Of a DNA stretch of 64,000 nt, positions 1 through 64,000 are shown one piece after another. The notes beneath the pieces were generated by a model, which saw only the letters and a program-made list of their open reading frames with translations, ran no database searches and was not told where the DNA came from. Positions within the stretch are counted from its first letter, which is position 1. Each line of letters opens with the position of its first letter. The position numbers were made by a program, and so were the translations under genes. This stretch comes from Jannaschia faecimaris (GTDB taxonomy: Bacteria > Pseudomonadota > Alphaproteobacteria > Rhodobacterales > Rhodobacteraceae): the NCBI RefSeq assembly GCF_900107415.1, contig NZ_FNPX01000012.1:1-64000 (forward strand), in the 5' to 3' direction.

Positions 1-246
1 TTGGGGGATTTTTGCGTTTGGGGGGCTTCTTTGGGTGCGCTTGCGGCCCAGAGCGGACCTTTGCGTTTGTAGCAGCGAAGGGCAGCTTCGAGCCCAGAAA
101 TCCGGATGCTGCTGCGTGCACGAATGGCCGCTATTCGACAAACGAGTTGGACAATACCCTTTTTGCATTTTGAGATTGCAGTCGCGTACCACTTCCAGTG
201 CCCGCACGTTCTCACGGTAAAACTGGGCTCGTCCAAAAGAACATGC
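1..246. other. No gene seen (left edge)
   Basis: No open frame here has a convincing start, ribosome binding site or recognisable protein. The stretch ends at the promoter and operators of the downstream oxidoreductase gene. It may hold the decayed end of a neighbour lying outside the window. Confidence 0.4.
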
Positions 247-275
247 TTGACGTATTAGGGCAAGCGTCCTAAAAC
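247..275 (+). promoter_or_regulatory. Predicted sigma-70 promoter of the OYE-TetR operon
   Basis: A -35 like TTGACG (247-252) is followed after 17 bp by a -10 like TAAAAC (270-275). The start codon of the oxidoreductase gene is 45 bp downstream. One dyad lies between the two boxes and a second lies just past the expected start of transcription, the usual arrangement for repression by steric block. The promoter is inferred from sequence only. Confidence 0.5.
255..272. promoter_or_regulatory. Operator-like dyad O1 (probable TetR site)
   Basis: TTAGGGCAAGCGTCCTAA has TTAGG/CCTAA arms and lies between the -35 and -10 boxes. It shares its left half, TTAGGGCAA, with a second dyad 26 bp downstream. 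The likely binder is the TetR protein encoded second in this operon (inference). Confidence 0.5.
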
Positions 276-281
276 CGCTGT

Positions 282-297
282 TAGGGCAAATGACCTA
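282..297. promoter_or_regulatory. Operator-like dyad O2 (probable TetR site)
   Basis: TAGGGCAAATGACCTA repeats the pattern of the upstream dyad: TAGG/CCTA arms and the same GGGCAA left half. It sits just downstream of the predicted -10 box, between the promoter and the ribosome binding site. Confidence 0.45.
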
Positions 298-319
298 TAA
301 GTGCAGATAGGAAAACCAA

Positions 320-1429
320 ATGACAAAAGACCTTCTCTCCCCGACCTCCTTAGGGAGCCTTAAACTTCCAAACCGAATGGTGATGGCACCTATGTCTCGC
401 AGCAGGGCAATGGAGAGCGGCGTTCCTAGCCAGCTGATGGTTGACCACTACGGACATCGGGCGACTGCGGGGCTGATCATTTCAGAATCCGCACCAGTAT
501 CTCAACAGGGTGTCGGTTATCCAAATACACCTTGCATTTTCACCCAGCAGCAAACCGCAGGCTGGTTGCGGGTCATGAATTCAGTTCGCTCAAAAGGCGG
601 ACGCATGTTTGCACAGCTTCAACATTGCGGCCGTATTTCGCATCCATCCCATCAGGAAGAGAATGCTCTGCCGGTTGCTCCATCGGCTATCAAGCCGACT
701 GGTTCTGCATTCACGGCCAGAGGCTACCAGGATTTTGAGACACCAAGGCAACTTGAAACATCGGAAATCGTCGATGTGGTCGATCAGTTCCGTCAGGCCG
801 CGCAAAATGCGCTCGATGCGGGTCTAGATGGCGTCGAAGTTCATGGTGCAAATGGCTACCTGATTGATCAGTTCCTCCGAGACGGGACGAACAATCGAAC
901 AGACGCCTACGGCGGAACAATCGAAAACAGGATGCGGTTTCTTCAGGAAGTCCTTGATGCAGTTTTGGATGTTTTCCCTGCGGAGCGCGTCGGCCTGAAA
1001 CTGTCCCCGGAAAACAGTTTCAACGGGATGAGCGACTCAAATCCGCAGGGTCATTTCGAGAGCGTCGTAGAAGCTATCTCAGACCGTGGTTTGGGGTATC
1101 TTCATGTGACTGAAGCCAGCATGGGTTTCACAGGCCATATTGAAGGGTCGGCAAGAAACGTAGACTACGGCAAGCTACGAAGCTTGTTTCCAGGAACGTA
1201 CATTGCGAATAACGGATACAGCAAGGCTGATGCCGAATTCGCAATTCTGTCTGGTCATGCTGATTTGGTGGCGTTCGGCACACCGTTTCTTGCAAACCCC
1301 GACCTTGTAAGGCGTTTCCGCGATAATCTTCCTCTGAATACCGTCGACAAGACAACATTCTATATTGGAGGGGAAACTGGCTACAACGACTACCCCTTTG
1401 CTGACCAAAATCTGGTGTCGGCAGCCTGA
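320..1429 (+). CDS. Old Yellow Enzyme family alkene reductase (NemA-like)
   Basis: This 369-residue FMN-dependent TIM-barrel enzyme would reduce activated C=C bonds (enones, maleimides) or nitro compounds with NAD(P)H in the cytoplasm. The FMN-pocket segment LPNRMVMAP is at residues 16-24. The HGAN substrate motif supplies His175 and Asn178, and RTDAYGG (193-199) carries the proton-donor Tyr197. Length is normal for the family. The ATG follows an AGGAA ribosome site. It is the first gene of an operon with a TetR regulator, a YciI-like protein and a DNA glycosylase, and its promoter carries two operator-like dyads. This matches NemR/NemA-type electrophile-response logic, but the natural substrate cannot be read from sequence. 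Confidence 0.9.
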   Translation: MTKDLLSPTSLGSLKLPNRMVMAPMSRSRAMESGVPSQLMVDHYGHRATAGLIISESAPVSQQGVGYPNTPCIFTQQQTAGWLRVMNSVRSKGGRMFAQLQHCGRISHPSHQEENALPVAPSAIKPTGSAFTARGYQDFETPRQLETSEIVDVVDQFRQAAQNALDAGLDGVEVHGANGYLIDQFLRDGTNNRTDAYGGTIENRMRFLQEVLDAVLDVFPAERVGLKLSPENSFNGMSDSNPQGHFESVVEAISDRGLGYLHVTEASMGFTGHIEGSARNVDYGKLRSLFPGTYIANNGYSKADAEFAILSGHADLVAFGTPFLANPDLVRRFRDNLPLNTVDKTTFYIGGETGYNDYPFADQNLVSAA

Positions 1430-1455
1430 CTCTAATTCCCTCGAAAGGCTCCAAA

Positions 1456-2049
1456 ATGGCAGCATCCGCGACGCGTGAAAAGATTGTCACCACGGCCGAT
1501 CGGCTATTCTATGAAAGTGGCTTTGATGTCACCTCCTTTGCAAATATTGCCGAGGTCGTCGGAATCTCGCGCGGCAATTTCTACTACCACTTTAAGACAA
1601 AGGACGAGATCCTTGATGCGGTGATCGAACGTCGCATCAGGGATCGTCATGCAATGCTTGAGGGGTGGATCGGCAGCGACCAGACACCAAAGCAATGCGT
1701 CGCGAGTTTCATTCGCATCTTGATGACGAATAGCGAAAAAATTCGCTCGTATGGATGCCCGGTTGGCACCCTCTTCTTGGAACTGGCTAAATTGAAACAT
1801 CCCAGCGGATCGAGTGCGCGCGCGTTGTTTGATTTGTTTCGCATCTGGCTGCGCCGTCGCTTCGAGGAGATGGGTCGGTCGGACGACGCCGACGCACTGG
1901 CCATGCACATTCTGGCGCGCAGCCAAGGCGCTGCGACATTGGCAAATGCCTACCCCGATGAGCCGTTTCTCGAAACAGAGGTCGAGCAAATGCTGGCTTG
2001 GCTCGACGCTGTCGCAGGGCGGCAAGATAAAAATGATGAAGAGGATTGA
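1456..2049 (+). CDS. TetR/AcrR family transcriptional regulator
   Basis: This 197-residue protein has an N-terminal helix-turn-helix at about residues 27-56 (FANIAEVVGISRGNFYYHF followed by KTKDEIL), typical of TetR repressors. The C-terminal part would bind a ligand and dimerise. It lies 26 bp after the oxidoreductase gene and 2 bp before the YciI-like gene. It most likely represses its own operon through the two dyads at 255-297 and is released by an electrophile, as NemR-type regulators are. The ligand is unknown. Confidence 0.9.
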   Translation: MAASATREKIVTTADRLFYESGFDVTSFANIAEVVGISRGNFYYHFKTKDEILDAVIERRIRDRHAMLEGWIGSDQTPKQCVASFIRILMTNSEKIRSYGCPVGTLFLELAKLKHPSGSSARALFDLFRIWLRRRFEEMGRSDDADALAMHILARSQGAATLANAYPDEPFLETEVEQMLAWLDAVAGRQDKNDEED

Positions 2050-2051
2050 CC

Positions 2052-2348
2052 ATGTACATTATCACGATGACTCTGACGGAGCAGAAGTCAAAAGCGCCGG
2101 ACTTCATGGCCGCTCATAACGACTGGATTGCCAGTGGCTTCGAAGATGGTGTGTTTCTTTTGGTTGGCAGCCTGAAGCCGCAACCGGGTGGTGTCCTTCT
2201 GACTGCAAGCATCGACCGGGCATTGTTGGAGCTACGTGTCACGGATGATCCGTTTGTGCGCGAAGGCATCGTTGTGCCGCATATCCAAGAATTCTCTCTC
2301 GGCCAAACCGACACTCGCCTGTCGTTTTTGGGAGATTGCACGGTATGA
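2052..2348 (+). CDS. YciI-like domain protein
   Basis: This 98-residue single-domain protein has the short ferredoxin-like pattern of the YciI family, with a conserved histidine near residue 22 (AAHNDW) and a glycine-rich turn near residue 46. YciI relatives often accompany detoxification or degradative enzymes, but their reactions are mostly unknown. The ATG at 2052 is 2 bp after the regulator's stop codon. Its own stop overlaps the next start as ATGA, so the downstream glycosylase is probably translationally coupled. Confidence 0.75.
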   Translation: MYIITMTLTEQKSKAPDFMAAHNDWIASGFEDGVFLLVGSLKPQPGGVLLTASIDRALLELRVTDDPFVREGIVVPHIQEFSLGQTDTRLSFLGDCTV

Positions 2349-2947
2349 CTGAATTCGTTGGGCCAGATGGGGAGCCCCGCTGCAAATGGTGTGGTGCAGC
2401 GCCTGAGTTTCTTGACTACCACGACCGCGAGTGGGGTTTTCCGGTCTCGGACGATATTCGCTTGTTTGAAAAGCTTTGTCTGGAGAGCTTTCAATCCGGG
2501 CTGAGCTGGCGAACGATCCTCAACAAGCGGGATGGGTTTCGCGCCGCATTCGATGGCTTCGATTTTCACAAGATCGCGCGCTACGATGCAAGTGACATAG
2601 ATCGTCTGCTGAGCGACGAGAACATCGTACGTCACCGGGGCAAGATCACGGCGGTCATTAACAACGCAGCGCGCGCGGTGGAGATGACCGGTACAGAAGG
2701 ATCACTCGCAGCCTTCTTCTGGGGTTTTGAGCCAAAGCCAGAAGAACTTGGTGCGCCACAAACGCAATCCACGAGCGAAAGTTCGATCGCGCTCGCGCGA
2801 GAACTGAAGCGTCGTGGGTGGAAATTTCTTGGGCCAACAACAGCATTTGCTTTCATGCAAGCAATGGGGCTGATTAACGATCATAGTGAAGGCTGCGCCA
2901 TGCGCACTATGGCTGATGATGCGCGTCGAAAGTTTCAGCGCCCATGA
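2345..2947 (+). CDS. tag: DNA-3-methyladenine glycosylase I
   Basis: This 200-residue enzyme removes 3-methyladenine from alkylated DNA in base excision repair. The zinc ligands fit the Tag pattern: Cys13, His26 (YHDREWG), His180 and Cys184 (HSEGC). LCLESFQSGLSW (44-55) carries Glu47, equivalent to the catalytic Glu38 of E. coli Tag, and the base-stacking Trp. The ATG at 2345 overlaps the YciI stop by 4 bp. Placing an alkylation-repair gene behind an electrophile-responsive operon suggests joint protection against reactive electrophiles. Its 3' end runs into the broken RTX-type gene on the other strand. Confidence 0.93.
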   Translation: MTEFVGPDGEPRCKWCGAAPEFLDYHDREWGFPVSDDIRLFEKLCLESFQSGLSWRTILNKRDGFRAAFDGFDFHKIARYDASDIDRLLSDENIVRHRGKITAVINNAARAVEMTGTEGSLAAFFWGFEPKPEELGAPQTQSTSESSIALARELKRRGWKFLGPTTAFAFMQAMGLINDHSEGCAMRTMADDARRKFQRP

Positions 2948-3649
2948 ACCCATCTGGCACAGCGAAGCAGTCATTGGTTAAGTTGCGGCGAACGGCAGCA
3001 AAGTCCGCAAAGCCGTCGTTCATCGCTGCTACAGCGAAAGTCCGCTCGCCGTACCGCTCCGAGCCGTCGTCGATGATCCCGTTGCCGTCCACGTCCAGTG
3101 CCAGCATCCCGTCATCGGCCGCAACCCAACCTGTAGCTTCAGCAAAGCCGTCTGCGCCGACGTCGAAGAACGCCGTAGCACCATTGACCGACGTTAGCTC
3201 GATCCCATCACCATCGAGATCTAAGACAAGCGGGGAAGTTGGCGGGTTCTCAAGAACGCTGTATAAATAATACCATAAACTATGGTTTTCCTCCTGAGTT
3301 ACGAGTGTTCCGGGGAAAAATTCCTCCACGAACCTATTGGGTGAATGAAATGAGGCATTATAAGGATCCCCATCCCTATCCGGGTCTGATGGGCTCTGAC
3401 GCTATTTAACTCCCAAGTAGCATTATCCAATAGGTTTCCCGTGTCAGTAACGGCTGCCCGCCATTCAGATGAATAAGGATGCTCGTTATAGATATCCATG
3501 ACATCCTTTGATCCATTCACCATATCGATGAATAACTTCCTAATCGGACCAACGGCTTTATTCGGGATAGCGTCAACGAATTGAGCTACGTCATCCACAT
3601 ATGCATAGATCCCTTCCGTGTTTTCGAATTTAATCTTGACACCTTGCAT
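2907..3649 (-). pseudogene. Broken RTX-type (Asp/Gly-rich calcium-binding) protein fragment
   Basis: Two minus-strand frames join across a one-base frameshift near 3395-3410. The first (from 3649) reads MQGVKIKFENTEG and ends near TWELNSVR. The second continues through DPDRDGDPYNASF, EEFFPGTLV, PLVLDLDGDGIELTS and ALDVDGNGIIDDGSE. These are familiar segments from the C-terminal part of large secreted RTX-type proteins, where they precede more DxDGDG calcium sites. Here the gene lacks its long upstream region and its 3' end stops inside the antisense of tag. It is a remnant and probably not translated into a working protein. Confidence 0.75.
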
Positions 3650-3726
3650 GTAGCTTATGGCCCCTATGGGCTCGGCATGGAATAATCATATCAATCAACA
3701 TCAGAGGCGTCAGGGGGGAAATATCC

Positions 3727-4323
3727 GTGAATTCTATACGTGTCATTTGTGTCGGCTGCCTTTTTCTAAGTGGGTTGTGGATGGTGCAGAATCAGCATGT
3801 CTATATCGGCAAGGATGTCGAAAACGGCAAAGATGTCGACAGAAATTACTCAGATATTACTGAGGAAATCTTGACCGCATTGCGGAGTGGAGGGATGTCG
3901 ATATACGATAATATAACCGTAAGTATTCAGGAGTGCGGCGTAATTATTGATACAACTCATTCAGTCGAAAAGTGTGTTAATGATAGGCAGCGCGTAAGGT
4001 CGGTCTTGCAGATTGACTTGGCTACTTATGATATCAAGCGGAGGTCAGGGGATTTGCTTCCGTTTGCTATTGGTACAGCAGTTTCTGGTGCTACTGCATT
4101 AGGAAATAATTATTTTATCGAGCCCGCCGATCTACATGAGTGTCAATCGGAAATACAGTTTCCGCAACCTGGAAATACCGAAATTAACTACTACTGTGAT
4201 GGGACTGTAGGTAAAGAGAAAAATAGAATTTTTTACTTTCTGTTTGCTCGTGGTCCGAACGGAGACCGAATAGAAGCTGCCCTTGAAGACGCCTCTATCC
4301 TAGGTATGTGTGGTGAGAGGTAG
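3727..4323 (+). CDS. Secreted protein of unknown function, AT-rich gene
   Basis: This 198-residue protein is not recognised. It begins with a hydrophobic segment at residues 4-20, followed by about 180 polar residues with several spaced cysteines, suggesting export and disulfide bonds. A second weakly hydrophobic stretch lies near residues 110-125. The GTG start at 3727 follows a GGGGGGAAA ribosome site. Base composition is much richer in A+T than neighbouring core genes, and AT-rich codons are common, pointing to recent transfer. It diverges from the RTX-type remnant and may be cargo of the same element. Confidence 0.6.
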   Translation: MNSIRVICVGCLFLSGLWMVQNQHVYIGKDVENGKDVDRNYSDITEEILTALRSGGMSIYDNITVSIQECGVIIDTTHSVEKCVNDRQRVRSVLQIDLATYDIKRRSGDLLPFAIGTAVSGATALGNNYFIEPADLHECQSEIQFPQPGNTEINYYCDGTVGKEKNRIFYFLFARGPNGDRIEAALEDASILGMCGER

Positions 4324-4525
4324 GGCTACTACACGAGATAATTTAAAAAATTATCGTGTTAAATCCCGATTTAAGGAAGGTGATAGCTTGATTTATAGTT
4401 TTGGCCTTCCTCTTTGGGATGAGAATTCGATTTTGCCCTTCGAATTTATAAAATCAACGTTATCTTCGCCGCGTGGGGATGGATCGTCAGTAAAGCGATC
4501 CAACTCAATAGGGTTTCATTGCTGA
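4310..4525 (+). CDS. Doubtful small ORF, unknown
   Basis: This 71-residue frame starts with GTG-GTG inside the end of the preceding gene and has the same AT-rich composition. No motif or hydrophobic segment is evident. It could be the continuation of the upstream gene after a frameshift, a real small gene, or chance. Confidence 0.2.
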   Translation: MVRGRATTRDNLKNYRVKSRFKEGDSLIYSFGLPLWDENSILPFEFIKSTLSSPRGDGSSVKRSNSIGFHC

Positions 4526-4574
4526 CCGGGCGTTTGGTCAAGGAAGTCATTGGTTCGAAAGTCTTAATAATTTA

Positions 4575-4776
4575 TCAACAGAAACCCATTCTTTCGAGAA
4601 TGTGCATCGAAGGGGGCTTCGCCATCAATGCGATAGGGCGCTCCGACCATTCCGGGCCATCGTCTTGCCGCCACGCAACGCGATACCCTTCCGCCCCATC
4701 GAATTGGTCGATTTCAAACGCCCAGGAATCGGGCCCCTTCCTTCGGTGCAGTCTCAATCGGTTTCAGTTCGCTCAT
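4575..4776 (-). pseudogene. Frameshifted small protein gene (ETAPK-type)
   Basis: An ATG at 4776 with an AGGAGA ribosome site opens MSELKPIETAPKEGARFLG, the usual start of short phage- or element-associated proteins with an ETAPKDG motif. That frame stops at once. The homologous continuation (FDGAEGYRVAWRQDDGPEW, then SERPIALMAKPP) is in the adjacent frame after a shift near 4715-4735. The gene is therefore broken. Such genes are common on mobile elements, fitting the adjacent integration scar. Confidence 0.55.
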
Positions 4777-4906
4777 GTCATCGTCTCCTACGAAGTGGTT
4801 GGTGGTTCAGTGAACCTTGCGAACCGGAACTCGGCTGGATAAACAGGGAACATGCCGTGAATATGAAGTGTTCGGCTGACGAAACATCAATAGCTTGACT
4901 GATGGC

Positions 4907-4958
4907 CGCTTCGTTCACATCGAAGATGTCAGGGGTTCAAATCCCTTATCACCCACCA
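4907..4958 (+). other. 3' fragment of tRNA-Val(CAC); putative attachment site
   Basis: From 4907 the sequence matches the anticodon arm (CTTCG stem, loop TTCACAT, anticodon CAC), variable region, T arm, acceptor 3' strand and CCA of a tRNA-Val. The 5' half (expected from about 4883) has no matching acceptor strand or D arm. Partial 3' duplicates of tRNA genes are the usual mark left by tyrosine-recombinase integration. With this orientation, the intact tRNA would lie to the left of the window and the element between the two. Confidence 0.65.
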
Positions 4959-4990
4959 CCGTTTCCATTTTTCCATTGCCTGGTCCGCCA

Positions 4991-5521
4991 ATGCCGCCTC
5001 TCTATATTCTGCGGCACGGTGAGACCGTCTGGAACCGGTCGGGTCGCTTGCAGGGCACGCTGAATTCGCCGCTGACTGCCTTGGGGCAGGTGCAGGCAGC
5101 GCGGCAGGGCGCGATCCTACGCCGAATTGTCAGTTTGCGCTGCAATGTGCAGATTAGTCCGCAAGGTCGCGCAAGACAGACAGCGGCGCTGGCCGGGCTG
5201 ACCGGGCGTATGAAGGAAGGATTGCGCGAAATCGGGCTGGGGGACTGGGAAGGTCGCCTGATCTCCGAGCTTGAGCCACCGCCGGGCGTCTTGTGGAAAT
5301 TCACGGCCCCCGGTGGCGAAGATGCCGCGTCCGCCGAGGCACGGGTCGCGCATTTTCTGGCTGAATTGACCGGACCCACGATCGTTGTGACGCATGGCGT
5401 CACCTCGATTCTTCTGCGCGCGCGCACCTTGGGCACTCCTCGGTCGGGTTGGGATGCGATGGATGATCCGCAGGGCGTGGTACACTGGATCGAGAATGGT
5501 CGCGAAACATTGCTGCGCTGA
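4991..5521 (+). CDS. Histidine phosphatase family protein (phosphoglycerate mutase-like)
   Basis: This 176-residue protein has the phosphohistidine motif LRHGET near residues 7-12 and the second active-site histidine in VVTHGVTS near residue 142. Family members are cytoplasmic phosphatases or mutases with varied substrates, which cannot be told here. The ATG at 4991 places the motif at the N terminus as usual; the frame is open further upstream, but that extension would lie in the tRNA fragment. No clear Shine-Dalgarno is visible. It is the first core-like gene after the putative island end. Confidence 0.8.
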   Translation: MPPLYILRHGETVWNRSGRLQGTLNSPLTALGQVQAARQGAILRRIVSLRCNVQISPQGRARQTAALAGLTGRMKEGLREIGLGDWEGRLISELEPPPGVLWKFTAPGGEDAASAEARVAHFLAELTGPTIVVTHGVTSILLRARTLGTPRSGWDAMDDPQGVVHWIENGRETLLR

Positions 5522-5560
5522 CTTGATGCGCCGCGCGCAGCGCGCTATGGCAGCGCTCAC

Positions 5561-5636
5561 GGGTGGTTAGCTCAGTTGGTAGAGCGTCTCGTTTACACCG
5601 AGGATGTCGGGGGTTCGAGCCCCTCACCACCCACCA
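5561..5636 (+). tRNA. tRNA-Val (anticodon UAC)
   Basis: This 76-nt cloverleaf has a GGGTGGT/ACCACCC acceptor stem, a GCTC/GAGC D stem, an anticodon stem TCTCG with loop TTTACAC, a GGGGG T stem with TTCGAGC loop, and an encoded CCA. It lies just after the histidine phosphatase gene. Confidence 0.95.
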
Positions 5637-5757
5637 TGAAGCCCGTCACGTTCGTTCCGTTTTCTTGGACTGTCACGTTCCGAATTGGGTCAACGGCAGC
5701 CCGTGTGATGGGTGAGCGGAACTCAGCATCCTCCGATCGAAGATTTGCTCCGCCGCG

Positions 5758-6507
5758 TCAGACCCTGAGCGACGGCAAGCCGATTCCAGACGCTTCGAAT
5801 CCGCCGTCCACGGCCAACCGTTGTCCCGTGACGAAGCTCGCCTTGTCTGAACACAGCCAGACGATGGCCTCGGCGATTTCGTTTTCCGACCCATAGCGAT
5901 TGAGCGGAATGGCGTCGTGATAGGCGTCGATAATGTCCTGCGTGTGAACAGCCATCGCCAGCTTGGTGCGCACCGGGCCAGGGCAGACGCAGTTGGCGCG
6001 AATGCCGTATTCGCCCAGTTCCACGGCTTGCTGTTGCGTCAGATGGGCCACACCCGCCTTGGACGTGCCGTAGGCCACGCGCAGGGTCGAGGCGCGCAAG
6101 GCGCTGATCGACGCGATATTAACGATTGCCCCGCGCGTGGCCTTCAGCGCCGGCGTAAATGCCTGCGACATTAGGAACACGCCGTCCAGATTGGTCGCCA
6201 TGACTGTGCGCCACCGCTCAAAGGTCGTTCCCTCGATCGGGCCGAAGTCTGCCAATCCGGCATTGTTCACAAGCGCATCGACACGTCCCAAGGCTTCAAT
6301 CGTTACGTTGACCAGCGCATCGATGCCGGTCGGGTCGCTGACATCACCCGGCAGGGCGACCGCGCCCGTCAGGCCTTCTGCGGCGCGGGCCAACTCCTCC
6401 GTGTCGTTATCGATCATCACGACCGTCCTGCCCTCGGCCAGGAACAGTTTCGTCGTCGCAAGGCCGATGCCACGTGCGGCCCCTGTTACAACTGCGGTTT
6501 TGGTCAT
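5758..6507 (-). CDS. SDR family NAD(P)-dependent oxidoreductase
   Basis: This 249-residue classical short-chain dehydrogenase has the nucleotide-binding TGAARGIG motif at residues 8-15, NNAG at 81-84, and the catalytic Ser133, Tyr146 and Lys150. The C-terminal GQRLAVDGGF is typical of FabG-like enzymes. The start at 6507 follows a GAGGAG site; a longer frame upstream lacks one. It is convergent with tRNA-Val and divergent from the pirin gene. The substrate is not predictable. Confidence 0.9.
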   Translation of the reverse strand: MTKTAVVTGAARGIGLATTKLFLAEGRTVVMIDNDTEELARAAEGLTGAVALPGDVSDPTGIDALVNVTIEALGRVDALVNNAGLADFGPIEGTTFERWRTVMATNLDGVFLMSQAFTPALKATRGAIVNIASISALRASTLRVAYGTSKAGVAHLTQQQAVELGEYGIRANCVCPGPVRTKLAMAVHTQDIIDAYHDAIPLNRYGSENEIAEAIVWLCSDKASFVTGQRLAVDGGFEASGIGLPSLRV

Positions 6508-6666
6508 GGTCTTTCGGCTCCTCACCTCGTTCTGTGCGACGCTAGGGTATTTGGTTATGAGAGAGAATATATGTGCGTTTAAGCGCAGAAATCGTTCGGT
6601 CATCATTATTATGTTCAAATGGGAACGATGCTACATTCTGTTTCGTACAGATAAAGGAGGCAGGAT

Positions 6667-7605
6667 ATGAGTTGGAACCCGATCCTCGATACCCACGTGC
6701 CGATTGGCGACGCCGTTGACGCGATCGAGACCGTAATCGTGCCAAGGGCCCGCGACATCGGCGGTTTCGAGGTGCGCCGGGCCCTGCCTGCGCCTCGACG
6801 CCAAATGGTTGGTCCCTTCATTTTCTTTGATCAGATGGGCCCTGCGGAATTCCTGACGGGGCAGGGAATCGACGTTCGGCCACACCCGCACATCGGGTTG
6901 GCGACGGTGACATATTTGCTCAAGGGGCGCATTCATCACCGCGATTCCCTTGGCACGGACCAGTGGATCGAACCCGGTGCGGTCAACTGGATGGTCGCCG
7001 GCAACGGCATCACCCATTCGGAACGGATGGACGGCGATTATCGCAAGACGGAGAAGTCGCTTTTCGGGATCCAGACCTGGGTGGCCTTGCCGGAAGACCA
7101 AGAGGACCGACCAGCCGATTTCATCCATGCTGCCAAATCTACGCTGCCCATGTTGGAGGCTGAAGGCAAGCAAGTCCGGCTGATCCTCGGCGATGCCTGG
7201 GGCGAGACGGCTCCGGTCGAGACGGCGAGCCGCATGTTCTACGCCGATGCCGCGTTGGAAGCGCACGCAATGATCCCGCTTCCGGACGATCACGAGGATC
7301 GGGGCGTCTATGTTCTCTCGGGTGAGGTTTCGGTGGGCGGTCAACGCTTTGAAGCGGGCCGCATGATGGTGTTTCGCCCTGGTGATGCCCTCTCGCTGAA
7401 GGCCGGGGGGCAGGGCGCGCGCATCCTGCTTTTGGGGGGGGACACCTTGGAAGGGCCGCGCCATATCTGGTGGAATTTCGTTGCATCGTCCAAGGACAAG
7501 ATCGAGGCCGCCAAGGAAGCCTGGCGTGCCGGTGATTGGGCGCACGGTCGGTTCAGGCTGCCGCCGGGCGATGATGCAGAGCACATCCCGCTTCCGCCAC
7601 GATGA
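6667..7605 (+). CDS. Pirin family protein
   Basis: This 312-residue bicupin protein has the Pirin N-terminal motif RPHPHIGLATVTYL with metal ligands His73 and His75, a further histidine near 90-91 (IHHRDSLG), and Glu119 in GNGITHSE. A second cupin domain follows at about 200-275. Bacterial pirins act as quercetinase-like dioxygenases or metabolic regulators. The ATG has a near-perfect AAGGAGG site. It is transcribed away from the SDR gene, sharing a 159-bp intergenic region. Confidence 0.9.
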   Translation: MSWNPILDTHVPIGDAVDAIETVIVPRARDIGGFEVRRALPAPRRQMVGPFIFFDQMGPAEFLTGQGIDVRPHPHIGLATVTYLLKGRIHHRDSLGTDQWIEPGAVNWMVAGNGITHSERMDGDYRKTEKSLFGIQTWVALPEDQEDRPADFIHAAKSTLPMLEAEGKQVRLILGDAWGETAPVETASRMFYADAALEAHAMIPLPDDHEDRGVYVLSGEVSVGGQRFEAGRMMVFRPGDALSLKAGGQGARILLLGGDTLEGPRHIWWNFVASSKDKIEAAKEAWRAGDWAHGRFRLPPGDDAEHIPLPPR

Positions 7606-7725
7606 GCTTGTCGGTCGGGGCGGGTCCGCTCACTCGTAGAAAAGGTGAAGAACGCTGCGTTTCGTCGCTTGACGCCCACCGGACCGCGCCATAGACACCC
7701 AACACGCCGGGCAGCCGGCGGATGC

Positions 7726-7802
7726 GCGGTTGTAGCTCAGTTGGTTAGAGTACCGGCCTGTCACGCCGGGGGTCGCGGGTTCGAGCCCCGTCAACCGCGC
7801 CA
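7726..7802 (+). tRNA. tRNA-Asp (anticodon GUC), copy 1
   Basis: This 77-nt cloverleaf has a GCGGTTG acceptor, an anticodon stem CCGGC/GCCGG with loop CTGTCAC, a TTCGAGC T loop and an encoded CCA. It is identical to the copy at 8731-8807. Confidence 0.95.
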
Positions 7803-7884
7803 CTCTCCCGATTTCAAAGCTGTGTGTTCATGGCGCATGTCGTGGGGCTTTTGCGGTGTTCCAGATGGCTCTTATTGGTCTGGG

Positions 7885-8615
7885 TCAACCAGCTGTCACA
7901 AAGCGATACCCGCAGTCCAGTTCGATCAGGTCTGCCAGGTGCCCGTATCGACGCGTCCAGTCCCCGCTGCGCAGGTCGTCGTTCAACTTTGTCAGTCCTT
8001 CCGACACATCGCCCAGCATTTGGAAGGGCGACATCGCAGCGCGCAGGCGGTTATCCAGATAGGCGGTGGGGCAACGCCAATACGCGGCGAGGAAGCCATC
8101 GCTGCAATCATGCGGGATAGGGGCCGGAGTCACTCTTATCGGGCCAAGCCAGGATTCCAGTTCCGCCAGCGTCGGCATTTGTCCGCGATCCGATGTCACC
8201 AGCGCAGGAACGTAATCGGCCAGCCAGAATCCCTGATACTCCGGATCATAGGTAAGAAGGACAAGCCGCCCCGGGTCACCCGGCGCATCTTCCGTATGCC
8301 TGCCACCTTGTCGGACCAATGATGGATCGTCAGCACGGCCATGGCTGCACCGAATGTGTGGTCCCTGAACGGCAGGTCTTCGGCCGCTGCCAGCATCACG
8401 CGAACGTTTGACGCGTGCCGCTGGCGTATCATTTCGACCGACGGTTCAATCGCGGTGACCTGTCGGCCCGTCGGTTCGTAACTGCCTGCACCTGCTCCGA
8501 TATTCAGGACACTCCAGGCATCGCCCAATGCAGCATCGATCTGCTTCGCGATGCGAGGATCAGCGCGTCGCAGGTTGGCGTAATCGATCCCGATGGTGTT
8601 GTAGAGGACGGTCAT
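7885..8615 (-). pseudogene. Class I SAM-dependent methyltransferase, frameshifted
   Basis: The N-terminal half (ATG at 8615) carries the SAM motif VLNIGAGAGSYE and the motif-II/III segments AAEDLPF and AVLTIHHW. The C-terminal half (LVLLTYDPE through CGYRFVTAG) lies in another frame, joining near 8265 in a run of G and C. Together they form one methyltransferase of about 243 residues. The break is a single-base shift, so it is either a recent pseudogene or a base-call error in a GC run. It sits alone between two identical tRNA-Asp genes. Confidence 0.8.
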
Positions 8616-8730
8616 GGAAAACGGATAGCAAAGTGTGTTGACGCCGTAACCTGTCGTTATGCGGTGTCTCACTCAAAGTCCCCGAAAGCCCATTGACCGC
8701 CCCGCGCGCCGCCGTTATCCCGCCATCAAC

Positions 8731-8807
8731 GCGGTTGTAGCTCAGTTGGTTAGAGTACCGGCCTGTCACGCCGGGGGTCGCGGGTTCGAGCCCCGTCAAC
8801 CGCGCCA
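8731..8807 (+). tRNA. tRNA-Asp (anticodon GUC), copy 2
   Basis: This gene has the same 77-nt sequence as 7726-7802, followed closely by a strong hairpin terminator. The two copies make a direct repeat bracketing the broken methyltransferase. Confidence 0.95.
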
Positions 8808-8822
8808 CTTGTCCCTTGCGGA

Positions 8823-8860
8823 CATGCGAAAAGCCGCCCCACGGGGCGGCTTTTCGCATG
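8823..8860. terminator. Bidirectional intrinsic terminator
   Basis: A long perfect inverted repeat, with arms containing GCGAAAAGCCGCCCC and GGGGCGGCTTTTCGC and a one-base loop, lies between tRNA-Asp on the plus strand and the converging mmsB gene. The A/T tracts inside both arms give a U-run in either direction. Confidence 0.85.
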
Positions 8861-8873
8861 GGTGGAAACCGCG

Positions 8874-9743
8874 TTAACGCCCGCGCGCCGCCAGGCGGGG
8901 CAGCAGGGCGCTGAAGTCCTTGCCTCGGCCGTTTTCCTCATCGACGAACTGCGCGTATTGGCGCAAGGCCTCGGTGCCCAGCGGCGTGGGGCTGTCGACG
9001 GCCTCGGCGGCTTGTAGGGCAAGGCCGAGGTCCTTCTGCATAAGCTCGGCGGCGAACCCTGGCTTGTAGTCATTGTCCGACGGCGACTGTGGCCCGACGC
9101 CCGGCGCGGGGCAGTAGGTCGTCAGAGACCAAGACTGGCCCGAGGACGTTGAGGCGACATCGTACATCGCCTGCCGATCCAGGCCCAGTTTGTCGGCCAG
9201 CGCAAAGGCCTCGCAGGTTACCGCCATCGTCGCGCCCAGGATCATGTTGTTGCAGATCTTTGCCGCCTGTCCGTTCCCCGAGGGACCGCAATGAACAGTC
9301 CGCCCGCCCATGACCTCGAAGAGCGGCATGGCGCGGGCCAGCGCATCCTCGGACCCGCCCACCATAAAGGTCAACGTCCCGGCGGCGGCCCCGCCGATAC
9401 CGCCCGAAACCGGCGCATCCAGCGCGCTGCACCCGCTCTCGGCCGCCATTTCCGCCACGGCGCGCGCGCTGTCCACGTCGACAGTCGAGCAATCGAGCAG
9501 GATGGCACCGGGGTCCATGGCCGGGATAACTTCGGCCGCGACGGAGCGCAGGATCGCACCATTGGGTAGCATTGTGATGACTACCTCGGCCCCCTTGGCG
9601 GCGGCGGCACTGCTCTCGGCCATGGTCACGCCCTCGGGCGCGGGGGCGGCCATGTCATAGCCGGTGACGGTGTGGCCCGCACCGGCCAGATTCGCGGCCA
9701 TCGGGCCGCCCATGTTTCCAAGTCCGATGAACGAGATCTTCAT
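8874..9743 (-). CDS. mmsB: 3-hydroxyisobutyrate dehydrogenase
   Basis: This 289-residue NAD-dependent enzyme oxidises 3-hydroxyisobutyrate to methylmalonate semialdehyde in valine catabolism. The Rossmann motif GLGNMGGPMAANL is at residues 7-19, the substrate motif DAPVSGG at 109-115, and the catalytic Lys162 in GQAAKICNN. The ATG at 9743 overlaps the upstream hydrolase stop by 4 bp, so the two are coupled. Its substrate is the product of that hydrolase, which supports the assignment over other beta-hydroxyacid dehydrogenases. Confidence 0.92.
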   Translation of the reverse strand: MKISFIGLGNMGGPMAANLAGAGHTVTGYDMAAPAPEGVTMAESSAAAAKGAEVVITMLPNGAILRSVAAEVIPAMDPGAILLDCSTVDVDSARAVAEMAAESGCSALDAPVSGGIGGAAAGTLTFMVGGSEDALARAMPLFEVMGGRTVHCGPSGNGQAAKICNNMILGATMAVTCEAFALADKLGLDRQAMYDVASTSSGQSWSLTTYCPAPGVGPQSPSDNDYKPGFAAELMQKDLGLALQAAEAVDSPTPLGTEALRQYAQFVDEENGRGKDFSALLPRLAARGR

Positions 9744-10771
9744 TTCGGGGCCTCCAGGTTCAGGGGGAAGGGGCGCAGCATCGCGGAAACATCCGCCAGC
9801 GGCACGTCTTTCGGGCCGGGGTGCGCCCACTTGGGCTGCCGGTCCTTGTCGATGATCTGGGCGCGGATGCCCTCAATGAAGTCGCCCTTTTCGCTGGCGC
9901 GGGCGGTGAAGCGGTATTCCAGGCCCATCGCCTGTTCGATTGTCGGGTCGTCGCCCAGACGATGCAAAATCTCGACGCAGGCGGCCATGGAGAGGGGCGA
10001 ATTGCGGGCCAGCGCCTTGCGCGCGTCTTGCGCCAGGGGACTGTTCGAGGTGTCCAGTGCGCGGGCGATGTCGGCCAGCGTCTCACCGGAGAAGAGCGCG
10101 TCTATCTCTTCCTGCCGGTCCGAAAAGGACGACGCGGGTGCCACGGTGGCAGCGGCGTCGACCGCGTTGACGTCGCCGGTTTCGCAAAGCTCGGCCTTCA
10201 ACGCGTCCCAGTCTTCGGGGATGTAGTAATCCGCGAACCCCGCATAAATCGCGTCGCCAGCATCCATCCGGGCCCCCGTGATGCCTAGATATTCGCCCAA
10301 TCGCCCCGGTGCACGTGCCAGCAGAAGCGACCCGCCCACGTCGGGTACAAGCCCGATGCCACATTCGGGCATTGCGATGCGGCTGCTGTCGTCGACGACG
10401 CGGTGCGACCCATGGCACCCGACCCCCACTCCGCCGCCCATTGTAAAGCCGTGAAGGAAGGCAACGACAGGTTTCGGAAAGTGGAACAGCAATGCGTTCA
10501 TGCGATATTCATCTGCCCAGAAGCGCTGGCCGTATTCCCACCGTTGCTCCTTACCCGCTGTGTGCATCGCCTGGATGTCGCCGCCCGCGCAAAAGGCCCG
10601 CCCCGGCGCGCCGTCGATCAAAACTACATGAACGTCGTCATCCAATTCCCAGATTCGCAGAGCTTTTTCGATTTCAAGGCACATGTCCCAAGACAGCGCG
10701 TTTAGAACATCGGGCCGGTTCAGCGTCATGCGCCCGGCACGTCCTTCGGTGCGGATCAGGATGTCAGTCAT
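9740..10771 (-). CDS. 3-hydroxyisobutyryl-CoA hydrolase (enoyl-CoA hydratase/isomerase family)
   Basis: This 343-residue crotonase-fold enzyme has the length of HIBCH enzymes rather than a 260-residue enoyl-CoA hydratase. The oxyanion segments are CAGGD (61-65) and MGGGVGV (111-117). MPECGIGLVPDVGGS supplies Glu136 and Asp144, the HIBCH catalytic pattern. It would release free 3-hydroxyisobutyrate for MmsB. It lies between the acyl-CoA dehydrogenase gene, 75 bp upstream, and mmsB, which it overlaps by 4 bp. Confidence 0.88.
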   Translation of the reverse strand: MTDILIRTEGRAGRMTLNRPDVLNALSWDMCLEIEKALRIWELDDDVHVVLIDGAPGRAFCAGGDIQAMHTAGKEQRWEYGQRFWADEYRMNALLFHFPKPVVAFLHGFTMGGGVGVGCHGSHRVVDDSSRIAMPECGIGLVPDVGGSLLLARAPGRLGEYLGITGARMDAGDAIYAGFADYYIPEDWDALKAELCETGDVNAVDAAATVAPASSFSDRQEEIDALFSGETLADIARALDTSNSPLAQDARKALARNSPLSMAACVEILHRLGDDPTIEQAMGLEYRFTARASEKGDFIEGIRAQIIDKDRQPKWAHPGPKDVPLADVSAMLRPFPLNLEAPK

Positions 10772-10846
10772 GGCTTTCCTCTTGCCGGAAATATCCCGGG
10801 GAGCGCGAGGGGCTGGCCCCTCGTTGCCGCCCGTAATGTCAGGGTC

Positions 10847-11986
10847 TCATGCCCGCAGCATATCGCGTGCGACGATCATGCGCATGATCTCGTTGGTACC
10901 TTCCAAGATCTGGTGCACCCGCAGGTCGCGGACCAGTTTCTCGATCCCGTAGTCAGCAAGGTAGCCATAACCGCCATGAAGTTGCAGGCATTGATCGACG
11001 GTGCGGCTGCCGACTTCTGTAACCATCTTCTTGGCCATGGCGCAGAATTTGGTGGCGTCGTGGGCCCCGGTGTCGAGCTTCCATGCCGCTTGGCGCAGGA
11101 AGGTGCGTGCCGCCTGAAGCTCGATTTCCATATCCGCCAGACGAAATTGGAGGGCCTGGAATTCGGCGATCGGCTTTCCGAAAGCCTTGCGCTCGCGCAT
11201 GTAATCGAGGGTCATGTCCAGCGCCTGTTGCGCGGCCCCAAGGCTACAGGCGGCGATGTTCAGCCGACCGCCATCGAGGCCCATCATCGCGTATGTGAAC
11301 CCATGCCCCTCATCGCCCAGCAAATCTCCCGCATCCACGGGGCAGTCGTCCAACTGCACCTGCCGTGTCGGTTGGGAGCGCCAGCCCATCTTGTCTTCCA
11401 GTCCGCCGAACGACAGGCCTTCCGCTCCGTCTTCGACGATCAGGGCGCTCACGCCCTTCGGGCCATCCTCGCCCGTTCGGGCCATGACGATATACGCATC
11501 GGAGTACCCCCCGCCAGAGATGAACGCCTTGGTGCCGGTCAGGCGGTATCCGTCGTTTGTGCGTTCGGCTCTCGTTTTCAGGGCCGCTGCATCCGACCCG
11601 CTGCCCGGTTCGGTCAGGCAATAGCTGAAGACCTTTTCCATTGTGACGGCGTCGGGCAAATACCGCGCCTTCAGGTCGTCGGAGCCGAAGGTGTCGATCA
11701 TCTTGGCGCACATGTTGTGGATTGACAGGAAGGCTGCCACGGACGGGCATGCCATCGACAGCGCTTCGAACACCAGCGTCGCGTCGAGGCGGGAAAGGTC
11801 AGAGCCGCCCCGATCTTCCGAAACGTAGAGCGCACCGAACCCCAGCTGTGCCAGCTTGGGCCAGAGCTCTTTGGGGATGGTGCCCTGCAATTCCCATTCA
11901 CGGGCATTGGGTGCGATTTCGGCCATACCTACGTCGCGGGCCATGTCGAAGATCGCTTCGGATTCCTCGGATAGTGCGAAGTCCAT
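10847..11986 (-). CDS. Acyl-CoA dehydrogenase, probably isobutyryl-CoA dehydrogenase
   Basis: This 379-residue FAD flavoprotein has N-terminal, middle (CLTEPGSGSDAAAL) and C-terminal acyl-CoA dehydrogenase domains. The C-terminal QLHGGYGYLADYGIEK and ILEGTNEI motifs carry the likely catalytic base Glu362. The ATG starts MDFALSEE. Its position at the head of an operon with HIBCH and MmsB indicates isobutyryl-CoA as substrate; sequence alone would not separate it from other short-branched-chain members. Confidence 0.88.
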   Translation of the reverse strand: MDFALSEESEAIFDMARDVGMAEIAPNAREWELQGTIPKELWPKLAQLGFGALYVSEDRGGSDLSRLDATLVFEALSMACPSVAAFLSIHNMCAKMIDTFGSDDLKARYLPDAVTMEKVFSYCLTEPGSGSDAAALKTRAERTNDGYRLTGTKAFISGGGYSDAYIVMARTGEDGPKGVSALIVEDGAEGLSFGGLEDKMGWRSQPTRQVQLDDCPVDAGDLLGDEGHGFTYAMMGLDGGRLNIAACSLGAAQQALDMTLDYMRERKAFGKPIAEFQALQFRLADMEIELQAARTFLRQAAWKLDTGAHDATKFCAMAKKMVTEVGSRTVDQCLQLHGGYGYLADYGIEKLVRDLRVHQILEGTNEIMRMIVARDMLRA

Positions 11987-12056
11987 GCAAGACCCTCCCG
12001 TGTCTTAATCGAACGCCTGTTCAATTATGGGCCGCGTAGCTGCCGGTGGCAAGCTG

Positions 12057-13190
12057 TCACAGATCGGCGGTGAACTCGCGGGCAAGGTGACGGACCACAG
12101 CCCGCATCGCTTCGGTTCGGTCGGCTCCGTCTTGCAACGCGCGGTCGCGGATCGCGCGTTGTTGCGCCGCCGCGGTACCCCGTTTGACGATCTGGGTCGT
12201 GCGGGCGACTTCCGTTGTGGCACCCAAGTGTGCGGCATCCTGGGCTACAAGGGCGATAAGGTCGTCCATGGCGTCGCTTACGGGGCGGATTCGCCGCGTT
12301 TCCATGTCGATCAGCCCTTCGCGCAGGCCGAACCGCTGCGCACGCCAGCGGTTCTCCTGCGTCAGAAACAGGTCGTCGTTCGTTGGCGCGCCGCCCCCCG
12401 TCCGCCAGAGCATCCGCAGCAGCGACTGAACCAGCGCGACCAGGGTCAATGTATCTTCCAACCGGGGGCAGACGTCGCAGATTCGCGTCTCCAGCGTCGG
12501 ATAGGCTTCGGACGGGCGCAGATCCCACCAGATCTTGGAGGCATCCTCGATCACCCCCATGTCGGTCAGCATGGCAACCTTGCGCCGCCAGTCGGCCCAA
12601 TCGTCAAGGTGCGGCGGAAGGCCGGTGCGCGGCATGTTGTCGAACACACTTAACCGGTAGGATGACAGCCCGGTGTCCGCGCCCGACCAAAACGGGGAGG
12701 AGGCGGACAGGGCCAGAAGGTGTGGCAGGTAGACGGTCAAGCGGTTGCAAAGGTCGATACGCGTGTCGCGGTCGGCGATGCCCACATGGACGTGCATCCC
12801 GCAGATCAGCATCCGGTGGGCCACCCCGCGCAGATCACGCTCCAGATCGCGGTAGCGGTCCTTGTCGGTAAAGCTCTGGTCTCTCCAATCCGAAAACGGG
12901 TGGCAGGAGGCTGCGATCGGTTTCAGGCCGTGTTCATCCGCGATGCCTGCAACGGTGCGGCGCAAGTGCGACAGGTCTGATCGTGCTTCGGCGATGTTGG
13001 CGCAAACGCCGGTGCCGACCTCAATCTGGCATTGAAGGAATTCAGGACTGACCTGATCGCCCAGAACGTCGCGACAGGCCTTCATCAGGGCATCGGGTGC
13101 GCGGACCAGCGCGCCGGTCTGCGCATCGGTGAGCAGGTATTCCTCCTCGATCCCGATGGTGAAATCCGGGCTATCCCGCTTAATCGACAT
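12057..13190 (-). CDS. Carboxylate-amine ligase (GCS2 family, YbdK-like)
   Basis: This 377-residue ATP-dependent ligase is of the glutamate-cysteine ligase type 2 fold. The N-terminal [10 protein letters not shown] motif and the metal/ATP-site MHVHVG segment are present. The family forms gamma-glutamyl amide bonds, but the substrates of most members are unknown. The ATG at 13190 has a GGAGG site. That site is the 3' arm of a hairpin followed by five T residues, so translation or transcription may be regulated at this point. It is not evidently linked to its neighbours. Confidence 0.85.
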
Positions 13191-13221
13191 AAAAACCTCC
13201 GCTAAGGAAGCGTAGCGGAGG
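13191..13221 (-). promoter_or_regulatory. Terminator-like hairpin sequestering the ribosome binding site
   Basis: On the minus strand an 8-bp perfect stem CCTCCGCT/AGCGGAGG with a 10-nt loop is followed by TTTTT and then directly by the ATG of the carboxylate-amine ligase. The 3' arm contains GGAGG, the only plausible Shine-Dalgarno. The element could act as an attenuator, a translational switch or both. This is seen in sequence; the function is inferred. Confidence 0.5.
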
Positions 13222-13278
13222 GGCAATGGCGTTCAAGCGTATTCGTTGGGTTGGCGGGGCCAATGCGACCCGTGATGC

Positions 13279-13869
13279 TCAGATCAGGCGGACTTGGGTA
13301 CCGACGGCCGTGAGTGAAAACAGCTCGGCAATCTTTTCGTTGTAGAGGCCGATGCAGCCGGACGAAGATCGACGCCCGATCTTCCGCGTGTCGTGTGTGC
13401 CATGGATCAGGTAGGCGGGCCAGTCGAGGTAAAGCGCGTGGGTGCCGAGCGGGTTGCCCGGCTCGCCGCCTTCCATTCGGATCGGCAATTCCGGATTCCG
13501 CTCCCGCATGTTGGTGGTCGGGGTCCAGCTGGGCCCGACTTTCTTGCGGACGATCTCGGAATAACCGCGGCGGGTCAGCTCATCTGTCATCGGAACTGAC
13601 GTTGGGTAGAGCCGGTAGTCAGTACCCGTTGCATCCCAGTAGTGCAGCGCACGGGACGTCGTGTCGGCGATGATCGTGCCGACGCCCAGCGTCTCGAAGT
13701 GGTCTCGCCAGTCGATCCGCTCGAAGCTGGAGATGTTGCGTCGGGTCTCGCTCGGGCCGGTTACGCCGCCGAACGACTCGGCTGTGTATTCCTGCGCGCG
13801 CAGGATGGAAGGGGTTGCCAATGTCGCGGCCGCTCCAAGAAGCAGACGGCGGCGGGTATGATCACTCAT
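13279..13869 (-). CDS. L,D-transpeptidase (YkuD domain), Tat-exported
   Basis: This 196-residue protein has an N-terminal RRRLLLGAAATLATP twin-arginine signal ending near ILRAQ (about residue 26). The YkuD catalytic pattern is present: His156 in IHGTHD, and Cys172 in SSSGCIGLYN. Such enzymes make 3-3 peptidoglycan crosslinks or attach proteins to the wall in the periplasm. The usual arginine after GCI is glycine here. The ATG at 13869 has an AGGAG site, and a perfect palindrome lies 20 bp upstream. Confidence 0.9.
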   Translation of the reverse strand: MSDHTRRRLLLGAAATLATPSILRAQEYTAESFGGVTGPSETRRNISSFERIDWRDHFETLGVGTIIADTTSRALHYWDATGTDYRLYPTSVPMTDELTRRGYSEIVRKKVGPSWTPTTNMRERNPELPIRMEGGEPGNPLGTHALYLDWPAYLIHGTHDTRKIGRRSSSGCIGLYNEKIAELFSLTAVGTQVRLI

Positions 13870-13888
13870 GTCATGATCTCCTAATGCG

Positions 13889-13907
13889 TTTGGTAAGAAG
13901 TACCAAA
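13889..13907. promoter_or_regulatory. Perfect palindrome upstream of the L,D-transpeptidase
   Basis: TTTGGTA-AGAAG-TACCAAA is a 7-bp perfect dyad with a 5-bp spacer, 20 bp upstream of the start codon. Its size and position fit a repressor operator. No regulator gene is adjacent. Confidence 0.4.
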
Positions 13908-14068
13908 GTCCGATTGGTCAGGAAAGGGGGCGGTATTCACAATCGCGCCACCCTATGTTCCCGGCGGCAAATTGCAGCCGATAAAATTTGAGGGGAATTT
14001 TCCGATGTCGGCCTGATCCGCGCCCGCGCATTGCCCGATTTCGCCAGCAGTTGGTAGATACGGGCATC

Positions 14069-14650
14069 ATGGGAATGGACGATACAATGGGACCGATTTC
14101 GGCGACAATTCACTGCATGTTCAATCCGTTCCGGTTTCGTGGCCGCGCGACGCGCAGTGAGTTTTGGTGGTTTACACTATTTTATGTGGTGTTGTCCTTT
14201 GCCGCGTCGATCTGGATGATGCTCCCTTTCCTTGGGATGGTCGCCGAAATCGGGGTTCGCGGCGCTGGAGGCGATCTGAGCACGATGTTGGAGACGGAGT
14301 TCATCGCGCCGCGCATGGATGGTTTCAATGCCAAACTGTGGTGGGCATCGCTGGCGCTCCTGTGGCCAATGTTCGCACATCTTTCAGTGATGGTGCGCCG
14401 ATTGCACGACACAGATCGAAGCGGCTGGTGGTTCTGGGTTTCTGTGATTCCCATCGTCGGATACATCATCCTTCTGATCCTGATGGTGATCGACAGCGAC
14501 AGGGGGCGCAACTCCTTTGGTCCGCCGCCCAAGGGCAAGGCACCGCAGGTGGTCAAGCGCGGCCTGCCGGAGGAGCCGGAAGACCCACTTCACGCCGTCA
14601 GCGGATCGGAGGCCCTCCGCGCCCTGCGACAGTCACGGATGCAGGTCTAA
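14069..14650 (+). CDS. DUF805 family membrane protein
   Basis: This protein of about 193 residues begins with the DUF805 signature FNPFRFRGRATRSEFWW, followed by membrane segments near residues 37-60, 100-120 and 127-150 and the conserved RRLHDTDRSGWW motif. It lies in the inner membrane and its function is unknown. ATG codons at 14069 and 14075 are both possible and neither has a strong ribosome site. A polar, proline-rich tail follows the last membrane segment. Confidence 0.8.
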   Translation: MGMDDTMGPISATIHCMFNPFRFRGRATRSEFWWFTLFYVVLSFAASIWMMLPFLGMVAEIGVRGAGGDLSTMLETEFIAPRMDGFNAKLWWASLALLWPMFAHLSVMVRRLHDTDRSGWWFWVSVIPIVGYIILLILMVIDSDRGRNSFGPPPKGKAPQVVKRGLPEEPEDPLHAVSGSEALRALRQSRMQV

Positions 14651-14811
14651 GCGGTGCGCGCGATCTGAACGGGTAGCGGCTGCCTCGCCGAAAGTCGTTT
14701 CGCCTCTCTCACGTGCCGTTCCCGGGTTTATGACCGGACGTGACGCAGCGCACTCGTTGCGCACAGGCCGGTCGATCGGATGGACTGCCGTGACAACGGG
14801 AGTGAACTTGA
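14651..14811. other. Intergenic, no gene seen
   Basis: This short stretch between the DUF805 and VOC genes has no supported ORF. Its right end adjoins the inverted repeat that precedes the VOC gene. Confidence 0.4.
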
Positions 14812-14842
14812 CGTAAGGTCACCGCATCGCTTTGACCTTACG
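14812..14842 (+). promoter_or_regulatory. Inverted repeat before the VOC gene
   Basis: CGTAAGGTCA and TGACCTTACG form a perfect 10-bp inverted repeat with an 11-nt loop that ends next to the GAGG ribosome site. It could be a 5' UTR hairpin or a repressor operator. The left arm overlaps TTGACG, a possible -35 box. Confidence 0.45.
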
Positions 14843-14851
14843 AGGATACCC

Positions 14852-15355
14852 ATGACAGCGGAAACTCTTGCGAGCGACAGTGCGCCGGTTCTTGGCCATG
14901 TGCATCTTCGCGTATCCGACCTGAACCGCGCGATTGCGTTCTACCGCGATGTTGTTGGGCTAGACCTGATGACGCTCTATGGCACGCAGGCCGCCTTCCT
15001 GTCGTCGCAGGGCTATCACCATTATCTGGGCCTCAACACATGGGACAGCGCGGGCGGTGCCGCGCCCGACAAGCGGCGGGCAGGCCTATATCATTCGGCA
15101 TGGCTTTATCCTGACCGCGCCACTCTGGCGCAGGCGGTGCGGCGGGCGCTGGCGGCGGGGCACGTCCTGACCGGAAAAGCCGATCACGGGGTCAGCGAGG
15201 CGGTGTATCTCGACGATCCCGACGGCAACGGGGTCGAACTTTACCGTGATCGCGCGACGACGGACTGGCCGCGCGACGCAGATGGAAAGATCCTCGTCTC
15301 GAATACGCCGCTCGACCTCGACGCGCTTTTGTCGGAAGCGCCGCCCGAAACCTGA
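14852..15355 (+). CDS. VOC family protein (glyoxalase/dioxygenase superfamily)
   Basis: This 167-residue protein has the vicinal-oxygen-chelate fold. GHVHLRVSDLNRAIAFY carries the first metal histidine, GLYHSAWL the second, and DPDGNGVELYRD the conserved glutamate. Single-domain members include dioxygenases, lyases and resistance proteins, so the reaction is open. The ATG at 14852 follows CGAGGA. It converges with mmsA and a strong hairpin separates them. Confidence 0.85.
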   Translation: MTAETLASDSAPVLGHVHLRVSDLNRAIAFYRDVVGLDLMTLYGTQAAFLSSQGYHHYLGLNTWDSAGGAAPDKRRAGLYHSAWLYPDRATLAQAVRRALAAGHVLTGKADHGVSEAVYLDDPDGNGVELYRDRATTDWPRDADGKILVSNTPLDLDALLSEAPPET

Positions 15356-15386
15356 CCCCTGCGCGGCGCGATGGCCGCGCAGGGGT
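15355..15386. terminator. Hairpin between convergent VOC and mmsA genes
   Basis: ACCCCTGCGCGGC and GCCGCGCAGGGGT form a perfect 13-bp stem with a 6-nt loop. There is no U-tract, but the position between converging stop codons suggests a two-way terminator or an mRNA end-protecting structure. Confidence 0.6.
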
Positions 15387-15392
15387 GGTGGG

Positions 15393-16889
15393 TCACTCCA
15401 TTACGGGAATGGAGAATTCGCCGCCTTCCTTGATGCCCGAGGGCCAGCGCGCGGTGACCGTCTTGGTGCGAGTGTAGAACTTGAAGGCGTCTGGGCCGTG
15501 CTGGTTCAAATCGCCGAACATCGATTTCTTCCAGCCCCCGAAGGTGTGGTAGGCCAGCGGAACCGGGATCGGCACGTTCACACCGACCATACCGACGTTC
15601 ACACGCTTGGCGAAGTCACGGGCGGCGTCGCCGTCGCGCGTGAAAATCGCGGTGCCGTTGCCGTACTCATGGTCCATGGCAAGGCCGAGTGCGTCTTCGT
15701 AGGTCTGCGCGCGCACGCACGACAGGACCGGGCCGAAAATCTCTTTGGTGTAGATATCCATGTCCTTGGTGACGTGGTCAAAGAGGACCGGGCCGACGAA
15801 AAATCCATCTTCGTAGCCCTGTACCGACATCTGGCTGCCATCGACGACGGCCGTGGCACCCGCGTCCTTACCCGACTGGATCAGACCAAGGATGTTCTGC
15901 TTGGCCGCTGCCGTGACCACTGGACCGAAATCCACGTCCTTGCCCGAAGAATAGGGGCCGACCTTGAGCGCCTCGACCTTGGGGGCAAGGGCGGAAATCA
16001 GGCGGTCGGCGGTCTCGTCTCCGACGGGCACGGCCACAGAAATCGCCATGCAGCGTTCCCCCGCCGCGCCGTAGCCCGCGCCGACCAGCGCATCGGCAGC
16101 CTGCTCCATGTCGGCGTCCGGCATGATGATCATGTGGTTCTTGGCCCCGCCGAAACACTGCGCGCGCTTGCCGGTCGCGCTGGCCCGCTCGTAGATATAC
16201 GCCGCGATCGGGGTCGAGCCGACGAAGCCGACCGACTGGATCACCGGGTGGTCGAGAATCGCGTCGACCACTTCCTTGTCGCCGTTCACGACCTGCAGGA
16301 TGCCCTTGGGAAGACCGGCTTCCTCCAACAGTTTCACCAACATCATCGGGACCGAGGGATCACGCTCGGACGGCTTTAGGATGAAAGCGTTGCCGCAGGC
16401 GATCGCAGGCGCGAACATCCACATCGGGATCATGGCCGGGAAGTTAAATGGCGTGATGCCCGCCGTGACGCCAAGGGCCTGACGCATGGAGTACATGTCG
16501 ATGCCGGGACCGGCGGAATCAGTGAATTCGCCCTTCAGGTGATGCGGGGCACCGATGCAGAACTCCACGACCTCCAGGCCGCGCTGCACGTCCCCGGCCG
16601 CGTCGGGCAGGGTCTTGCCGTGCTCGCGCGACAGCGCCTCGGCCAGCTTGCCCATGTCGCGGTTCAGAAGGTCCACGAATTTCATCAGCACGCGGGCGCG
16701 CCGCTGGGGATTGGTTTTTTCCCAAGCGGGTTGGGCGGCGGCGGCGATTTCCACTGCGCGGTCCAGTTCGGATGCGGAGGCCAGCGACAGTTTGGCCTGC
16801 ACCTCGCCCGTGGCCGGGTTGAAGACGTCCGCGGTACGTCCCGATCCGGCAACGTGGCTGCCGTCGATCCAATGTCCGATGTTTTCCAT
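15393..16889 (-). CDS. mmsA: CoA-acylating methylmalonate-semialdehyde dehydrogenase
   Basis: This 498-residue aldehyde dehydrogenase converts methylmalonate semialdehyde to propionyl-CoA, the step after MmsB in valine catabolism. The oxyanion Asn149 lies in TPFNFP, and the NAD-site FVGSTPIAAYIY begins near residue 222. The catalytic Cys280 lies in AGERCMAIS. The KRAQCFGGAKNHMI segment is typical of the CoA-dependent subgroup, which has no general-base glutamate. The ATG at 16889 follows GGAGG. It diverges from a LysR regulator that probably controls it. Confidence 0.93.
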   Translation of the reverse strand: MENIGHWIDGSHVAGSGRTADVFNPATGEVQAKLSLASASELDRAVEIAAAAQPAWEKTNPQRRARVLMKFVDLLNRDMGKLAEALSREHGKTLPDAAGDVQRGLEVVEFCIGAPHHLKGEFTDSAGPGIDMYSMRQALGVTAGITPFNFPAMIPMWMFAPAIACGNAFILKPSERDPSVPMMLVKLLEEAGLPKGILQVVNGDKEVVDAILDHPVIQSVGFVGSTPIAAYIYERASATGKRAQCFGGAKNHMIIMPDADMEQAADALVGAGYGAAGERCMAISVAVPVGDETADRLISALAPKVEALKVGPYSSGKDVDFGPVVTAAAKQNILGLIQSGKDAGATAVVDGSQMSVQGYEDGFFVGPVLFDHVTKDMDIYTKEIFGPVLSCVRAQTYEDALGLAMDHEYGNGTAIFTRDGDAARDFAKRVNVGMVGVNVPIPVPLAYHTFGGWKKSMFGDLNQHGPDAFKFYTRTKTVTARWPSGIKEGGEFSIPVME

Positions 16890-16979
16890 GAGAACCTCCT
16901 TGAGTTGGGCGGACAATAGCGCTCCTGCTCTTGCCGCGACAGGGGCAGGCGGGCAGGGTGATCTTGCAGAAATGTTGGC

Positions 16980-17885
16980 ATGGAGTGGGAAGTGGACTGG
17001 GATGACCTGCGGATTTTCCTTGGCGTTGCGCGCGGTGGATCGCTGGCCGAGGCGGGGAAGGGCCTGCGTTTGGATCCCGCGACGCTCAGCCGCAGGATCG
17101 CCCGACTTGAGGCGCAGGCCGGGGCCGTGCTGTTCCTGAAGTCACCGCGTGGCTATGCGCTGACCGAAGCGGGACATCGCTTGCTGCCCCATGCCGAGGG
17201 AATGGAGGCGCGGGCGCGGGCAGGCGTCGCGGCGTTAGCCGGTGATGACAGCCTGCGGGGCCGTGTGCGCATCGGTGCGCCCGACGGGGTGGCAAACCAC
17301 GTTCTGCCTGCGGTCCTGACACGTATCCGCGCGTCGAACCCGGACCTTGGCCTGGACCTCGTGGCTCTGCCGCGCGTGTTCGACTTGGGCCGCCGGGAGG
17401 CGGACCTTGCCATCACCGTCAGCGCACCAAAGGCCGGACGACTGCGGGTGCGGCGGCTTTGCGATTATCACCTGAGCCTAGCCGCGCACCGTGATTACCT
17501 TGCCAAATCTGCAATCGTGAAATCGCGCGCAGACCTTAAGGATCACGCGATCGTTGGCTATATCCCGGACATGATCTTCGACGCCGACCTCGATTATCTG
17601 GGTGAGGTGGGGGCTGTCGCACCGGGCCTCGCCTCCAATTCGGCTGCCGTGCAACTGGGGCTGATCCGGGCGGGCGGCGGCATCGGCGTGGTGCATGACT
17701 TCATGCTGGCGGGCGCGCCCGACCTCATCCGCGTACTGCCGGGCGACGTCCGTCTTACCCGCGCATTTCACCTCAGCCGTCATTCGGACGCGGGCGGGCC
17801 GCTGATCACGCGCGCCGCTGACCTGTTGGCTGAAGGGGTGCGCGCCGAAGTGGCCCGACTAGAGGCGGCGGCAACGGAATCCTAA
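16980..17885 (+). CDS. LysR family transcriptional regulator
   Basis: This 301-residue protein has an N-terminal winged helix-turn-helix at residues 7-66 (DLRIFLGVARGGSLAEAG, then DPATLSRRIARLE) and a substrate-binding domain after residue 95. It is divergent from mmsA across 90 bp, the classical LysR arrangement, so mmsA is the likely target. The inducer may be a valine-pathway intermediate. Both points are inference from position. Confidence 0.9.
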   Translation: MEWEVDWDDLRIFLGVARGGSLAEAGKGLRLDPATLSRRIARLEAQAGAVLFLKSPRGYALTEAGHRLLPHAEGMEARARAGVAALAGDDSLRGRVRIGAPDGVANHVLPAVLTRIRASNPDLGLDLVALPRVFDLGRREADLAITVSAPKAGRLRVRRLCDYHLSLAAHRDYLAKSAIVKSRADLKDHAIVGYIPDMIFDADLDYLGEVGAVAPGLASNSAAVQLGLIRAGGGIGVVHDFMLAGAPDLIRVLPGDVRLTRAFHLSRHSDAGGPLITRAADLLAEGVRAEVARLEAAATES

Positions 17886-17908
17886 CCTTTCGGGCGCAGA
17901 CATACGGT

Positions 17909-18256
17909 ATGACGCGCGCGCTTTTTCTGATCCTGATGCTGCCCGGTTGTGCCTGGTTTCAGCCGGAACCTGAGGTAATCCGCTTCGGTCCGCGTTGCGT
18001 GGATTACGTGGCCCTGTCGCAGGCGGTGGTCGACGGACGCTGGCGCGGGCAATCACGGATGGAGCAGCGTTTGCTGGTGAACGATGCCGAACCTTATGCC
18101 GCCGTCCACCGGGCGATGGTCGAAAGCGTCTACGACTGGCCGCGCCCCACGACGCCCGGCGATTGGCTGATCCTGTCCGCGACCACGGCACAGGCAGCGG
18201 AGGCGCGATGCATCAATCGCCCGGCACAGGCTTTGCAAGGGCGGCTCATCCCGTGA
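17909..18256 (+). CDS. Small predicted lipoprotein, unknown function
   Basis: This 115-residue protein has a short hydrophobic signal and the lipobox LPGC with Cys14, so it should be lipid-anchored in the envelope. The mature part has two further cysteines (RCVDY and ARCINR), which may pair. No family is recognised. It follows the LysR gene by 23 bp and may be cotranscribed. Confidence 0.65.
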   Translation: MTRALFLILMLPGCAWFQPEPEVIRFGPRCVDYVALSQAVVDGRWRGQSRMEQRLLVNDAEPYAAVHRAMVESVYDWPRPTTPGDWLILSATTAQAAEARCINRPAQALQGRLIP

Positions 18257-18344
18257 CGGCGGCGCGCGGCGCTCAGCAACAGGGCCACACGTGGCGGGAT
18301 CAGGTCGTCGCTAGAATCGCAGCCGGGATATTTCAGAGTCGGGC

Positions 18345-18707
18345 CGGACCCGCCCCTAGGAGGAGCATCGCCGCAGGGCGATCGTGGCCGAAAGGGCCGA
18401 AATCCTCCGAGGCGCGCTCGGGGCGGGCCTCGACCCCCGTGAAGGCCAGCCGCAACCTGACTGATGGCGTGCTGGCAAGTCCGATCGGCACCTAGGCGAC
18501 GCCGCGCGGGATGCCCGGTTCGTTGTGCAGCGCGAAAGCTCAATCTTGGGGGCAGGCCGGCAAGATCGCGTCCGCGCCAATGGTGGTGAGAGCCTGCGAG
18601 ATGCGAGTGCCAGTGCGGCATTCGTCTCCCGATACTTCGGGGTGCGCGTGAAATTTCCGGCGCAGCCCACCCAGAACGGCAAGATCGGAATTGGTCAATT
18701 GGTCCAT
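18345..18707 (-). pseudogene. Decayed M20 family amidohydrolase
   Basis: The minus strand begins MDQLTNSDLAVLGGLRRKFH and continues with AHPEVSGDE and ALTTIGADAILP, the N terminus of an M20/IAA-amidohydrolase. It then jumps to FALHNEPGIPRGVA, which belongs about 130 residues further on in the family. The metal-binding centre between these segments is missing. A stop (TAG) follows GVA, after which ASTPSVRLRLAFTGVEARPE continues the family pattern. The internal deletion, frameshift and stop make it non-functional. Confidence 0.65.
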
Positions 18708-18820
18708 TCGCAACACCTGCCGGAAAGCCACATGAGTGTCGCTTGGTTACGGAATTTCTTGACTCGAGGGGGCTTGCGGGACGACCTTTTGAGGACGGCA
18801 GCGATCAAGGGAGGTCTATC

Positions 18821-19255
18821 ATGTTCGTCACACAGATACTTAAATCCAAGCAGACGCAGGGTGTCCTTACAATCGATCCAGCCGCCAGTATCGCCGACGC
18901 GGTGGCCGAATTGGCCGCACGTCGCATCGGTGCGTTGGTCGTCAGCGGTGACGGACGTCGCGCGCAGGGCATCTTGTCGGAACGCGATATTGTACGGGAA
19001 TTGGGGCGTGACGGCGCGGATATCCTGACACGCACCGTCGGTGATATGATGACGCGCGATCTGAAGACCTGCGCACCGGGCGATGACGCCCAAGCTATTT
19101 TGGAGGCCATGACCGAAGGCCGCTTCCGTCACATGCCGGTCGAAGAAGACGGGCTGCTGATCGGGATGATTTCCCTTGGTGACGTGGTCAAGGCCCGGTT
19201 GAGCGAGGTTTCGATGGAAAAGGACGCGTTGCAAGCCATGATAACCGGGTTTTGA
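18821..19255 (+). CDS. Tandem CBS-domain protein
   Basis: This 144-residue protein is made of two CBS domains (about 8-65 and 75-132) with the motifs GALVVSGDGRRAQGILSERD and DGLLIGMISLGDVVK. Such stand-alone pairs bind adenine nucleotides and act as energy or redox sensors. The ATG at 18821 follows GGGAGG. It is a monocistronic unit as far as can be seen. Confidence 0.9.
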   Translation: MFVTQILKSKQTQGVLTIDPAASIADAVAELAARRIGALVVSGDGRRAQGILSERDIVRELGRDGADILTRTVGDMMTRDLKTCAPGDDAQAILEAMTEGRFRHMPVEEDGLLIGMISLGDVVKARLSEVSMEKDALQAMITGF

Positions 19256-19577
19256 CGACGCGCCCGACCTGTTCGGTGCGCTGCATCTCGTAGGGTAATG
19301 AAAGCCGCGGAACGGTGCGAAGCCTCTGTGACCAATCCTGTGCTGCGCGCTGCGGCGACCCCCGGTTTGCTTGCCTTGGGTGATCTGGCGAAACCTTACC
19401 GCCGCCAAACGCGTTCGAAGATGCAACCGGGTCGGCTGTGCCCCTGCGGAATGTCGGTCATCGCGCGCTTTTCGTCAGGAGCAGGAGCCGCGGGCAAGAC
19501 GCGGACTTACGCAGCGCGCTTGAACCCCGGCGCGGGCCGTGGCAGTCGTGGCGCAACTTTCTTGCGGGAGGCGTTCT
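19256..19577. other. 322-bp intergenic stretch, no gene seen
   Basis: No frame has a credible start and family-like sequence on either strand. The stretch presumably carries the coaD promoter, but no clear -35/-10 pair could be picked out in the GC-rich sequence. Confidence 0.4.
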
Positions 19578-20072
19578 ATGCGCACGGCCCTTTACCCCGG
19601 CACCTTTGATCCGATCACAAAGGGCCATATCGACATCATCAAGCGGGCCTGCACGCTGGTCGACAAGCTGGTTATCGGTGTCGCCATCAACCGGGACAAA
19701 GGTCCCTTGTTCGACTTGGAGGAGCGGGTGGCCATGGTGGAGGCCGAATGCGCCTTCTGGTCTGAACGGACCGGCACCGAGATCGTGGCCCATCCGTTCG
19801 AGAATCTGCTGATTGACTGTGCGCAAGACGTCGGTGCGCAGATGATCATCCGTGGCCTGCGCGCGGTGGCCGATTTCGAGTACGAATACCAGATGGTCGG
19901 AATGAACCGTGTTCTGAACAATCAGATAGAAACAGTCTTCCTGATGGCCGAAGCCCAGCATCAGGCGATCGCGTCCAAATTGGTCAAGGAAATCGCTCGG
20001 CTAGGGGGGGATGTGTCTTCCTTCGTGACGCCGCCGGTGAACGCGGCACTCAGGGCGCGGTTTGATTCCTGA
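19578..20072 (+). CDS. coaD: Phosphopantetheine adenylyltransferase
   Basis: This 164-residue enzyme makes dephospho-CoA from 4'-phosphopantetheine and ATP, the penultimate step of CoA synthesis. The nucleotidyltransferase motif YPGTFDPITKGH includes His17, and IIRGLRAVADFEYE forms the nucleotide loop. The ATG at 19578 has a GGGAGG site and gives the normal length. It converges with ilvH. Confidence 0.95.
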   Translation: MRTALYPGTFDPITKGHIDIIKRACTLVDKLVIGVAINRDKGPLFDLEERVAMVEAECAFWSERTGTEIVAHPFENLLIDCAQDVGAQMIIRGLRAVADFEYEYQMVGMNRVLNNQIETVFLMAEAQHQAIASKLVKEIARLGGDVSSFVTPPVNAALRARFDS

Positions 20073-20093
20073 GGTGCTGCGGGGGAATTGAGG

Positions 20094-20657
20094 TCACTCC
20101 GATCCGCGCGAAAGGGCGGCGACGCCGGTGCGCGCCATCTCGATCAGACCAATTGGACGCATCAGTTCGGCGAAGGCCTCGATTTTGCCGACGTCGCCGG
20201 TGATCTCGAAGACGAAGCTGTCCAGCGTCGAGTCCACAACGTTGGCGCGGAAAATCTCGGCTAGGCGCAGGGCCTCGATCCGCTTGTCCCCGGTTCCTGC
20301 GACCTTGAAGAGCGCCAGTTCGCGTTCCACTGGTTTGCCTTCGACTGTCAGGTCGTGGACGTCGCGGACCGATACGATCCGGCCCAACTGCGCCTTGATC
20401 TGTTCGATCACTTGCGGCGTGCCGACGGTGACGACCGTAATGCGCGAGGTGTGCCCCTCGTGGTCGACTTCGGCGACTGTCAGGCTTTCGATATTGTAGC
20501 CCCGACCAGAAAAAAGGCCGATCACACGCGCAAGAACGCCCGCTTCGTTTTCGACCAGAACGGCCAGAGTGTGCCGTTCCTGAACGTCCGAGAAATTCGG
20601 GCGCAGGTTGTAGGCGGAATGGCTTGTAGAGCCCTTCTTGAGTTTCAGCGCGGACAT
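20094..20657 (-). CDS. ilvH: Acetolactate synthase small (regulatory) subunit
   Basis: This 187-residue protein has an N-terminal ACT domain (HTLAVLVENEAGVLARV then GLFSGRGYNIESLTV) that binds valine for feedback control, followed by the small-subunit C-terminal domain. It activates and regulates the IlvB catalytic subunit encoded at 22058-23812. The two are separated here by a LysE gene and a plus-strand EF-hand gene, so ilvH is probably not governed solely by the ilvB attenuator. Confidence 0.95.
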   Translation of the reverse strand: MSALKLKKGSTSHSAYNLRPNFSDVQERHTLAVLVENEAGVLARVIGLFSGRGYNIESLTVAEVDHEGHTSRITVVTVGTPQVIEQIKAQLGRIVSVRDVHDLTVEGKPVERELALFKVAGTGDKRIEALRLAEIFRANVVDSTLDSFVFEITGDVGKIEAFAELMRPIGLIEMARTGVAALSRGSE

Positions 20658-20936
20658 CCGTCCCTCCCCAATACAGTTGCCCCGTTCTGACGTGTTTTGC
20701 GCGCGATGGAAAGCATCGGCAACAAGGTGCGCACATCGGCGACCTCTGGCCGGTGCAAGCCGGGGGGACGGCGATCCGCCGATCTTTCGGCGCGGATTTG
20801 CCGGTCGCTCGGCGGAGGCAATCCGGAACGGCAGAAACGGGTCGCTGGCGCTGGTCCCGAAGCGTTCTCCCGGTCAGGCAGGGGCTCCGTAGTGCCGACG
20901 GTGGCCGCGCGGAGCAGACCTATGAAAGGAGAGTCC

Positions 20937-21317
20937 ATGATACGATCGGCCCTGGTGTTCGCTGCCTTGACGGTTGCCACCGCGACCTTCGCTACGGCGC
21001 AGGCCAATTGGGACTTGGACGCCGATGCGCGGCTGAACCCCGATGAATTCTTCGATGGTTTCGGCAAATTAGGGACGTTTCGCATCTTTGACCGGAACGG
21101 TGACGCTATGCTGGATGCGTCCGAGTGGCAGAATGGCCCCTGGTTTGTGGGTGAGTACGTCAACATGGATCTGAACGCCGATGGCGGCGTGGACGAGTTG
21201 GAGTTCAACGCGTTGTTGTTCAACCGCTATGACGACAACGGATCGGGCAGGATCGAACCGGCAGAGATCGCAAGGGTCAAAGCGGACCTAGCGAAAGACG
21301 GGCTGCTGGCGCATTAG
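20937..21317 (+). CDS. Exported EF-hand calcium-binding protein
   Basis: This 126-residue protein has a signal peptide (residues 1-20, ending near ATAQA). Three acidic loops resemble EF-hands: DRNGDAMLDASEW, DLNADGGVDELEF and DDNGSGRIEPAEI. The last two have near-canonical 12-residue spacing. It probably binds calcium in the periplasm; the role is unknown. The ATG at 20937 follows AAGGAGA. It is the only plus-strand gene inside the ilv region. Confidence 0.8.
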   Translation: MIRSALVFAALTVATATFATAQANWDLDADARLNPDEFFDGFGKLGTFRIFDRNGDAMLDASEWQNGPWFVGEYVNMDLNADGGVDELEFNALLFNRYDDNGSGRIEPAEIARVKADLAKDGLLAH

Positions 21318-21342
21318 CGTCAGGCACGGCTTTGCATTCGCG

Positions 21343-21957
21343 TCAGCGCGATCCGGTCAGGAGAGCACCGCCGAAAAAGACGAGTGCCGCGCCGAAGGCC
21401 CGCTCCATCGATTTCTTCACCGACAAAAGACCGGCGCGGACCGCCGGGGCCGAGAGCAGCAGCGCGACCGTTGCGAACCAGATGACATGGGCCATCGCGA
21501 TAAAGACACCATACCCCAACTGCGTCATGAGCGGTGTACCGGGCGAGATGACGGTCAGAAACAAAGAGACCACGAAAATCGCCGTCTTGGGGTTCGTCGC
21601 GTTGGTCACAAAGCCCCAGAACATGCCCTGTACCGGGGTCATGGCTGTTCGCCCCCCTTCGGGGATGTCGTTGGTTGCGCCGCGAAATGTGCGGATGCCG
21701 AGCCAGATAAGGTAGGCACCGCCAAGGGTTTTGGCCACGGTAAAGGCCATGGCCGAGCCGGTAAGCAACACGCCCACGCCGATGATCGCCGCCGCGACGT
21801 GGACCGTCAGGCCAAATCCGACACCAAACGCCGTGGCCAGTCCGGTGATCCGGCCCGCGACCAGCGTATTGCGGGATGTAACGATAAAATCGGGGCCGGG
21901 CGAGATGACGGCGAGGCAGGTGATGGCAATCACTGCCAGAAACTCGGGGCTTGGCAT
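21343..21957 (-). CDS. LysE/RhtB family amino-acid exporter
   Basis: This 204-residue inner-membrane protein has about six hydrophobic segments. The family hallmark AVISPGPDFIVTSRN is at the N terminus, and GMFWGFVTNATNPKTAIFV is central. The family exports amino acids such as lysine, homoserine or branched-chain residues. The ATG at 21957 follows AAGGA. It lies 100 bp downstream of ilvB in the same direction, which makes export of an ilv-pathway product possible but unproven. Confidence 0.88.
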   Translation of the reverse strand: MPSPEFLAVIAITCLAVISPGPDFIVTSRNTLVAGRITGLATAFGVGFGLTVHVAAAIIGVGVLLTGSAMAFTVAKTLGGAYLIWLGIRTFRGATNDIPEGGRTAMTPVQGMFWGFVTNATNPKTAIFVVSLFLTVISPGTPLMTQLGYGVFIAMAHVIWFATVALLLSAPAVRAGLLSVKKSMERAFGAALVFFGGALLTGSR

Positions 21958-22057
21958 GGGCGGATCCTTTGTGCGCCTACTGACCATTTGATGCGCCGAT
22001 CAGCAAGCCAAAACGGGCGCACCGAAGCGCGCCCGTCGAATAGTCATGGGATCGCGA

Positions 22058-23812
22058 TCAGACCAGAACCGACCCTTTGGCGTCGATAACGCCTTGGGTG
22101 TCGGCATCGCCCAGCAGCATGTCGTTGTGTGCCTTGCCCGAGGGGATCATGGGGAAGCAGTTTTCATGCTTTTCCACCAGGCAGTCAAAGACCACGGGGC
22201 CGTCATAGGCCAACATTTCCTTGATCGCCTCGTCCAGGTCGTCGGGGTCGGAGCAGCGGATACCCTTGGCCCCAAATGCCTCGGCCAGCATGACGAAATC
22301 GGGCAGCGACTCGGACCAGCTATGGGAGTAACGCTCTCCATGCAGAAGCTCCTGCCACTGACGGACCATGCCCAGACGCTCGTTGTTGAGGATGAACTGC
22401 TTGACCGGAAGGCGGTACTGCGCGGCGGTGCCCATCTCCTGCATGTTCATCAGCCACGACGCCTCTCCGGCGACATTTATGACCAGCGCGTCGGGGTGCG
22501 CGACCTGTGTGCCGATAGACGCGGGGAAGCCATAGCCCATCGTCCCGAGACCGCCGGACGTCATCCAGCGGTTCGGATCCTCGAACCCGAGGTATTGCGC
22601 GGCCCACATCTGATGCTGACCTACCTCGGTGCAGATGTAGCGGTCGTGATCCTTGGTCAGCGCCTCCAGTCGCGACAGCGCGTACTGCGGCTTGATGATT
22701 TTGCCTTCCTGCTTGAATTTCAAGCAATCGACCGCGCGCCAACTCTCGATCTGGCCCCACCATTTCTGGATGGCCCCGGCATTGGTCTTGCGCCCGCGCG
22801 CCTTCCAGAGGCGCAACGCGTCTTCCAGCACGTGTCCGACGTCGCCCAGGATCGGGACATCGGCCTTGACCACCTTGTTTATGGACGACGGATCGATATC
22901 GATGTGGACCTTGGTCGACTTGGGGCTGAACTCGGCCAACACGCCGGTGATGCGGTCGTCGAAGCGCGCGCCGATGTTGATCATCAGGTCGCACCCGTGC
23001 ATCGCCATGTTCGCCTCGTAGAGGCCGTGCATCCCCAACATGCCCAGCCACTTGGATCCGGACGCAGGATAGCTGCCCAGACCCATCAGTGTCGAGGTGA
23101 TCGGGAAGCCGGTCGCGTCCACCAGTTCGCGCAACAACTGGCTGGCTGCAGGGCCGGAATTGATCACGCCGCCGCCGGTATAGAACACCGGACGCTCGGC
23201 ACGTTCGATCAGGTCGACCAACTGTTCGATGGCCTCCGGGTCGCCCTTGAGGCGGGGTTGGTAGTGCGAGGTCTCGATCTGCTTGGGGCCGGTATAATGG
23301 CCGGTGGCAAATTGGATATCCTTGGGGATGTCGATCAGAACCGGGCCGGGGCGACCTGACGTGGCGACATGAAATGCTTCGTGCAGGGCAGGGGACAGCG
23401 TATCCGTTTCCTTCACCAACCAGTTGTGCTTGGTGCAGGGGCGCGTAATGCCAACGGTGTCGGCCTCCTGAAAGGCATCGGAGCCGATCATGAACGTGGG
23501 CACCTGACCCGACAGGACGACGATCGGAATGCTGTCCATCAGCGCGTCGGTCAGGCCGGTGACGGCGTTCGTCGCGCCTGGGCCGGAGGTCACCAATGCC
23601 ACGCCGGGCTTGCCTGTCGAGCGAGCATACCCTTCGGCGGCGTGGACGGCTGCCTGTTCGTGACGAACAAGAATGTGCTTGATCTCAGATTGCTGAAAGA
23701 TCTCGTCATAGATCGGCAGCACTGCCCCGCCGGGATACCCGAAGATCGTGTCGACCCCCTGATCGCGCAGCGCTTTCACCACCATCTGCGCCCCGGTCAT
23801 CTGTTTGCTCAT
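22058..23812 (-). CDS. ilvB: Acetolactate synthase large (catalytic) subunit
   Basis: This 584-residue ThDP enzyme is the first common step of valine, leucine and isoleucine synthesis. The catalytic glutamate lies in RHEQAAVHAAEGYAR near residue 50. FAD and ThDP domains follow in the usual order, ending with the ERLGMVRQWQELLHGER segment. The ThDP/Mg motif that is commonly GDG reads AGEAS here, resembling variants I recall from other alphaproteobacteria. The ATG at 23812 follows AAGGA. A full attenuator precedes the gene. Confidence 0.95.
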   Translation of the reverse strand: MSKQMTGAQMVVKALRDQGVDTIFGYPGGAVLPIYDEIFQQSEIKHILVRHEQAAVHAAEGYARSTGKPGVALVTSGPGATNAVTGLTDALMDSIPIVVLSGQVPTFMIGSDAFQEADTVGITRPCTKHNWLVKETDTLSPALHEAFHVATSGRPGPVLIDIPKDIQFATGHYTGPKQIETSHYQPRLKGDPEAIEQLVDLIERAERPVFYTGGGVINSGPAASQLLRELVDATGFPITSTLMGLGSYPASGSKWLGMLGMHGLYEANMAMHGCDLMINIGARFDDRITGVLAEFSPKSTKVHIDIDPSSINKVVKADVPILGDVGHVLEDALRLWKARGRKTNAGAIQKWWGQIESWRAVDCLKFKQEGKIIKPQYALSRLEALTKDHDRYICTEVGQHQMWAAQYLGFEDPNRWMTSGGLGTMGYGFPASIGTQVAHPDALVINVAGEASWLMNMQEMGTAAQYRLPVKQFILNNERLGMVRQWQELLHGERYSHSWSESLPDFVMLAEAFGAKGIRCSDPDDLDEAIKEMLAYDGPVVFDCLVEKHENCFPMIPSGKAHNDMLLGDADTQGVIDAKGSVLV

Positions 23813-23844
23813 CTCATCTATCCTTCTTTCGACCCGCCTTCACG

Positions 23845-23874
23845 AAAAACCCCCGGAGGTTTCAGCTCCGGGGG
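23845..23874 (-). terminator. ilvB attenuator terminator
   Basis: On the minus strand CCCCCGGAG, a 7-nt loop and CTCCGGGGG form a perfect 9-bp stem followed by TTTTT, 33 bp before the ilvB start codon. The three bases at the foot of its 5' arm are also part of a competing 10-bp pairing with the leader peptide coding region. Confidence 0.85.
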
Positions 23875-23904
23875 CACATGGTTACCGTTATGGTTGCTGA
23901 ATAT

Positions 23905-23949
23905 TCAGCCCATGCACCCTGTTCCGACAATTACGAGAAGCGTGTTCAT
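23905..23949 (-). CDS. ilvB leader peptide (branched-chain attenuator)
   Basis: The 14-codon ORF MNTLLVIVGTGCMG has five consecutive branched-chain codons (Leu-Leu-Val-Ile-Val) and an AAGGA ribosome site. It sits between a good promoter and the attenuator terminator. Codons 11-14 include GGGTGCATGG (complement of 23910-23919), which can pair with CCATGTGCCC (complement of 23872-23881) through 10 bp with two G-U pairs. A ribosome stalled in the Leu/Val/Ile run would leave this segment free. One reaching the stop would cover it and let the terminator form. Confidence 0.8.
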   Translation of the reverse strand: MNTLLVIVGTGCMG

Positions 23950-23972
23950 ATCCGTGTCCTTAGAGGTCACCA

Positions 23973-24000
23973 TCCATACCGCGTCAGGCGGGGGGGTCAA
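23973..24000 (-). promoter_or_regulatory. Predicted ilvB promoter
   Basis: On the minus strand, -35 TTGACC (complement of 23995-24000) and -10 TATGGA (complement of 23973-23978) are separated by 16 bp. The leader peptide start is 24 bp downstream of the -10, leaving room for its ribosome site. Confidence 0.6.
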
Positions 24001-24018
24001 CAGGCTGTGTGGAGAAAA

Positions 24019-24033
24019 TTGCCCAATTGGCAA
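24019..24033. promoter_or_regulatory. Palindrome upstream of the ilvB promoter
   Basis: TTGCC-CAATT-GGCAA is a perfect dyad ending 19 bp before the -35 box, a position typical for an activator site. The binding protein is unknown; Lrp- or LysR-type regulators would be candidates. Confidence 0.4.
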
Positions 24034-24132
24034 GATTAGTTTGCATTTATTGCGCCAGAAGGCCGCAGGAGTCTGTCCTGAAAGAGCGGTAGGAGCCAGT
24101 GGCCGGTCATGATCGGACCGGCCACCGAACGA

Positions 24133-25548
24133 TCAAAGCAATCCCGGCAGGAAAAGGACGATCCCCGGAAAGGCCACAAGCACCGCGACCGTAATCACAT
24201 CCGCCACGAAGAAGGGGGAGGCACCGCGGAACACGTCGGACACCGAGATATCCATCTTCGCATCCTGCGCCACACCCGCCACAACAAAGCAGTTCAGGCC
24301 AATGGGCGGCGTTATCAGACAAAGCTCCGCCATCTTGACGACGATGATGCCGAACCAGATCGCCGCCTCATCCTGCGTCATGCCCAGAGAACCCGGCTCG
24401 TTCCCGACGCCACCGTTCAGCGCCATCACCGCCGGGAACGTGACCGGCAGCGTCAGGATGAGCATTCCAATCGCATCCATGAACATGCCCAGCACGACAT
24501 AGGCCAACAGGATTGCCAGCAGGATTGCATACGGCGGATAGTCCAGACCGGTGATAAAATTGGCAAAGGCTTCGGGTAGCTTGGCAAAGCCGAGGTAGCG
24601 CACGTAGATAAGCACGCCCCAGATCATCGCGAAGATCATGACCGTCAGCTTGGCGGCCTCCATCAGCGCGCCATGCAACTGCTTCCAGCGCATCCCTTGC
24701 CAGAGGGCCATGACAAGGACGACGCCGGCACCCAACGCGCCCGCTTCGGTCGGCGTCGCCCAGCCGAAGTAGATCGAGTAGACGATGATGAAGACCACGA
24801 GGAAGATAGGCATCGCACCAGGCAGGGATTCGAACCGCTGCTTCCACGTATAGCCGCCGACCGCGGGGCCCAGCGAAGGCCGCAAGCGGGCAAGGCCGAC
24901 AACCAAAAGGCCATAGATCAGTGCCGAGACCATACCCGGCAGGAACCCTGCAAGCAGCAGTTTGCCGACGCTTTGCTCTACGATGATCGCATAGATCACC
25001 AGGATCGCCGAGGGCGGGATCAGAGATGCCAGCGTGCCGCCGGCCGCCACGACGCCCGCAGCGAAACGCTTGTCATACCCTTCACGCAGCATCTCGGGGA
25101 TGGCGATGCGTGCGAAGACTGCCGACGTCGCAACCGATGCGCCCGATACGGCGGCAAAGCCCGCGGTCGCGAAGACCGTCGCCACGCCCAGACCGCCCGG
25201 CACCCAGCCGACCCAACGTTTCGCCATTTCGAACAGGTAACGCGTCAGGCCTGCATAATATGCCAAGTAACCGATCAGGATGAACGTCGGGATAAGCGAA
25301 AGTGCGTATTGCGTGGCCTTGGAGTGCGGGATCTGACCAACAGTCTTCATCGCCGTGATCAGGCCGCGATCAAAGCCCTGTTTCTGCATGAAGAAGAGCG
25401 CGAGGCCAAGAAATCCGATGAAGGCGGCGGCAAATGCCACGCGCACGCCGATGATGACAAGCAGCAGCAGCAGACCCGACAGCCAGAGGGACGTGGTGAA
25501 AACATCGACGCCGTCCAGCAGCGCCTTCATGTCGATAATGGAATCCAT
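24133..25548 (-). CDS. dctM: TRAP transporter large permease (DctM)
   Basis: This 471-residue inner-membrane protein has about a dozen hydrophobic segments and the DctM signature GFAAVSGASVATSAVFARIAI near residue 135. It forms the sodium-driven channel of a TRAP transporter with the DctQ subunit encoded just upstream. The ATG overlaps the dctQ stop as TGATG, indicating coupled translation. Substrate is set by the binding protein. Confidence 0.93.
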   Translation of the reverse strand: MDSIIDMKALLDGVDVFTTSLWLSGLLLLLVIIGVRVAFAAAFIGFLGLALFFMQKQGFDRGLITAMKTVGQIPHSKATQYALSLIPTFILIGYLAYYAGLTRYLFEMAKRWVGWVPGGLGVATVFATAGFAAVSGASVATSAVFARIAIPEMLREGYDKRFAAGVVAAGGTLASLIPPSAILVIYAIIVEQSVGKLLLAGFLPGMVSALIYGLLVVGLARLRPSLGPAVGGYTWKQRFESLPGAMPIFLVVFIIVYSIYFGWATPTEAGALGAGVVLVMALWQGMRWKQLHGALMEAAKLTVMIFAMIWGVLIYVRYLGFAKLPEAFANFITGLDYPPYAILLAILLAYVVLGMFMDAIGMLILTLPVTFPAVMALNGGVGNEPGSLGMTQDEAAIWFGIIVVKMAELCLITPPIGLNCFVVAGVAQDAKMDISVSDVFRGASPFFVADVITVAVLVAFPGIVLFLPGLL

Positions 25549-26177
25549 CAATCTGCCCCCGCCACGGTCGCGGCTTCCTTGTTGGCCTGTTCAGCCGGGT
25601 CTTCCACGAGCGGGACGGCGACAGGTTTTTCCTCGCCCGTGCGGATGGCCCGCGCGTAGGCCCAGAGTTGGAGTGCAAGCCGCACCCAAAGCAATGCAAA
25701 GGCAATCGGAACAGCCAGCTTCGCGGGCCAAATGGGAAGCGCGATGTCGATCGTGCTGTCGGTCGACCAGTTCGGGGCATCGAAGCTGAACGACCGCAGG
25801 AAGTGAAACCATGTGCCGTAGATCAGCGCGGTCACCACCAGCAGCATGAAGAGGGTTGAGACGAATTCGAACACCCAGAGCACCCGACCCTTTAGTTTGC
25901 CCACCAACAGGTCCATGCGGATATGTCCGCCCTCGCGCTGCACATAGGCCAGACCGAGAAACGCGAAAATCGCCATGAAGGTCTGAGTCCAGTCGATGTA
26001 TCCGGGCACCGGCGCGTTGAAAAATTTGCGCAAAAGGACGTTCGCGATCGCCAGAACGACAAGCGCAAAGATCGTGATGCCCGACAAAAGGTTGAGGAAG
26101 GATTCGACCTTCAGCAATCTCAGGTCGAGCCGCGACAGCACTGTGTCGTCCGTCTGGACGGAGGATGGTGTGGACAT
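25548..26177 (-). CDS. dctQ: TRAP transporter small permease (DctQ)
   Basis: This 209-residue inner-membrane protein has four hydrophobic segments (near residues 30-52, 67-87, 105-128 and 155-175) and the DctQ-like WTQTFMAIFAFLGLAYVQRE motif. It pairs with the large permease that overlaps its stop. It lies 87 bp after the binding-protein gene. Confidence 0.9.
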   Translation of the reverse strand: MSTPSSVQTDDTVLSRLDLRLLKVESFLNLLSGITIFALVVLAIANVLLRKFFNAPVPGYIDWTQTFMAIFAFLGLAYVQREGGHIRMDLLVGKLKGRVLWVFEFVSTLFMLLVVTALIYGTWFHFLRSFSFDAPNWSTDSTIDIALPIWPAKLAVPIAFALLWVRLALQLWAYARAIRTGEEKPVAVPLVEDPAEQANKEAATVAGAD

Positions 26178-26264
26178 CTTGACCCCCGAGGCGCGCCCGC
26201 AGGGCCGCCCGTTCTTCTTGCTTTTGGAAAGGGCGGGACCGTATTGGTCCCGCCCGAGCGGGAC

Positions 26265-27275
26265 TTACTGTCCCTTGGCCTTTGCGATCTCGGCGATTGC
26301 CAAGTCATAGAGTTCCTGGCCCGGCAGACCGTTGGCATTGGCCTCTTCGATCCAGGTCTGGTGGATGGGCTGCGCGCCCTCGGCCAGCTTGGCGATCTCG
26401 GCGGGATCCACCGATACTTTAGCGACGCCCTTCTCGACCAGCGTGGACTCCCAGCCTTCGAGCAGTGCCGCGTAGTTCTCAAGATAGTAGTCGATGCTAT
26501 CTTCTACGGCCTGATCCAGAATCGCACGGTGCTCTTCCGACAGGTCGTTATAGGCGTCGATATTGACGACGACCGGGCAGTTGACTGTGCCGGGGTTCAG
26601 GTTTGCGGTCCACCAGTCCGCGATGTCGAGCGTGCCGAACGACAGGTGCGCGTGCTGTGCGAAGGCAACCGAGTCGACGACGCCGGATTCCATCGCGTTG
26701 TATGCCTCGGATGAGGTCACGGAGGTCGGAACGGCCCCCACGCTTTCAAACATGGCACCGATTCCGCCTGTGGCGCGGACGCGCATGCCCTCAAAGCTAT
26801 CGACGGTGACGCGGGGTTCGCCGGTGCCGACCAGGTTGTACTGTGGCATGGGCGAGGTCATCAGCAATTGCGCGTTCCACTGCGCCATTTCGGCGGCCAC
26901 GGCGGGGTGGTCATAGACGGCGTGGCTGACGGCGACTTCCTGATCCAGGTTTTCGACGCCCAGGAACGGCAACTCCAGAACGGTGATCGCGCGGTTCTTG
27001 TCACGGTGATACCCTGCGCAGAACTGCGCCATCTCGAACGCGCCGATGCTGATGCCATCAAGGTTTTCGGTATTGTTCGACAGGCCGCCATAGCTCACGG
27101 CAATGGTGAAATCGCCGCCGGACCGTTCGGCAACCAACTCGGCCAGCTTTTCGACATGCTCGGTGAACGCACGGCGCTTGCCCCAGAGTGAGGCATTCCA
27201 TTCAACGGCCATGGCCTCGGTGGCGAAGGCAAGCGTCAGCGCGGCGACCGACGCCGTAGTAAGAATCTTCATCAT
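26265..27275 (-). CDS. dctP: TRAP transporter substrate-binding protein (DctP family)
   Basis: This protein of about 336 residues has a Sec signal (MKILTTASVAALTLAFATEAMA) and the DctP pattern. GMRVRATGGIG carries the conserved substrate-carboxylate arginine, and NAMESGVVDSVAFAQ is the hinge region. It binds a carboxylate or sugar acid in the periplasm for the DctQM permease. ATG at 27275 or 27272 is possible; GGGAG lies 5 or 8 bp upstream. It diverges from an HpaI-type aldolase, suggesting a hydroxy- or keto-acid substrate. Confidence 0.9.
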   Translation of the reverse strand: MMKILTTASVAALTLAFATEAMAVEWNASLWGKRRAFTEHVEKLAELVAERSGGDFTIAVSYGGLSNNTENLDGISIGAFEMAQFCAGYHRDKNRAITVLELPFLGVENLDQEVAVSHAVYDHPAVAAEMAQWNAQLLMTSPMPQYNLVGTGEPRVTVDSFEGMRVRATGGIGAMFESVGAVPTSVTSSEAYNAMESGVVDSVAFAQHAHLSFGTLDIADWWTANLNPGTVNCPVVVNIDAYNDLSEEHRAILDQAVEDSIDYYLENYAALLEGWESTLVEKGVAKVSVDPAEIAKLAEGAQPIHQTWIEEANANGLPGQELYDLAIAEIAKAKGQ

Positions 27276-27319
27276 GTGTACTCCCTGTGCGCAGGACTCC
27301 CTTCCCGCGTCATTGCGAA

Positions 27320-27347
27320 ATCCTAACAGGCACCCAAAGGTGTTCAA
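27320..27347 (-). promoter_or_regulatory. Predicted promoter of the TRAP operon
   Basis: On the minus strand, -35 TTGAAC (complement of 27342-27347) and -10 TAGGAT (complement of 27320-27325) are separated by 16 bp. They lie about 45 bp upstream of the binding-protein start, in the divergent intergenic region. Confidence 0.4.
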
Positions 27348-27499
27348 CCGCGGAATTGAGTTTCTGCGATTTCGAGCTTCGACAATGGGTTACAAAAGAT
27401 AGGGGGCAGGGCGGTGCGCCCATGTGCGGAAAACCGCACGGATAGTTGCCCTGTTTGGTACCTTGCCTGCATTGGGCTGCCCGTGGCACGCCCGACGCC

Positions 27500-28213
27500 A
27501 TGAACACACTTGGACACAAACTTCTCGCCGGTGCCGTGACGCGCGGCATATGGCAAAACCTGCCGGGGCCGGAGCTGGCGGAACTGGCGGCACGGGCCGG
27601 ATTCGACTGGATCTGCATAGACGGTGAGCACGGTGGTTGGGATGTGGCCGACATCCGTGCCCGCCTGATCGCGGCTCCCGACGCGGTGGTCCGCGTGCCT
27701 GCGAACGAGGATTGGCTGCTCAAGCAGGCGCTGGACCTGGGCGCGAATACGGTCCTCGTTCCCATGGTCGACACCCCGGAAGATGCTGTTCGTGCCGTCT
27801 CCGCCTGTCGCTATCCGCCCGAGGGCGTGCGCGGTATGGGGGCGTTCGTGGCGCGGGCGGCAATGTACTCGCTGGACCCCGGCTATGTCGCGCGCGCGAA
27901 TTCAGAGGTGTCGGTCTGGGTGCAGGCCGAAAGCCGTACCGCGCTGGAGAACCTTGAGGCGATCTGCGCGGTGCCGGGCGTGGACTGCGTGTTTCTCGGC
28001 CCCGCCGATCTTGCCGCCGATATGGGAACGGATGCGTACGACGCAGCAGTTCATGCCGCTCTGGAAGATGCCATCGCCCGTATTGCCGCGTGCGGTATTC
28101 CGCCGGGCATCTTCGCCGCCGACCCCGAGCGCTGGATCGCGGCGGGGGCACGGGTCGTTTCGATGGGGTCGGATGCGATGGTTCTGGCGCAGGGGCTGCG
28201 GTCGCTGGCGTGA
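27500..28213 (+). CDS. HpcH/HpaI family aldolase
   Basis: This 237-residue class II (metal-dependent) aldolase of the HpaI/RhmA type cleaves 2-keto-3-deoxy or 4-hydroxy-2-oxo acids to pyruvate plus an aldehyde. WICIDGEHGGWD carries the catalytic acid/base region, VWVQAESRTALEN a metal-ligand glutamate, and VFLGPADLAADMG the metal-binding aspartate. The ATG at 27500 gives the usual N terminus. The next gene starts within its stop codon (GTGA). It faces away from the TRAP operon and probably degrades the imported acid. Confidence 0.9.
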   Translation: MNTLGHKLLAGAVTRGIWQNLPGPELAELAARAGFDWICIDGEHGGWDVADIRARLIAAPDAVVRVPANEDWLLKQALDLGANTVLVPMVDTPEDAVRAVSACRYPPEGVRGMGAFVARAAMYSLDPGYVARANSEVSVWVQAESRTALENLEAICAVPGVDCVFLGPADLAADMGTDAYDAAVHAALEDAIARIAACGIPPGIFAADPERWIAAGARVVSMGSDAMVLAQGLRSLA

Positions 28214-29163
28214 TCCTGCATGCGCGCGGTATTCTGGCCGAGTGGGAGGCAAGCTGCGGTCACTTGCCTCGGCTGGAGATCGGGGGTGCATCCGTCCTTT
28301 GGGCCGCCCCGTGGCGCGACGATCCGGCGGTGCAGTCGGACACGGCGATTCCGGTGGTTGACCGGCGGCTGGGCGGCACATTCACCTGCGCGCCCTTCGG
28401 ACAGGACGATCTGGACGGTGGCCCGCCGCATGGGTTGGCGGCGAACGCACCGTGGCAGGTGACGCGCAGCAGCCCGTCCAGCGTCAGTGCAACGCGGCGG
28501 ATCGGGCGGGGACATCTGACTGCGCGGATTGCCGTGAGGCACGATCACCCGGTTCTTTATCAGACGCATACGCTGGACCTCGACCGGCGTTGCACCTTTG
28601 CGCACCACCCCATCATCCATGCCGCTGCCGGCGCGTGGCTGAGTGCGAACGCACGGGCAATCCTGACGTTCGACGCCGAAGCGCCGTTTCTGCTTCAGGG
28701 ACGGCGTCTGACAAAGCTGCCGACGGAAATCCCCACGGGGCCACACGAAGACTTTGCAACGCTGACCGGTGCGACGGGACTGGGCTGGACCGCGCTGGCG
28801 CGACTGGCAGAAGGCGACACAATCGTCACGCTGCGGCAGACGGATCAGCTTCCTGTTACAAACCTCTGGTTTTCAGATGGTGCGCGCGGGGGGATGTGGC
28901 GGAACGCGCGTGGGCTGATCGGGGTCGAGGGCGCGATCTGCGCCGGGGCCGAGGGGTTCGCCGCCGCCTTGTCCGACAATCGGGTCGCAGCCGACGGTGT
29001 GCCGACGGCCCTGCCGCCCGGTCGCCATGTCATCCCACATGCGATCGTGCGGATAGCGGGGTGTCATCGCATCAGCGGCGTGGTGCTTGCCCCCGGTGCG
29101 CTGCGCCTTCAAACCGGGGTCGAAACTCTGACCGTGCCCTTTGACGAGACACACTTCGCATGA
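28210..29163 (+). CDS. Galactose-mutarotase-like protein
   Basis: This 317-residue protein resembles aldose 1-epimerases and related sugar-binding folds. LGGTFTCAPFGQDD and PPHGLAANAPWQ match the active-site region where a histidine catalyses ring opening, and a later HHPIIH segment supplies further histidines. A role in sugar or sugar-lactone anomerisation fits the aldolase it overlaps. The GTG start at 28210 overlaps the upstream stop by 4 bp. The assignment is by motif and context, so the exact activity is uncertain. Confidence 0.6.
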   Translation: MILHARGILAEWEASCGHLPRLEIGGASVLWAAPWRDDPAVQSDTAIPVVDRRLGGTFTCAPFGQDDLDGGPPHGLAANAPWQVTRSSPSSVSATRRIGRGHLTARIAVRHDHPVLYQTHTLDLDRRCTFAHHPIIHAAAGAWLSANARAILTFDAEAPFLLQGRRLTKLPTEIPTGPHEDFATLTGATGLGWTALARLAEGDTIVTLRQTDQLPVTNLWFSDGARGGMWRNARGLIGVEGAICAGAEGFAAALSDNRVAADGVPTALPPGRHVIPHAIVRIAGCHRISGVVLAPGALRLQTGVETLTVPFDETHFA

Positions 29164-29624
29164 CCCGCATCAACCTGATCCTGATCGACGCCGACGCCTG
29201 TCCGGTTAAATCCGAAATCATCGAGGCGGCGCTTCGTCGGAACATTCAGGCGATTTTTGTTGCCGCAACCTACCTTCGCCTGACCGAGCATCCGCTCGTC
29301 AAAATATTCGCGGCAGGCGACAAGTTCGACGCCGCCGACGACGCTATCGCTGAAGTGGCAAGGCCCGGGTCGGTCACGATCACCGCCGATATCCTGTTGG
29401 CCGAAAGAGTACTGAAGTCCGGCGGGGCGGCATTGGACCCGCGAGGACGGGAATACACTGAAACCTCGATCGGGGAGACGGTCGCCAGCCGCAACCTGAT
29501 GCACGAACTTCGTCCGGGGATGGAGGGCATGACCGGCGGGCAGGGCGGGGGACAGGCCCCGTTTGGCTCGAAAGACCGCGCTGCTTTCAAGAATGCGTTG
29601 GATCGCGTGCTGTCGCGAAAATGA
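29160..29624 (+). CDS. YaiI/YqxD family (DUF188) protein
   Basis: This 154-residue protein has the DUF188 hallmarks DADACPVKSEI near the N terminus, TITADILLAERVL centrally, and the SKDRAAFKNALDRVL end. The fold is PIN-like, and a nuclease role has been suggested for the family but not established. The ATG overlaps the mutarotase-like stop by 4 bp, tying it to the aldolase operon without an obvious metabolic reason. Confidence 0.9.
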   Translation: MTRINLILIDADACPVKSEIIEAALRRNIQAIFVAATYLRLTEHPLVKIFAAGDKFDAADDAIAEVARPGSVTITADILLAERVLKSGGAALDPRGREYTETSIGETVASRNLMHELRPGMEGMTGGQGGGQAPFGSKDRAAFKNALDRVLSRK

Positions 29625-29639
29625 CGGAACTGGCGGAGA

Positions 29640-29666
29640 GGTCCGGGGGTCTCACAGCCCCGGACC
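29640..29666. terminator. Hairpin between convergent yaiI-like gene and trpE
   Basis: GGTCCGGGG and CCCCGGACC form a perfect 9-bp stem with a 9-nt loop in the gap between two converging genes. There is no clear U-tract on either side, but the position argues for a shared terminator. Confidence 0.65.
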
Positions 29667-29699
29667 CCCGTGGAGTATTTATAAAGCAAGGAAGGCGGG

Positions 29700-31202
29700 T
29701 TAGCGGTTGCCCTGTGTGACGAAGCGGCCCGCCTCCTGCGCGGCCATCTTCAGGGCGCGGGATTTGTTGACGGTTTCCTGCCACTCGGCCTCGGGGTCGC
29801 TGTCGTAGACCACGCCACCGCCCGCCTGAACGTAGAGCTTGCCGTCCTTCACCACGCCGGTGCGGAGCGCGATGCACATGTCCATGTCGCCACCGGCTGA
29901 GAAGTAGCCGACGCCACCGCCATAGACGCCGCGCTTTTCCGGTTCCAGTTCGTCGATGATTTCCATCGCGCGGACTTTGGGGGCCCCGGACACCGTGCCT
30001 GCGGGCAGACCGGACAACAGGGCCGACAGCGCGTCGTGGTCCGCCGAAAGCTCACCGACGACGTTCGACACGATATGCATGACGTGGCTGTAGCGTTCGA
30101 TCACGAATTTTTCGGTCGGGCGCACGGTGCCGATGCGGGATACCTTGGCCGTATCGTTGCGCCCCAAGTCGAGCAGCATCAGGTGTTCGGCCAGTTCCTT
30201 CTTGTCCGACAGCAGGTCCTCCTCCAGCGCGAGATCTTCGGCCGGGGTCTTGCCGCGCGGGCGGGTACCCGCGATCGGGCGGATGGTCACTTCGTTGCCG
30301 AATACGCGGACAAGGATTTCGGGGCTGGCCCCGACGATCTGAAAATCGCCCATGTCGAAGTGGAACATGAACGGCGACGGATTGGTGCGGCGCAGCGCGC
30401 GGTAGAGCGAAAAGGGTGGCAACGGAAAATCGTAGGTCCAGCGTTGGGACGGCACGACTTGAAAGATATCGCCGGCGGTTATGTAGTCCCGCGCGATCTC
30501 TACGGCCTTTTTGTAGTCGTCCTTAGTGAAGTTCGACACAGGTTCAGACAGGTCGAACGGCTCTGCCATGTCGTGCGGCGTGGGCACCGCGCGGCTGAGC
30601 GCGGCCAGCGCGTCCTGCAAGCGTTCGGCGGCCTGCGCGTAGGCGGCGCGGGCAGTAGTTGCCCCGGCGCGCCAGCTCGGCGCGACCAGAATCACCTCGC
30701 CCTTCACCCCGTCAAGGACCGCGACGACCGAGGGCCGCATCAGCACCGCATCGGGCAGCTCCAACTTGTCGGGATTCACGTCGGGCAGGTGTTCAACCAA
30801 CCGGATCATGTCGTAGCCCAGATAGCCAAACAGGCCCGCGCTGGCGGCGGGCAGGCCGTCGGGCAGCGCGATGCGGGATTCGTCGAGCAGCGCCCGGATC
30901 GCGTCGAGCGGCGCACCTGCGTCTTCCCAAGAGCTCGGGTCATAGCGTGCAGCGCGGTTCACGCGGCTGGTGGTGCCGTGGCATTCCCAGATCAGGTCGG
31001 GTTTCATGCCGACGATGGAATAGCGGCCCCGCACCTCGCCCCCTGTGACAGATTCCAGCACGAAGGAGTGCGGCTGAGCCTCAGCCAGCTTGAGCATCAG
31101 GGACACCGGTGTGTCGAGGTCGGCGGGCAGGCGGATCCAGAGCACTTGGTTCTCGCCCTGGTCGAACGCCGCTTGGAAGGCGGAGAAGTCGGGCGCGATC
31201 AT
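29700..31202 (-). CDS. trpE: Anthranilate synthase component I
   Basis: This 500-residue chorismate-utilising enzyme makes anthranilate from chorismate and ammonia in tryptophan synthesis. The N-terminal part contains LESVTGGEVRGRYSIVG. The catalytic domain contains IAGTRPRGKTP, EHLMLLDLGRNDTAKVS and GTVSGAPKVRAMEIIDELE. The ATG overlaps the ppiD stop by one base (TGATG), so the two are coupled. No trpG follows in this window, and no Trp-rich leader ORF precedes it. Confidence 0.95.
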   Translation of the reverse strand: MIAPDFSAFQAAFDQGENQVLWIRLPADLDTPVSLMLKLAEAQPHSFVLESVTGGEVRGRYSIVGMKPDLIWECHGTTSRVNRAARYDPSSWEDAGAPLDAIRALLDESRIALPDGLPAASAGLFGYLGYDMIRLVEHLPDVNPDKLELPDAVLMRPSVVAVLDGVKGEVILVAPSWRAGATTARAAYAQAAERLQDALAALSRAVPTPHDMAEPFDLSEPVSNFTKDDYKKAVEIARDYITAGDIFQVVPSQRWTYDFPLPPFSLYRALRRTNPSPFMFHFDMGDFQIVGASPEILVRVFGNEVTIRPIAGTRPRGKTPAEDLALEEDLLSDKKELAEHLMLLDLGRNDTAKVSRIGTVRPTEKFVIERYSHVMHIVSNVVGELSADHDALSALLSGLPAGTVSGAPKVRAMEIIDELEPEKRGVYGGGVGYFSAGGDMDMCIALRTGVVKDGKLYVQAGGGVVYDSDPEAEWQETVNKSRALKMAAQEAGRFVTQGNR

Positions 31203-33067
31203 CAGCCGGCCCCGCCCAACTGAACCTGGATCTGTTGCACGGCCTGCTGGTTCACCGTGAAGCCCGCGGAGTTGCGGATTGCCTGACCATAACCATCGAA
31301 GATGTCGGCGGCGATGCCGTTGCCGGCCTGCTGTTCAACGGCAGCGCGGACGTCTGCGGCCTGGCCCGCGTCGAGGTCGGGCACATTCACGGCGTCAATG
31401 CTGACGATGTAGGCGCGCTGATCGTCGCCCTCGACCGCAAGGGTCGTGCCTTCCTCGGCCTCGAAGATTTCGCGCACCAGCGATGCGGGCGTGCCCTCCA
31501 ACGTGGCATCACGGGCCAGTCTGGTGATTGCTTCGGATTGCGCGGCTGCGGCAAGGGCGTCATTCTCGGCAATCGCGGCAGCGCGTTCGGTCAGCTGTCG
31601 CGTGAGGGTCTGCGTACGCCAAGCGGCCTCGACCTCGGCCTGCACCTCGGCAAGGGGTGGCACGGTTGGCGCGATGATCTCGTCCAGGCGAAGGGCGAAC
31701 AGCCCGCCGTCGGACAGGGTTTCCAACGTGGGAAAATCGCCGATCTGCGCCGTGCGGGCGAAGCTTCGAAATGCGTCATAGGCGGCGATGTCCGCTCCCT
31801 GTTCGGTGCTCCCTGCGTCCCAGCGGATGGTGTCGACGGTCATGTCGGTCTCGGCGGCCAATTCCTCCAGCGTAGCACCACCGGCAAGCAGGTCGTCCAT
31901 CATTTCGCGTTCGGCGTCGATTCGACGGCGCGCGGTATCGATGCCGACTTCTGCGGCCAGGTCATCGCGTGCATCTTCGAACGGCACTTCGGTCGCATTC
32001 AGGATGGCGTTCACGCGGTAGAGGGCCGGGCCCAGCGAAGTTTCCAAGGGTCCGACGATGCCGGGCTCTTCCAGAGCGAAGAGCGCGTCGGCAATTGTCT
32101 TGTCCACGTCCGATCGGGCGATTTCGCCTTGGTCCAAATCGTCCAGCGTAAGGCCACGTTCCTCCACGAAAGCATCGAAAGTCGTCTCGTTTGCCTCGAT
32201 CGCGGCAAGGGCGGCCTCGGCTGCGGCGTTATCGGCAAATGCCAGACGTTCGGCCAGAACACGAGCGGGCTGGCTGTAGTCGTCAATGCGGTCTTCATAG
32301 GCTTGGCGCAGTTGTGCGTCGTCGATCTCGATTGTCTCGACGATCTGGTCCGGGGTGACCCACGCGTAGGTGATCTGGCGCAACTCCGGTGTCTCGAAAA
32401 GTGTGGGGTTCTCGTCGTAGAATTTCTGGATCTGGTCCTGTGTCGGAGCCAGCGCGCCGCCGGGCAGGTCGGCAACGGTGACCGGGGTGAGGGTCACGTC
32501 GCGGGTTTCAGCGACATAGCGGGTCAGCGTATCGACATAGACGGCGGGGGCCTCGGTGCCGCCGACGACGGCGGCCTGGAGCAGTTCGCGCGCAATTTCG
32601 TCGCGGATCTGCTCTTCGTAAGCGCGTTCCGTCAGGCCTGCGCGGTCGAGGGCAAAGGCATATCCCTCCCGGTCAAACCCGCCGGAGACGCCGCCAAAGG
32701 CAGGGTTTTCGCGGATACGGCGGGCGATCTCGGCGTCGCCGATGGACAGACCCACGCGGTCGGCCTCCTCCTTCAGCGCGGCGTCGGCAAGCAGGCGCTC
32801 CATCACGCGGCGATCAAGGCCGAGGGCCTGCATCTGGGACATCGTCAGGCGTTGGCCGAATTGCTGACCGACGCGGGCTTGCTCTGCCTGGATCGCATCT
32901 GCGTATTCCTGAACCGTAATATCGCGATCACCGACACTGGCGACGGTCGATAGGCTGCTGCCGAAGCCGCCAACACCAAAGCCGCCCATTGCCAGGATCA
33001 GCAGGCCGAGGATCACCCAGACAATGGCGTTCGTCTTCTTCTTCCTGCGGCGTGTTTCTTCGGCCAT
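31202..33067 (-). CDS. ppiD: PpiD-like periplasmic folding factor (SurA N-terminal/parvulin)
   Basis: This 621-residue protein has a cytoplasmic basic N terminus, one membrane anchor at residues 13-36 and a large periplasmic part. A SurA-type chaperone segment follows the anchor, and a divergent parvulin-like region lies near residues 240-360. PpiD-type proteins chaperone newly exported envelope proteins near SecYEG. ATG 33067 was chosen over 33088 because of the GGGGGG stretch 8 bp upstream. It is coupled to trpE by overlapping stop and start. Confidence 0.88.
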   Translation of the reverse strand: MAEETRRRKKKTNAIVWVILGLLILAMGGFGVGGFGSSLSTVASVGDRDITVQEYADAIQAEQARVGQQFGQRLTMSQMQALGLDRRVMERLLADAALKEEADRVGLSIGDAEIARRIRENPAFGGVSGGFDREGYAFALDRAGLTERAYEEQIRDEIARELLQAAVVGGTEAPAVYVDTLTRYVAETRDVTLTPVTVADLPGGALAPTQDQIQKFYDENPTLFETPELRQITYAWVTPDQIVETIEIDDAQLRQAYEDRIDDYSQPARVLAERLAFADNAAAEAALAAIEANETTFDAFVEERGLTLDDLDQGEIARSDVDKTIADALFALEEPGIVGPLETSLGPALYRVNAILNATEVPFEDARDDLAAEVGIDTARRRIDAEREMMDDLLAGGATLEELAAETDMTVDTIRWDAGSTEQGADIAAYDAFRSFARTAQIGDFPTLETLSDGGLFALRLDEIIAPTVPPLAEVQAEVEAAWRTQTLTRQLTERAAAIAENDALAAAAQSEAITRLARDATLEGTPASLVREIFEAEEGTTLAVEGDDQRAYIVSIDAVNVPDLDAGQAADVRAAVEQQAGNGIAADIFDGYGQAIRNSAGFTVNQQAVQQIQVQLGGAG

Positions 33068-33136
33068 CTGGCTGCCCCCCGAATTCATCGAGCCGTTGAT
33101 AGGGCGGGCGCGGGGCAGGGGCAAGCAGGTGCGGCG

Positions 33137-33155
33137 CGCTGCCCCGAAGGCAGCG
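33137..33155 (-). terminator. Hairpin after the aminotransferase gene
   Basis: CGCTGCC and GGCAGCG form a perfect 7-bp stem with a 5-nt loop immediately after the aminotransferase stop codon and 70 bp before ppiD. It may separate the two transcription units; there is no U-tract. Confidence 0.45.
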
Positions 33156-34352
33156 TCAGAGGCCGGATCGCGTCACCTCGTCCAAGCGCTCGAACAGGGT
33201 GGCGATTCCAGGCAGATCGGCATTGGCAAAGGCGATACGAAGCGTGGCTTCGGCGCGCCCGGTTCCGCCCTGCGTGCGCAGGGGGCCGAACATTGTGCCC
33301 GGCAGCACCAGGAGTGACGCGCGTTCGACCAGCGCCTTGGCGACTTGGTCGGAGGGCATGTCGAAGGGGTGCGAAGTGTACGCGAAATAGGCCCCGCAGC
33401 CCAGAAGCCCCCAGTCGTTTCGCCCTGCGAAGCCTGCGTCCATCGCGGCTCGGCGGCGCAGGATTTCCTGTCGTTCCCCCGCCAGCCAGTCGCCCAGATT
33501 CTCCATTCCCCAGAGGGCAGCGCGTTGTCCCAATCCAGTTGGGCAAATCGCGACCGAATCGAGCCATTTCTCCACCTCGGCCAGCCGCTGCGGCGAGGCG
33601 ACGATTGCGCCGACGCGATGTCCCGTCAGGCGGTACGCCTTGGAGAACGAGTAGAGCTGTATCAGCGTGTCGCCCCAGTCGGGGTCGGAAAACAGGTCAT
33701 GCGGTGCGCCGTCGACGGCATGGAAATCGCGGTAGGTCTCGTCCACGATCAGGGCGATATTCCGCGCCCGGCACAGGTCGCGGAATTCGGCCAGCAGCGC
33801 AGGCGGATATTCGACCCCGCCCGGATTGTTCGGGCTGACCAGGACGATGGCGCGGGTGCGCCCGTCGATCAGGTGTGCTGCCGCCTGCGGGTCAGGCAGC
33901 AGGCTGTCGTCGGTATCAACGGTGCGCGCTTCGATCCCGTTCATGTCGAGCCACATTTTGTGATTAAAGTAATATGGGATCGGCAGGATCACATTGTCCC
34001 CGTCCCGCGCCAGGGTGGAGACGGCGGCCGAGAAGGCCTGATTACACCCCGACGTGATCGCAACCTGATCGGCGTTGACCTGTCCGCCGTAGTCCTTGGC
34101 CCAGTCGTCGGCGACACGGGCGCGCAGCTCGGGCAGGCCAAGCACGGCACCGTACATATGCGCCGCCGGTTCGGTCAGCACGATCTCGGCCATGGCCCGG
34201 CGCATCGGTTCGGGCGGCGGATCGGCGGGGGCCGCCTGGCTGAGATTCAGCAGCGGGCGCTCCGCTGGGAAGGTCGCCCCCTCGATCCAGCGGCGTGCCT
34301 CCATCACCGGGGGCGGGAAGGTGGCGACGAGATGGGGGTTGAACGTGGACAT
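33156..34352 (-). CDS. Class I/II pyridoxal-phosphate aminotransferase
   Basis: This 398-residue fold-type I enzyme has the PLP Schiff-base Lys238 in YSFSKAYRLTGHRVG. Asp204 and Tyr207 in VDETYRDF and the Asn in SPNNPGG contact the cofactor. The amino-acid specificity cannot be read. The ATG begins MSTFNPHL. It lies downstream of the ssb gene after a terminator, so it probably has its own promoter. Confidence 0.9.
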   Translation of the reverse strand: MSTFNPHLVATFPPPVMEARRWIEGATFPAERPLLNLSQAAPADPPPEPMRRAMAEIVLTEPAAHMYGAVLGLPELRARVADDWAKDYGGQVNADQVAITSGCNQAFSAAVSTLARDGDNVILPIPYYFNHKMWLDMNGIEARTVDTDDSLLPDPQAAAHLIDGRTRAIVLVSPNNPGGVEYPPALLAEFRDLCRARNIALIVDETYRDFHAVDGAPHDLFSDPDWGDTLIQLYSFSKAYRLTGHRVGAIVASPQRLAEVEKWLDSVAICPTGLGQRAALWGMENLGDWLAGERQEILRRRAAMDAGFAGRNDWGLLGCGAYFAYTSHPFDMPSDQVAKALVERASLLVLPGTMFGPLRTQGGTGRAEATLRIAFANADLPGIATLFERLDEVTRSGL

Positions 34353-34477
34353 GAGGGACCTCTGAAACTTGCGCGATCACGGGTAGCGGGCGCGTCGCGT
34401 CGCTGCAATCGCTCGGGGCTGTGTCGATGTGGCAGGTCGGCTATTCGCATATTCATGAAGCACTGGTGCTGGAAAGC

Positions 34478-34502
34478 AAAACGGCCCCCGGATCGGAGGC
34501 CG
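34478..34502 (-). terminator. ssb intrinsic terminator
   Basis: On the minus strand, CGGCC and GGCCG enclose a GC-rich inner part and are followed by TTTT, 25 bp after the ssb stop codon. Confidence 0.6.
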
Positions 34503-34526
34503 CTGTTGTCGTGACTTGATCGGGGA

Positions 34527-35033
34527 TCAGAACGGAATTTCGTCGTCCATGTCAGATGACCCGCCGCCGTAGCCGCCGCCGTGATTTCCGCCGCCCTGGT
34601 TGCCACCACCCTGATTTCCGCCACGGTCATCGTAACCGCCGCCACCGCCATAGCCGCCATCCCTACCGCCGCCGCCCTCGTTGCGGCCATCTAGCATGGT
34701 GAGCGTGCTTCCGAAGTTCCGCAGGACGACTTCCGTCGAATACTTGTCCTGCCCCGACTGGTCCTGCCATTTGCGGGTTTCCAGCTGCCCCTCGATATAC
34801 ACCTTGGAGCCTTTCCTTAGATATTGCTCCGCGATCCGAACCAAACCTTCGGAGAAGATGGCCACGCTGTGCCACTCCGTCTTCTCTTTGCGCTCCCCGC
34901 TGGCCTTGTCGCGCCACGTTTCGGATGTGGCGATCCGCAGGTTGCAGACCTTGCCCCCGTTCGCGAAGCTGCGCACTTCGGGATCACGCCCCAGGTTGCC
35001 GATGATGATCACCTTGTTCACGCTTCCGGCCAT
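34527..35033 (-). CDS. ssb: Single-stranded DNA-binding protein
   Basis: This 168-residue protein has an OB-fold (residues 1-112: [50 protein letters not shown]). A Gly/Asp/Gln/Asn-rich linker with imperfect GGN repeats follows, ending in the acidic tip DDEIPF that recruits repair and replication partners. ATG 35033 places MAGSVNK at the N terminus; the longer frame lacks a ribosome site. It diverges from a lytic transglycosylase gene. Confidence 0.96.
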
Positions 35034-35225
35034 GCCGCTGTCCCCCGTCTGATCGAATCTAAACCCCGCCTTTTGACCACCGTTAAGTCTAAAGGTCCAT
35101 TGCCCCCGGAGGATTGCGGTGGGTCGAAGGCTTTCATTCAAGGCAAGATTGCGCTAGGGTCGGAATGCTCGAACGCATCCGGCTACAGGGGCGACGGGCC
35201 GACTTGGGACAGTCAGGGGGTTTAT

Positions 35226-35825
35226 GTGTTTCGTTTTGCCACGATCGCCGTCACTTCGGTGATATTCTTTGGAGTGACCGCCGCGGAGGCGCAGACCCTT
35301 TCCACCCGGTCCCGCAATGACCTCTTCTCCAACCAGACCGCGCTGATCGACAACCGTTTGGCATCGCAATACGCCCATTCCAAACGCCTGATCCCCACGG
35401 CCCCCACGCCCGTCCGCGTGCCCGGGGCCGAGACAATCCCGCGATACGACGGCAGCCAGCGATCAGCCTGGATCGATACCGCCCGCGCGGCTGCCCGGCG
35501 CAATGGCGTTCCGGAAGACCTATTCCTACGTCTGGTGCGGCAGGAGTCGGGCTGGAACCCGAATGCACGATCGCACAAGGGCGCGATGGGACTGGCGCAG
35601 TTGATGCCGGGCACCGCGCGCGGTCTGGGTGTCGACCCGCGCAACCCCGCGCAGAATTTGGACGGGGGGGCACGCTATTTGGCGATGCAATACCGCACAT
35701 TCGGCAGCTGGCGCCTTGCCCTGGCCGCGTACAATGCGGGCCCCGGAGCGGTCGAACGGCACGGTGGCATCCCGCCCTACCGCGAGACCCGGAATTACGT
35801 TCGCATCATCATGGGCCGCAGCTAG
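35226..35825 (+). CDS. Lytic transglycosylase (SLT domain)
   Basis: This 199-residue periplasmic muramidase has a signal peptide ([19 protein letters not shown]) and a C-terminal SLT domain. The catalytic glutamate lies in [12 protein letters not shown], with [25 protein letters not shown] and [12 protein letters not shown] following in family order. It cleaves peptidoglycan glycan strands. A GTG at 35226 with GGGGG upstream fits best; the open frame continues further upstream without a start site. Recycling of such products connects with AnmK elsewhere in the window. Confidence 0.88.
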
Positions 35826-35852
35826 GCGTTCTCGAGCGCTTATGCGGCGAGT

Positions 35853-36491
35853 TTAAGGCCTCAGGCCCGTGCCTTGGAGCACACCATGTTCCATCGCGTA
35901 GCGCGTCAGGCCGGCGGTAGTAGCGATGCCCAGCTTGCGCTTAAGGTTCTTGCGGTGCGTCTCGACCGTACGGACCGAAATATCCAGCTCACCCGCAACC
36001 TGCTTGTTCGATTGCCCCTGCGCCAGCAGCAGCAGGATCGTCTGTTCACGAGACGTCAGCGGTTCCGATCCGTCAGCGGTCGGCACAAGGGTGGTTTCGG
36101 CTCCGGGGCAGAGATAGCGCTCGCCGGCCATGACGGTGTCGATGGCGCGACGAATCTCCTCGGTCGGCTGGTCTTTGAGGCAATATCCATTGGCCCCGTG
36201 GCGCAGTGCCGTGGCCACGTATTCGGGGGAATCGTGCATCGACAGGATCAGGATCGCAATCTGCGGAAGGGCGTCCCGCAGGATTTCAGTCGCGGCAAGG
36301 CCGTTCATTTCGGGCATGTTTAGATCCAGAAGGATCACGTCAGGGTCCAGTTCGGCGGCTTGTTCGATAGCGGCGCGCCCGTTGCTGACAGTTCCGACCA
36401 CGGTCAGATCATCGTAGGTTTCAAGAAGCGCGCGGATGCCATCGGCCACCATTGGGTGATCGTCGACGATCATAACGCGAATGATAGCCAT
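35853..36491 (-). CDS. NarL/FixJ-type response regulator
   Basis: This 212-residue protein has a receiver domain with Asp10/Asp11 and phospho-acceptor Asp56 (LLDLNMP). A LuxR-type helix-turn-helix follows (LTSREQTILLLLAQGQSNKQ then VRTVETHRKNLKRKL). ATG 36491 has a GGAGCGG site. The matching kinase is encoded 460 bp upstream on the same strand. Targets probably include the TRAP operon beyond that kinase. Confidence 0.92.
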   Translation of the reverse strand: MAIIRVMIVDDHPMVADGIRALLETYDDLTVVGTVSNGRAAIEQAAELDPDVILLDLNMPEMNGLAATEILRDALPQIAILILSMHDSPEYVATALRHGANGYCLKDQPTEEIRRAIDTVMAGERYLCPGAETTLVPTADGSEPLTSREQTILLLLAQGQSNKQVAGELDISVRTVETHRKNLKRKLGIATTAGLTRYAMEHGVLQGTGLRP

Positions 36492-36950
36492 GAAACCGCT
36501 CCGCGCCTGTGTGCCTCGGGATGACATGCGTTCGGGATAGGCGAGCACGTGCGCTGGGGCAAGGGGATCACCCCGCTATCCCCCGTGTGCCGACGGCGTG
36601 CATTCAGCCACGCGGATCAGGGTTCGACCAAGGACGACGGATTCAATGATCGTCGTTTCGGGGACACGGTTTCCTTTGTGCGCCGAAATTCTTTGAGAGG
36701 CCTTCGGATTCCACGGCGTCACAGCGGGCGGCCGGAAATTTCCAAGTCGAGTTGAGCCGAATTGGATTACCCGAATTTGGAAACCAGGTACGCGCACTTG
36801 GACGTGGAGTACTCCCAAGCCGCGTTCGCCAGTTGAGCAGACGGATGCTCAAGATCCGCTTGGGCATCGTAGACGGGCCGACTCCCTGCGGGGCGTCTTT
36901 CTCAATCGGGACAGAGTTTCATGCGTGGACCTGCATGGAAGGCCGAAGAG
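36492..36950. other. 459-bp gap between kinase and regulator, no gene seen
   Basis: No frame on either strand shows a family-like protein or a good start. Two-component partners usually lie close together, so this gap may hold a decayed gene, a regulator promoter or a small RNA. One weak dyad, GACGA/TCGTC, occurs near 36637-36660. Confidence 0.3.
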
Positions 36951-38366
36951 CTATTCGGCGGCCTGCGGCAGGGTCGGGCCGCCGGACTTCGTGCCGGGCA
37001 TCAGCAGGTGGGTCAGGGGGACGCTGGCCTCGATAATCGTGCCGCGCCCGGCGGGACCGGCCTTGACGGTCAGGGTGCCGTCCAACTGCTCAATCCGTTC
37101 TGCCATGTTGCGCAGGCCCATACCGGTGCCGACCGCCTCTTCGGGTATGCCGCGGCCGTCGTCTTCGATGCGCAAGGTGGCCCCGTGCCGGTGGCCGAAC
37201 ACTCGGACTGAAACGGTGCTGGCCCCGGCGTGGCGCTCGATATTGGTCAATGCCTCTTGAGCGATGCGGAAAAGCGCGGTCTTGGCGTCGATGTCCAGCC
37301 GATTGCGGAAGACGACTGTCTGGAACTTCACGGTCAGTCCGGTGCGCGCTTCGAAGGCTTCGCAGAGCGATTTCAGTGCTGGGCCAAGACCGAGGTCGTC
37401 CAACACACCGGGGCGAAGATCGTGACTGATGCGGCGCACTTCGCCAAGGGCACCCTGCAATCCGGTGATCGCGCCATCGACAGCCGCTTCGGCCTTGGAG
37501 TCGCCTATCGCGGTCATGCGGCGCGCCAATTCCAGTTTGTAGCGGACGCCGACCAGCATCTGGCTGATGGAATCGTGAAGCTCGCGCGCGATGCGACCGC
37601 GTTCTTCCTCCTGTGTGTCCAGAACGCGCTGCGTCAGTTGCTTCAGCTTGGCATCGGCCAGACGGCGTTCGCGGACGGTGATAAGAAACCCGCTTGCAAA
37701 GACCAACAGCAGCGCCCCGAGGGCGATAGCCCCGATCCAGCGAAACTGCTCGGTCACGCGGCTGCGCACGTCGGTGCGCGCGGCGTCCCCCTGGGCCAGC
37801 ACATCGTCGAGCCAGACGCCTGTGCCGATGGCCCATTGCCAATCCTGCAAGCCGATGACGTAGGTCAGGATCGTCGCTTCCTGACCCGTAGATGGCTTGC
37901 GCCATTCGAAGCTGTGGTAGCCGGTGCCTTGCCGCGCCTGGTCGATAAGCGTGTCGGTGACGGAGGTGCCGTTGGCGTCCGTCATACCCGACCAGTTGCG
38001 TCCGATCAGCCAGGTTTGGCGCGGTGCCACCAGGTTGTTGCCGTCGTAATCGTAGACGAAAAAGAACCCATCGGTGCCATAGACCATCGCCGAAAGAATC
38101 TGCGTGACCCGCAGCTTGGCAGCCTCGTCGTCGGGGGCCGCGTTGCCGTAGATCGTGATGAAGGAGGTTCGCGCCAGTTGCAGGTAATTGCGCAGCTCGC
38201 GACGTTTGGCGTCGATCATCGTCTGTTCCAGCGCCGCAATTTCCTGCCGCGCGGTCCGTTCCGATTGGACGGCGACCAGAATCGCAATCGCGCTGATCGC
38301 AAGGATCAGCGGCAGCGTGGCCAGCAGGAAAAGCGATTGGCCATACGAGGGGCGGAGCAGACGCAT
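36951..38366 (-). CDS. Cache-domain sensor histidine kinase (NarL-type)
   Basis: This 471-residue inner-membrane kinase has a first membrane helix at residues 12-33 and a periplasmic single Cache domain at 34-207 (GTDGFFFVYDYDGNNL, GYHSFEWRKPST). A second membrane helix (208-231) leads to a HisKA_3 domain with phospho-acceptor His264 in RELHDSISQ and an HATPase domain (EDDGRGIP, GMGLRNMAERI). Such Cache domains often sense small carboxylates. It would phosphorylate the regulator encoded downstream, and it neighbours a carboxylate-type TRAP transporter, its likely target. Confidence 0.93.
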   Translation of the reverse strand: MRLLRPSYGQSLFLLATLPLILAISAIAILVAVQSERTARQEIAALEQTMIDAKRRELRNYLQLARTSFITIYGNAAPDDEAAKLRVTQILSAMVYGTDGFFFVYDYDGNNLVAPRQTWLIGRNWSGMTDANGTSVTDTLIDQARQGTGYHSFEWRKPSTGQEATILTYVIGLQDWQWAIGTGVWLDDVLAQGDAARTDVRSRVTEQFRWIGAIALGALLLVFASGFLITVRERRLADAKLKQLTQRVLDTQEEERGRIARELHDSISQMLVGVRYKLELARRMTAIGDSKAEAAVDGAITGLQGALGEVRRISHDLRPGVLDDLGLGPALKSLCEAFEARTGLTVKFQTVVFRNRLDIDAKTALFRIAQEALTNIERHAGASTVSVRVFGHRHGATLRIEDDGRGIPEEAVGTGMGLRNMAERIEQLDGTLTVKAGPAGRGTIIEASVPLTHLLMPGTKSGGPTLPQAAE

Positions 38367-38507
38367 GCCTGACCTAAGCGCAGACGCGGCGCAGGGGCAA
38401 CTGGGCTGTCCCGAAGGTCAGACGCAAATGCCGCCCCGGCCCCGGCAGTGGCATGGAGCCGAACCGCGTCGCGCGCCTTCGAAAAGCGTAAAGGATCCGA
38501 GCGCCTG

Positions 38508-38711
38508 TTACTTGGACCAGTTCTGCATCACGTCGTCTGTCTGCGGGGTCGGGTCATCCAGCAGGTATTCGGAGAACGCGGACCAGAGCGCCTTGACCTT
38601 GGCGCTCGTCTCATCGGTGACTTCTCCGATGTCCGTGGTCGAGACAACGTAGCCGGTTCCAGTGTCATCGTTGAAGACGTTGAGAAACATCTGCTGGCCC
38701 GGCAGGGCCAT
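38508..38711 (-). CDS. Small protein of unknown function, possibly frameshifted
   Basis: This 67-residue frame starts at ATG 38711 without a ribosome site and ends DDVMQNWSK. The coding pattern continues upstream in the same frame as AAATKIADSLRDKI but meets a stop. A nearby ATG at 38763 (MKL) would join it if one G were removed, giving about 84 residues. It may be a recently broken or mis-sequenced gene. No family is recognised. Confidence 0.4.
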   Translation of the reverse strand: MALPGQQMFLNVFNDDTGTGYVVSTTDIGEVTDETSAKVKALWSAFSEYLLDDPTPQTDDVMQNWSK

Positions 38712-38809
38712 GATCTTGTCGCGAAGGGAATCCGCGATCTTCGTCGCTGCGGCCTAGTTTCATCCGGTAGGGTGTGACGCGAGCAAACATTGTACAATTC
38801 TAAATATCT

Positions 38810-38830
38810 GGACGCGGTCGGTCCGCGTCC
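38810..38830. other. Hairpin in the region before the TRAP operon
   Basis: GGACGCGG and CCGCGTCC form a perfect 8-bp stem with a 5-nt loop in an otherwise empty region of about 320 bp ahead of the second TRAP operon. It may terminate transcription or act as a regulatory structure. Confidence 0.4.
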
Positions 38831-39083
38831 ATCCCCCCCCGCTCGTGATCGTCCGGGACAAGTCATTCTAGCATATTTACCCGACTTCCTAGGAAATATC
38901 GCGTCGTGACAAATGCAACAGCCGGTCCCGTACATCGCCGCCGTCGCAGTCGGGTCTGCTGCCGTCTACGGGTTTTCCGGTATTTGACACCGCCGCCACC
39001 GCCCCTATCGTCCGGCCACGCTTCGCAAGGGGCATGTCGCTTCACCGGGAGGGTGGGCGATACAGAATATATGGGAGGGTTTA

Positions 39084-40169
39084 ATGGACCGTCGTTCATT
39101 CCTTAAGAATTCCACACTTGGTGGTGCCGCCACCGTTGGTGCCGCCGCTCTGGCCGCGCCCGCTTACGCGCAGGGCAAGCGCACTCTGACCATGGTAACC
39201 ACCTGGGGCCGCGGCCTGGCCGGTGTGCACGACAGCGCGCAGCGCGTCGCCGACAGCATCACCGCCATGTCCGATGGCGACCTGACCGTCGATTTGAAGG
39301 CCGCCGGCGAACTGGTCGGCGCATTCGAGGTTTTCGACGCCGTCACGTCCGGCCAGGCCGACATGTACCACGGTGCCGATTACTACTTCGTGGGCCAGCA
39401 TCCGGCCTATGCCTACTTCACCGCAGTGCCCTTCGGCATGACGGCGCAAGAACTGGCCAACTGGTACTACCACGCCGGTGGCATGGAACTCCATGACGAG
39501 TTGGGTTCGATATTCGGCCTGAAGTCTTTCCTGGGCGGCAACACCGGCGCGCAGGCCGGTGGCTGGTTCCGTAACCCCGTTTCCGGCCCCGAGGATTTCC
39601 AGGGTCTGAAGTTCCGCATGCCGGGTCTTGGCGGCCAGGCACTGGGCAAGATGGGTGCCTCGGTCCAAAACCTGCCGGGCTCCGAAGTCTACCAGGCGCT
39701 TGCCTCGGGTGCGATCGACGGCACAGAGTGGATTGGCCCCTGGGCGGACGAGAAGGCTGGTTTCCAAGAGATCACCAAGACCTACTACACCGCTGGTTTC
39801 CACGAGCCGGGTGCCGGTCTTTCGGTCGCCACGAACCGCGACGTGTTCGAGGACCTGTCGCCGGCGCATCAGAAGATGATCGAGATCGCTTCCGGCGAAG
39901 GGCACCAGTGGAACCTAGCGCAATTCCTCACCAACAACGGTACCGCGCTGCAGCGTCTGCAGGCCGGTGGTGTTCAGCTGGCCGAGTTCCCGGAGAGCGT
40001 CTGGGATGCGATGGGGGCGGCGTCCATGGCTGTCACCGAAGAGAACATGTACGATGAACTGTTCGCCAAGGTCCACAACTCGGCGACGGAAAGCATGCGC
40101 GCTTCGTCAAACTGGCTCACTCGTTCGGAAGGGGCTTACCGCGCCCAACGCGACCGCGTGATGGGGTAA
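39084..40169 (+). CDS. TRAP transporter substrate-binding protein, TakP-like, Tat-exported
   Basis: This 361-residue periplasmic binding protein has a twin-arginine signal (DRRSFLKNST then a hydrophobic stretch to PAYAQ). The length, the TMVTTWGRGL start and the GLKFRMPGLGGQALGKMGA segment resemble TakP of Rhodobacter sphaeroides, which binds 2-oxoacids. GTEWIGPWADEKAGF is the binding-site strand. The ATG follows GGGAGG. It is followed by a hairpin and two permease genes. The 2-oxoacid substrate is inferred by resemblance. Confidence 0.88.
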   Translation: MDRRSFLKNSTLGGAATVGAAALAAPAYAQGKRTLTMVTTWGRGLAGVHDSAQRVADSITAMSDGDLTVDLKAAGELVGAFEVFDAVTSGQADMYHGADYYFVGQHPAYAYFTAVPFGMTAQELANWYYHAGGMELHDELGSIFGLKSFLGGNTGAQAGGWFRNPVSGPEDFQGLKFRMPGLGGQALGKMGASVQNLPGSEVYQALASGAIDGTEWIGPWADEKAGFQEITKTYYTAGFHEPGAGLSVATNRDVFEDLSPAHQKMIEIASGEGHQWNLAQFLTNNGTALQRLQAGGVQLAEFPESVWDAMGAASMAVTEENMYDELFAKVHNSATESMRASSNWLTRSEGAYRAQRDRVMG

Positions 40170-40272
40170 AGCGCTTGGGGAAGGGGCCGTGGTCCCTTTC
40201 CCGGCGCTTGCGGTGCGGCCAGGTCGACGCCTAAAAGCGTGTAGCCGGTCGACTTAAATCGACGAAATAACC

Positions 40273-40301
40273 GACCCGTCCGGCTTTGCGCCGGTCGGGT
40301 C
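40273..40301 (+). other. Hairpin between the binding protein and permease genes
   Basis: GACCCG-T-CCGGC and GCCGG-T-CGGGTC form a 12-position stem with one T-T mismatch and a 5-nt loop, without a U-tract. In transporter operons such structures commonly stabilise the abundant binding-protein message or reduce read-through into permease genes. Confidence 0.55.
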
Positions 40302-40339
40302 AGACGCGGACCTGAGGGTCGCGATACCGGGGGGTATCC

Positions 40340-41362
40340 ATGGAAAACGAAGCCGCACCGCTCTGGCCCTATGAAAACGGGCTGCAGGCGTTTCTTGAAA
40401 AACTTCAGGGTAATTCCCCCGTGCCCGAAGGCACCGAAGCCGAGGCTATGGGCTTAGTGTCCGGTCTTCTGGGGGCGTTGGGCTATCTGATCGGTAATGT
40501 TCTGGAGGCGTTCTACAACGTCTTCTACGCCGTCTCGCACCCGTCCATGTGGCTCGATTGGAGCGACAAGGAAGCGGTCATGCGCTTTGTGTACTACGGG
40601 GCCAGCGAGGAGCTGTTCTTCGTCATTTTCACTACTCTGGCGGCGGTCACGATCGGCATTGGCCTGTCTCGTGGCTTTGGGTGGGGCGTCGTGCGCGGGT
40701 CGGAATTTGTGCTGAACTGGACGGGCCGGATCGCCGCCTGGGCCGGTTTTCTTATGGTGATGCAGCAAATACTTATCGTCTTCCTGCAACGCATTTTCCG
40801 CGTTTCGGAAATTAGCGCCGGCCCCTTCGGCACCGTCTTCACCCGTGATCTGTCGTGGTATTCGGAAGAGCTTAAGCTCTACAATGCGATCATCGTTTGC
40901 CTTTGCGTGGCCTGGACCTTCATCCAGGGCGGGCACGTGCGCGTCGATCTCGTCTATTCCGCCGTTGGACATCGCACTAAGCGGATCATCGACATGGTTG
41001 GCAGCATCGTGTTCATGATGCCCGCCCTTATCCTGATCTGGCTCTATAGCTGGTTCTTCCTTTGGCGCAGCTTGATTACACCCGCCACGTCCGCGTCGGA
41101 TGGTTTGGACCGGTTGTTGCTCAAGTCCCGCGCGATGCGCTGGAATGTGGAGACAATCGGGTTCAGTCCAAACGGTTTCGACGCATACTTCCTGTTCAAG
41201 ATCTTGATCCTGCTCTTCGTGGCGACCGCCTTTGCGCAGGCCTACGTTTTCTTCTGGCGCAGCTGGCTGGAAATGAGGGAGGGCGAGCTGAGCGCCGGCC
41301 GCTATCACGACAAGGACATATTGGGCGACGAAGACGCCGAATTGGCCGCCAACATTCACTGA
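40340..41362 (+). CDS. TRAP transporter small permease, long TakQ-type (DctQ family)
   Basis: This 340-residue protein is about twice the size of ordinary DctQ subunits. An N-terminal extension of about 110 residues with a hydrophobic stretch near 33-62 precedes the DctQ core (FVLNWTGRIAAWAGFLMV, CLCVAWTFIQGGHVRVDLV). Several further membrane segments follow, ending in a charged tail. Long DctQ subunits of this kind accompany TakP-type systems. The ATG follows a G-rich site. Confidence 0.85.
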   Translation: MENEAAPLWPYENGLQAFLEKLQGNSPVPEGTEAEAMGLVSGLLGALGYLIGNVLEAFYNVFYAVSHPSMWLDWSDKEAVMRFVYYGASEELFFVIFTTLAAVTIGIGLSRGFGWGVVRGSEFVLNWTGRIAAWAGFLMVMQQILIVFLQRIFRVSEISAGPFGTVFTRDLSWYSEELKLYNAIIVCLCVAWTFIQGGHVRVDLVYSAVGHRTKRIIDMVGSIVFMMPALILIWLYSWFFLWRSLITPATSASDGLDRLLLKSRAMRWNVETIGFSPNGFDAYFLFKILILLFVATAFAQAYVFFWRSWLEMREGELSAGRYHDKDILGDEDAELAANIH

Positions 41363-41463
41363 CCTGAAGGTCGGGCAATGCAGGGGCCGAACGGTCCGAC
41401 GACAAGCGGGGCGGAATGCCCCCCACGACACAAGGGCGCGCCGGGCGCGCAGGGAGAGACGAG

Positions 41464-43815
41464 ATGCTTTTCGGATTGGACGGGGTCGAAATCGGCCTGA
41501 TCATCGTCTTCCTGTGCCTGTTCGGCGGGATCATGTCGGGTTTCCCGGTGGCCTTTGCCATCGCTGGTGCGGGCACAATCAGTTTCGCCATCATCGCCGC
41601 GCTTGATTCTGCGGGGATCCTGATCCACCAGACGATCGATACGGGCAGTGCCGAGTATGCGGCCCTCGTTGCCGAGGGCGTGGCGCGCGAAAGTATCTCT
41701 GTCTTCAGGTATCCCGAATTGCCGCGCGAAGCCGTTGCCCTGTTCCCGCAGGGATGGGAAACCGCGCTTGATCGCAACATCGGCTTTATCGTCAACCGCA
41801 TGAACGAGCGTGTGATCGCCGGTGCTTCTATTGAGACCCTGCTGGCCGTGCTGATGTTCGTGATGATGGGCATCACGTTGGAGCGCTCCAAGATCGCGAA
41901 CGACCTTTTGACCACGATGGCGCGCGTCTTCGGCCCGCTGCCGGGCGGCTTGGCCGTTTCGATCGTGATCGTGGGGGCCTTCCTTGCTGCTTCCACCGGT
42001 ATCGTCGGCGCGACCGTTGTGACCATGGGCCTGCTGGCCTTGCCCACGATGTTGCGCAACAACTACTCACCGGAGCTTGCGACGGGCGTGATCGCCGCCT
42101 CGGGTACGCTGGGCCAGATCATTCCGCCCTCGATCGTGATCGTTCTGCTGGGGACGCTGGCGGGAGATATCTATTCCACTGCGCAGGAAAACCGTGCCGC
42201 CGCCGTCGGCTGTTCAGATGCTCTGACCTACCTGGGCGAACCGGCGGTCGTTTCGGTCGGCACTCTGTTCCAGGCGGCGCTGCTGCCGGGTATCTTTCTC
42301 GCATTCCTTTATGGGGCCTATGCCTTCGGCTTTGCGCTTCTGAATCCATCGAAGGCACCCGCGGTGCAGTTGGGCGACGGGCAAGTTTCGACAACGACCA
42401 AGCGGGATGCCTTGACCTGGCTCGTGGCGGTTCCCGTGGCCCTGGTCATCGGGGGGATCGTTCTCGGCATGGTCGGGGTCATCGGTACACAGGATGTGGC
42501 CGTAAGCACGTACAGCGAGGCGGGTGAGGCGTCGTCGCTGCGGACCAATGTCTCCCAGATGTGCCAGGCGGCCATGATCGAGTTGCACGGGCAGGGCGCA
42601 TGGGACGCGGCCATCGCGCAGCAGGCTGCGATCGACGCCTCGGGCGGTGCACAGCTGGCCCGCGAGTTGACTGCGGAGGAGTTGATCGAAGCCCGTAACC
42701 TCGCCGTTTCAGTGGCCGCGCCCATCGGCACCGGCATCGCCATACTGTTCATCGGCATGGGAATGGTTCTGGCTGCCGCGCAGGGTATCAACCCACTGGC
42801 CGACGAGAAGCCTTTGCTGATCGGGGCCGGCGGCGTCGTCCTTGCCTTCGTGATCGACGCGTTGCTGATCACGCCCACGACTTCCGCTGGGACGACGTTC
42901 GTCCTTATGGCCGTGCCGCTTGCGATCACGCTGGTTGGCGTCTGGCCCGCGTTCAAGCGTTTGGCGCAGAACGATCTGATCCGGGTCGTCTTTCCGCCCT
43001 TGGTTCTGATCGTGGCTGTTCTTGGTTCCATCCTTGGGGGCATCACCAACCCGACGCCCGCCGCGGCCTTGGGGGCCGGCGGCGCAATCATGTTGGCCGC
43101 CTACCGCAAACTGCAAGAAGAAGGGCGCGCGGGTACGCCGATCCTGCTGGCCTCGCTCGCCATCGTGGTGATGCTGCTTTTTGGGGTGAACTTTGACCTT
43201 CGAACCGGCCTCGATACGACAACGGTCGCCGACTGGATCGCCCTGCTCATCGCGCAGGCGGCCTTTCACGGGGCGTTCCTCGGCCTTCTTTTTGCCAGTT
43301 GGGTTCTGTTGCGGTCGGGCGTCCTGGGGCCGGTCGTGCGGGAAACGGCCAAGGTAACGTCGATGGTCTTTACCATCTTGATCGGCTCGCAGTTGCTGAA
43401 CCTTGTGCTGATCTCCTTTGGGGGGGAGCATTACATCCAGCAGTTCCTGCAAAGCTTCGACAGCGAGCTGAAGGTGTTCCTGATCGTCATGCTGGTCCTG
43501 TTCATCCTGGGCTTCGTCCTGGATTTCCTGGAGATCATTTACATCGTCATTCCGATTGTCGGTCCTGTTATTTACGGCGGCACCTTCGATCCGAAATGGG
43601 TTACGATCATGATTGCCGTGAACCTGCAGACGTCGTTCCTGACGCCGCCCTTCGGGTTCGCGCTGTTTTATCTGCGGGGCGTCGCTCCGGCGGAGGTGAC
43701 AACCCGGCACATCTATCGTGGTGTCGTTCCCTTTGTCATGATCCAAGGGCTTGGCTTGGCGATTCTGTGGATGTTCCCGTCGATCGTGACGATCGTGCCG
43801 AATCTTTTACCCTAA
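41464..43815 (+). CDS. TRAP transporter large permease, long TakM-type (DctM family)
   Basis: This 783-residue inner-membrane protein is much longer than the usual 430-residue DctM. DctM-type halves (LPGGLAVSIVIVGAFLAAST, then GVIAASGTLGQIIPPSIVIV, and a C-terminal NLQTSFLTPPFGFALFYLRG) surround a long insert with extra membrane helices near residues 310-560. The ATG at 41464 has an AGGGAG site. With the preceding two genes it forms a complete TRAP system. Confidence 0.9.
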   Translation: MLFGLDGVEIGLIIVFLCLFGGIMSGFPVAFAIAGAGTISFAIIAALDSAGILIHQTIDTGSAEYAALVAEGVARESISVFRYPELPREAVALFPQGWETALDRNIGFIVNRMNERVIAGASIETLLAVLMFVMMGITLERSKIANDLLTTMARVFGPLPGGLAVSIVIVGAFLAASTGIVGATVVTMGLLALPTMLRNNYSPELATGVIAASGTLGQIIPPSIVIVLLGTLAGDIYSTAQENRAAAVGCSDALTYLGEPAVVSVGTLFQAALLPGIFLAFLYGAYAFGFALLNPSKAPAVQLGDGQVSTTTKRDALTWLVAVPVALVIGGIVLGMVGVIGTQDVAVSTYSEAGEASSLRTNVSQMCQAAMIELHGQGAWDAAIAQQAAIDASGGAQLARELTAEELIEARNLAVSVAAPIGTGIAILFIGMGMVLAAAQGINPLADEKPLLIGAGGVVLAFVIDALLITPTTSAGTTFVLMAVPLAITLVGVWPAFKRLAQNDLIRVVFPPLVLIVAVLGSILGGITNPTPAAALGAGGAIMLAAYRKLQEEGRAGTPILLASLAIVVMLLFGVNFDLRTGLDTTTVADWIALLIAQAAFHGAFLGLLFASWVLLRSGVLGPVVRETAKVTSMVFTILIGSQLLNLVLISFGGEHYIQQFLQSFDSELKVFLIVMLVLFILGFVLDFLEIIYIVIPIVGPVIYGGTFDPKWVTIMIAVNLQTSFLTPPFGFALFYLRGVAPAEVTTRHIYRGVVPFVMIQGLGLAILWMFPSIVTIVPNLLP

Positions 43816-44063
43816 AGGTGATTTCCTGATCGGACCGGCTCTTTCAGGGGCCGGCTGGTGCCTGCGTTGCTGATTGGCCTTTGGGCAATGGGGGCTTTCC
43901 TGCGTCCAGCGGGGTGAATGCTGGCGCACGAAACGGTGTTGGCACGTGTCAGGACGCGCGGGCCCAGGCATGTTCGGGCCTGACGCGGGGAATGAAATAC
44001 ATCGGCTTTCATATCCCGTGTCGCCGCATTAATGTCGCGCGGACTCAACACCAGGAGGCTCTG
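43816..44063. other. Intergenic region before the cyclophilin pair
   Basis: No gene is supported in these 248 bp. It presumably contains the promoter for the cyclophilin genes; an AGGAGG ribosome site ends it. Confidence 0.4.
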
Positions 44064-44564
44064 ATGGCCGACATCAAAGATCCCGAAAATACCATTATCA
44101 TCGAACTAAAGGACGGCTTGGTCCATATCGAGTTGCTGCCCGACGTGGCCCCCGGCCATTGCGCGCGGATGAAGGAATTGGCCCGTGAAGGTGCCTACGA
44201 CGACGTCGTCTTTCACCGCGTGATCGAGGGCTTCATGGCCCAGACCGGCGACGTAGAACATGGCAAGGGCGGTGGCAACACATCGCGCGCCGGCACCGGC
44301 GGCTCGGACAAGCCGGACCTGAAGGCGGAGTTCTCTGGCGTGCCGCACGATCGCGGAACGCTTGGCGCGGCGCGATCGGCCAGCCCCGATTCGGCCAACT
44401 CGCAATTCTTCATCAACTTCGGCGACAACCATTTCCTGAACCGCCAGTATACTGTCTATGGTCGCGTGATCGAGGGGATGGAGCACGTGGACAAGATCGC
44501 CCGTGGCGAGCCGCCCGCAAATCCCGACAAGATGATCTCGGTGAAAGTCGCCGCCGATGCGTAA
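44064..44564 (+). CDS. Cyclophilin-type peptidyl-prolyl isomerase, cytoplasmic
   Basis: This 166-residue protein has the short bacterial cyclophilin pattern: VVFHRVIEGFMAQTGDV with the catalytic arginine, GTLGAARSASPDSANSQFFI, and YTVYGRVIEGMEHVD. It has no signal peptide, so it acts in the cytoplasm. The ATG follows AGGAGG. It overlaps the next cyclophilin gene by 8 bp. Confidence 0.93.
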   Translation: MADIKDPENTIIIELKDGLVHIELLPDVAPGHCARMKELAREGAYDDVVFHRVIEGFMAQTGDVEHGKGGGNTSRAGTGGSDKPDLKAEFSGVPHDRGTLGAARSASPDSANSQFFINFGDNHFLNRQYTVYGRVIEGMEHVDKIARGEPPANPDKMISVKVAADA

Positions 44565-45108
44565 GACGCTCGCATCGATCGTCCTGGTCGCGCTTGCCGG
44601 TCAGGCCGGCGCGACTGGGCTGGAAATCGACGTCACCGGCGAGGCAAACGGCACCATCACCATCGACTTGCTGGAAGACGTGGCCCCGGGTCACGTCGAC
44701 CAGATCACCGCACTGGCCGAGGCGGGAGCCTATGACGGCGTCGTCTTTCACCGCGTTATCGACGGGTTCATGGCCCAGACCGGCGATGTTCAGCATGGGC
44801 GCGTCGGCGGTGACATGTCGCTGGCTGGGACGGGGGCGAGCGATCGTCCCGACCTGCAGGCAGAATTCTCGGATGTTTCGTTCGAGCAAGGCGTGGTCGG
44901 CATGGCCCGGTCGTCGAACCCGAATTCGGCCAACAGCCAGTTCTTCATCATGTTCGGACCCGCGCCGCACCTGAACGGGCAGTATACGGTCGTTGGCCGC
45001 GTCACGGGCGGGCAGGACGTTGTCGACAGCATCAAGCGTGGAGAAGGTCGCAATGGCGCGGTCGTCGGCGCGCCGGACGTAATGTCGGACGTGCGCGTCA
45101 CCGACTGA
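44557..45108 (+). CDS. Cyclophilin-type peptidyl-prolyl isomerase, exported
   Basis: This 183-residue cyclophilin (VVFHRVIDGFMAQTGDV, ARSSNPNSANSQFFI, YTVVGRVTGGQDVVD) has an added signal peptide, MRKTLASIVLVALAGQAGA, and so is periplasmic. It is closely similar to the preceding gene, pointing to tandem duplication followed by gain of a signal. Its start overlaps the upstream stop by 8 bp. Confidence 0.92.
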   Translation: MRKTLASIVLVALAGQAGATGLEIDVTGEANGTITIDLLEDVAPGHVDQITALAEAGAYDGVVFHRVIDGFMAQTGDVQHGRVGGDMSLAGTGASDRPDLQAEFSDVSFEQGVVGMARSSNPNSANSQFFIMFGPAPHLNGQYTVVGRVTGGQDVVDSIKRGEGRNGAVVGAPDVMSDVRVTD

Positions 45109-45130
45109 TCTCGTCAACAGACAAAGCATA

Positions 45131-45156
45131 AGGCCGCCCTGAGAGGCGGCCTTTTT
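45131..45156 (+). terminator. Intrinsic terminator of the cyclophilin operon
   Basis: AGGCCGCC and GGCGGCCT form an 8-bp stem with a 6-nt loop followed by a T-run, 23 bp after the second cyclophilin stop codon. Confidence 0.9.
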
Positions 45157-45192
45157 CATGATTCGATGAAGCGGATCAATCGCTGCTAGGTT

Positions 45193-45402
45193 CTACTCCG
45201 TGGCTGCGGCGCTTTCGGTGATTGTGACATCGCCGTCGGTCTGCACTGCGGCTCCGGTCGACATGTTTTCTTCGGGCGAGACGATGAAGAACAGATAGGC
45301 GATCAGGAGTATGCCTACGAACACCACGCCAGCCGCGATACCAATGATCGGGCCGAAGTGGTTTTTCGCTTGTTTCTCAAGATTTGTGTCGGGGGCGCTC
45401 AT
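45193..45402 (-). CDS. Small single-span membrane protein, unknown
   Basis: This 69-residue protein has one strong hydrophobic helix (about residues 16-42, FGPIIGIAAGVVFVGILL onward) between a short polar N terminus and an acidic, Ala/Thr-rich tail. The ATG at 45402 has an AAGGAGG site, supporting real expression. No family is recognised. It sits alone between the cyclophilin terminator and tyrS. Confidence 0.65.
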   Translation of the reverse strand: MSAPDTNLEKQAKNHFGPIIGIAAGVVFVGILLIAYLFFIVSPEENMSTGAAVQTDGDVTITESAAATE

Positions 45403-45481
45403 GGCGATCCTCCTTCGAATTTTTGTACGTGAGTGTTGCGCGTCCAAATAGTAAAACCGATGACCCCGGTTTTTGTTCCGA

Positions 45482-46735
45482 TCAGTCTTGAACTTTTACG
45501 AGGGCGTGGCGTTTGCGCCCCGCCGAAAGCTTCACTTGACCAGACAGTGTGGCGGCGTCCAGCACCAGACCGGCGTCCGTCACGGTGTCGTCGTTCAGTC
45601 TGGCACCGCCCTCCGCGATCAGGCGCTTGGCTTCCTTGCCCGACTTGGCAAGCCCCGCGCGCACGATCAGTTGCACCACGGAGATACCATCAGCCGCCTC
45701 TGCCGTCGTGACCGTGGCAGTCGGCAGATCATCGCCTGCGCCGCCCTTTTCGAAGACTTCGCGCGCCGTGGCCTCGGCGGCTGCGGCGGCTTCGGCCCCG
45801 TGCAAGAGGGTCGTCACCTCGTTGGCAAGCCGGATCTTGGCGTCGTTTATGGTGGACCCTTCAAGCGCGCCCAATCGGTCGCACTCGGCAATATCCAGTT
45901 CAGTATAGAGCTTCAGGAACCGTCCCACGTCCGCGTCAGTCGTGTTGCGCCAGAATTGCCAGAACTCATAGGGCGACAGCAGATCGGAGTTCAGCCAGAT
46001 CGCGCCGTGCTGCGATTTGCCCATTTTCTTGCCGTCCGACGTGGTCAGCAGCGGGGAGGTCAGGCCGAAGACCTGATCATCCAGAATGCGCCGGGTCAGG
46101 TCTATACCGTTGACGATGTTGCCCCACTGATCGCTGCCGCCCATCTGGAGCAGGCAACCGTAGCGGCGATGCAGTTCCATGAAGTCGTAGGCCTGAAGGA
46201 TCATGTAGTTGAATTCCAGGAACGACAGTGATTGCTCGCGGTCCAGACGGGATTTCACGCTCTCGAATGCCAGCATCCGGTTGACCGAAAAATGCCGCCC
46301 CACGTCGCGCAGGAACTCCAAATAGTTCAATCCGTCCAGCCACTCGGCGTTGTTCACCATTACCGCGTCGGTCGGTGCATCTCCAAAGGTGACATAAGGG
46401 GCGAACGCCGCCTTGATCCCTTCGATGTTGCTGTCGATCTGCTCGGGCGTCAGTAGGGGGCGTTCGTCTGCGCGAAAGCTGGGGTCACCTACCTTGGTGG
46501 TGCCGCCGCCCATAAGGACGATCGGCTTGTGCCCTGTCTTTTGCAGCCAGCGCAGCATCATGATCTGGATGAGCGATCCTACGTGCAGCGACGTCGCAGT
46601 CGCGTCAAAGCCGATATATCCCGGCACCACACCAGCGACCAAGGCCTCGTCCAACGCCTGATAGTCGGTGCAGTCGGCCAGGAAGCCGCGCTCCATCATC
46701 ACGCGCATGAAGTCTGATTTGGGGTGGTAGGTCAT
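45482..46735 (-). CDS. tyrS: Tyrosyl-tRNA synthetase
   Basis: This 417-residue class I synthetase charges tRNA-Tyr. [18 protein letters not shown] carries the HIGH-equivalent HVGS (51-54), [12 protein letters not shown] is the KMSKS loop, and an S4 RNA-binding domain occupies about 350-417. It diverges from anmK over 66 bp. Confidence 0.96.
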
Positions 46736-46801
46736 GGGTCTTTCGGTCCATTTCTATGCGGTGACCCGCCTTAGCGCGGGCAAGGGCCGAGGGGAACCCA
46801 G

Positions 46802-47947
46802 ATGGAGCAGATCCGTGCGCTAGGGGCGATGTCCGGAACGTCGATGGACGGCGTGGATGCTGCCGTTGTTATGACCGACGGCGAGAGCATCGCCGGGTTC
46901 GGCCCGCACGGATACTTGGAATATTCTACCGATGACCGCGCCGCCATCGCCCGCGCCGTGGGACAGTGGCAGGGAGATCCGGACGTGGCCGCCGCAGCCG
47001 AGGTAGTGGAAACATGCCATGCGCGGCTGTTGTCGCGGTTTGACGCGGATGTCGTGGGGTTTCACGGTCAAACGCTGGCCCACGACCCCGCGAACCGGCG
47101 CACCCATCAGGCGGGCGATGGTGCGGTCTTGGCCGAAGTTCTGGAAATTCCCGTTGTCTGGGATTTTCGCACGACCGATGTCACTTTGGGTGGGGAGGGG
47201 GCACCCCTGGCCCCGGCGTATCACCATGCCTGCGCGCGTTGGATCGGTGCAACGGAGCCGCTTGCCATTCTGAACCTCGGAGGCGTGGGCAATCTGACTT
47301 GGATTGATCCCGGTAAGCCGATGGAGGCCGAGGGCGCGCTTTTGGCCTTCGACACCGGGCCCGCGAACGCGCCGATCAACGACCTTTGCATGGATTGGCT
47401 TGGCCAACCGTTCGACCGCGATGGGGCGCTGGCGCGCGAAGGCGTGGCTGATGCGGACCTTGTCTCGCAATTGATGGAAAACGGGTATTTTTTTCGAATG
47501 CCGCCCAAGTCCCTCGACCGCGACTCTTTTCGGCAGGCGGGGGCCGCGATAGACGCTTTGCCGCCAAGTCACGCAGCGGCGACGTGGGTGGCTGTCATCG
47601 CCGCAAGCGTGGCCCACGCCCTCGATCAATGCCCAACGGTGCCGACACGCCTGCTGGTGACGGGCGGGGGGCGGTTGAACCCGGCGATCATGGAGGCACT
47701 TGCGGGTTTGCCAACCCGGGTCGACCCTATCGAGGCGGCGGGCTTGAACGGCGACATGCTGGAGGCGCAGGCCTTTGCCTTTCTCGCAGTGCGTGTGCTG
47801 CGCGGCCTTCCAACCAGTTTTCCCGGAACGACCGGTGTATCGGCAAATGTCGGCGGCGGCGAGGTCAGCCGCCGGGCTGGCATCTTGGACAGCCTGCCCA
47901 ACAGCGCTAGACACGCGGGGACGCGACAGGTAACGAAACCCCGTTAG
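46802..47947 (+). CDS. anmK: Anhydro-N-acetylmuramic acid kinase
   Basis: This 381-residue enzyme opens and phosphorylates 1,6-anhydro-MurNAc during peptidoglycan recycling. The signature SGTSMDGVDA is at residues 11-20, with NLGGVGNLTWI and AFDTGPANAPIND further on. The substrate is a product of lytic transglycosylases such as the one at 35226-35825. It is 26 bp upstream of zwf. Confidence 0.94.
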   Translation: MEQIRALGAMSGTSMDGVDAAVVMTDGESIAGFGPHGYLEYSTDDRAAIARAVGQWQGDPDVAAAAEVVETCHARLLSRFDADVVGFHGQTLAHDPANRRTHQAGDGAVLAEVLEIPVVWDFRTTDVTLGGEGAPLAPAYHHACARWIGATEPLAILNLGGVGNLTWIDPGKPMEAEGALLAFDTGPANAPINDLCMDWLGQPFDRDGALAREGVADADLVSQLMENGYFFRMPPKSLDRDSFRQAGAAIDALPPSHAAATWVAVIAASVAHALDQCPTVPTRLLVTGGGRLNPAIMEALAGLPTRVDPIEAAGLNGDMLEAQAFAFLAVRVLRGLPTSFPGTTGVSANVGGGEVSRRAGILDSLPNSARHAGTRQVTKPR

Positions 47948-47973
47948 CGGTAACACAATTCGGAGAAGCATCC

Positions 47974-49428
47974 ATGGTCTCCCGCACGATCCCCGTAGAT
48001 CCCTTTGACCTGGTCCTGTTCGGGGCGACCGGCGATCTCGCCAAGCGCAAGATCCTGCCGTCACTCTACCGACGGTTCACTGCCGGGCAGATGCCGACCG
48101 ACGCGCGCGTCATCGGGGCGGCCCGGTCGGAATTGTCGCAAGACGAATTTCACACGCTGGTGCGCGACGCGATCGAGGCCTACGTATCTGACACCATGAA
48201 GGACGCCGCCACGATCGACGCTTTCATTGCGCAGTGCTCCTATATCGCGATCGACGCGAAGGGCGAAGGTGGATGGGAAGAACTGAAGACCAGCGTCCGC
48301 GACGAAGTGGTGAAAGCGTTTTATTTTTCGGTCGCGCCAGCGATTTTCGGGCCCTTGGCCGAAAAGCTTCGAAGCCATGGAATTGCCTGCGAAAACAGCC
48401 GCCTGGTGGTCGAGAAGCCGTTCGGCATCGACTTGGAGACGGCCAAAAAGCTCAACGATGACCTGGCTGCCAGTTTCCACGAGACACAAATCTACCGTAT
48501 CGACCATTTTCTGGGTAAGGAAACGGTGCAGAACCTGATGGCCGTCCGCTTTGCCAACGTTCTGTTCGAGCCGCTTTGGAACGAACGGTATATCGATCAC
48601 GTGCAGATCACGGTGGCCGAGACTGTTGGCGTCGGTGGGCGCGGATCGTACTATGACAAGTCGGGCGCGATGCGCGATATGGTGCAGAACCACCTGATGC
48701 AGCTGCTGTGCCTGACGGCGATGGAGCCGCCTGCGGCCTTTGATCCGGACCGCCTGCGCGACGAAAAGCTCAAGGTGATCCGCGCGCTGGATCCTGTCGC
48801 GCCCAAGAATATCGTGCGCGGACAGTACAAGGCGGGGCCGGATCCGTCATACCTCGAAGATGCGGAAAACCCCGACAGCAAGACCGAATGCTACATCGCG
48901 ATGAAAGTCTGCATTTCGAACTGGCGCTGGAAACACACGCCGTTCTACCTTCGCACCGGCAAGCGGATGAGCAAGCGCATGTCCGAGATCGTGGTGCAGT
49001 TCAAGGAAACCCCGCATTCCATTTTTGATCGTGACGAAGGTTCGACCGCGAATGCCTTGACGATTCGGCTCCAGCCGGACGAGGGTATGGACCTGTCGGT
49101 TACCATCAAAGAGCCGGGGCCGGGCGGCATGCGGCTGGTTAATGTGCCGTTGGACATGAGTTTTGCCGACGCTCTTGGCCCGGACGGGGAAGAAATCCCT
49201 GACGCATATGAGCGGCTGATCATGGATGTGATCCGCGGCAACCAGACCTTGTTCATGCGCGGTGACGAGGTCGAGGCCGCTTGGGCTTGGACCGATCCGA
49301 TCATCGATGCCTGGGAGGCGCGGGGGGATAAGCCGCAACCCTATGCGCAAGGCTCGTCTGGGCCCGAGGAGGCCTTGGCCATGATGTTGCGCGACGGGCG
49401 TCGCTGGCGTGATCTGGAGACTGGATGA
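47974..49428 (+). CDS. zwf: Glucose-6-phosphate 1-dehydrogenase
   Basis: This 484-residue enzyme oxidises glucose 6-phosphate to 6-phosphogluconolactone, feeding the Entner-Doudoroff and pentose phosphate routes. GATGDLAKRK (17-26) is the nucleotide site, EKPFG (147-151) holds the conserved lysine, and RIDHFLGKE holds the catalytic His178. It overlaps pgl by 4 bp. Confidence 0.96.
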   Translation: MVSRTIPVDPFDLVLFGATGDLAKRKILPSLYRRFTAGQMPTDARVIGAARSELSQDEFHTLVRDAIEAYVSDTMKDAATIDAFIAQCSYIAIDAKGEGGWEELKTSVRDEVVKAFYFSVAPAIFGPLAEKLRSHGIACENSRLVVEKPFGIDLETAKKLNDDLAASFHETQIYRIDHFLGKETVQNLMAVRFANVLFEPLWNERYIDHVQITVAETVGVGGRGSYYDKSGAMRDMVQNHLMQLLCLTAMEPPAAFDPDRLRDEKLKVIRALDPVAPKNIVRGQYKAGPDPSYLEDAENPDSKTECYIAMKVCISNWRWKHTPFYLRTGKRMSKRMSEIVVQFKETPHSIFDRDEGSTANALTIRLQPDEGMDLSVTIKEPGPGGMRLVNVPLDMSFADALGPDGEEIPDAYERLIMDVIRGNQTLFMRGDEVEAAWAWTDPIIDAWEARGDKPQPYAQGSSGPEEALAMMLRDGRRWRDLETG

Positions 49429-50099
49429 TGGAATTTCGAAGCTATCCTGACCGTGAACTCCTGGCGATGGGGCTGGCCGACGCACTGGCCAGCGACCTCA
49501 AAAACTGTCTGCTGACGCATGACTGGGTTAGCCTCTGTGTCCCAGGCGGCACATCGCCGGGAGATACGTTCCGCATGCTTTCTGGCGTCGCGCTCGACTG
49601 GGATCGCGTGCACGTGTTCCTGAACGACGAACGTTGGGTTCCCGAGGGCCACGACCGCTCAAATACCAGCCTGCTCCGGGCGACGTTGCTGACTGATCGG
49701 GCATCTAAGGCAAAGCTGGTGCCGATGGTGAACGATGCCGATACGCCTGAGGAAGGCATCCCCGCGCTGGAGGCCGGGTTTGCGTCCGAACTGCCGATTT
49801 CAGTGCTGCTTCTCGGTATGGGCGCGGACATGCACACCGCCAGCCTTTTCCCCGGTGCCGACAAACTCGACCTTGCCATGTCGGCCGATGCGCCGATCCT
49901 TGTGCCGATGCGCGCCGAGAGGGCCGGAGAGCCGCGGATCACTCTGTCGCGCCGCGTGCTGGCCGATGCAATGGAAACCCATGTCCTGATCATGGGTGAC
50001 GAAAAACGAACCGTGTTGGAGCGCGCGCGCAACCAAGACCCGATGGATGCCCCGATTGCGGCCTTCCTGAAGGATGCCGTGGTTCACTGGGCCCCCTGA
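49425..50099 (+). CDS. pgl: 6-phosphogluconolactonase
   Basis: This 224-residue enzyme hydrolyses the lactone made by Zwf. [33 protein letters not shown] and [18 protein letters not shown] are the family motifs. ATG codons at 49425 and 49428 are both possible; the first overlaps the zwf stop by 4 bp. pgi follows 11 bp later. Confidence 0.94.
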
Positions 50100-50110
50100 G
50101 GAGAGACACG

Positions 50111-51700
50111 ATGGATTTCTGGACCGGGATCGAAACCCTCCGCGCGCAGCCCAAGGCGCGCATTTCCGATTTATTGGCTAATTATAACAGAACTGCGAGA
50201 ATGAAGGCTGAATTCGGGCCTTTTATGTTCGATATGTCCAAGACGGCGCTGACTGCCGAGGCGCTCGATGCGCTCTTGAATATGGCCTCAGGGGTGCCGG
50301 GCCGGCGCGACGCGATGTTTGCGGGCGACAGGATCAACGCGACTGAAGACAGGGCCGTCCTGCACACCGCGTTGCGCGGCAACCGTCCCGTGGTGGTCGA
50401 TGGGCAGGACGTGATGCCGGGCGTGCATGCCACCCTGGAGCGGATGCGGGACTTCGCCGCCGACGTGCGGGACGGCACCTTTCAGGGGCAGGGCGGGCGC
50501 ATCACGGATGTGGTGAACATCGGCATCGGCGGCTCGGACCTGGGTCCGGCGATGGCGGTTCTGGCGCTCGCCCCGTTCCACGATGGCCCCCGTTGTCATT
50601 TCGTTTCGAACGTGGATGGGGCCGACTGGGAGGATACGGCCAAGACGCTTGACCCGGCCACAACGCTTGTGATCGTGGCCTCCAAGACATTCACCACCAT
50701 AGAGACGCTGACGAACGCCAATACCGCGCGCGATTGGATGGCTGATACGGTGGATGATCCGACCGCACAATTCGCCGCGCTGTCGACCGCGCAGGACAAG
50801 ACCGGTGCCTTTGGTATCGACCCGTCGCGGGTGTTTGGATTCGAGGATTGGGTCGGCGGACGCTACTCCGTCTGGGGGCCGATCGGCCTGTCGTTGATGC
50901 TGGCGATCGGGCCGGGCAATTTCGACGCTTTTCTCAAGGGCGCAAGGGAGATGGACGACCACTTCCGCACTGCCCCCTTGGCCGAAAACCTGCCGGTGCT
51001 ATTGGCACTTCAGGGGATCTGGCACCACCAGGTCTGCGGCTACCCGACACGCGCCGTTCTGCCATATGATAACCGGCTGTCGCGTCTGCCAGCCTATCTT
51101 CAGCAACTGGAGATGGAGAGCAACGGCAAAAGCGTGACAATGGCCGGCGATCCGCTGCCCGGCCCCGCCGGCCCCGTCGTCTGGGGAGAGCCGGGAACGA
51201 ACGGGCAGCACGCCTTCTACCAGTTGATCCACCAAGGGAAGACGCCCGTACCATGCGAATTCATGGTCGCCGCCATGGGGGCGGAACCGGGGTTGGACCA
51301 TCACCACAAATTGCTCATTGCGAATTGCCTGGCGCAATCGGAGGCCTTGCTCAAGGGGCGGAGTCATGCCGAGGCCCGTGCGCTGATCGCCGACCGGTTC
51401 TCGGGCGATGAACTGGAGCGTCAGGCAGCACATCGCGTTTTCGAGGGCAACCGCCCGTCCACCACGCTTATCTATCCACGCCTTACCCCCGACGTGCTTG
51501 GCGGGATCATAGCGCTTTATGAACATCGGGTCTTCGTCGAGGGCGTGATGCTAGACATCAACAGTTTTGACCAGTGGGGCGTGGAGTTAGGCAAGGAACT
51601 GGCAACCTCGCTCGGTCCGCTGGTGGATGGCGGCGATGCGTCGGATAAGGATGCGTCGACGCAAGCTCTGCTTGGCCAGCTTTTGGCATGGCGGACTTAA
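50111..51700 (+). CDS. pgi: Glucose-6-phosphate isomerase
   Basis: This 529-residue enzyme interconverts glucose and fructose 6-phosphate. [37 protein letters not shown] and [13 protein letters not shown] are family signatures. An in-line GGAG ribosome site lies between pgl and pgi. The zwf-pgl-pgi order lets hexose phosphate cycle into the Entner-Doudoroff pathway, but edd and eda are not in the window. Confidence 0.96.
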
Positions 51701-51720
51701 CGCCGTTGACTTGATGATAT

Positions 51721-51745
51721 GCCGGGGTTCACGGCTGCCCCCGGC
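51721..51745. terminator. Hairpin between convergent pgi and thioesterase genes
   Basis: GCCGGGG and CCCCGGC form a perfect 7-bp stem with an 11-nt loop in the 45-bp gap between the two stop codons. Confidence 0.5.
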
Positions 51746-52228
51746 TCAACCCTCGAAGATCGAACCATCCCGTTCCTTGAATGCGCGCGTATAGCTGTCG
51801 GGCAGCCGTTTTCGGGTCACGAAATCCGCCTCCATCAAGACGATCACCGCTGTGCTTGTCGCGCAGAGTTTTTTATCGTGCCAAACGCCATACTCCATCG
51901 TCCACGATGTGTTGCGGAAGGCGCGTGTGCGGCCGGCCACGATGTAGACATCCTCAAGGTGCAAGGGAACCTTGTAGTCGACGGCCACGGATTTCAGGAC
52001 GAGCACCGGCCGCTCCCCGGTACGGGAGTAATCGCCGATGCCATAGGCGCGTAGGTAGGCGATGCGGGCTGTCTCGAACCAGCTAAGGTATCGGGCGTTG
52101 TTTACGTGTTCGAGGACGTCGAGTTCATGAAACCGCACGCGGTCGCCCATGCCGAAAGCGAACGGCGCGGGGATGCCTTGGTCGCGCAGATGCGCGATTG
52201 ACAACGGAGTCAGGAGTGGAAAATCCAT
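51746..52228 (-). CDS. Acyl-CoA thioesterase (4HBT hot-dog fold)
   Basis: This 160-residue protein has the 4-hydroxybenzoyl-CoA-thioesterase-like motif ELDVLEHVNNARYLSWFE with its catalytic aspartate region, and a beta-rich remainder. It would hydrolyse an acyl-CoA of unknown chain length in the cytoplasm. ATG 52228 (MDFPLL) has a G-rich upstream site. The frame is open further upstream, but without a better start. Confidence 0.82.
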   Translation of the reverse strand: MDFPLLTPLSIAHLRDQGIPAPFAFGMGDRVRFHELDVLEHVNNARYLSWFETARIAYLRAYGIGDYSRTGERPVLVLKSVAVDYKVPLHLEDVYIVAGRTRAFRNTSWTMEYGVWHDKKLCATSTAVIVLMEADFVTRKRLPDSYTRAFKERDGSIFEG

Positions 52229-52541
52229 GCCCCCGCTTCTAGCGCAGCGGTCCTGCGGCGCAACCGCATTGGGATTGTCTTTCAAGTCTTCGCAACGATG
52301 GGCAGGTCATGCAGATCGAAGCGAACGGCGCGAGCATCGTTCCGGGGATCAGTCCGACCTTTTGGATCAACGAAATTAACCCACTCAGTCTCGCTTTGAG
52401 AATCCGGACTGTATTCGTCTCGAGTAAAAATACCCAGTAGCTCTCAGCGCGGCATCTGGCCTTGCAGGCAAGCACGACGTGCGCTGCGTTGATGGGCCAT
52501 ACAGGCCACGCCATTTTGGGAACGGGGAGCGTCAAAACCAA
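52229..52541. other. 313-bp stretch without a supported gene
   Basis: A 43-codon plus-strand frame starting at 52309 has no ribosome site or family match, and a longer minus-strand frame lacks a coding pattern. The composition is less GC-rich than the flanks. It may be a decayed segment next to tRNA-Asn. Confidence 0.3.
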
Positions 52542-52573
52542 GAAGCACTTAGCGGTTATGCGCTAAGTGCTTC
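52542..52573 (-). terminator. tRNA-Asn terminator
   Basis: GAAGCACTTAGCG and CGCTAAGTGCTTC form a perfect 13-bp stem with a 6-nt loop, 8 bp beyond the tRNA 3' end. A TTGGTTTTG stretch follows on the minus strand. Confidence 0.8.
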
Positions 52574-52580
52574 AAATGCT

Positions 52581-52655
52581 TGGCTCCGGCGGTAGGGATC
52601 GAACCTACGACCAATTGATTAACAGTCAACTGCTCTACCGCTGAGCTACGCCGGA
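52581..52655 (-). tRNA. tRNA-Asn (anticodon GUU)
   Basis: This 75-nt minus-strand cloverleaf has a TCCGGCG/CGCCGGA acceptor, a GCTC/GAGC D stem, an anticodon stem GTTGA with loop CTGTTAA, a TTCGATC T loop and an encoded CCA. Confidence 0.95.
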
Positions 52656-52714
52656 ATACCGAGGGCGGGATTAGCCAAGGGCGCGGTGCCGCGCAAGGGG
52701 GTCGCGTGTTTTTT

Positions 52715-53602
52715 TCACGATTGTTCGTATGTGGCGTCGGGGCCGACGTCTGGGAAGGCGACGGCGCGCTTGGTCTCGACCAAGTGAATCAGATGGGCCA
52801 GAACGTTACGCGCCGCAGCGCCGTGCAATGCGGCTGGGGTATCGGCGTAGATCCGGGCGACCAGCTCGGGAATCGTGGGGGCATCGGGCAGGGCCGCGAA
52901 TATTGAGGCCTCCCGTGTCAGACGGTGCGCGCGCAGTGCGCGGCAACGGGCCGTTGGGTCACCCACGGGGCCGCCGTGGCCGCAGTGGAAGGTGGCTGCG
53001 TCCAGCGCCTCAAGAATGTCGAGCGATGCCATGAACTGTCCAAGGTCGCCATCCGGAGGTGAGATCATCGTGCTGGCCCAGCCCATGATCGTGTCACCGG
53101 TAAAGACGGCGCGCGTCTCGGACCATTCAAAACTCAGATGATTCGCCATGTGACCAGGCGTGTGGTGCGCGCGCAGCGTCCAGCCGTCGCCTGCCACCTC
53201 GTCGCCCTGGGCCAGCAGTGCATCTGGAGCAAAGCTGTGGTCCAGGCCCTCCCCGCCGCCAAGGTGGGTCAGGCGAGTCATCGTCGCGGAGCGCCCGGTG
53301 TGCGACGCGCCGAAGGCCAAGACCGGAATATTGCCCAGCCGCGACCGTAGTGGTTCGGCCCCGGGCGAGTGGTCCAAGTGCGAATGGGTAACGAGGATCG
53401 CGCGCACCGGGCGGCCCGCGATCGCCGTCTGAAGCGCGTCCAAATGCGCCGGGATTGCAGGGCCGGGGTCGATCACGGCAACATCGTCATGGCCCAACAC
53501 AAAGGAATTCGTGCCGCCGTATGTCATCGGCGAGGGGTTCGGGGCCAGCACGCGGATCAGCCCGCTTTCCTTGCTCTCGCCCGAAGGATAGCCTTCGTCC
53601 AT
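52715..53602 (-). CDS. MBL-fold metallo-hydrolase
   Basis: This 295-residue protein has the metal-binding motif THSHLDHS (His73, His75, Asp77, His78) and a later GHGGP, with HHTPGHMANHLSF supplying another ligand. A C-terminal winged-helix-like tail ends in the DVGPDATYEQS region. It resembles LACTB2/glyoxalase II-type hydrolases. ATG 53602 has GGAG 6 bp upstream and shares the palindrome CATG with the start of the divergent kinase. Confidence 0.88.
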   Translation of the reverse strand: MDEGYPSGESKESGLIRVLAPNPSPMTYGGTNSFVLGHDDVAVIDPGPAIPAHLDALQTAIAGRPVRAILVTHSHLDHSPGAEPLRSRLGNIPVLAFGASHTGRSATMTRLTHLGGGEGLDHSFAPDALLAQGDEVAGDGWTLRAHHTPGHMANHLSFEWSETRAVFTGDTIMGWASTMISPPDGDLGQFMASLDILEALDAATFHCGHGGPVGDPTARCRALRAHRLTREASIFAALPDAPTIPELVARIYADTPAALHGAAARNVLAHLIHLVETKRAVAFPDVGPDATYEQS

Positions 53603-54881
53603 GTCCATCTCCAATGATCCCTTCAGGCGGGCGGCATCGCGGCGTTGGCTTCCGCGCAGCTTCTATGCGCGCGCGGCGCTGATCCTGATCCTGCCGGTCG
53701 TCACGCTGCAACTTGCCGTGGCGGTGATGTTCCTGCAACGCCATTACGAAGATGTCACTGTCCAGATGACGTCGAACATGAGCCGGGAAATCGAATTGGT
53801 CCGTGCGCGCCCCGACTTGGCGTCGGAGTTGCAGATCAGTTTGGTGGATCCGCCCGAGGCGATGCGCGTGAGGGCGTGGGATCTGTCGGGTCGCGCCATG
53901 CGCGAGGAATTAATGCAGCGGTTCCCCGACCTGCTGTCCGTAGATACCGTTTCATCAGACAAGGCCGTGGTTCTTGGGTTCGGGGACGGCGTGGGGCTGC
54001 AATTCGCGCGTTCCGACGTGTCGGCGGCCAACCCGCACCAGCTTCTGGTCCTGATGATGGCGACGGCGCTGATCATGACTGCGGTTTCGGCGTTGTTCAT
54101 GCGTGGGCAAATTCGGCCGATTCGGCGGCTGGCGCGCGCGGCACAGGCGTTTGGGCGGGGCCAAGCCGCAGATTTCCGGCCTTCGGGTGCCACGGAAGTG
54201 CGCGCTGCAGGGATGGCATTCCTTGAAATGCGCGCCCGGATTGAGCGGCACATCGAACAGCGGACATTGCTTTTGTCAGGGGTCAGCCACGACCTGCGTA
54301 CGCCGCTCACGCGGATGAAGCTTGAACTGTCGATGATGGATGCTCCCGAGGCGTCAGCCTTGGCCGATGACGTTACCGCGATGGAGAGGATCATCGACAC
54401 CTTCCTGGAATTCGCGCGCGAAAGCTCAAATGACGAACGAAAGAACGCTGACCTTTTGCCTCTGGTGCAGGCTGCCGTAGACATGGCGGCACCGGGCCAG
54501 GGAATTACCGTCGATGGCGCGCCGGTTCAGGCCGACGTCTATCCTGACGGGCTGCAACGCGCGGTCACGAACTTGGTGAAGAATGCATTGCGTTATGGCA
54601 ATCGGGTGCAGGTGTCGGTTCAGGCCGGGACGTCGGTTGTGGTGATCATCGTGGAGGACGACGGCCCCGGCATCCCCGAAAGCGACCGGGAGGAGGCCAT
54701 GCGGCCCTTCGCGCGCCTTGACAACGCGCGGTCGAACACGGCCGGAAATGTTGGCCTGGGCCTGAGCATCGTACGTGACGTGGCCCGGGCGCATGGTGGT
54801 GCGCTGCGTCTTGGCAAATCGGATATGGGTGGCCTGAAGGCAGAACTCGTGCTGCCGCAATCGCGGGACGGAAAATGGTAG
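53601..54881 (+). CDS. EnvZ-like sensor histidine kinase
   Basis: This 426-residue inner-membrane kinase has membrane helices at about 25-46 and 147-167 flanking a periplasmic domain, a HAMP domain, and a HisKA domain with His230 in GVSHDLRTPLTRMK. An HATPase domain follows (NLVKNALRYGN, EDDGPGIP, GLGLSIV). No response regulator is adjacent in the window. The ATG sits head-to-head with the hydrolase start. The stop codon TAG is part of a 17-bp repeat of a tRNA 3' end, so insertion of an element may have reshaped the last residues (GKW). Confidence 0.92.
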   Translation: MSISNDPFRRAASRRWLPRSFYARAALILILPVVTLQLAVAVMFLQRHYEDVTVQMTSNMSREIELVRARPDLASELQISLVDPPEAMRVRAWDLSGRAMREELMQRFPDLLSVDTVSSDKAVVLGFGDGVGLQFARSDVSAANPHQLLVLMMATALIMTAVSALFMRGQIRPIRRLARAAQAFGRGQAADFRPSGATEVRAAGMAFLEMRARIERHIEQRTLLLSGVSHDLRTPLTRMKLELSMMDAPEASALADDVTAMERIIDTFLEFARESSNDERKNADLLPLVQAAVDMAAPGQGITVDGAPVQADVYPDGLQRAVTNLVKNALRYGNRVQVSVQAGTSVVVIIVEDDGPGIPESDREEAMRPFARLDNARSNTAGNVGLGLSIVRDVARAHGGALRLGKSDMGGLKAELVLPQSRDGKW

Positions 54882-54892
54882 GCCCGGCAGGA
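54876..54892. repeat. Left copy of tRNA 3'-end direct repeat (attachment-site-like)
   Basis: TGGTAGGCCCGGCAGGA is identical to the last 17 bases (complement, including CCA) of the tRNA at 55313-55389. It also provides the stop codon of the EnvZ-like kinase. The spacing of 437 bp and orientation match the distal end of an element integrated into the tRNA 3' end. Confidence 0.75.
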
Positions 54893-54995
54893 TCAAAAAA
54901 AATATATATAACAGGACTTTGTGGATCAGGACCCATCGATTTGGTTACGGCTGCCGAGGTTGCCTGGTTCAAGTCCCCAACTTCGGGGGCGCGAC

Positions 54996-55078
54996 ATGAG
55001 CGACTTGTACCGGCTGAGCGAAGCTCAGCTTGCGTAGCTTCGGCCTTACTTACCAAGAGCCATGGGGTGCCGCGGGTT
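54996..55078 (+). mobile_element. IS5-type transposase N-terminal fragment
   Basis: ATG 54996 opens MSDLYRLSEAQLA, then a TAG stop, then LRPYLP. After a frameshift, TKSHGVPRV follows (55052-55078). This is the N-terminal pattern of IS5-family transposases, which normally continues with VDDRR. Only about 28 residues remain and they are broken twice, so the gene is dead. No terminal inverted repeats could be identified. Confidence 0.6.
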
Positions 55079-55312
55079 CAGCGCCCGGCAGGGAATTGCA
55101 AAGGCAGTGTTCCGAAAGGGATGACAGCTTCGTTTTGAGAGGAATTGTAGGGCGTGGAAGACCTTGGGTCATAGCAAGTTGACTTATTGCACAGGTGCAC
55201 TCTGGGCTAATGGCGTGGGGCACGCGCCTTGTAAGCCGTTGAGTCGGATAGCGGCCCATGCGGTAAGCATGGCCCGCCTTATATGCTTGTTCATAAAGGA
55301 AAAACGGAGTTT

Positions 55313-55329
55313 TGGTAGGCCCGGCAGGA
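55313..55329. repeat. Right copy of tRNA 3'-end direct repeat (within the intact tRNA)
   Basis: The same 17 bases as 54876-54892, here in place as the 3' end of the tRNA gene. Together they bound 420 bp of non-core sequence. Confidence 0.75.
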
Positions 55330-55389
55330 CTCGAACCCGCAACCAAAGCGTTATGAGCGCTCTGCTCTAACCAATTGAGCTACAGGCCC
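55313..55389 (-). tRNA. tRNA with CAU anticodon (Met elongator or Ile2)
   Basis: This 77-nt minus-strand cloverleaf has acceptor GGGCCTG, anticodon stem GAGCG with loop CTCATAA, a TTCGAGT T loop and an encoded CCA. The CAU anticodon is read as Met, or as Ile when C34 is lysidinylated. The variable and T-arm sequence (TTTGGTTGC, AGTCC) looks somewhat Ile2-like, so the identity is left open. Confidence 0.85.
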
Positions 55390-55456
55390 CCGTCCGCTAG
55401 GGCGTATCAGACGTGCCGCGCCCGTCAAGACTGCGGGGCCAACATCGAGGAATGAT

Positions 55457-55882
55457 ATGTCGGACACCGCCCCCCGTACGCCCTACCTCGGGCGCTACAC
55501 CCTGATCCTGATCGGCGGGATTGTTGCGCTGATGGTGATGAACGCCGTGCTTCTCGGGGTGCTGGGCGTTCCCATCCCTGCTGGTGCGGCGACAATCATA
55601 CCGCCCATGATCGCCGCCCTGGTGGCAGGGCAGACCTGGGGAAAGGAGCGTGGTGTCGTACCCGAGAACGGGCCGGCTTGGCGCTTTGCCATCGTGGCCG
55701 CTCTGATTTTCGCCGTGGTGCAGATTCCCCTGACAATGATCGGGCTGGCATCGATGGGGGCCGCGGGGCAGGCGAGCCTCGGGTTCGTAGCAGGTCTCAT
55801 CGCAGTCACCACGGTAATTGTCGTGCTGTCGAATCGCTGGTTCGTGGTGGTTGGGGCCAAGGGCGCGGTCAAGCAGCGTTGA
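55457..55882 (+). CDS. ABZJ_00895 family membrane protein
   Basis: This 141-residue inner-membrane protein has four hydrophobic segments (about 12-35, 40-60, 76-97 and 104-126). The family-like segment ALVAGQTWGKERGVVPENG precedes an RFA-type helix start. The function is unknown. It has a GAGGAATG start region and stands alone between the tRNA and purM. Confidence 0.7.
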   Translation: MSDTAPRTPYLGRYTLILIGGIVALMVMNAVLLGVLGVPIPAGAATIIPPMIAALVAGQTWGKERGVVPENGPAWRFAIVAALIFAVVQIPLTMIGLASMGAAGQASLGFVAGLIAVTTVIVVLSNRWFVVVGAKGAVKQR

Positions 55883-55946
55883 AGCGGGCCGGGGGGCCTG
55901 CTAGGCCGCGCGCGGTATATAGACGGCTCATTGAACGGGGAATCGC

Positions 55947-56996
55947 ATGTCGGACGCAAAACAAGGCCTGACCTACAGCGGTGCAGGCGTGGACATCGAC
56001 GCGGGCAACGCGCTGGTCGATCGGATCAAGCCCGCCGCGAAGGCCACGCAGCGTCCCGGCACAATGGCCGGCCTGGGTGGTTTTGGTGCGTTGTTCGATC
56101 TCAAGGGGGCGGGCTACGAAGATCCTATCCTTGTGGCGGCGACTGACGGGGTTGGCACCAAGTTGCGGCTCGCGATCGACACGGGCAAGCTTGATACAGT
56201 CGGCGTGGATCTGGTGGCGATGTGCGTCAATGATTTGGTCTGCCAAGGCGCGGAGCCGTTGTTCTTCCTTGATTATTTCGCGACCGGCAAGCTGCTGACC
56301 GAGGAGGCCGCGACCATCATCGAGGGGATCGCAGCCGGCTGCGCCGCATCGGGCTGTGCGCTGATCGGGGGCGAGACGGCGGAGATGCCGGGCATGTACC
56401 ACGCGGGCGATTTCGACCTCGCGGGCTTTGCCGTGGGCGCGATGGAGCGTGGAACCGACCTGCCCGCAGGTGTGTCCGAGGGCGATGTCCTGCTGGGGTT
56501 GGGGTCGAATGGCGTGCATTCCAACGGCTTTTCGCTGGTGCGTCGGGTGGCCGATCATGTGGGTTTGACGTGGACCGATGCGGCCCCGTTCGAAGACGGT
56601 CCGGTGGGTGAGGCGTTGCTGGCTCCGACGCGGCTTTACGTCCTGCCTGCGTTGGCGGCGATTCGCGCCGGTGGTGTGCACGCGCTGGCCCATATTACCG
56701 GTGGCGGCCTGACCGAGAACCTGCCCCGTGTCCTGCCTGAAGATCTGGGCTGTGACATCGACCTGTCGTCATGGACCCCGCCCGCCGTCTTCGGCTGGCT
56801 GGCCGAAGCGGGGAACGTGGCCCAATCCGAGATGCTCAAGACATTCAACTGCGGCATCGGCATGGTGCTGGTCTGCGCGCCCGACCGGGCTGACGCATTG
56901 GCTGAACTGCTGTCGTCCGCGGGCGAGTCGGTCAGTCGCCTTGGTATCGTTACGACGGGGGCGGGCGTACGCTATTCCGGCACGCCGAATTGGTGA
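55947..56996 (+). CDS. purM: Phosphoribosylformylglycinamidine cyclo-ligase
   Basis: This 349-residue enzyme makes aminoimidazole ribotide from FGAM and ATP in purine synthesis. Family segments [41 protein letters not shown] and [16 protein letters not shown] are all present. It is 4 bp upstream of purN, forming the usual pair. Confidence 0.96.
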
Positions 56997-57000
56997 GCCG

Positions 57001-57606
57001 GTGAAGCGTGTCGCGATCCTGATTTCCGGCGGCGGCTCCAACATGGTGACGCTGGCCGAGAGCATGGTGGGCGATCATCCGGCGCGCCCCTGCCTTGTGG
57101 CGTCGAATAATCCCGATGCAGATGGCCTGCCCAGGGCGCAGGCGATGGGGATCGAGACGGCCGCCATCGACCATCGCGCTTATCCCGACCGCGCCGCGTT
57201 CGAGGCTGCGTTGCACGCACGCCTGCTGGCGTCCGCCCCCGATATCATCGCGCTCGCCGGGTTCATGCGCATCCTGACAGGCGACTTCACTGCGAAATGG
57301 GCGGGCCGGATTCTGAACATCCATCCCTCGCTCCTGCCGAAATACAAGGGCCTGCACACCCACGCCCGCGCGATCGAGGCGGGCGATGCGCAGGCTGGTT
57401 GTTCCGTGCACGAAGTGACGGCCGAATTGGACGACGGGCCGATCCTCGGGCAAGCACGCGTGCCAATCCTGCCGGGCGATACCGAGGCCGATCTGGCCGC
57501 CCGCGTGCTTGTGCAGGAGCACCGTCTTTACCCGGCCGTTTTGCGCAGGTTCGCTGCGGATAACCGCGCACGTCTGGACCTTCCCCCCGTGGTCGAAGTC
57601 GACTAA
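57001..57606 (+). CDS. purN: Phosphoribosylglycinamide formyltransferase
   Basis: This 201-residue enzyme transfers a formyl group from 10-formyl-THF to GAR. ILISGGGSNM is the phosphate loop, and AGFMRILTG with NIHPSLLPKYKGLHTH contains the catalytic Asn and His. The Asp lies in ELDDGPILGQ. A GTG start at 57001, 4 bp after the purM stop, gives the normal N terminus. Confidence 0.95.
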   Translation: MKRVAILISGGGSNMVTLAESMVGDHPARPCLVASNNPDADGLPRAQAMGIETAAIDHRAYPDRAAFEAALHARLLASAPDIIALAGFMRILTGDFTAKWAGRILNIHPSLLPKYKGLHTHARAIEAGDAQAGCSVHEVTAELDDGPILGQARVPILPGDTEADLAARVLVQEHRLYPAVLRRFAADNRARLDLPPVVEVD

Positions 57607-57629
57607 ACGGACTCAATGATTTTCCAAGG

Positions 57630-58811
57630 GTGACCGCCATTTCTGCCGCGACCATAACGACGCTGACCACCACCGAAGAACTTGCAAACTTCTGCGCCCG
57701 GGCGGCCAAGGCCCCCTATGTCACCGTCGACACCGAGTTCCTGCGCGAACGTACCTATTATTCCAAGCTTTGCCTGATCCAGCTGGCCTTTCCGGGCGAT
57801 GGTGAAACGGACGCCGTTCTGGTCGATCCGCTGGCCAACGGGATGGACCTCGCCCCGCTTTATGACCTCTACCGCGATACGGGCGTCGTGAAGGTATTCC
57901 ACGCCGCGCGCCAGGACCTTGAGATATTCGCGATCGAGGGCAACACGATCCCCGCGCCGCTTTTCGACACACAGGTTGCGGCCATGGTCTGCGGCTTTGG
58001 CGAGCAGGTTGGATACGAGACGCTGGCGCGCAAGGTCGCCAAGGCCCAGATCGACAAATCGTCGCGCTTCACCGACTGGTCGCGCCGTCCACTGTCGGAT
58101 GCGCAGAAAAGCTATGCTCTGGCCGATGTGACGCATCTGCGGGTGATCTACGAATATCTGGCCGCAGAACTGGTCAAGACCGGGCGCACCCCCTGGGTTG
58201 AGGAAGAGATGGACGTTCTGCGCGATTTCGGCACCTACCGGGTCGAGCCACAGGACGCATGGAAGCGCCTGAAGATGCGCAATCCGTCCCCGCGCTACAT
58301 CGGCATTGCACGCGAACTGGCCGCCTTCCGCGAGGAATACGCCCAGACCAACAACGTACCGCGTACCCGTGTCTACAAGGATGATGCACTGCTGGAGCTG
58401 ACCGCGCTCAAGCCCAAGGATCTGAATGAGTTAGGCAAGGCCCGCCTTTTGCTGCGCGATGCCAGAAAAGGCCCGATTGCCGATGGAATCATTGCCGCCA
58501 TCGCCGCTGGGCAGGCGGTTGGACGCGATGACTTGCCCAAAGTACCCAACCAGAAGAATCGTGATCAGATCAATGCCGCGCTTGCCGATCTGCTGCGCGT
58601 TCTGCTTAAGGCCAAAGCCGAAGGTGCGGGCGTCGCATCCAAACTGATCGCGACAGCTTCCGATCTGGACGACATCGCATCGGGTACGCGCGACGGCGAC
58701 TGGGCCAAGGGGTGGCGCAAGGAGGTCTTCGGAACTGATGCGCTGCGTCTTTGCGAGGGTGAGATTGCGCTGGCCTGCAAGGGGCACACCGTAAGGATCA
58801 TCGACCTTTAG
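57630..58811 (+). CDS. rnd: Ribonuclease D
   Basis: This 393-residue 3'-5' exoribonuclease processes tRNA 3' ends. DEDD motifs are visible: VTVDTEFLRE (Exo I), KVFHAARQDLEIF (Exo II), and YALADVTHLRVIY (Exo III). HRDC-like domains follow. A GTG at 57630 is used as start; its ribosome site is weak. Its stop overlaps the converging SH3 gene by 4 bp, leaving no room for a terminator. Confidence 0.93.
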   Translation: MTAISAATITTLTTTEELANFCARAAKAPYVTVDTEFLRERTYYSKLCLIQLAFPGDGETDAVLVDPLANGMDLAPLYDLYRDTGVVKVFHAARQDLEIFAIEGNTIPAPLFDTQVAAMVCGFGEQVGYETLARKVAKAQIDKSSRFTDWSRRPLSDAQKSYALADVTHLRVIYEYLAAELVKTGRTPWVEEEMDVLRDFGTYRVEPQDAWKRLKMRNPSPRYIGIARELAAFREEYAQTNNVPRTRVYKDDALLELTALKPKDLNELGKARLLLRDARKGPIADGIIAAIAAGQAVGRDDLPKVPNQKNRDQINAALADLLRVLLKAKAEGAGVASKLIATASDLDDIASGTRDGDWAKGWRKEVFGTDALRLCEGEIALACKGHTVRIIDL

Positions 58812-59266
58812 CGTGTCAGATAGGCGTCGTAGGCCCAGCCCACGGCTCCTGAAACATGGCGCACCTGCACCCACCGGCCGCGCCGATCAAGCGCCTCCAG
58901 CCGGTCGCCGGGATACATGCGGCGCACGATCTCGTGGTTGGTGCCGGGGCCGCCCCTCAGGTTCAGATACCCGTCATCGCTGTGCGCCACGAACAGCAGC
59001 CCCGTCGCGGGCCTGCCGCGCTCCAGATAGTTCCCCGATACCCACCCGCGATCGCCCGAAGGCAGGCGAACGTAGTACCAGACGCCCTTGGTCTGTTGTA
59101 CATCGACGCGGTCGCCGGGCGACAGGCGGCGCGTCACATCGAAGCGGGTACCGGGACCGGAGCGCATGTTGAGAAAACCATCGCTCGTCTGCGTCACGTA
59201 AAGGGTCTGCGCGGCGGCCCCAAGCGGGCTGAGCAGCAGGATCATCAGAAGCGTTGCAAGGCGCAT
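58808..59266 (-). CDS. Exported protein with two bacterial SH3 domains
   Basis: This 152-residue protein has a signal peptide (MRLATLLMILLLSPLGAAA). Two SH3b repeats follow: LNMRSGPGTRFDVTRRL...GDRGWVSGNYL and LNLRGGPGTNHEIVRRM...AVGWAYDAYL. SH3b domains often bind peptidoglycan peptides. ATG 59266 is chosen for the signal peptide; the longer frame has none. It is convergent with rnd. Confidence 0.85.
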   Translation of the reverse strand: MRLATLLMILLLSPLGAAAQTLYVTQTSDGFLNMRSGPGTRFDVTRRLSPGDRVDVQQTKGVWYYVRLPSGDRGWVSGNYLERGRPATGLLFVAHSDDGYLNLRGGPGTNHEIVRRMYPGDRLEALDRRGRWVQVRHVSGAVGWAYDAYLTR

Positions 59267-59325
59267 GGGGCTCTCCGGTGTCGGTGTCGTGCCATGGTGT
59301 CCTGACCGGAGTCCCGGATCAAGGT

Positions 59326-60393
59326 CTAGCGGAACAACGTCACCGCGCCCGGCGACCAGGCAAGGCGCGCGGGCGCGCCGATATTCAGGACCGGCCGGCC
59401 GAAGACGTTGCGCATTGAGATGCGGACGGGCTTTTCGCATCCCGTGAGCAGCACGTCGTAATAGGTCATGTCACCGTAGTAGACGACCTCCGACACCTTG
59501 CCCTCGGCCACACGCCCTTCGGCTTCCTGACCCGGGAACAGCAAGGTCGCCGTTTCAGGGCGGAAGCCCGCCATCGGCGTGCCGTCGGTGCTGGCCGTGG
59601 ATTGCAGATCGTCGAGAACGATCTTGCCCAGTCCTTGAACCTCAACCACGTCGTCGGTGACAGTCGCGGGAAGGAAGTTCATCACGCCGATGAATTCCGC
59701 GACCCGACGGGAAACCGGTCTGCGATAGAGCGCTTCGGCTTCGGCGATCTGGGCCACTTCGCCCTCGAACATCACCGCGATCCGGTCGGACATGACCAGC
59801 GCCTCCTCCTGGTCGTGCGTGACGAGGATGAAGGTAATGCCGACCTGCCTTTGCAGGCGAATAAGTTCGACCTGCATCTGTTCGCGCATCTTCTTGTCGA
59901 GCGCGCTGAGCGGTTCGTCCAACAGAAGCACCTTGGGACGCAGCACCAACGCGCGCGCCAGCGCCACCCGTTGCCGTTGCCCCCCCGAGAGCGCGTTTGC
60001 GGCACGGTTGCCGTAGCCGCCTAGCCCCACCATATCCAGCGCCTCGTCGACCAGAGTGGCCCGCGCCTGCGCCGTGAGGTCCGCGCGTTTACGCAGGCCG
60101 AAGGCCACGTTCTGCGCGACCGTCAGGTGGGGGAAGATGGCATAGGACTGGAACACCATGTTCGTGGGCCGCTTGTTGGGCGACACCTTCGTCATGTCCG
60201 TACCCGACAGGACCACCGTGCCGTCCGACACATCCTCGAACCCGGCGATGACACGCAGCAACGTTGTCTTGCCGCAGCCCGACGGGCCGAGCAGGGAGAA
60301 GAACTCTCCTTCGGCGATGTCGAGGTCGATGCCGCGCAGGGCGTGATACTCGCCGTAGAACTTCTGGATGCCGCGTAGCTTGATGAGGCTCAC
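59326..60393 (-). CDS. ABC transporter ATP-binding protein (PotA type)
   Basis: This 355-residue ATPase has Walker A GPSGCGKTT (36-44), signature LSGGQRQRVALARAL, Walker B VLLLDEPLSALD, and a C-terminal TOBE domain. It belongs to the polyamine/iron/opine-type (MOI) family. The GTG start at 60393 follows GGAGGG and overlaps the upstream permease stop (GTGA). It is last of the three transporter genes here. Confidence 0.92.
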   Translation of the reverse strand: MSLIKLRGIQKFYGEYHALRGIDLDIAEGEFFSLLGPSGCGKTTLLRVIAGFEDVSDGTVVLSGTDMTKVSPNKRPTNMVFQSYAIFPHLTVAQNVAFGLRKRADLTAQARATLVDEALDMVGLGGYGNRAANALSGGQRQRVALARALVLRPKVLLLDEPLSALDKKMREQMQVELIRLQRQVGITFILVTHDQEEALVMSDRIAVMFEGEVAQIAEAEALYRRPVSRRVAEFIGVMNFLPATVTDDVVEVQGLGKIVLDDLQSTASTDGTPMAGFRPETATLLFPGQEAEGRVAEGKVSEVVYYGDMTYYDVLLTGCEKPVRISMRNVFGRPVLNIGAPARLAWSPGAVTLFR

Positions 60394-61187
60394 AGGAACC
60401 CTCCAGTATCTTTGCCGCCCGCCCGCGCGATACCGCGGCGGCGGTTCCATTCGGCCAATGTCAGGATGAGGATCGATGCCAGCACCAGAAGTGTGCCGAG
60501 CGCCATGATAACCGGCAGTTGTTTGGGGAACCGCAATAACGACCAGATGTAGACGGGCAGGGTGGTGTCGGACCCCGTCAGGAAGAAGGCGATGATGAAT
60601 TCGTCCAGCGAGATCGTGAAGCAGATCAACAGCGCGGCGACGATGCCCGGCATGATCAGCGGCAGGGTCACCAAGCGAAAGGTCGATGCTCGCGTCTCGC
60701 CCAGGTCGATCGCGGCTTCTTCTAGCGAGGGGTCGAGCGACTGGAAGCTGGCATTCAGGATGGCGATGGCGAAGGGCGTGCAGATCAACACATGCGCCGC
60801 AACCACGGTCGTCAACGAAAGCGACCAGCCGAAGAACTGCACCACCACCACGAGCAACGATGTGGCCACGATGATCTCCGGCAGCACGAGGGGGATCATT
60901 ACGAGGCCCATGGCCGCCGCTTTGCCCGGAAACGAATATCGGATATTGGCCCGCGCCGCCGCCAGCCCAAGCAAGACCGAAAGCACGGCGGAACTGCCCG
61001 CGACGCTCAGCGAATTGCCGAGTGCGGAATGGAGTTCGCTGTTTGTCCAGACGGCTGAGAACCAGTCGAGCGTAAACCCGTCGAGCGGGAAGGCGATGAC
61101 CGTACCCGAATTGAACGCAAACACCGGCAAAAGGGCGATGGGCGCGTATAAAAAGATCAGGAAGGCGATGACATAGATGCGCAGCAT
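60390..61187 (-). CDS. ABC transporter permease (PotC type)
   Basis: This 265-residue inner-membrane protein has six hydrophobic segments. The permease EAA loop reads EEAAIDLGETRASTFRLVTLPLI near residue 170. It pairs with the PotB-type permease, whose stop directly abuts its ATG. Confidence 0.92.
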   Translation of the reverse strand: MLRIYVIAFLIFLYAPIALLPVFAFNSGTVIAFPLDGFTLDWFSAVWTNSELHSALGNSLSVAGSSAVLSVLLGLAAARANIRYSFPGKAAAMGLVMIPLVLPEIIVATSLLVVVVQFFGWSLSLTTVVAAHVLICTPFAIAILNASFQSLDPSLEEAAIDLGETRASTFRLVTLPLIMPGIVAALLICFTISLDEFIIAFFLTGSDTTLPVYIWSLLRFPKQLPVIMALGTLLVLASILILTLAEWNRRRGIARAGGKDTGGFL

Positions 61188-62081
61188 TCAGCGCACCCCG
61201 CTCAACCGACGGGCAAGCCACACGGTAGCCAGCGCAATGACCGTCACGATTAACATCGCGATTACCGCCAGCGTCGCGCCCATCGGCGCGTTGTTCAGGC
61301 CAAGGAACTGCGTCTGGATCATGTTCGCGATCATCAGCCCACCCGGTCCGCCTACCTGTGCCGGTGTGACGTAGTCGCCCACGGTCGGAATGAAGACAAT
61401 CAGCAGCGCCGCGACGACCCCGGGTGCCGCCAGAGGCAAGGTCACCCGGATAAAGGCGGTGACAGCGGTCTCGCCTAGGTCGCGCGCGGCCTCCAGCAGG
61501 GACCGGTCGATCTTTTCCAACGCCACGAAAATCGGCAGGATCGCGAAGGGTGCGAAGGCGTGCGACAGCGTCAGGACGACCGCGCTGGCCGAGTAAAGCG
61601 GCGCGCTCAGCCCCTCTTGCATCCACAGGATGCCTGTCGCGTTTCCAAGCGCTTCCAGAGGAACGTTCACGTAGGCCAGCACCGAGTTCAACACGCCGTT
61701 GAACCCCAGGATCACCTTCCACAGAAAGATCCGCAGAAGGTAGCTTGTCCAGAACGGGATCGTGATCAGGAACAGCCAGAGGGACTTTTTGGACGGCTGC
61801 ACGTGGAAACTGACGAAATAGGCGACCGGGAAGGCCAGCAGAACCGTGATCAGCGTCACCAGCCCCGAGATCCAGAGGCTGCGCAGCATGATCGCGCGAT
61901 AGATCGGGTCGGTGAACGCCTCGCGGTAGTTGGCAAGCGTCAATGTCCGGTCGACGGTCAGGTAGTCCTGCGTCCAGAAGCTGAACACAACAATCGCAAG
62001 AAGCGGCCCCGCCATGAGCGCGACCGCGTAAAGGAACGGCGGGGCGATCAAAGTCAGACCGCGTTTCGTCTCCTGATCCAA
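61188..62081 (-). CDS. ABC transporter permease (PotB type)
   Basis: This inner-membrane permease of about 297 residues has six hydrophobic segments and an EAA loop LEAARDLGETAVTAFIRVTLPLA. The best start is a TTG at 62081 preceded by GGGGG; no ATG lies at a sensible place. No binding-protein gene is next to it in the window, so the receptor is probably encoded further right. Confidence 0.88.
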   Translation of the reverse strand: MDQETKRGLTLIAPPFLYAVALMAGPLLAIVVFSFWTQDYLTVDRTLTLANYREAFTDPIYRAIMLRSLWISGLVTLITVLLAFPVAYFVSFHVQPSKKSLWLFLITIPFWTSYLLRIFLWKVILGFNGVLNSVLAYVNVPLEALGNATGILWMQEGLSAPLYSASAVVLTLSHAFAPFAILPIFVALEKIDRSLLEAARDLGETAVTAFIRVTLPLAAPGVVAALLIVFIPTVGDYVTPAQVGGPGGLMIANMIQTQFLGLNNAPMGATLAVIAMLIVTVIALATVWLARRLSGVR

Positions 62082-62166
62082 TCGTGCCCCCGTTCCAAGT
62101 GCGCGGAGGATTACGCGACCCGGGGACGGGGGCAAGGGCTCATGTGCATTGCCCCTGCACAATGTC

Positions 62167-63030
62167 TCAGGCAAAGCGTGCCTTGAACCGGTCGATGCAC
62201 ATCCGAAATCCGCGCTCGAAGTCACCGTCGCCGGGATGATAAACGCTCTCGAACGAGATCACGCCGTCGTATCTATCCGCTTTGAGTGCCGTGGCGATGG
62301 GGCGGAAAAGAGGGCCAAGCTGACCTTCGCCCATCGGCCGAACCTCAAGCGTGGCGCGTGGGGTATCGACCTGCACGTCCTTGATGTGCATGTGGCCGAG
62401 GTATCCGCCCCGCACTTGATCGTAGCCCTCGGGCCAGGCGCGCTCGTGACACCAGCAGTTGTTGGCCGGATCCCACAGCACCTTGAGAGCATCCCGCGCG
62501 TCCAGCTCGTCGATCAACTTGCGCGCGGTGTAGTTGGAATTGACCATTGTACCGTTGCCCGTCTCGACCACGAGCGTCACGCCTTCGGCCCGCGCCAGAT
62601 CGACCGCTGGCGCGATCATCGGTGGCATCGTATCCCAGGCCCCCTTGGCGACGTTCCAATGCTCCGCGCCGTTGCTGCCCCAGAGGATCTGCTCTTTCTT
62701 CTGCGTCATGATCCGCACCAATGGGGCATCGACGACGTGCGCCATGTCGATCACCCGCTTCAGCGCCTCCATGTGTTTGCGATGCAGCGCGTCGCCGGGC
62801 CGGTTTTCGGTCGTCATGCCTGCGAAAACATGTCGTGACAGGCAAGAGACCGGCTTGCCGCGGTCCCTTAGCATCAGGTCGATTTCCCGGATTTCCTGCG
62901 CGGAATGATCCCCGACCTCGGTGTCGCCGACAAATTGAAGTTCCGCGTATTCAAGGCCGAATTCGTCCATGACATCGACGGCATGACGCAGGTCGCGGCT
63001 TATACCGTCGCAAATAACGCCCAGCTTCAC
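62167..63030 (-). CDS. Sugar phosphate isomerase/epimerase (AP endonuclease 2-like TIM barrel)
   Basis: This 287-residue protein has metal-ligand segments typical of xylose-isomerase-like TIM barrels: the catalytic Glu in VVETGNGT, WDPANN, GHMHIKDV with its His pair, and ISFESVYHPG. It would isomerise or epimerise a sugar or sugar acid. Its start overlaps the upstream dehydrogenase stop by 4 bp, and the transporter genes follow, suggesting one catabolic operon. Confidence 0.85.
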   Translation of the reverse strand: MKLGVICDGISRDLRHAVDVMDEFGLEYAELQFVGDTEVGDHSAQEIREIDLMLRDRGKPVSCLSRHVFAGMTTENRPGDALHRKHMEALKRVIDMAHVVDAPLVRIMTQKKEQILWGSNGAEHWNVAKGAWDTMPPMIAPAVDLARAEGVTLVVETGNGTMVNSNYTARKLIDELDARDALKVLWDPANNCWCHERAWPEGYDQVRGGYLGHMHIKDVQVDTPRATLEVRPMGEGQLGPLFRPIATALKADRYDGVISFESVYHPGDGDFERGFRMCIDRFKARFA

Positions 63031-63929
63031 GTTGCGCCCTTGCGGTGCAGTTCAGCCCCCACGATCTCCTCGATGACGCGGGTGCAGACCCAGTTGTCGC
63101 CGTTGGGGTATTTCGACTTTCCGGCGTGGAAGATCTGCATCGCCGATGCCGCCGTGTGCAGTGGCACGCCCAATTCCTCACCCAGACCCATGGAGATCGT
63201 CAGATCCTTGTGCATCGTGTTGATGTGACTGCCGGAGCCCTCGAACTGGCGATCTACGATCTTTTCCAGCGCGTTGTTCACCACGCCGCACCCGGCTGAG
63301 GAGGTGGCGAACACATCCAGCAACACTTGCCCCGAAACGCCTGCTTTGGCTGCCAGCGCCGCCGCTTCGAACGTGGCCGAGAATTGCGCCCCGATCAGCG
63401 ATTGCAGGCAGGCCTTCACCGTCTGCCCGTCGCCGGATTTGGTGCCGACGCGGTGAATGTTGGCCGACACCGCCTCCATCACGGGGGCAAATTCGTCCAG
63501 AACCGCGTCCGGGGCCGCCGCCATCATCGTCAGCGTGCCGCCCTGCGCGCCGGGAAAGCCGCCCGAAACCGGTGTGTCGATCAGGTGGATGCCCGAGCCT
63601 TCCATCGCTGCCCCGATCTCGCGGGCTTCACGCGGTCTGACCGTGGCGCTCAGCAGGATCGCGCCGCCGGGCTGCATCTGGGCGACGGCACCATCCGGCC
63701 CCAGCAAGACCGATTTCGCCTCGTCGCCGGTCATCACCATCACGAAGATCGCCTGCGCCGCGCGCCCGACCTCGGCCGCGTCCTTCGCCAGTGTTCCTCC
63801 CAACCCGACAAAGGCGTCGCACCTCTCCGGCTTCAGGTCGATCCCCGTGACCGTGAACCCGTTTGCAATCAGGTTCTTCGCCAGACCGCTGCCCATGTCA
63901 CCGATGCCAATTACGCCCGTGGTCTTCAT
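63027..63929 (-). CDS. NAD-dependent beta-hydroxyacid dehydrogenase (threonate/tartronate-type)
   Basis: This 300-residue enzyme of the 3-hydroxyisobutyrate dehydrogenase family has GIGDMGSGLAKNL (8-20), DTPVSGGFPGAQGGTL (118-133) and catalytic Lys172 in DGQTVKACL. It differs clearly from mmsB at 8874. With an epimerase and ABC transporter downstream it more likely oxidises a sugar acid such as threonate or glycerate (inference). The ATG at 63929 follows GGGAGG. Confidence 0.88.
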   Translation of the reverse strand: MKTTGVIGIGDMGSGLAKNLIANGFTVTGIDLKPERCDAFVGLGGTLAKDAAEVGRAAQAIFVMVMTGDEAKSVLLGPDGAVAQMQPGGAILLSATVRPREAREIGAAMEGSGIHLIDTPVSGGFPGAQGGTLTMMAAAPDAVLDEFAPVMEAVSANIHRVGTKSGDGQTVKACLQSLIGAQFSATFEAAALAAKAGVSGQVLLDVFATSSAGCGVVNNALEKIVDRQFEGSGSHINTMHKDLTISMGLGEELGVPLHTAASAMQIFHAGKSKYPNGDNWVCTRVIEEIVGAELHRKGAT

Positions 63930-64000
63930 GTGAAATCCTCCCGTGTTTTCCGCGTCGGCGCGGGGCCGTGCGGTGTTCGAAATGGCCCCGATGGGCCGGT

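Follow-up and report, generated by a model that had tools for sequence, protein, structure and literature searches.

The 64,000-nt stretch of Jannaschia faecimaris DNA analysed here (the window) carries a gene for the large subunit of acetolactate synthase, preceded on the same strand by a compact attenuator-like element (Table 1). The sequence-only reading of this element had left its strand ungiven; every part that it claimed is there, and all lie on the minus strand. The leader ORF (DNA ATGAACACGCTTCTCGTAATTGTCGGAACAGGGTGCATGGGCTGA) translates to the proposed 14-residue peptide with five consecutive branched-chain amino acid (BCAA) codons, and a second ATG lies upstream in the same frame. 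The proposed terminator has a 9-bp stem that includes one A-U pair (23874..23866 with 23858..23850), followed by five T (23849..23845). The competing helix, P1, pairs GGGTGCATGG with CCATGTGCCC over 10 bp, two of them G-U as described, and has 3 nt (23874..23872) in common with the terminator stem. The claimed promoter fared less evenly: both hexamers and their spacing are present, and 77 of 78 regions, the window's among them (best 80 of 589 loci), have TTGAC 20–100 nt 5′ of the leader, the single miss being L017, whose leader start was set too far upstream; the –10 hexamer is poor, however, with 3/6 matches to TATAAT, and a plain consensus promoter scan of the window did not detect TTGACC-16-TATGGA.

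Table 1. Features of the acetolactate synthase locus and its upstream element in the window.
Feature	Position	Strand	Basis or remark
Whole attenuator-like element	23845..24000	minus	5′ of ilvB/ilvI
Putative promoter TTGACC-16 nt-TATGGA	23973..24000	minus	read from sequence
Putative –35 TTGACC	24000..23995	minus	
Putative –10 TATGGA	23978..23973	minus	
Leader ORF, 14 codons + TGA, MNTLLVIVGTGCMG	23949..23905	minus	AAGGA upstream
Regulatory codons CTT CTC GTA ATT GTC (Leu Leu Val Ile Val)	23926..23940	minus	
P1 5′ strand (antiterminator), GGGTGCATGG	23919..23910	minus	pairs with 23881..23872
P2 stop-codon hairpin GCTGA-ATAT-TCAGC	23909..23896	minus	leader stop inside
P3 small hairpin ACC-AUAAC-GGU	23884..23894	minus	
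P1 3′ strand, CCATGTGCCC	23881..23872	minus	
Intrinsic terminator CCCCCGGAG-loop-CTCCGGGGG-TTTTT	23845..23874	minus	found by terminator scan
ilvB/ilvI, acetolactate synthase large subunit, 584 aa	22058..23812	minus	Pfam TPP_enzyme_N/M/C, relatives
LysE-type exporter, 70 nt after ilvB	21343..21987	minus	Pfam LysE
ilvH/ilvN, acetolactate synthase small subunit, apart from ilvB here	20094..20657	minus	Pfam ALS_ss_C, ACT

The LysE-type exporter may belong to the same attenuated transcript as ilvB. Together with an opposite-strand gene for an EF-hand protein, it occupies the interval between ilvB and ilvH (20645-21987). By tblastn, neither of these two genes was found in the flanks (up to 3 kb, some shorter) of the best 80 of 589 relatives, and ilvH was present in 76 of the same 80.

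The upstream regions of ilvB relatives provide an opportunity to assess conservation of the element. These relatives are the best 80 of 589 confirmed ilvB loci from a named genome collection, 79–86% identical, most of the records being titled as Rhodobacteraceae or one of its genera. Upstream of 77 of the 80 lies a leader with four or more Leu, Val or Ile among six consecutive codons; the remaining three are L022, whose contig starts in the leader, L056, whose leader by eye has fewer BCAA codons, and L050 (Nereida sp. MMG025), in which no such leader or terminator was seen by eye upstream of 3001. L050 carries a promoter-like TTGACG close to ilvB. A typical relative's leader is MTSLVVIVGHTRMGR, ending in the codons CGC ATG GGC; these pair with CCCATGCGC, a stretch that enters the terminator GCCCCCG..CGGGGGC. 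Across 80 rows (the window plus the loci without L050), a P1 of 7–11 bp formed by the last leader codons and overlapping the terminator by 1–5 nt was found in 75, with an overlap of 2 nt in 42 rows and 3 nt in 30; L064, L069, L079 and L084 did not fit, and L022 is cut off and so not judgeable. The small overlap, which the sequence-only reading had regarded with concern, is therefore no local defect, 2–3 nt being the family norm (72/80 rows), although the concern stands insofar as the calculated competition is weak (see below). Under a strict rule, leader, terminator and antiterminator occurred together in 63 of 80 real upstream regions (the window plus 79 loci, the incomplete L022 being left out) compared to 0 of 2000 dinucleotide shuffles, and the leader alone in 68/80 compared to 18/2000. 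Most homologous regions have thus retained all three elements, BCAA leader, competing stem and terminator, which argues for the attenuation originally proposed.

Model searches extended this picture within the family. Model R1, trained on ilvB leaders, matches 20/20 genomes of the window's genus, the window's own being in the training set, and, among 248 family genomes, model R2 matches 207 at E ≤ 1e-5 under strict filters. Neighbours were checked for the 29 best-scoring newly fetched family loci, all with ilvB directly downstream, and for the first matches of the six genomes with two matches (L209, L235-L239), ilvB being adjacent in 6/6; some of the weaker matches among the 207 may not be ilvB leaders. 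Three second matches (L242, L244 and L245; 31.8–36.4 bits) have neither ilvB nor the transporter described below in the flanks examined, and family matches near these scores are therefore unreliable. A second R1 match in the window's own genome (L088, E 1.37) was taken as chance.

Given 20 genus sequences and no structure, RNAalifold predicts a three-way junction of P1, P2 and P3 followed by the terminator, with a P1 core of GCAUGG pairing with CCAUGC/U. In this genus structure 96.0% of cells are paired, compared to 91.5 in shuffles, and 28 pair cells are changed on both sides, compared to 11.3 ± 3.0 in shuffles, none of 500 reaching as many; slid structures reach at most 4. Most of this covariation lies in P2 (GCUGA/UCAGC versus GUCGC/GCGAC), so that the palindrome noted earlier over the leader stop, and suggested there as a possible pause hairpin, appears as a conserved hairpin. 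P3 covaries at one pair (A-U/G-C/U-G) and by eye is not universal outside the genus. The six core pairs of P1 hardly vary in the genus, and genus covariation therefore says little about P1. The wider family alignment A1 comprises 79 sequences, being the 80 loci plus the window minus L022 and L050 (in which the element is truncated and missing, respectively). P1 pairing here reaches 92.0%, with both sides changed in 4 pairs (5/790 cells), the terminator is paired in 99.5% of cells, and P2 is 92.8% paired, mostly as CCG-GUAA or GUGA-CGG, where the loop contains the stop codon. Since family P2 likewise encloses the stop codon, the window palindrome can be read as the window's version of P2. Alignment of relatives, which had been suggested as a check, thus shows leader and stems kept and pairs covarying, but with thin covariation in the competing stem itself; overall, covariation supports the three-way junction. 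The A1 consensus also contains a further ATGCG right after the T-run (e.g. L009 ~2966-2971), repeating part of the P1 3′ strand; it comes too late for any effect on termination.

The codons of the BCAA run are mostly rare ones. In the runs of 79 leaders, GTA makes up 52% of Val codons compared to 4% in the ilvB genes of the same loci, CTA 38% of Leu codons compared to 2%, and ATT 47% of Ile codons compared to 14%; that codon choice can sharpen attenuation is a published idea. Spacing is also regular, the Met of the RMG codons being placed five codons after the last BCAA codon in 59 of 75 measurable leaders (79 examined). With the usual footprint, a ribosome waiting at a BCAA codon ahead of the last one would leave sufficient P1 5′ strand exposed, and a ribosome at the stop codon would cover that strand. 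The five-codon spacing fits attenuation because it matches this footprint.

From sequence and comparison, we therefore regard it as quite probable that the element controls the acetolactate synthase gene by ribosome-mediated transcription attenuation, as an RNA switch that probably turns ilvB on when ribosomes stall for lack of Val, Leu or Ile. The leader ORF, its codon run, P1, P2, P3 and the terminator are present and conserved; the following sequence of events is proposed. When the leader is read through, the ribosome at the stop codon would cover the P1 5′ strand and P2, and because these are hidden the terminator would form, ending transcription ~32 nt before ilvB. A stall at any of the five Leu/Val/Ile codons except the last would leave enough of the P1 5′ strand free for P1, together with P2 and P3, to close the three-way junction while the 3′ arm of the terminator has yet to be made. 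Closed P1 would then hold the 2–3 basal terminator nucleotides next to the U-run, allowing RNA polymerase to continue. The rare codons in the run should give sensitivity to small drops in charged tRNA. Folding of the window alone predicts a weak upstream hairpin and no convincing protector (1:2) hairpin, and a wholly untranslated leader should therefore also allow readthrough.

Antitermination is the weak step of this scheme, given the overlap of 2–3 nt and a modest calculated competition. Using standard parameters, without polymerase or kinetics, the equilibrium probability of the basal terminator pairs was calculated as 0.997–0.999 with the ribosome at the stop codon. With P1 free it fell to a median of 0.785 for the 79 family sequences, 0.587 for the 20 genus sequences, and 0.845 for the window in the genus alignment; the latter alignment was used because the window's row in A1 gives 0.0, a register artefact of its longer terminator, and the family median includes that row. 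Freeing only the GCATGG part of P1 had no predicted effect (0.997–0.999), in keeping with a requirement that stalling occur upstream of the last BCAA codon. The calculated competition is thus in the right direction but modest at equilibrium, and the scheme would need a further contribution from the order of cotranscriptional folding or from steric effects.

Attenuators of the E. coli trp and ilv operons combine a run of regulatory codons, a stalled ribosome, and a choice between antiterminator and terminator. The window element has such a codon run and is proposed to share the other two features; it differs in showing no clear 1:2 protector hairpin, in an overlap of 2–3 nt only, and in having the antiterminator strand inside the last codons of the leader.

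A related leader was found in front of a different gene. Searching 385 alphaproteobacterial genomes with R1, which was trained only on ilvB leaders, returned matches in 16 at E ≤ 0.001: five in the window's family (its own included), all before ilvB, and 11 outside it (E 1.9e-6 to 9.8e-15), all directly before a transporter by tblastn. This transporter is assigned to Bcr/CflA efflux by NCBIfam, with three of four tested proteins above the cut-off and the fourth scoring 199.9 against 200.9. Its leaders are Val-rich (e.g. MNPKSVVVVVSRRCMVR) and by eye end in P1-forming codons and a similar stop hairpin. Such a leader was seen by eye before 12 of the 17 close transporter orthologues (at least 48%) in these genomes, with five lacking it, and before none of 13 more distant transporters (35–43% identical, L151-L163). 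Conversely, scanning upstream of ilvB in the 11 outside genomes for BCAA-leader ORFs gave no plausible leader, and R2 scored only 15.3 bits there in one (L123).

R2, trained on alignment A3 (45 rows: 9 of the 20 genus sequences, 24 other ilvB leaders and 12 transporter leaders), gave 17 matches of at least 35.9 bits over the 385 genomes (5 ilvB, 12 transporter), the next one scoring 29.2 bits. Matches at E ≤ 0.01 occurred in 101 of the 385, and scores under 29.2 bits were treated as noise even though E values there reach down to 1.9e-5; five weak matches (L181, L182 and L183 from this search, L202 and L204 from that of the order of G148) showed neither a transporter nor a leader of this type. 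The 35.9-bit transporter match, in G107, was accepted because Rfam's Atu_C8 model finds it independently. In the order of G148, eight further strong R2 matches (at least 54 bits) all precede the transporter. In G658 and G500, both of the window's family, the element occurs twice, once upstream of ilvB and once upstream of the transporter, the second copy in G500 scoring just 35.3 bits. The transporter and its leader (57–68 bits) are also found on plasmids of Roseobacter denitrificans (pTB1), Phaeobacter piscinae and Leisingera caerulea, all three typed conjugative by PLSDB, and on a Burkholderia cenocepacia replicon (66.3 bits); 16 plasmid records had a blastn match to L150, of which eight were examined. 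Among 88 BCAA codons in 22 transporter leaders, 63 are Val, with GTA accounting for 24% of Val codons compared to 4% in the gene, and one leader, L141, has a single Val. From these counts, and from L141, Val sensing by transporter leaders is less sure than BCAA sensing before ilvB. At another locus, on Agrobacterium tumefaciens plasmid pAt2, a TPP riboswitch (74.6 bits; L255 424-540) lies before a transporter orthologue (52% identical), and no attenuator was found there, which hints at a metabolite as the cargo of some of these 'drug' transporters.

The Rfam family Atu_C8 (RF02502, 'Rhizobiales sRNA') links the two settings. It matches transporter leader L150 at 98.8 bits, leaders before acetolactate synthase in Sinorhizobium meliloti (L258, 121.1 bits) and Shinella (L259, 113.8 bits), and a leader before the transporter in Rhizobium gallicum (L257, 110.9 bits). 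All 14 loci examined above the gathering threshold of 50 bits (L246, L257-L264, L266-L270) stand before ilvI/ilvB (2) or a Bcr/CflA-type transporter (12); a 15th, L265, scored below threshold and precedes neither. Over the 385 genomes, Atu_C8 exceeded the threshold in a single genome and, at E ≤ 0.001, gave sub-threshold matches in four more. Of these four matches, two are ilvB leaders: G252, in the window's family, scores 32.2 bits at its ilvB leader, exactly where R1 matched, and G189, in another family, has the leader MSLLIVPCAPNEGLA (by eye) before an ilvB that is 69% identical. Since R2 does not find the G189 leader (L247), its kinship is read from the Atu_C8 model by itself. The matches in G092 and G275, the remaining two of the four, seem unrelated. 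In the window itself, Atu_C8 gave no match at gathering score or at E up to 10. Atu_C8 nevertheless resembles the window element in having an ORF, a P1 helix that encloses a stop-codon hairpin and a third hairpin, and then a terminator; the genus consensus has the architecture that Rfam draws for Atu_C8, with the stop codon in a hairpin loop. Its ORF is Val-rich and its enclosing helix is GCGCAUGGG:CCCAUGCGC; it differs from the window element in hairpin sequences and in a P1 that stops short of the terminator.

Having been trained on both kinds of leader, R2 is not independent evidence for their kinship; R1, built from ilvB leaders only, and Atu_C8 are. From these sequence comparisons we infer that ilvB/ilvI leaders and transporter leaders share descent. 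We further favour, with some reserve, the view that two unrelated genes, those for acetolactate synthase and a Bcr/CflA-type transporter, have come to share or exchange a single attenuator module in many families of alphaproteobacteria, on roseobacter plasmids typed conjugative, and in Burkholderia, and that Atu_C8 is the same module. Its Leu/Val/Ile codons would read amino acid shortage, and the Val-rich transporter leader would read valine shortage or an unfinished leader (e.g. under translation inhibitors).

Attenuation could also hold without P1 stealing terminator bases. The P1/P2/P3 junction might instead act as a pause or a bulky upstream structure, keeping polymerase and ribosome in step or hindering the hairpin in the exit channel. 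The overlap of just 2–3 nt in most rows, the weak calculated competition and the concentration of covariation in P2 are all compatible with such a role, and the same junction stands apart from the terminator in Atu_C8 relatives, which is a point against base-stealing. However, the overlap itself is kept in 75/80 rows of ilvB relatives (best 80 of 589), and we consider this variant possible but unlikely.

Explanations in which attenuation is secondary or absent fare worse. Rfam files the related Atu_C8 as an sRNA, and PMC10117765 describes rnTrpL as a dual-function attenuator RNA, so the terminated leader might act mainly in trans as a small RNA, as is reported for the Sinorhizobium trp attenuator RNA. 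We judge this highly improbable, because the conserved parts are those needed by attenuation and the strong matches checked stand before ilvB or one transporter type. A structured, conserved three-way junction might also belong to a leader that binds a metabolite or protein and contains an ORF by chance. Yet Rfam at gathering score matched only five tRNAs in the window and no riboswitch, and at E up to 10 gave no convincing riboswitch or other match; with the BCAA run kept and its codon bias strong, we give such a leader hardly any credence.

Ribosome-mediated attenuation of acetolactate synthase genes has precedents in this class. PMC1273637 names an 'ilvB leader peptide' of alphaproteobacteria and, for S. 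meliloti, PMC2573895 includes an 'ilvIH cis regulatory' element, both citing Vitreschak 2004, while PMC4117421, citing Tarleton 1994, describes a BCAA leader, a rho-independent terminator and attenuation for Caulobacter ilvBN. The Caulobacter ilvBN and Sinorhizobium ilvIH systems share with the window a BCAA leader and terminator before an acetolactate synthase operon; in the S. meliloti leader found in this analysis (L258), P1 stands apart from the terminator, whereas in the window it reaches into the terminator foot. With such attenuators in print, the kind, gene and class are known, and the doubt about novelty voiced in the sequence-only reading was justified. A further Rhodobacterales candidate, a uORF attenuator before cysS, is described in PMC8632094. 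Among the open literature listed, judged by title or abstract start, no paper dealt with a Rhodobacteraceae ilvB leader or with leader attenuation of a Bcr/CflA transporter. The module shared by ilvB and the transporter is the more novel part, compared to the window element itself.

Overall, the analysis provides a covariation-supported model of the likely control of BCAA synthesis in roseobacters and their relatives, together with a natural case for asking how little overlap an antiterminator needs. By tying Atu_C8 to ilvI and a transporter, it makes the role of that RNA testable, and it suggests a possible regulatory input for a multidrug-type transporter.
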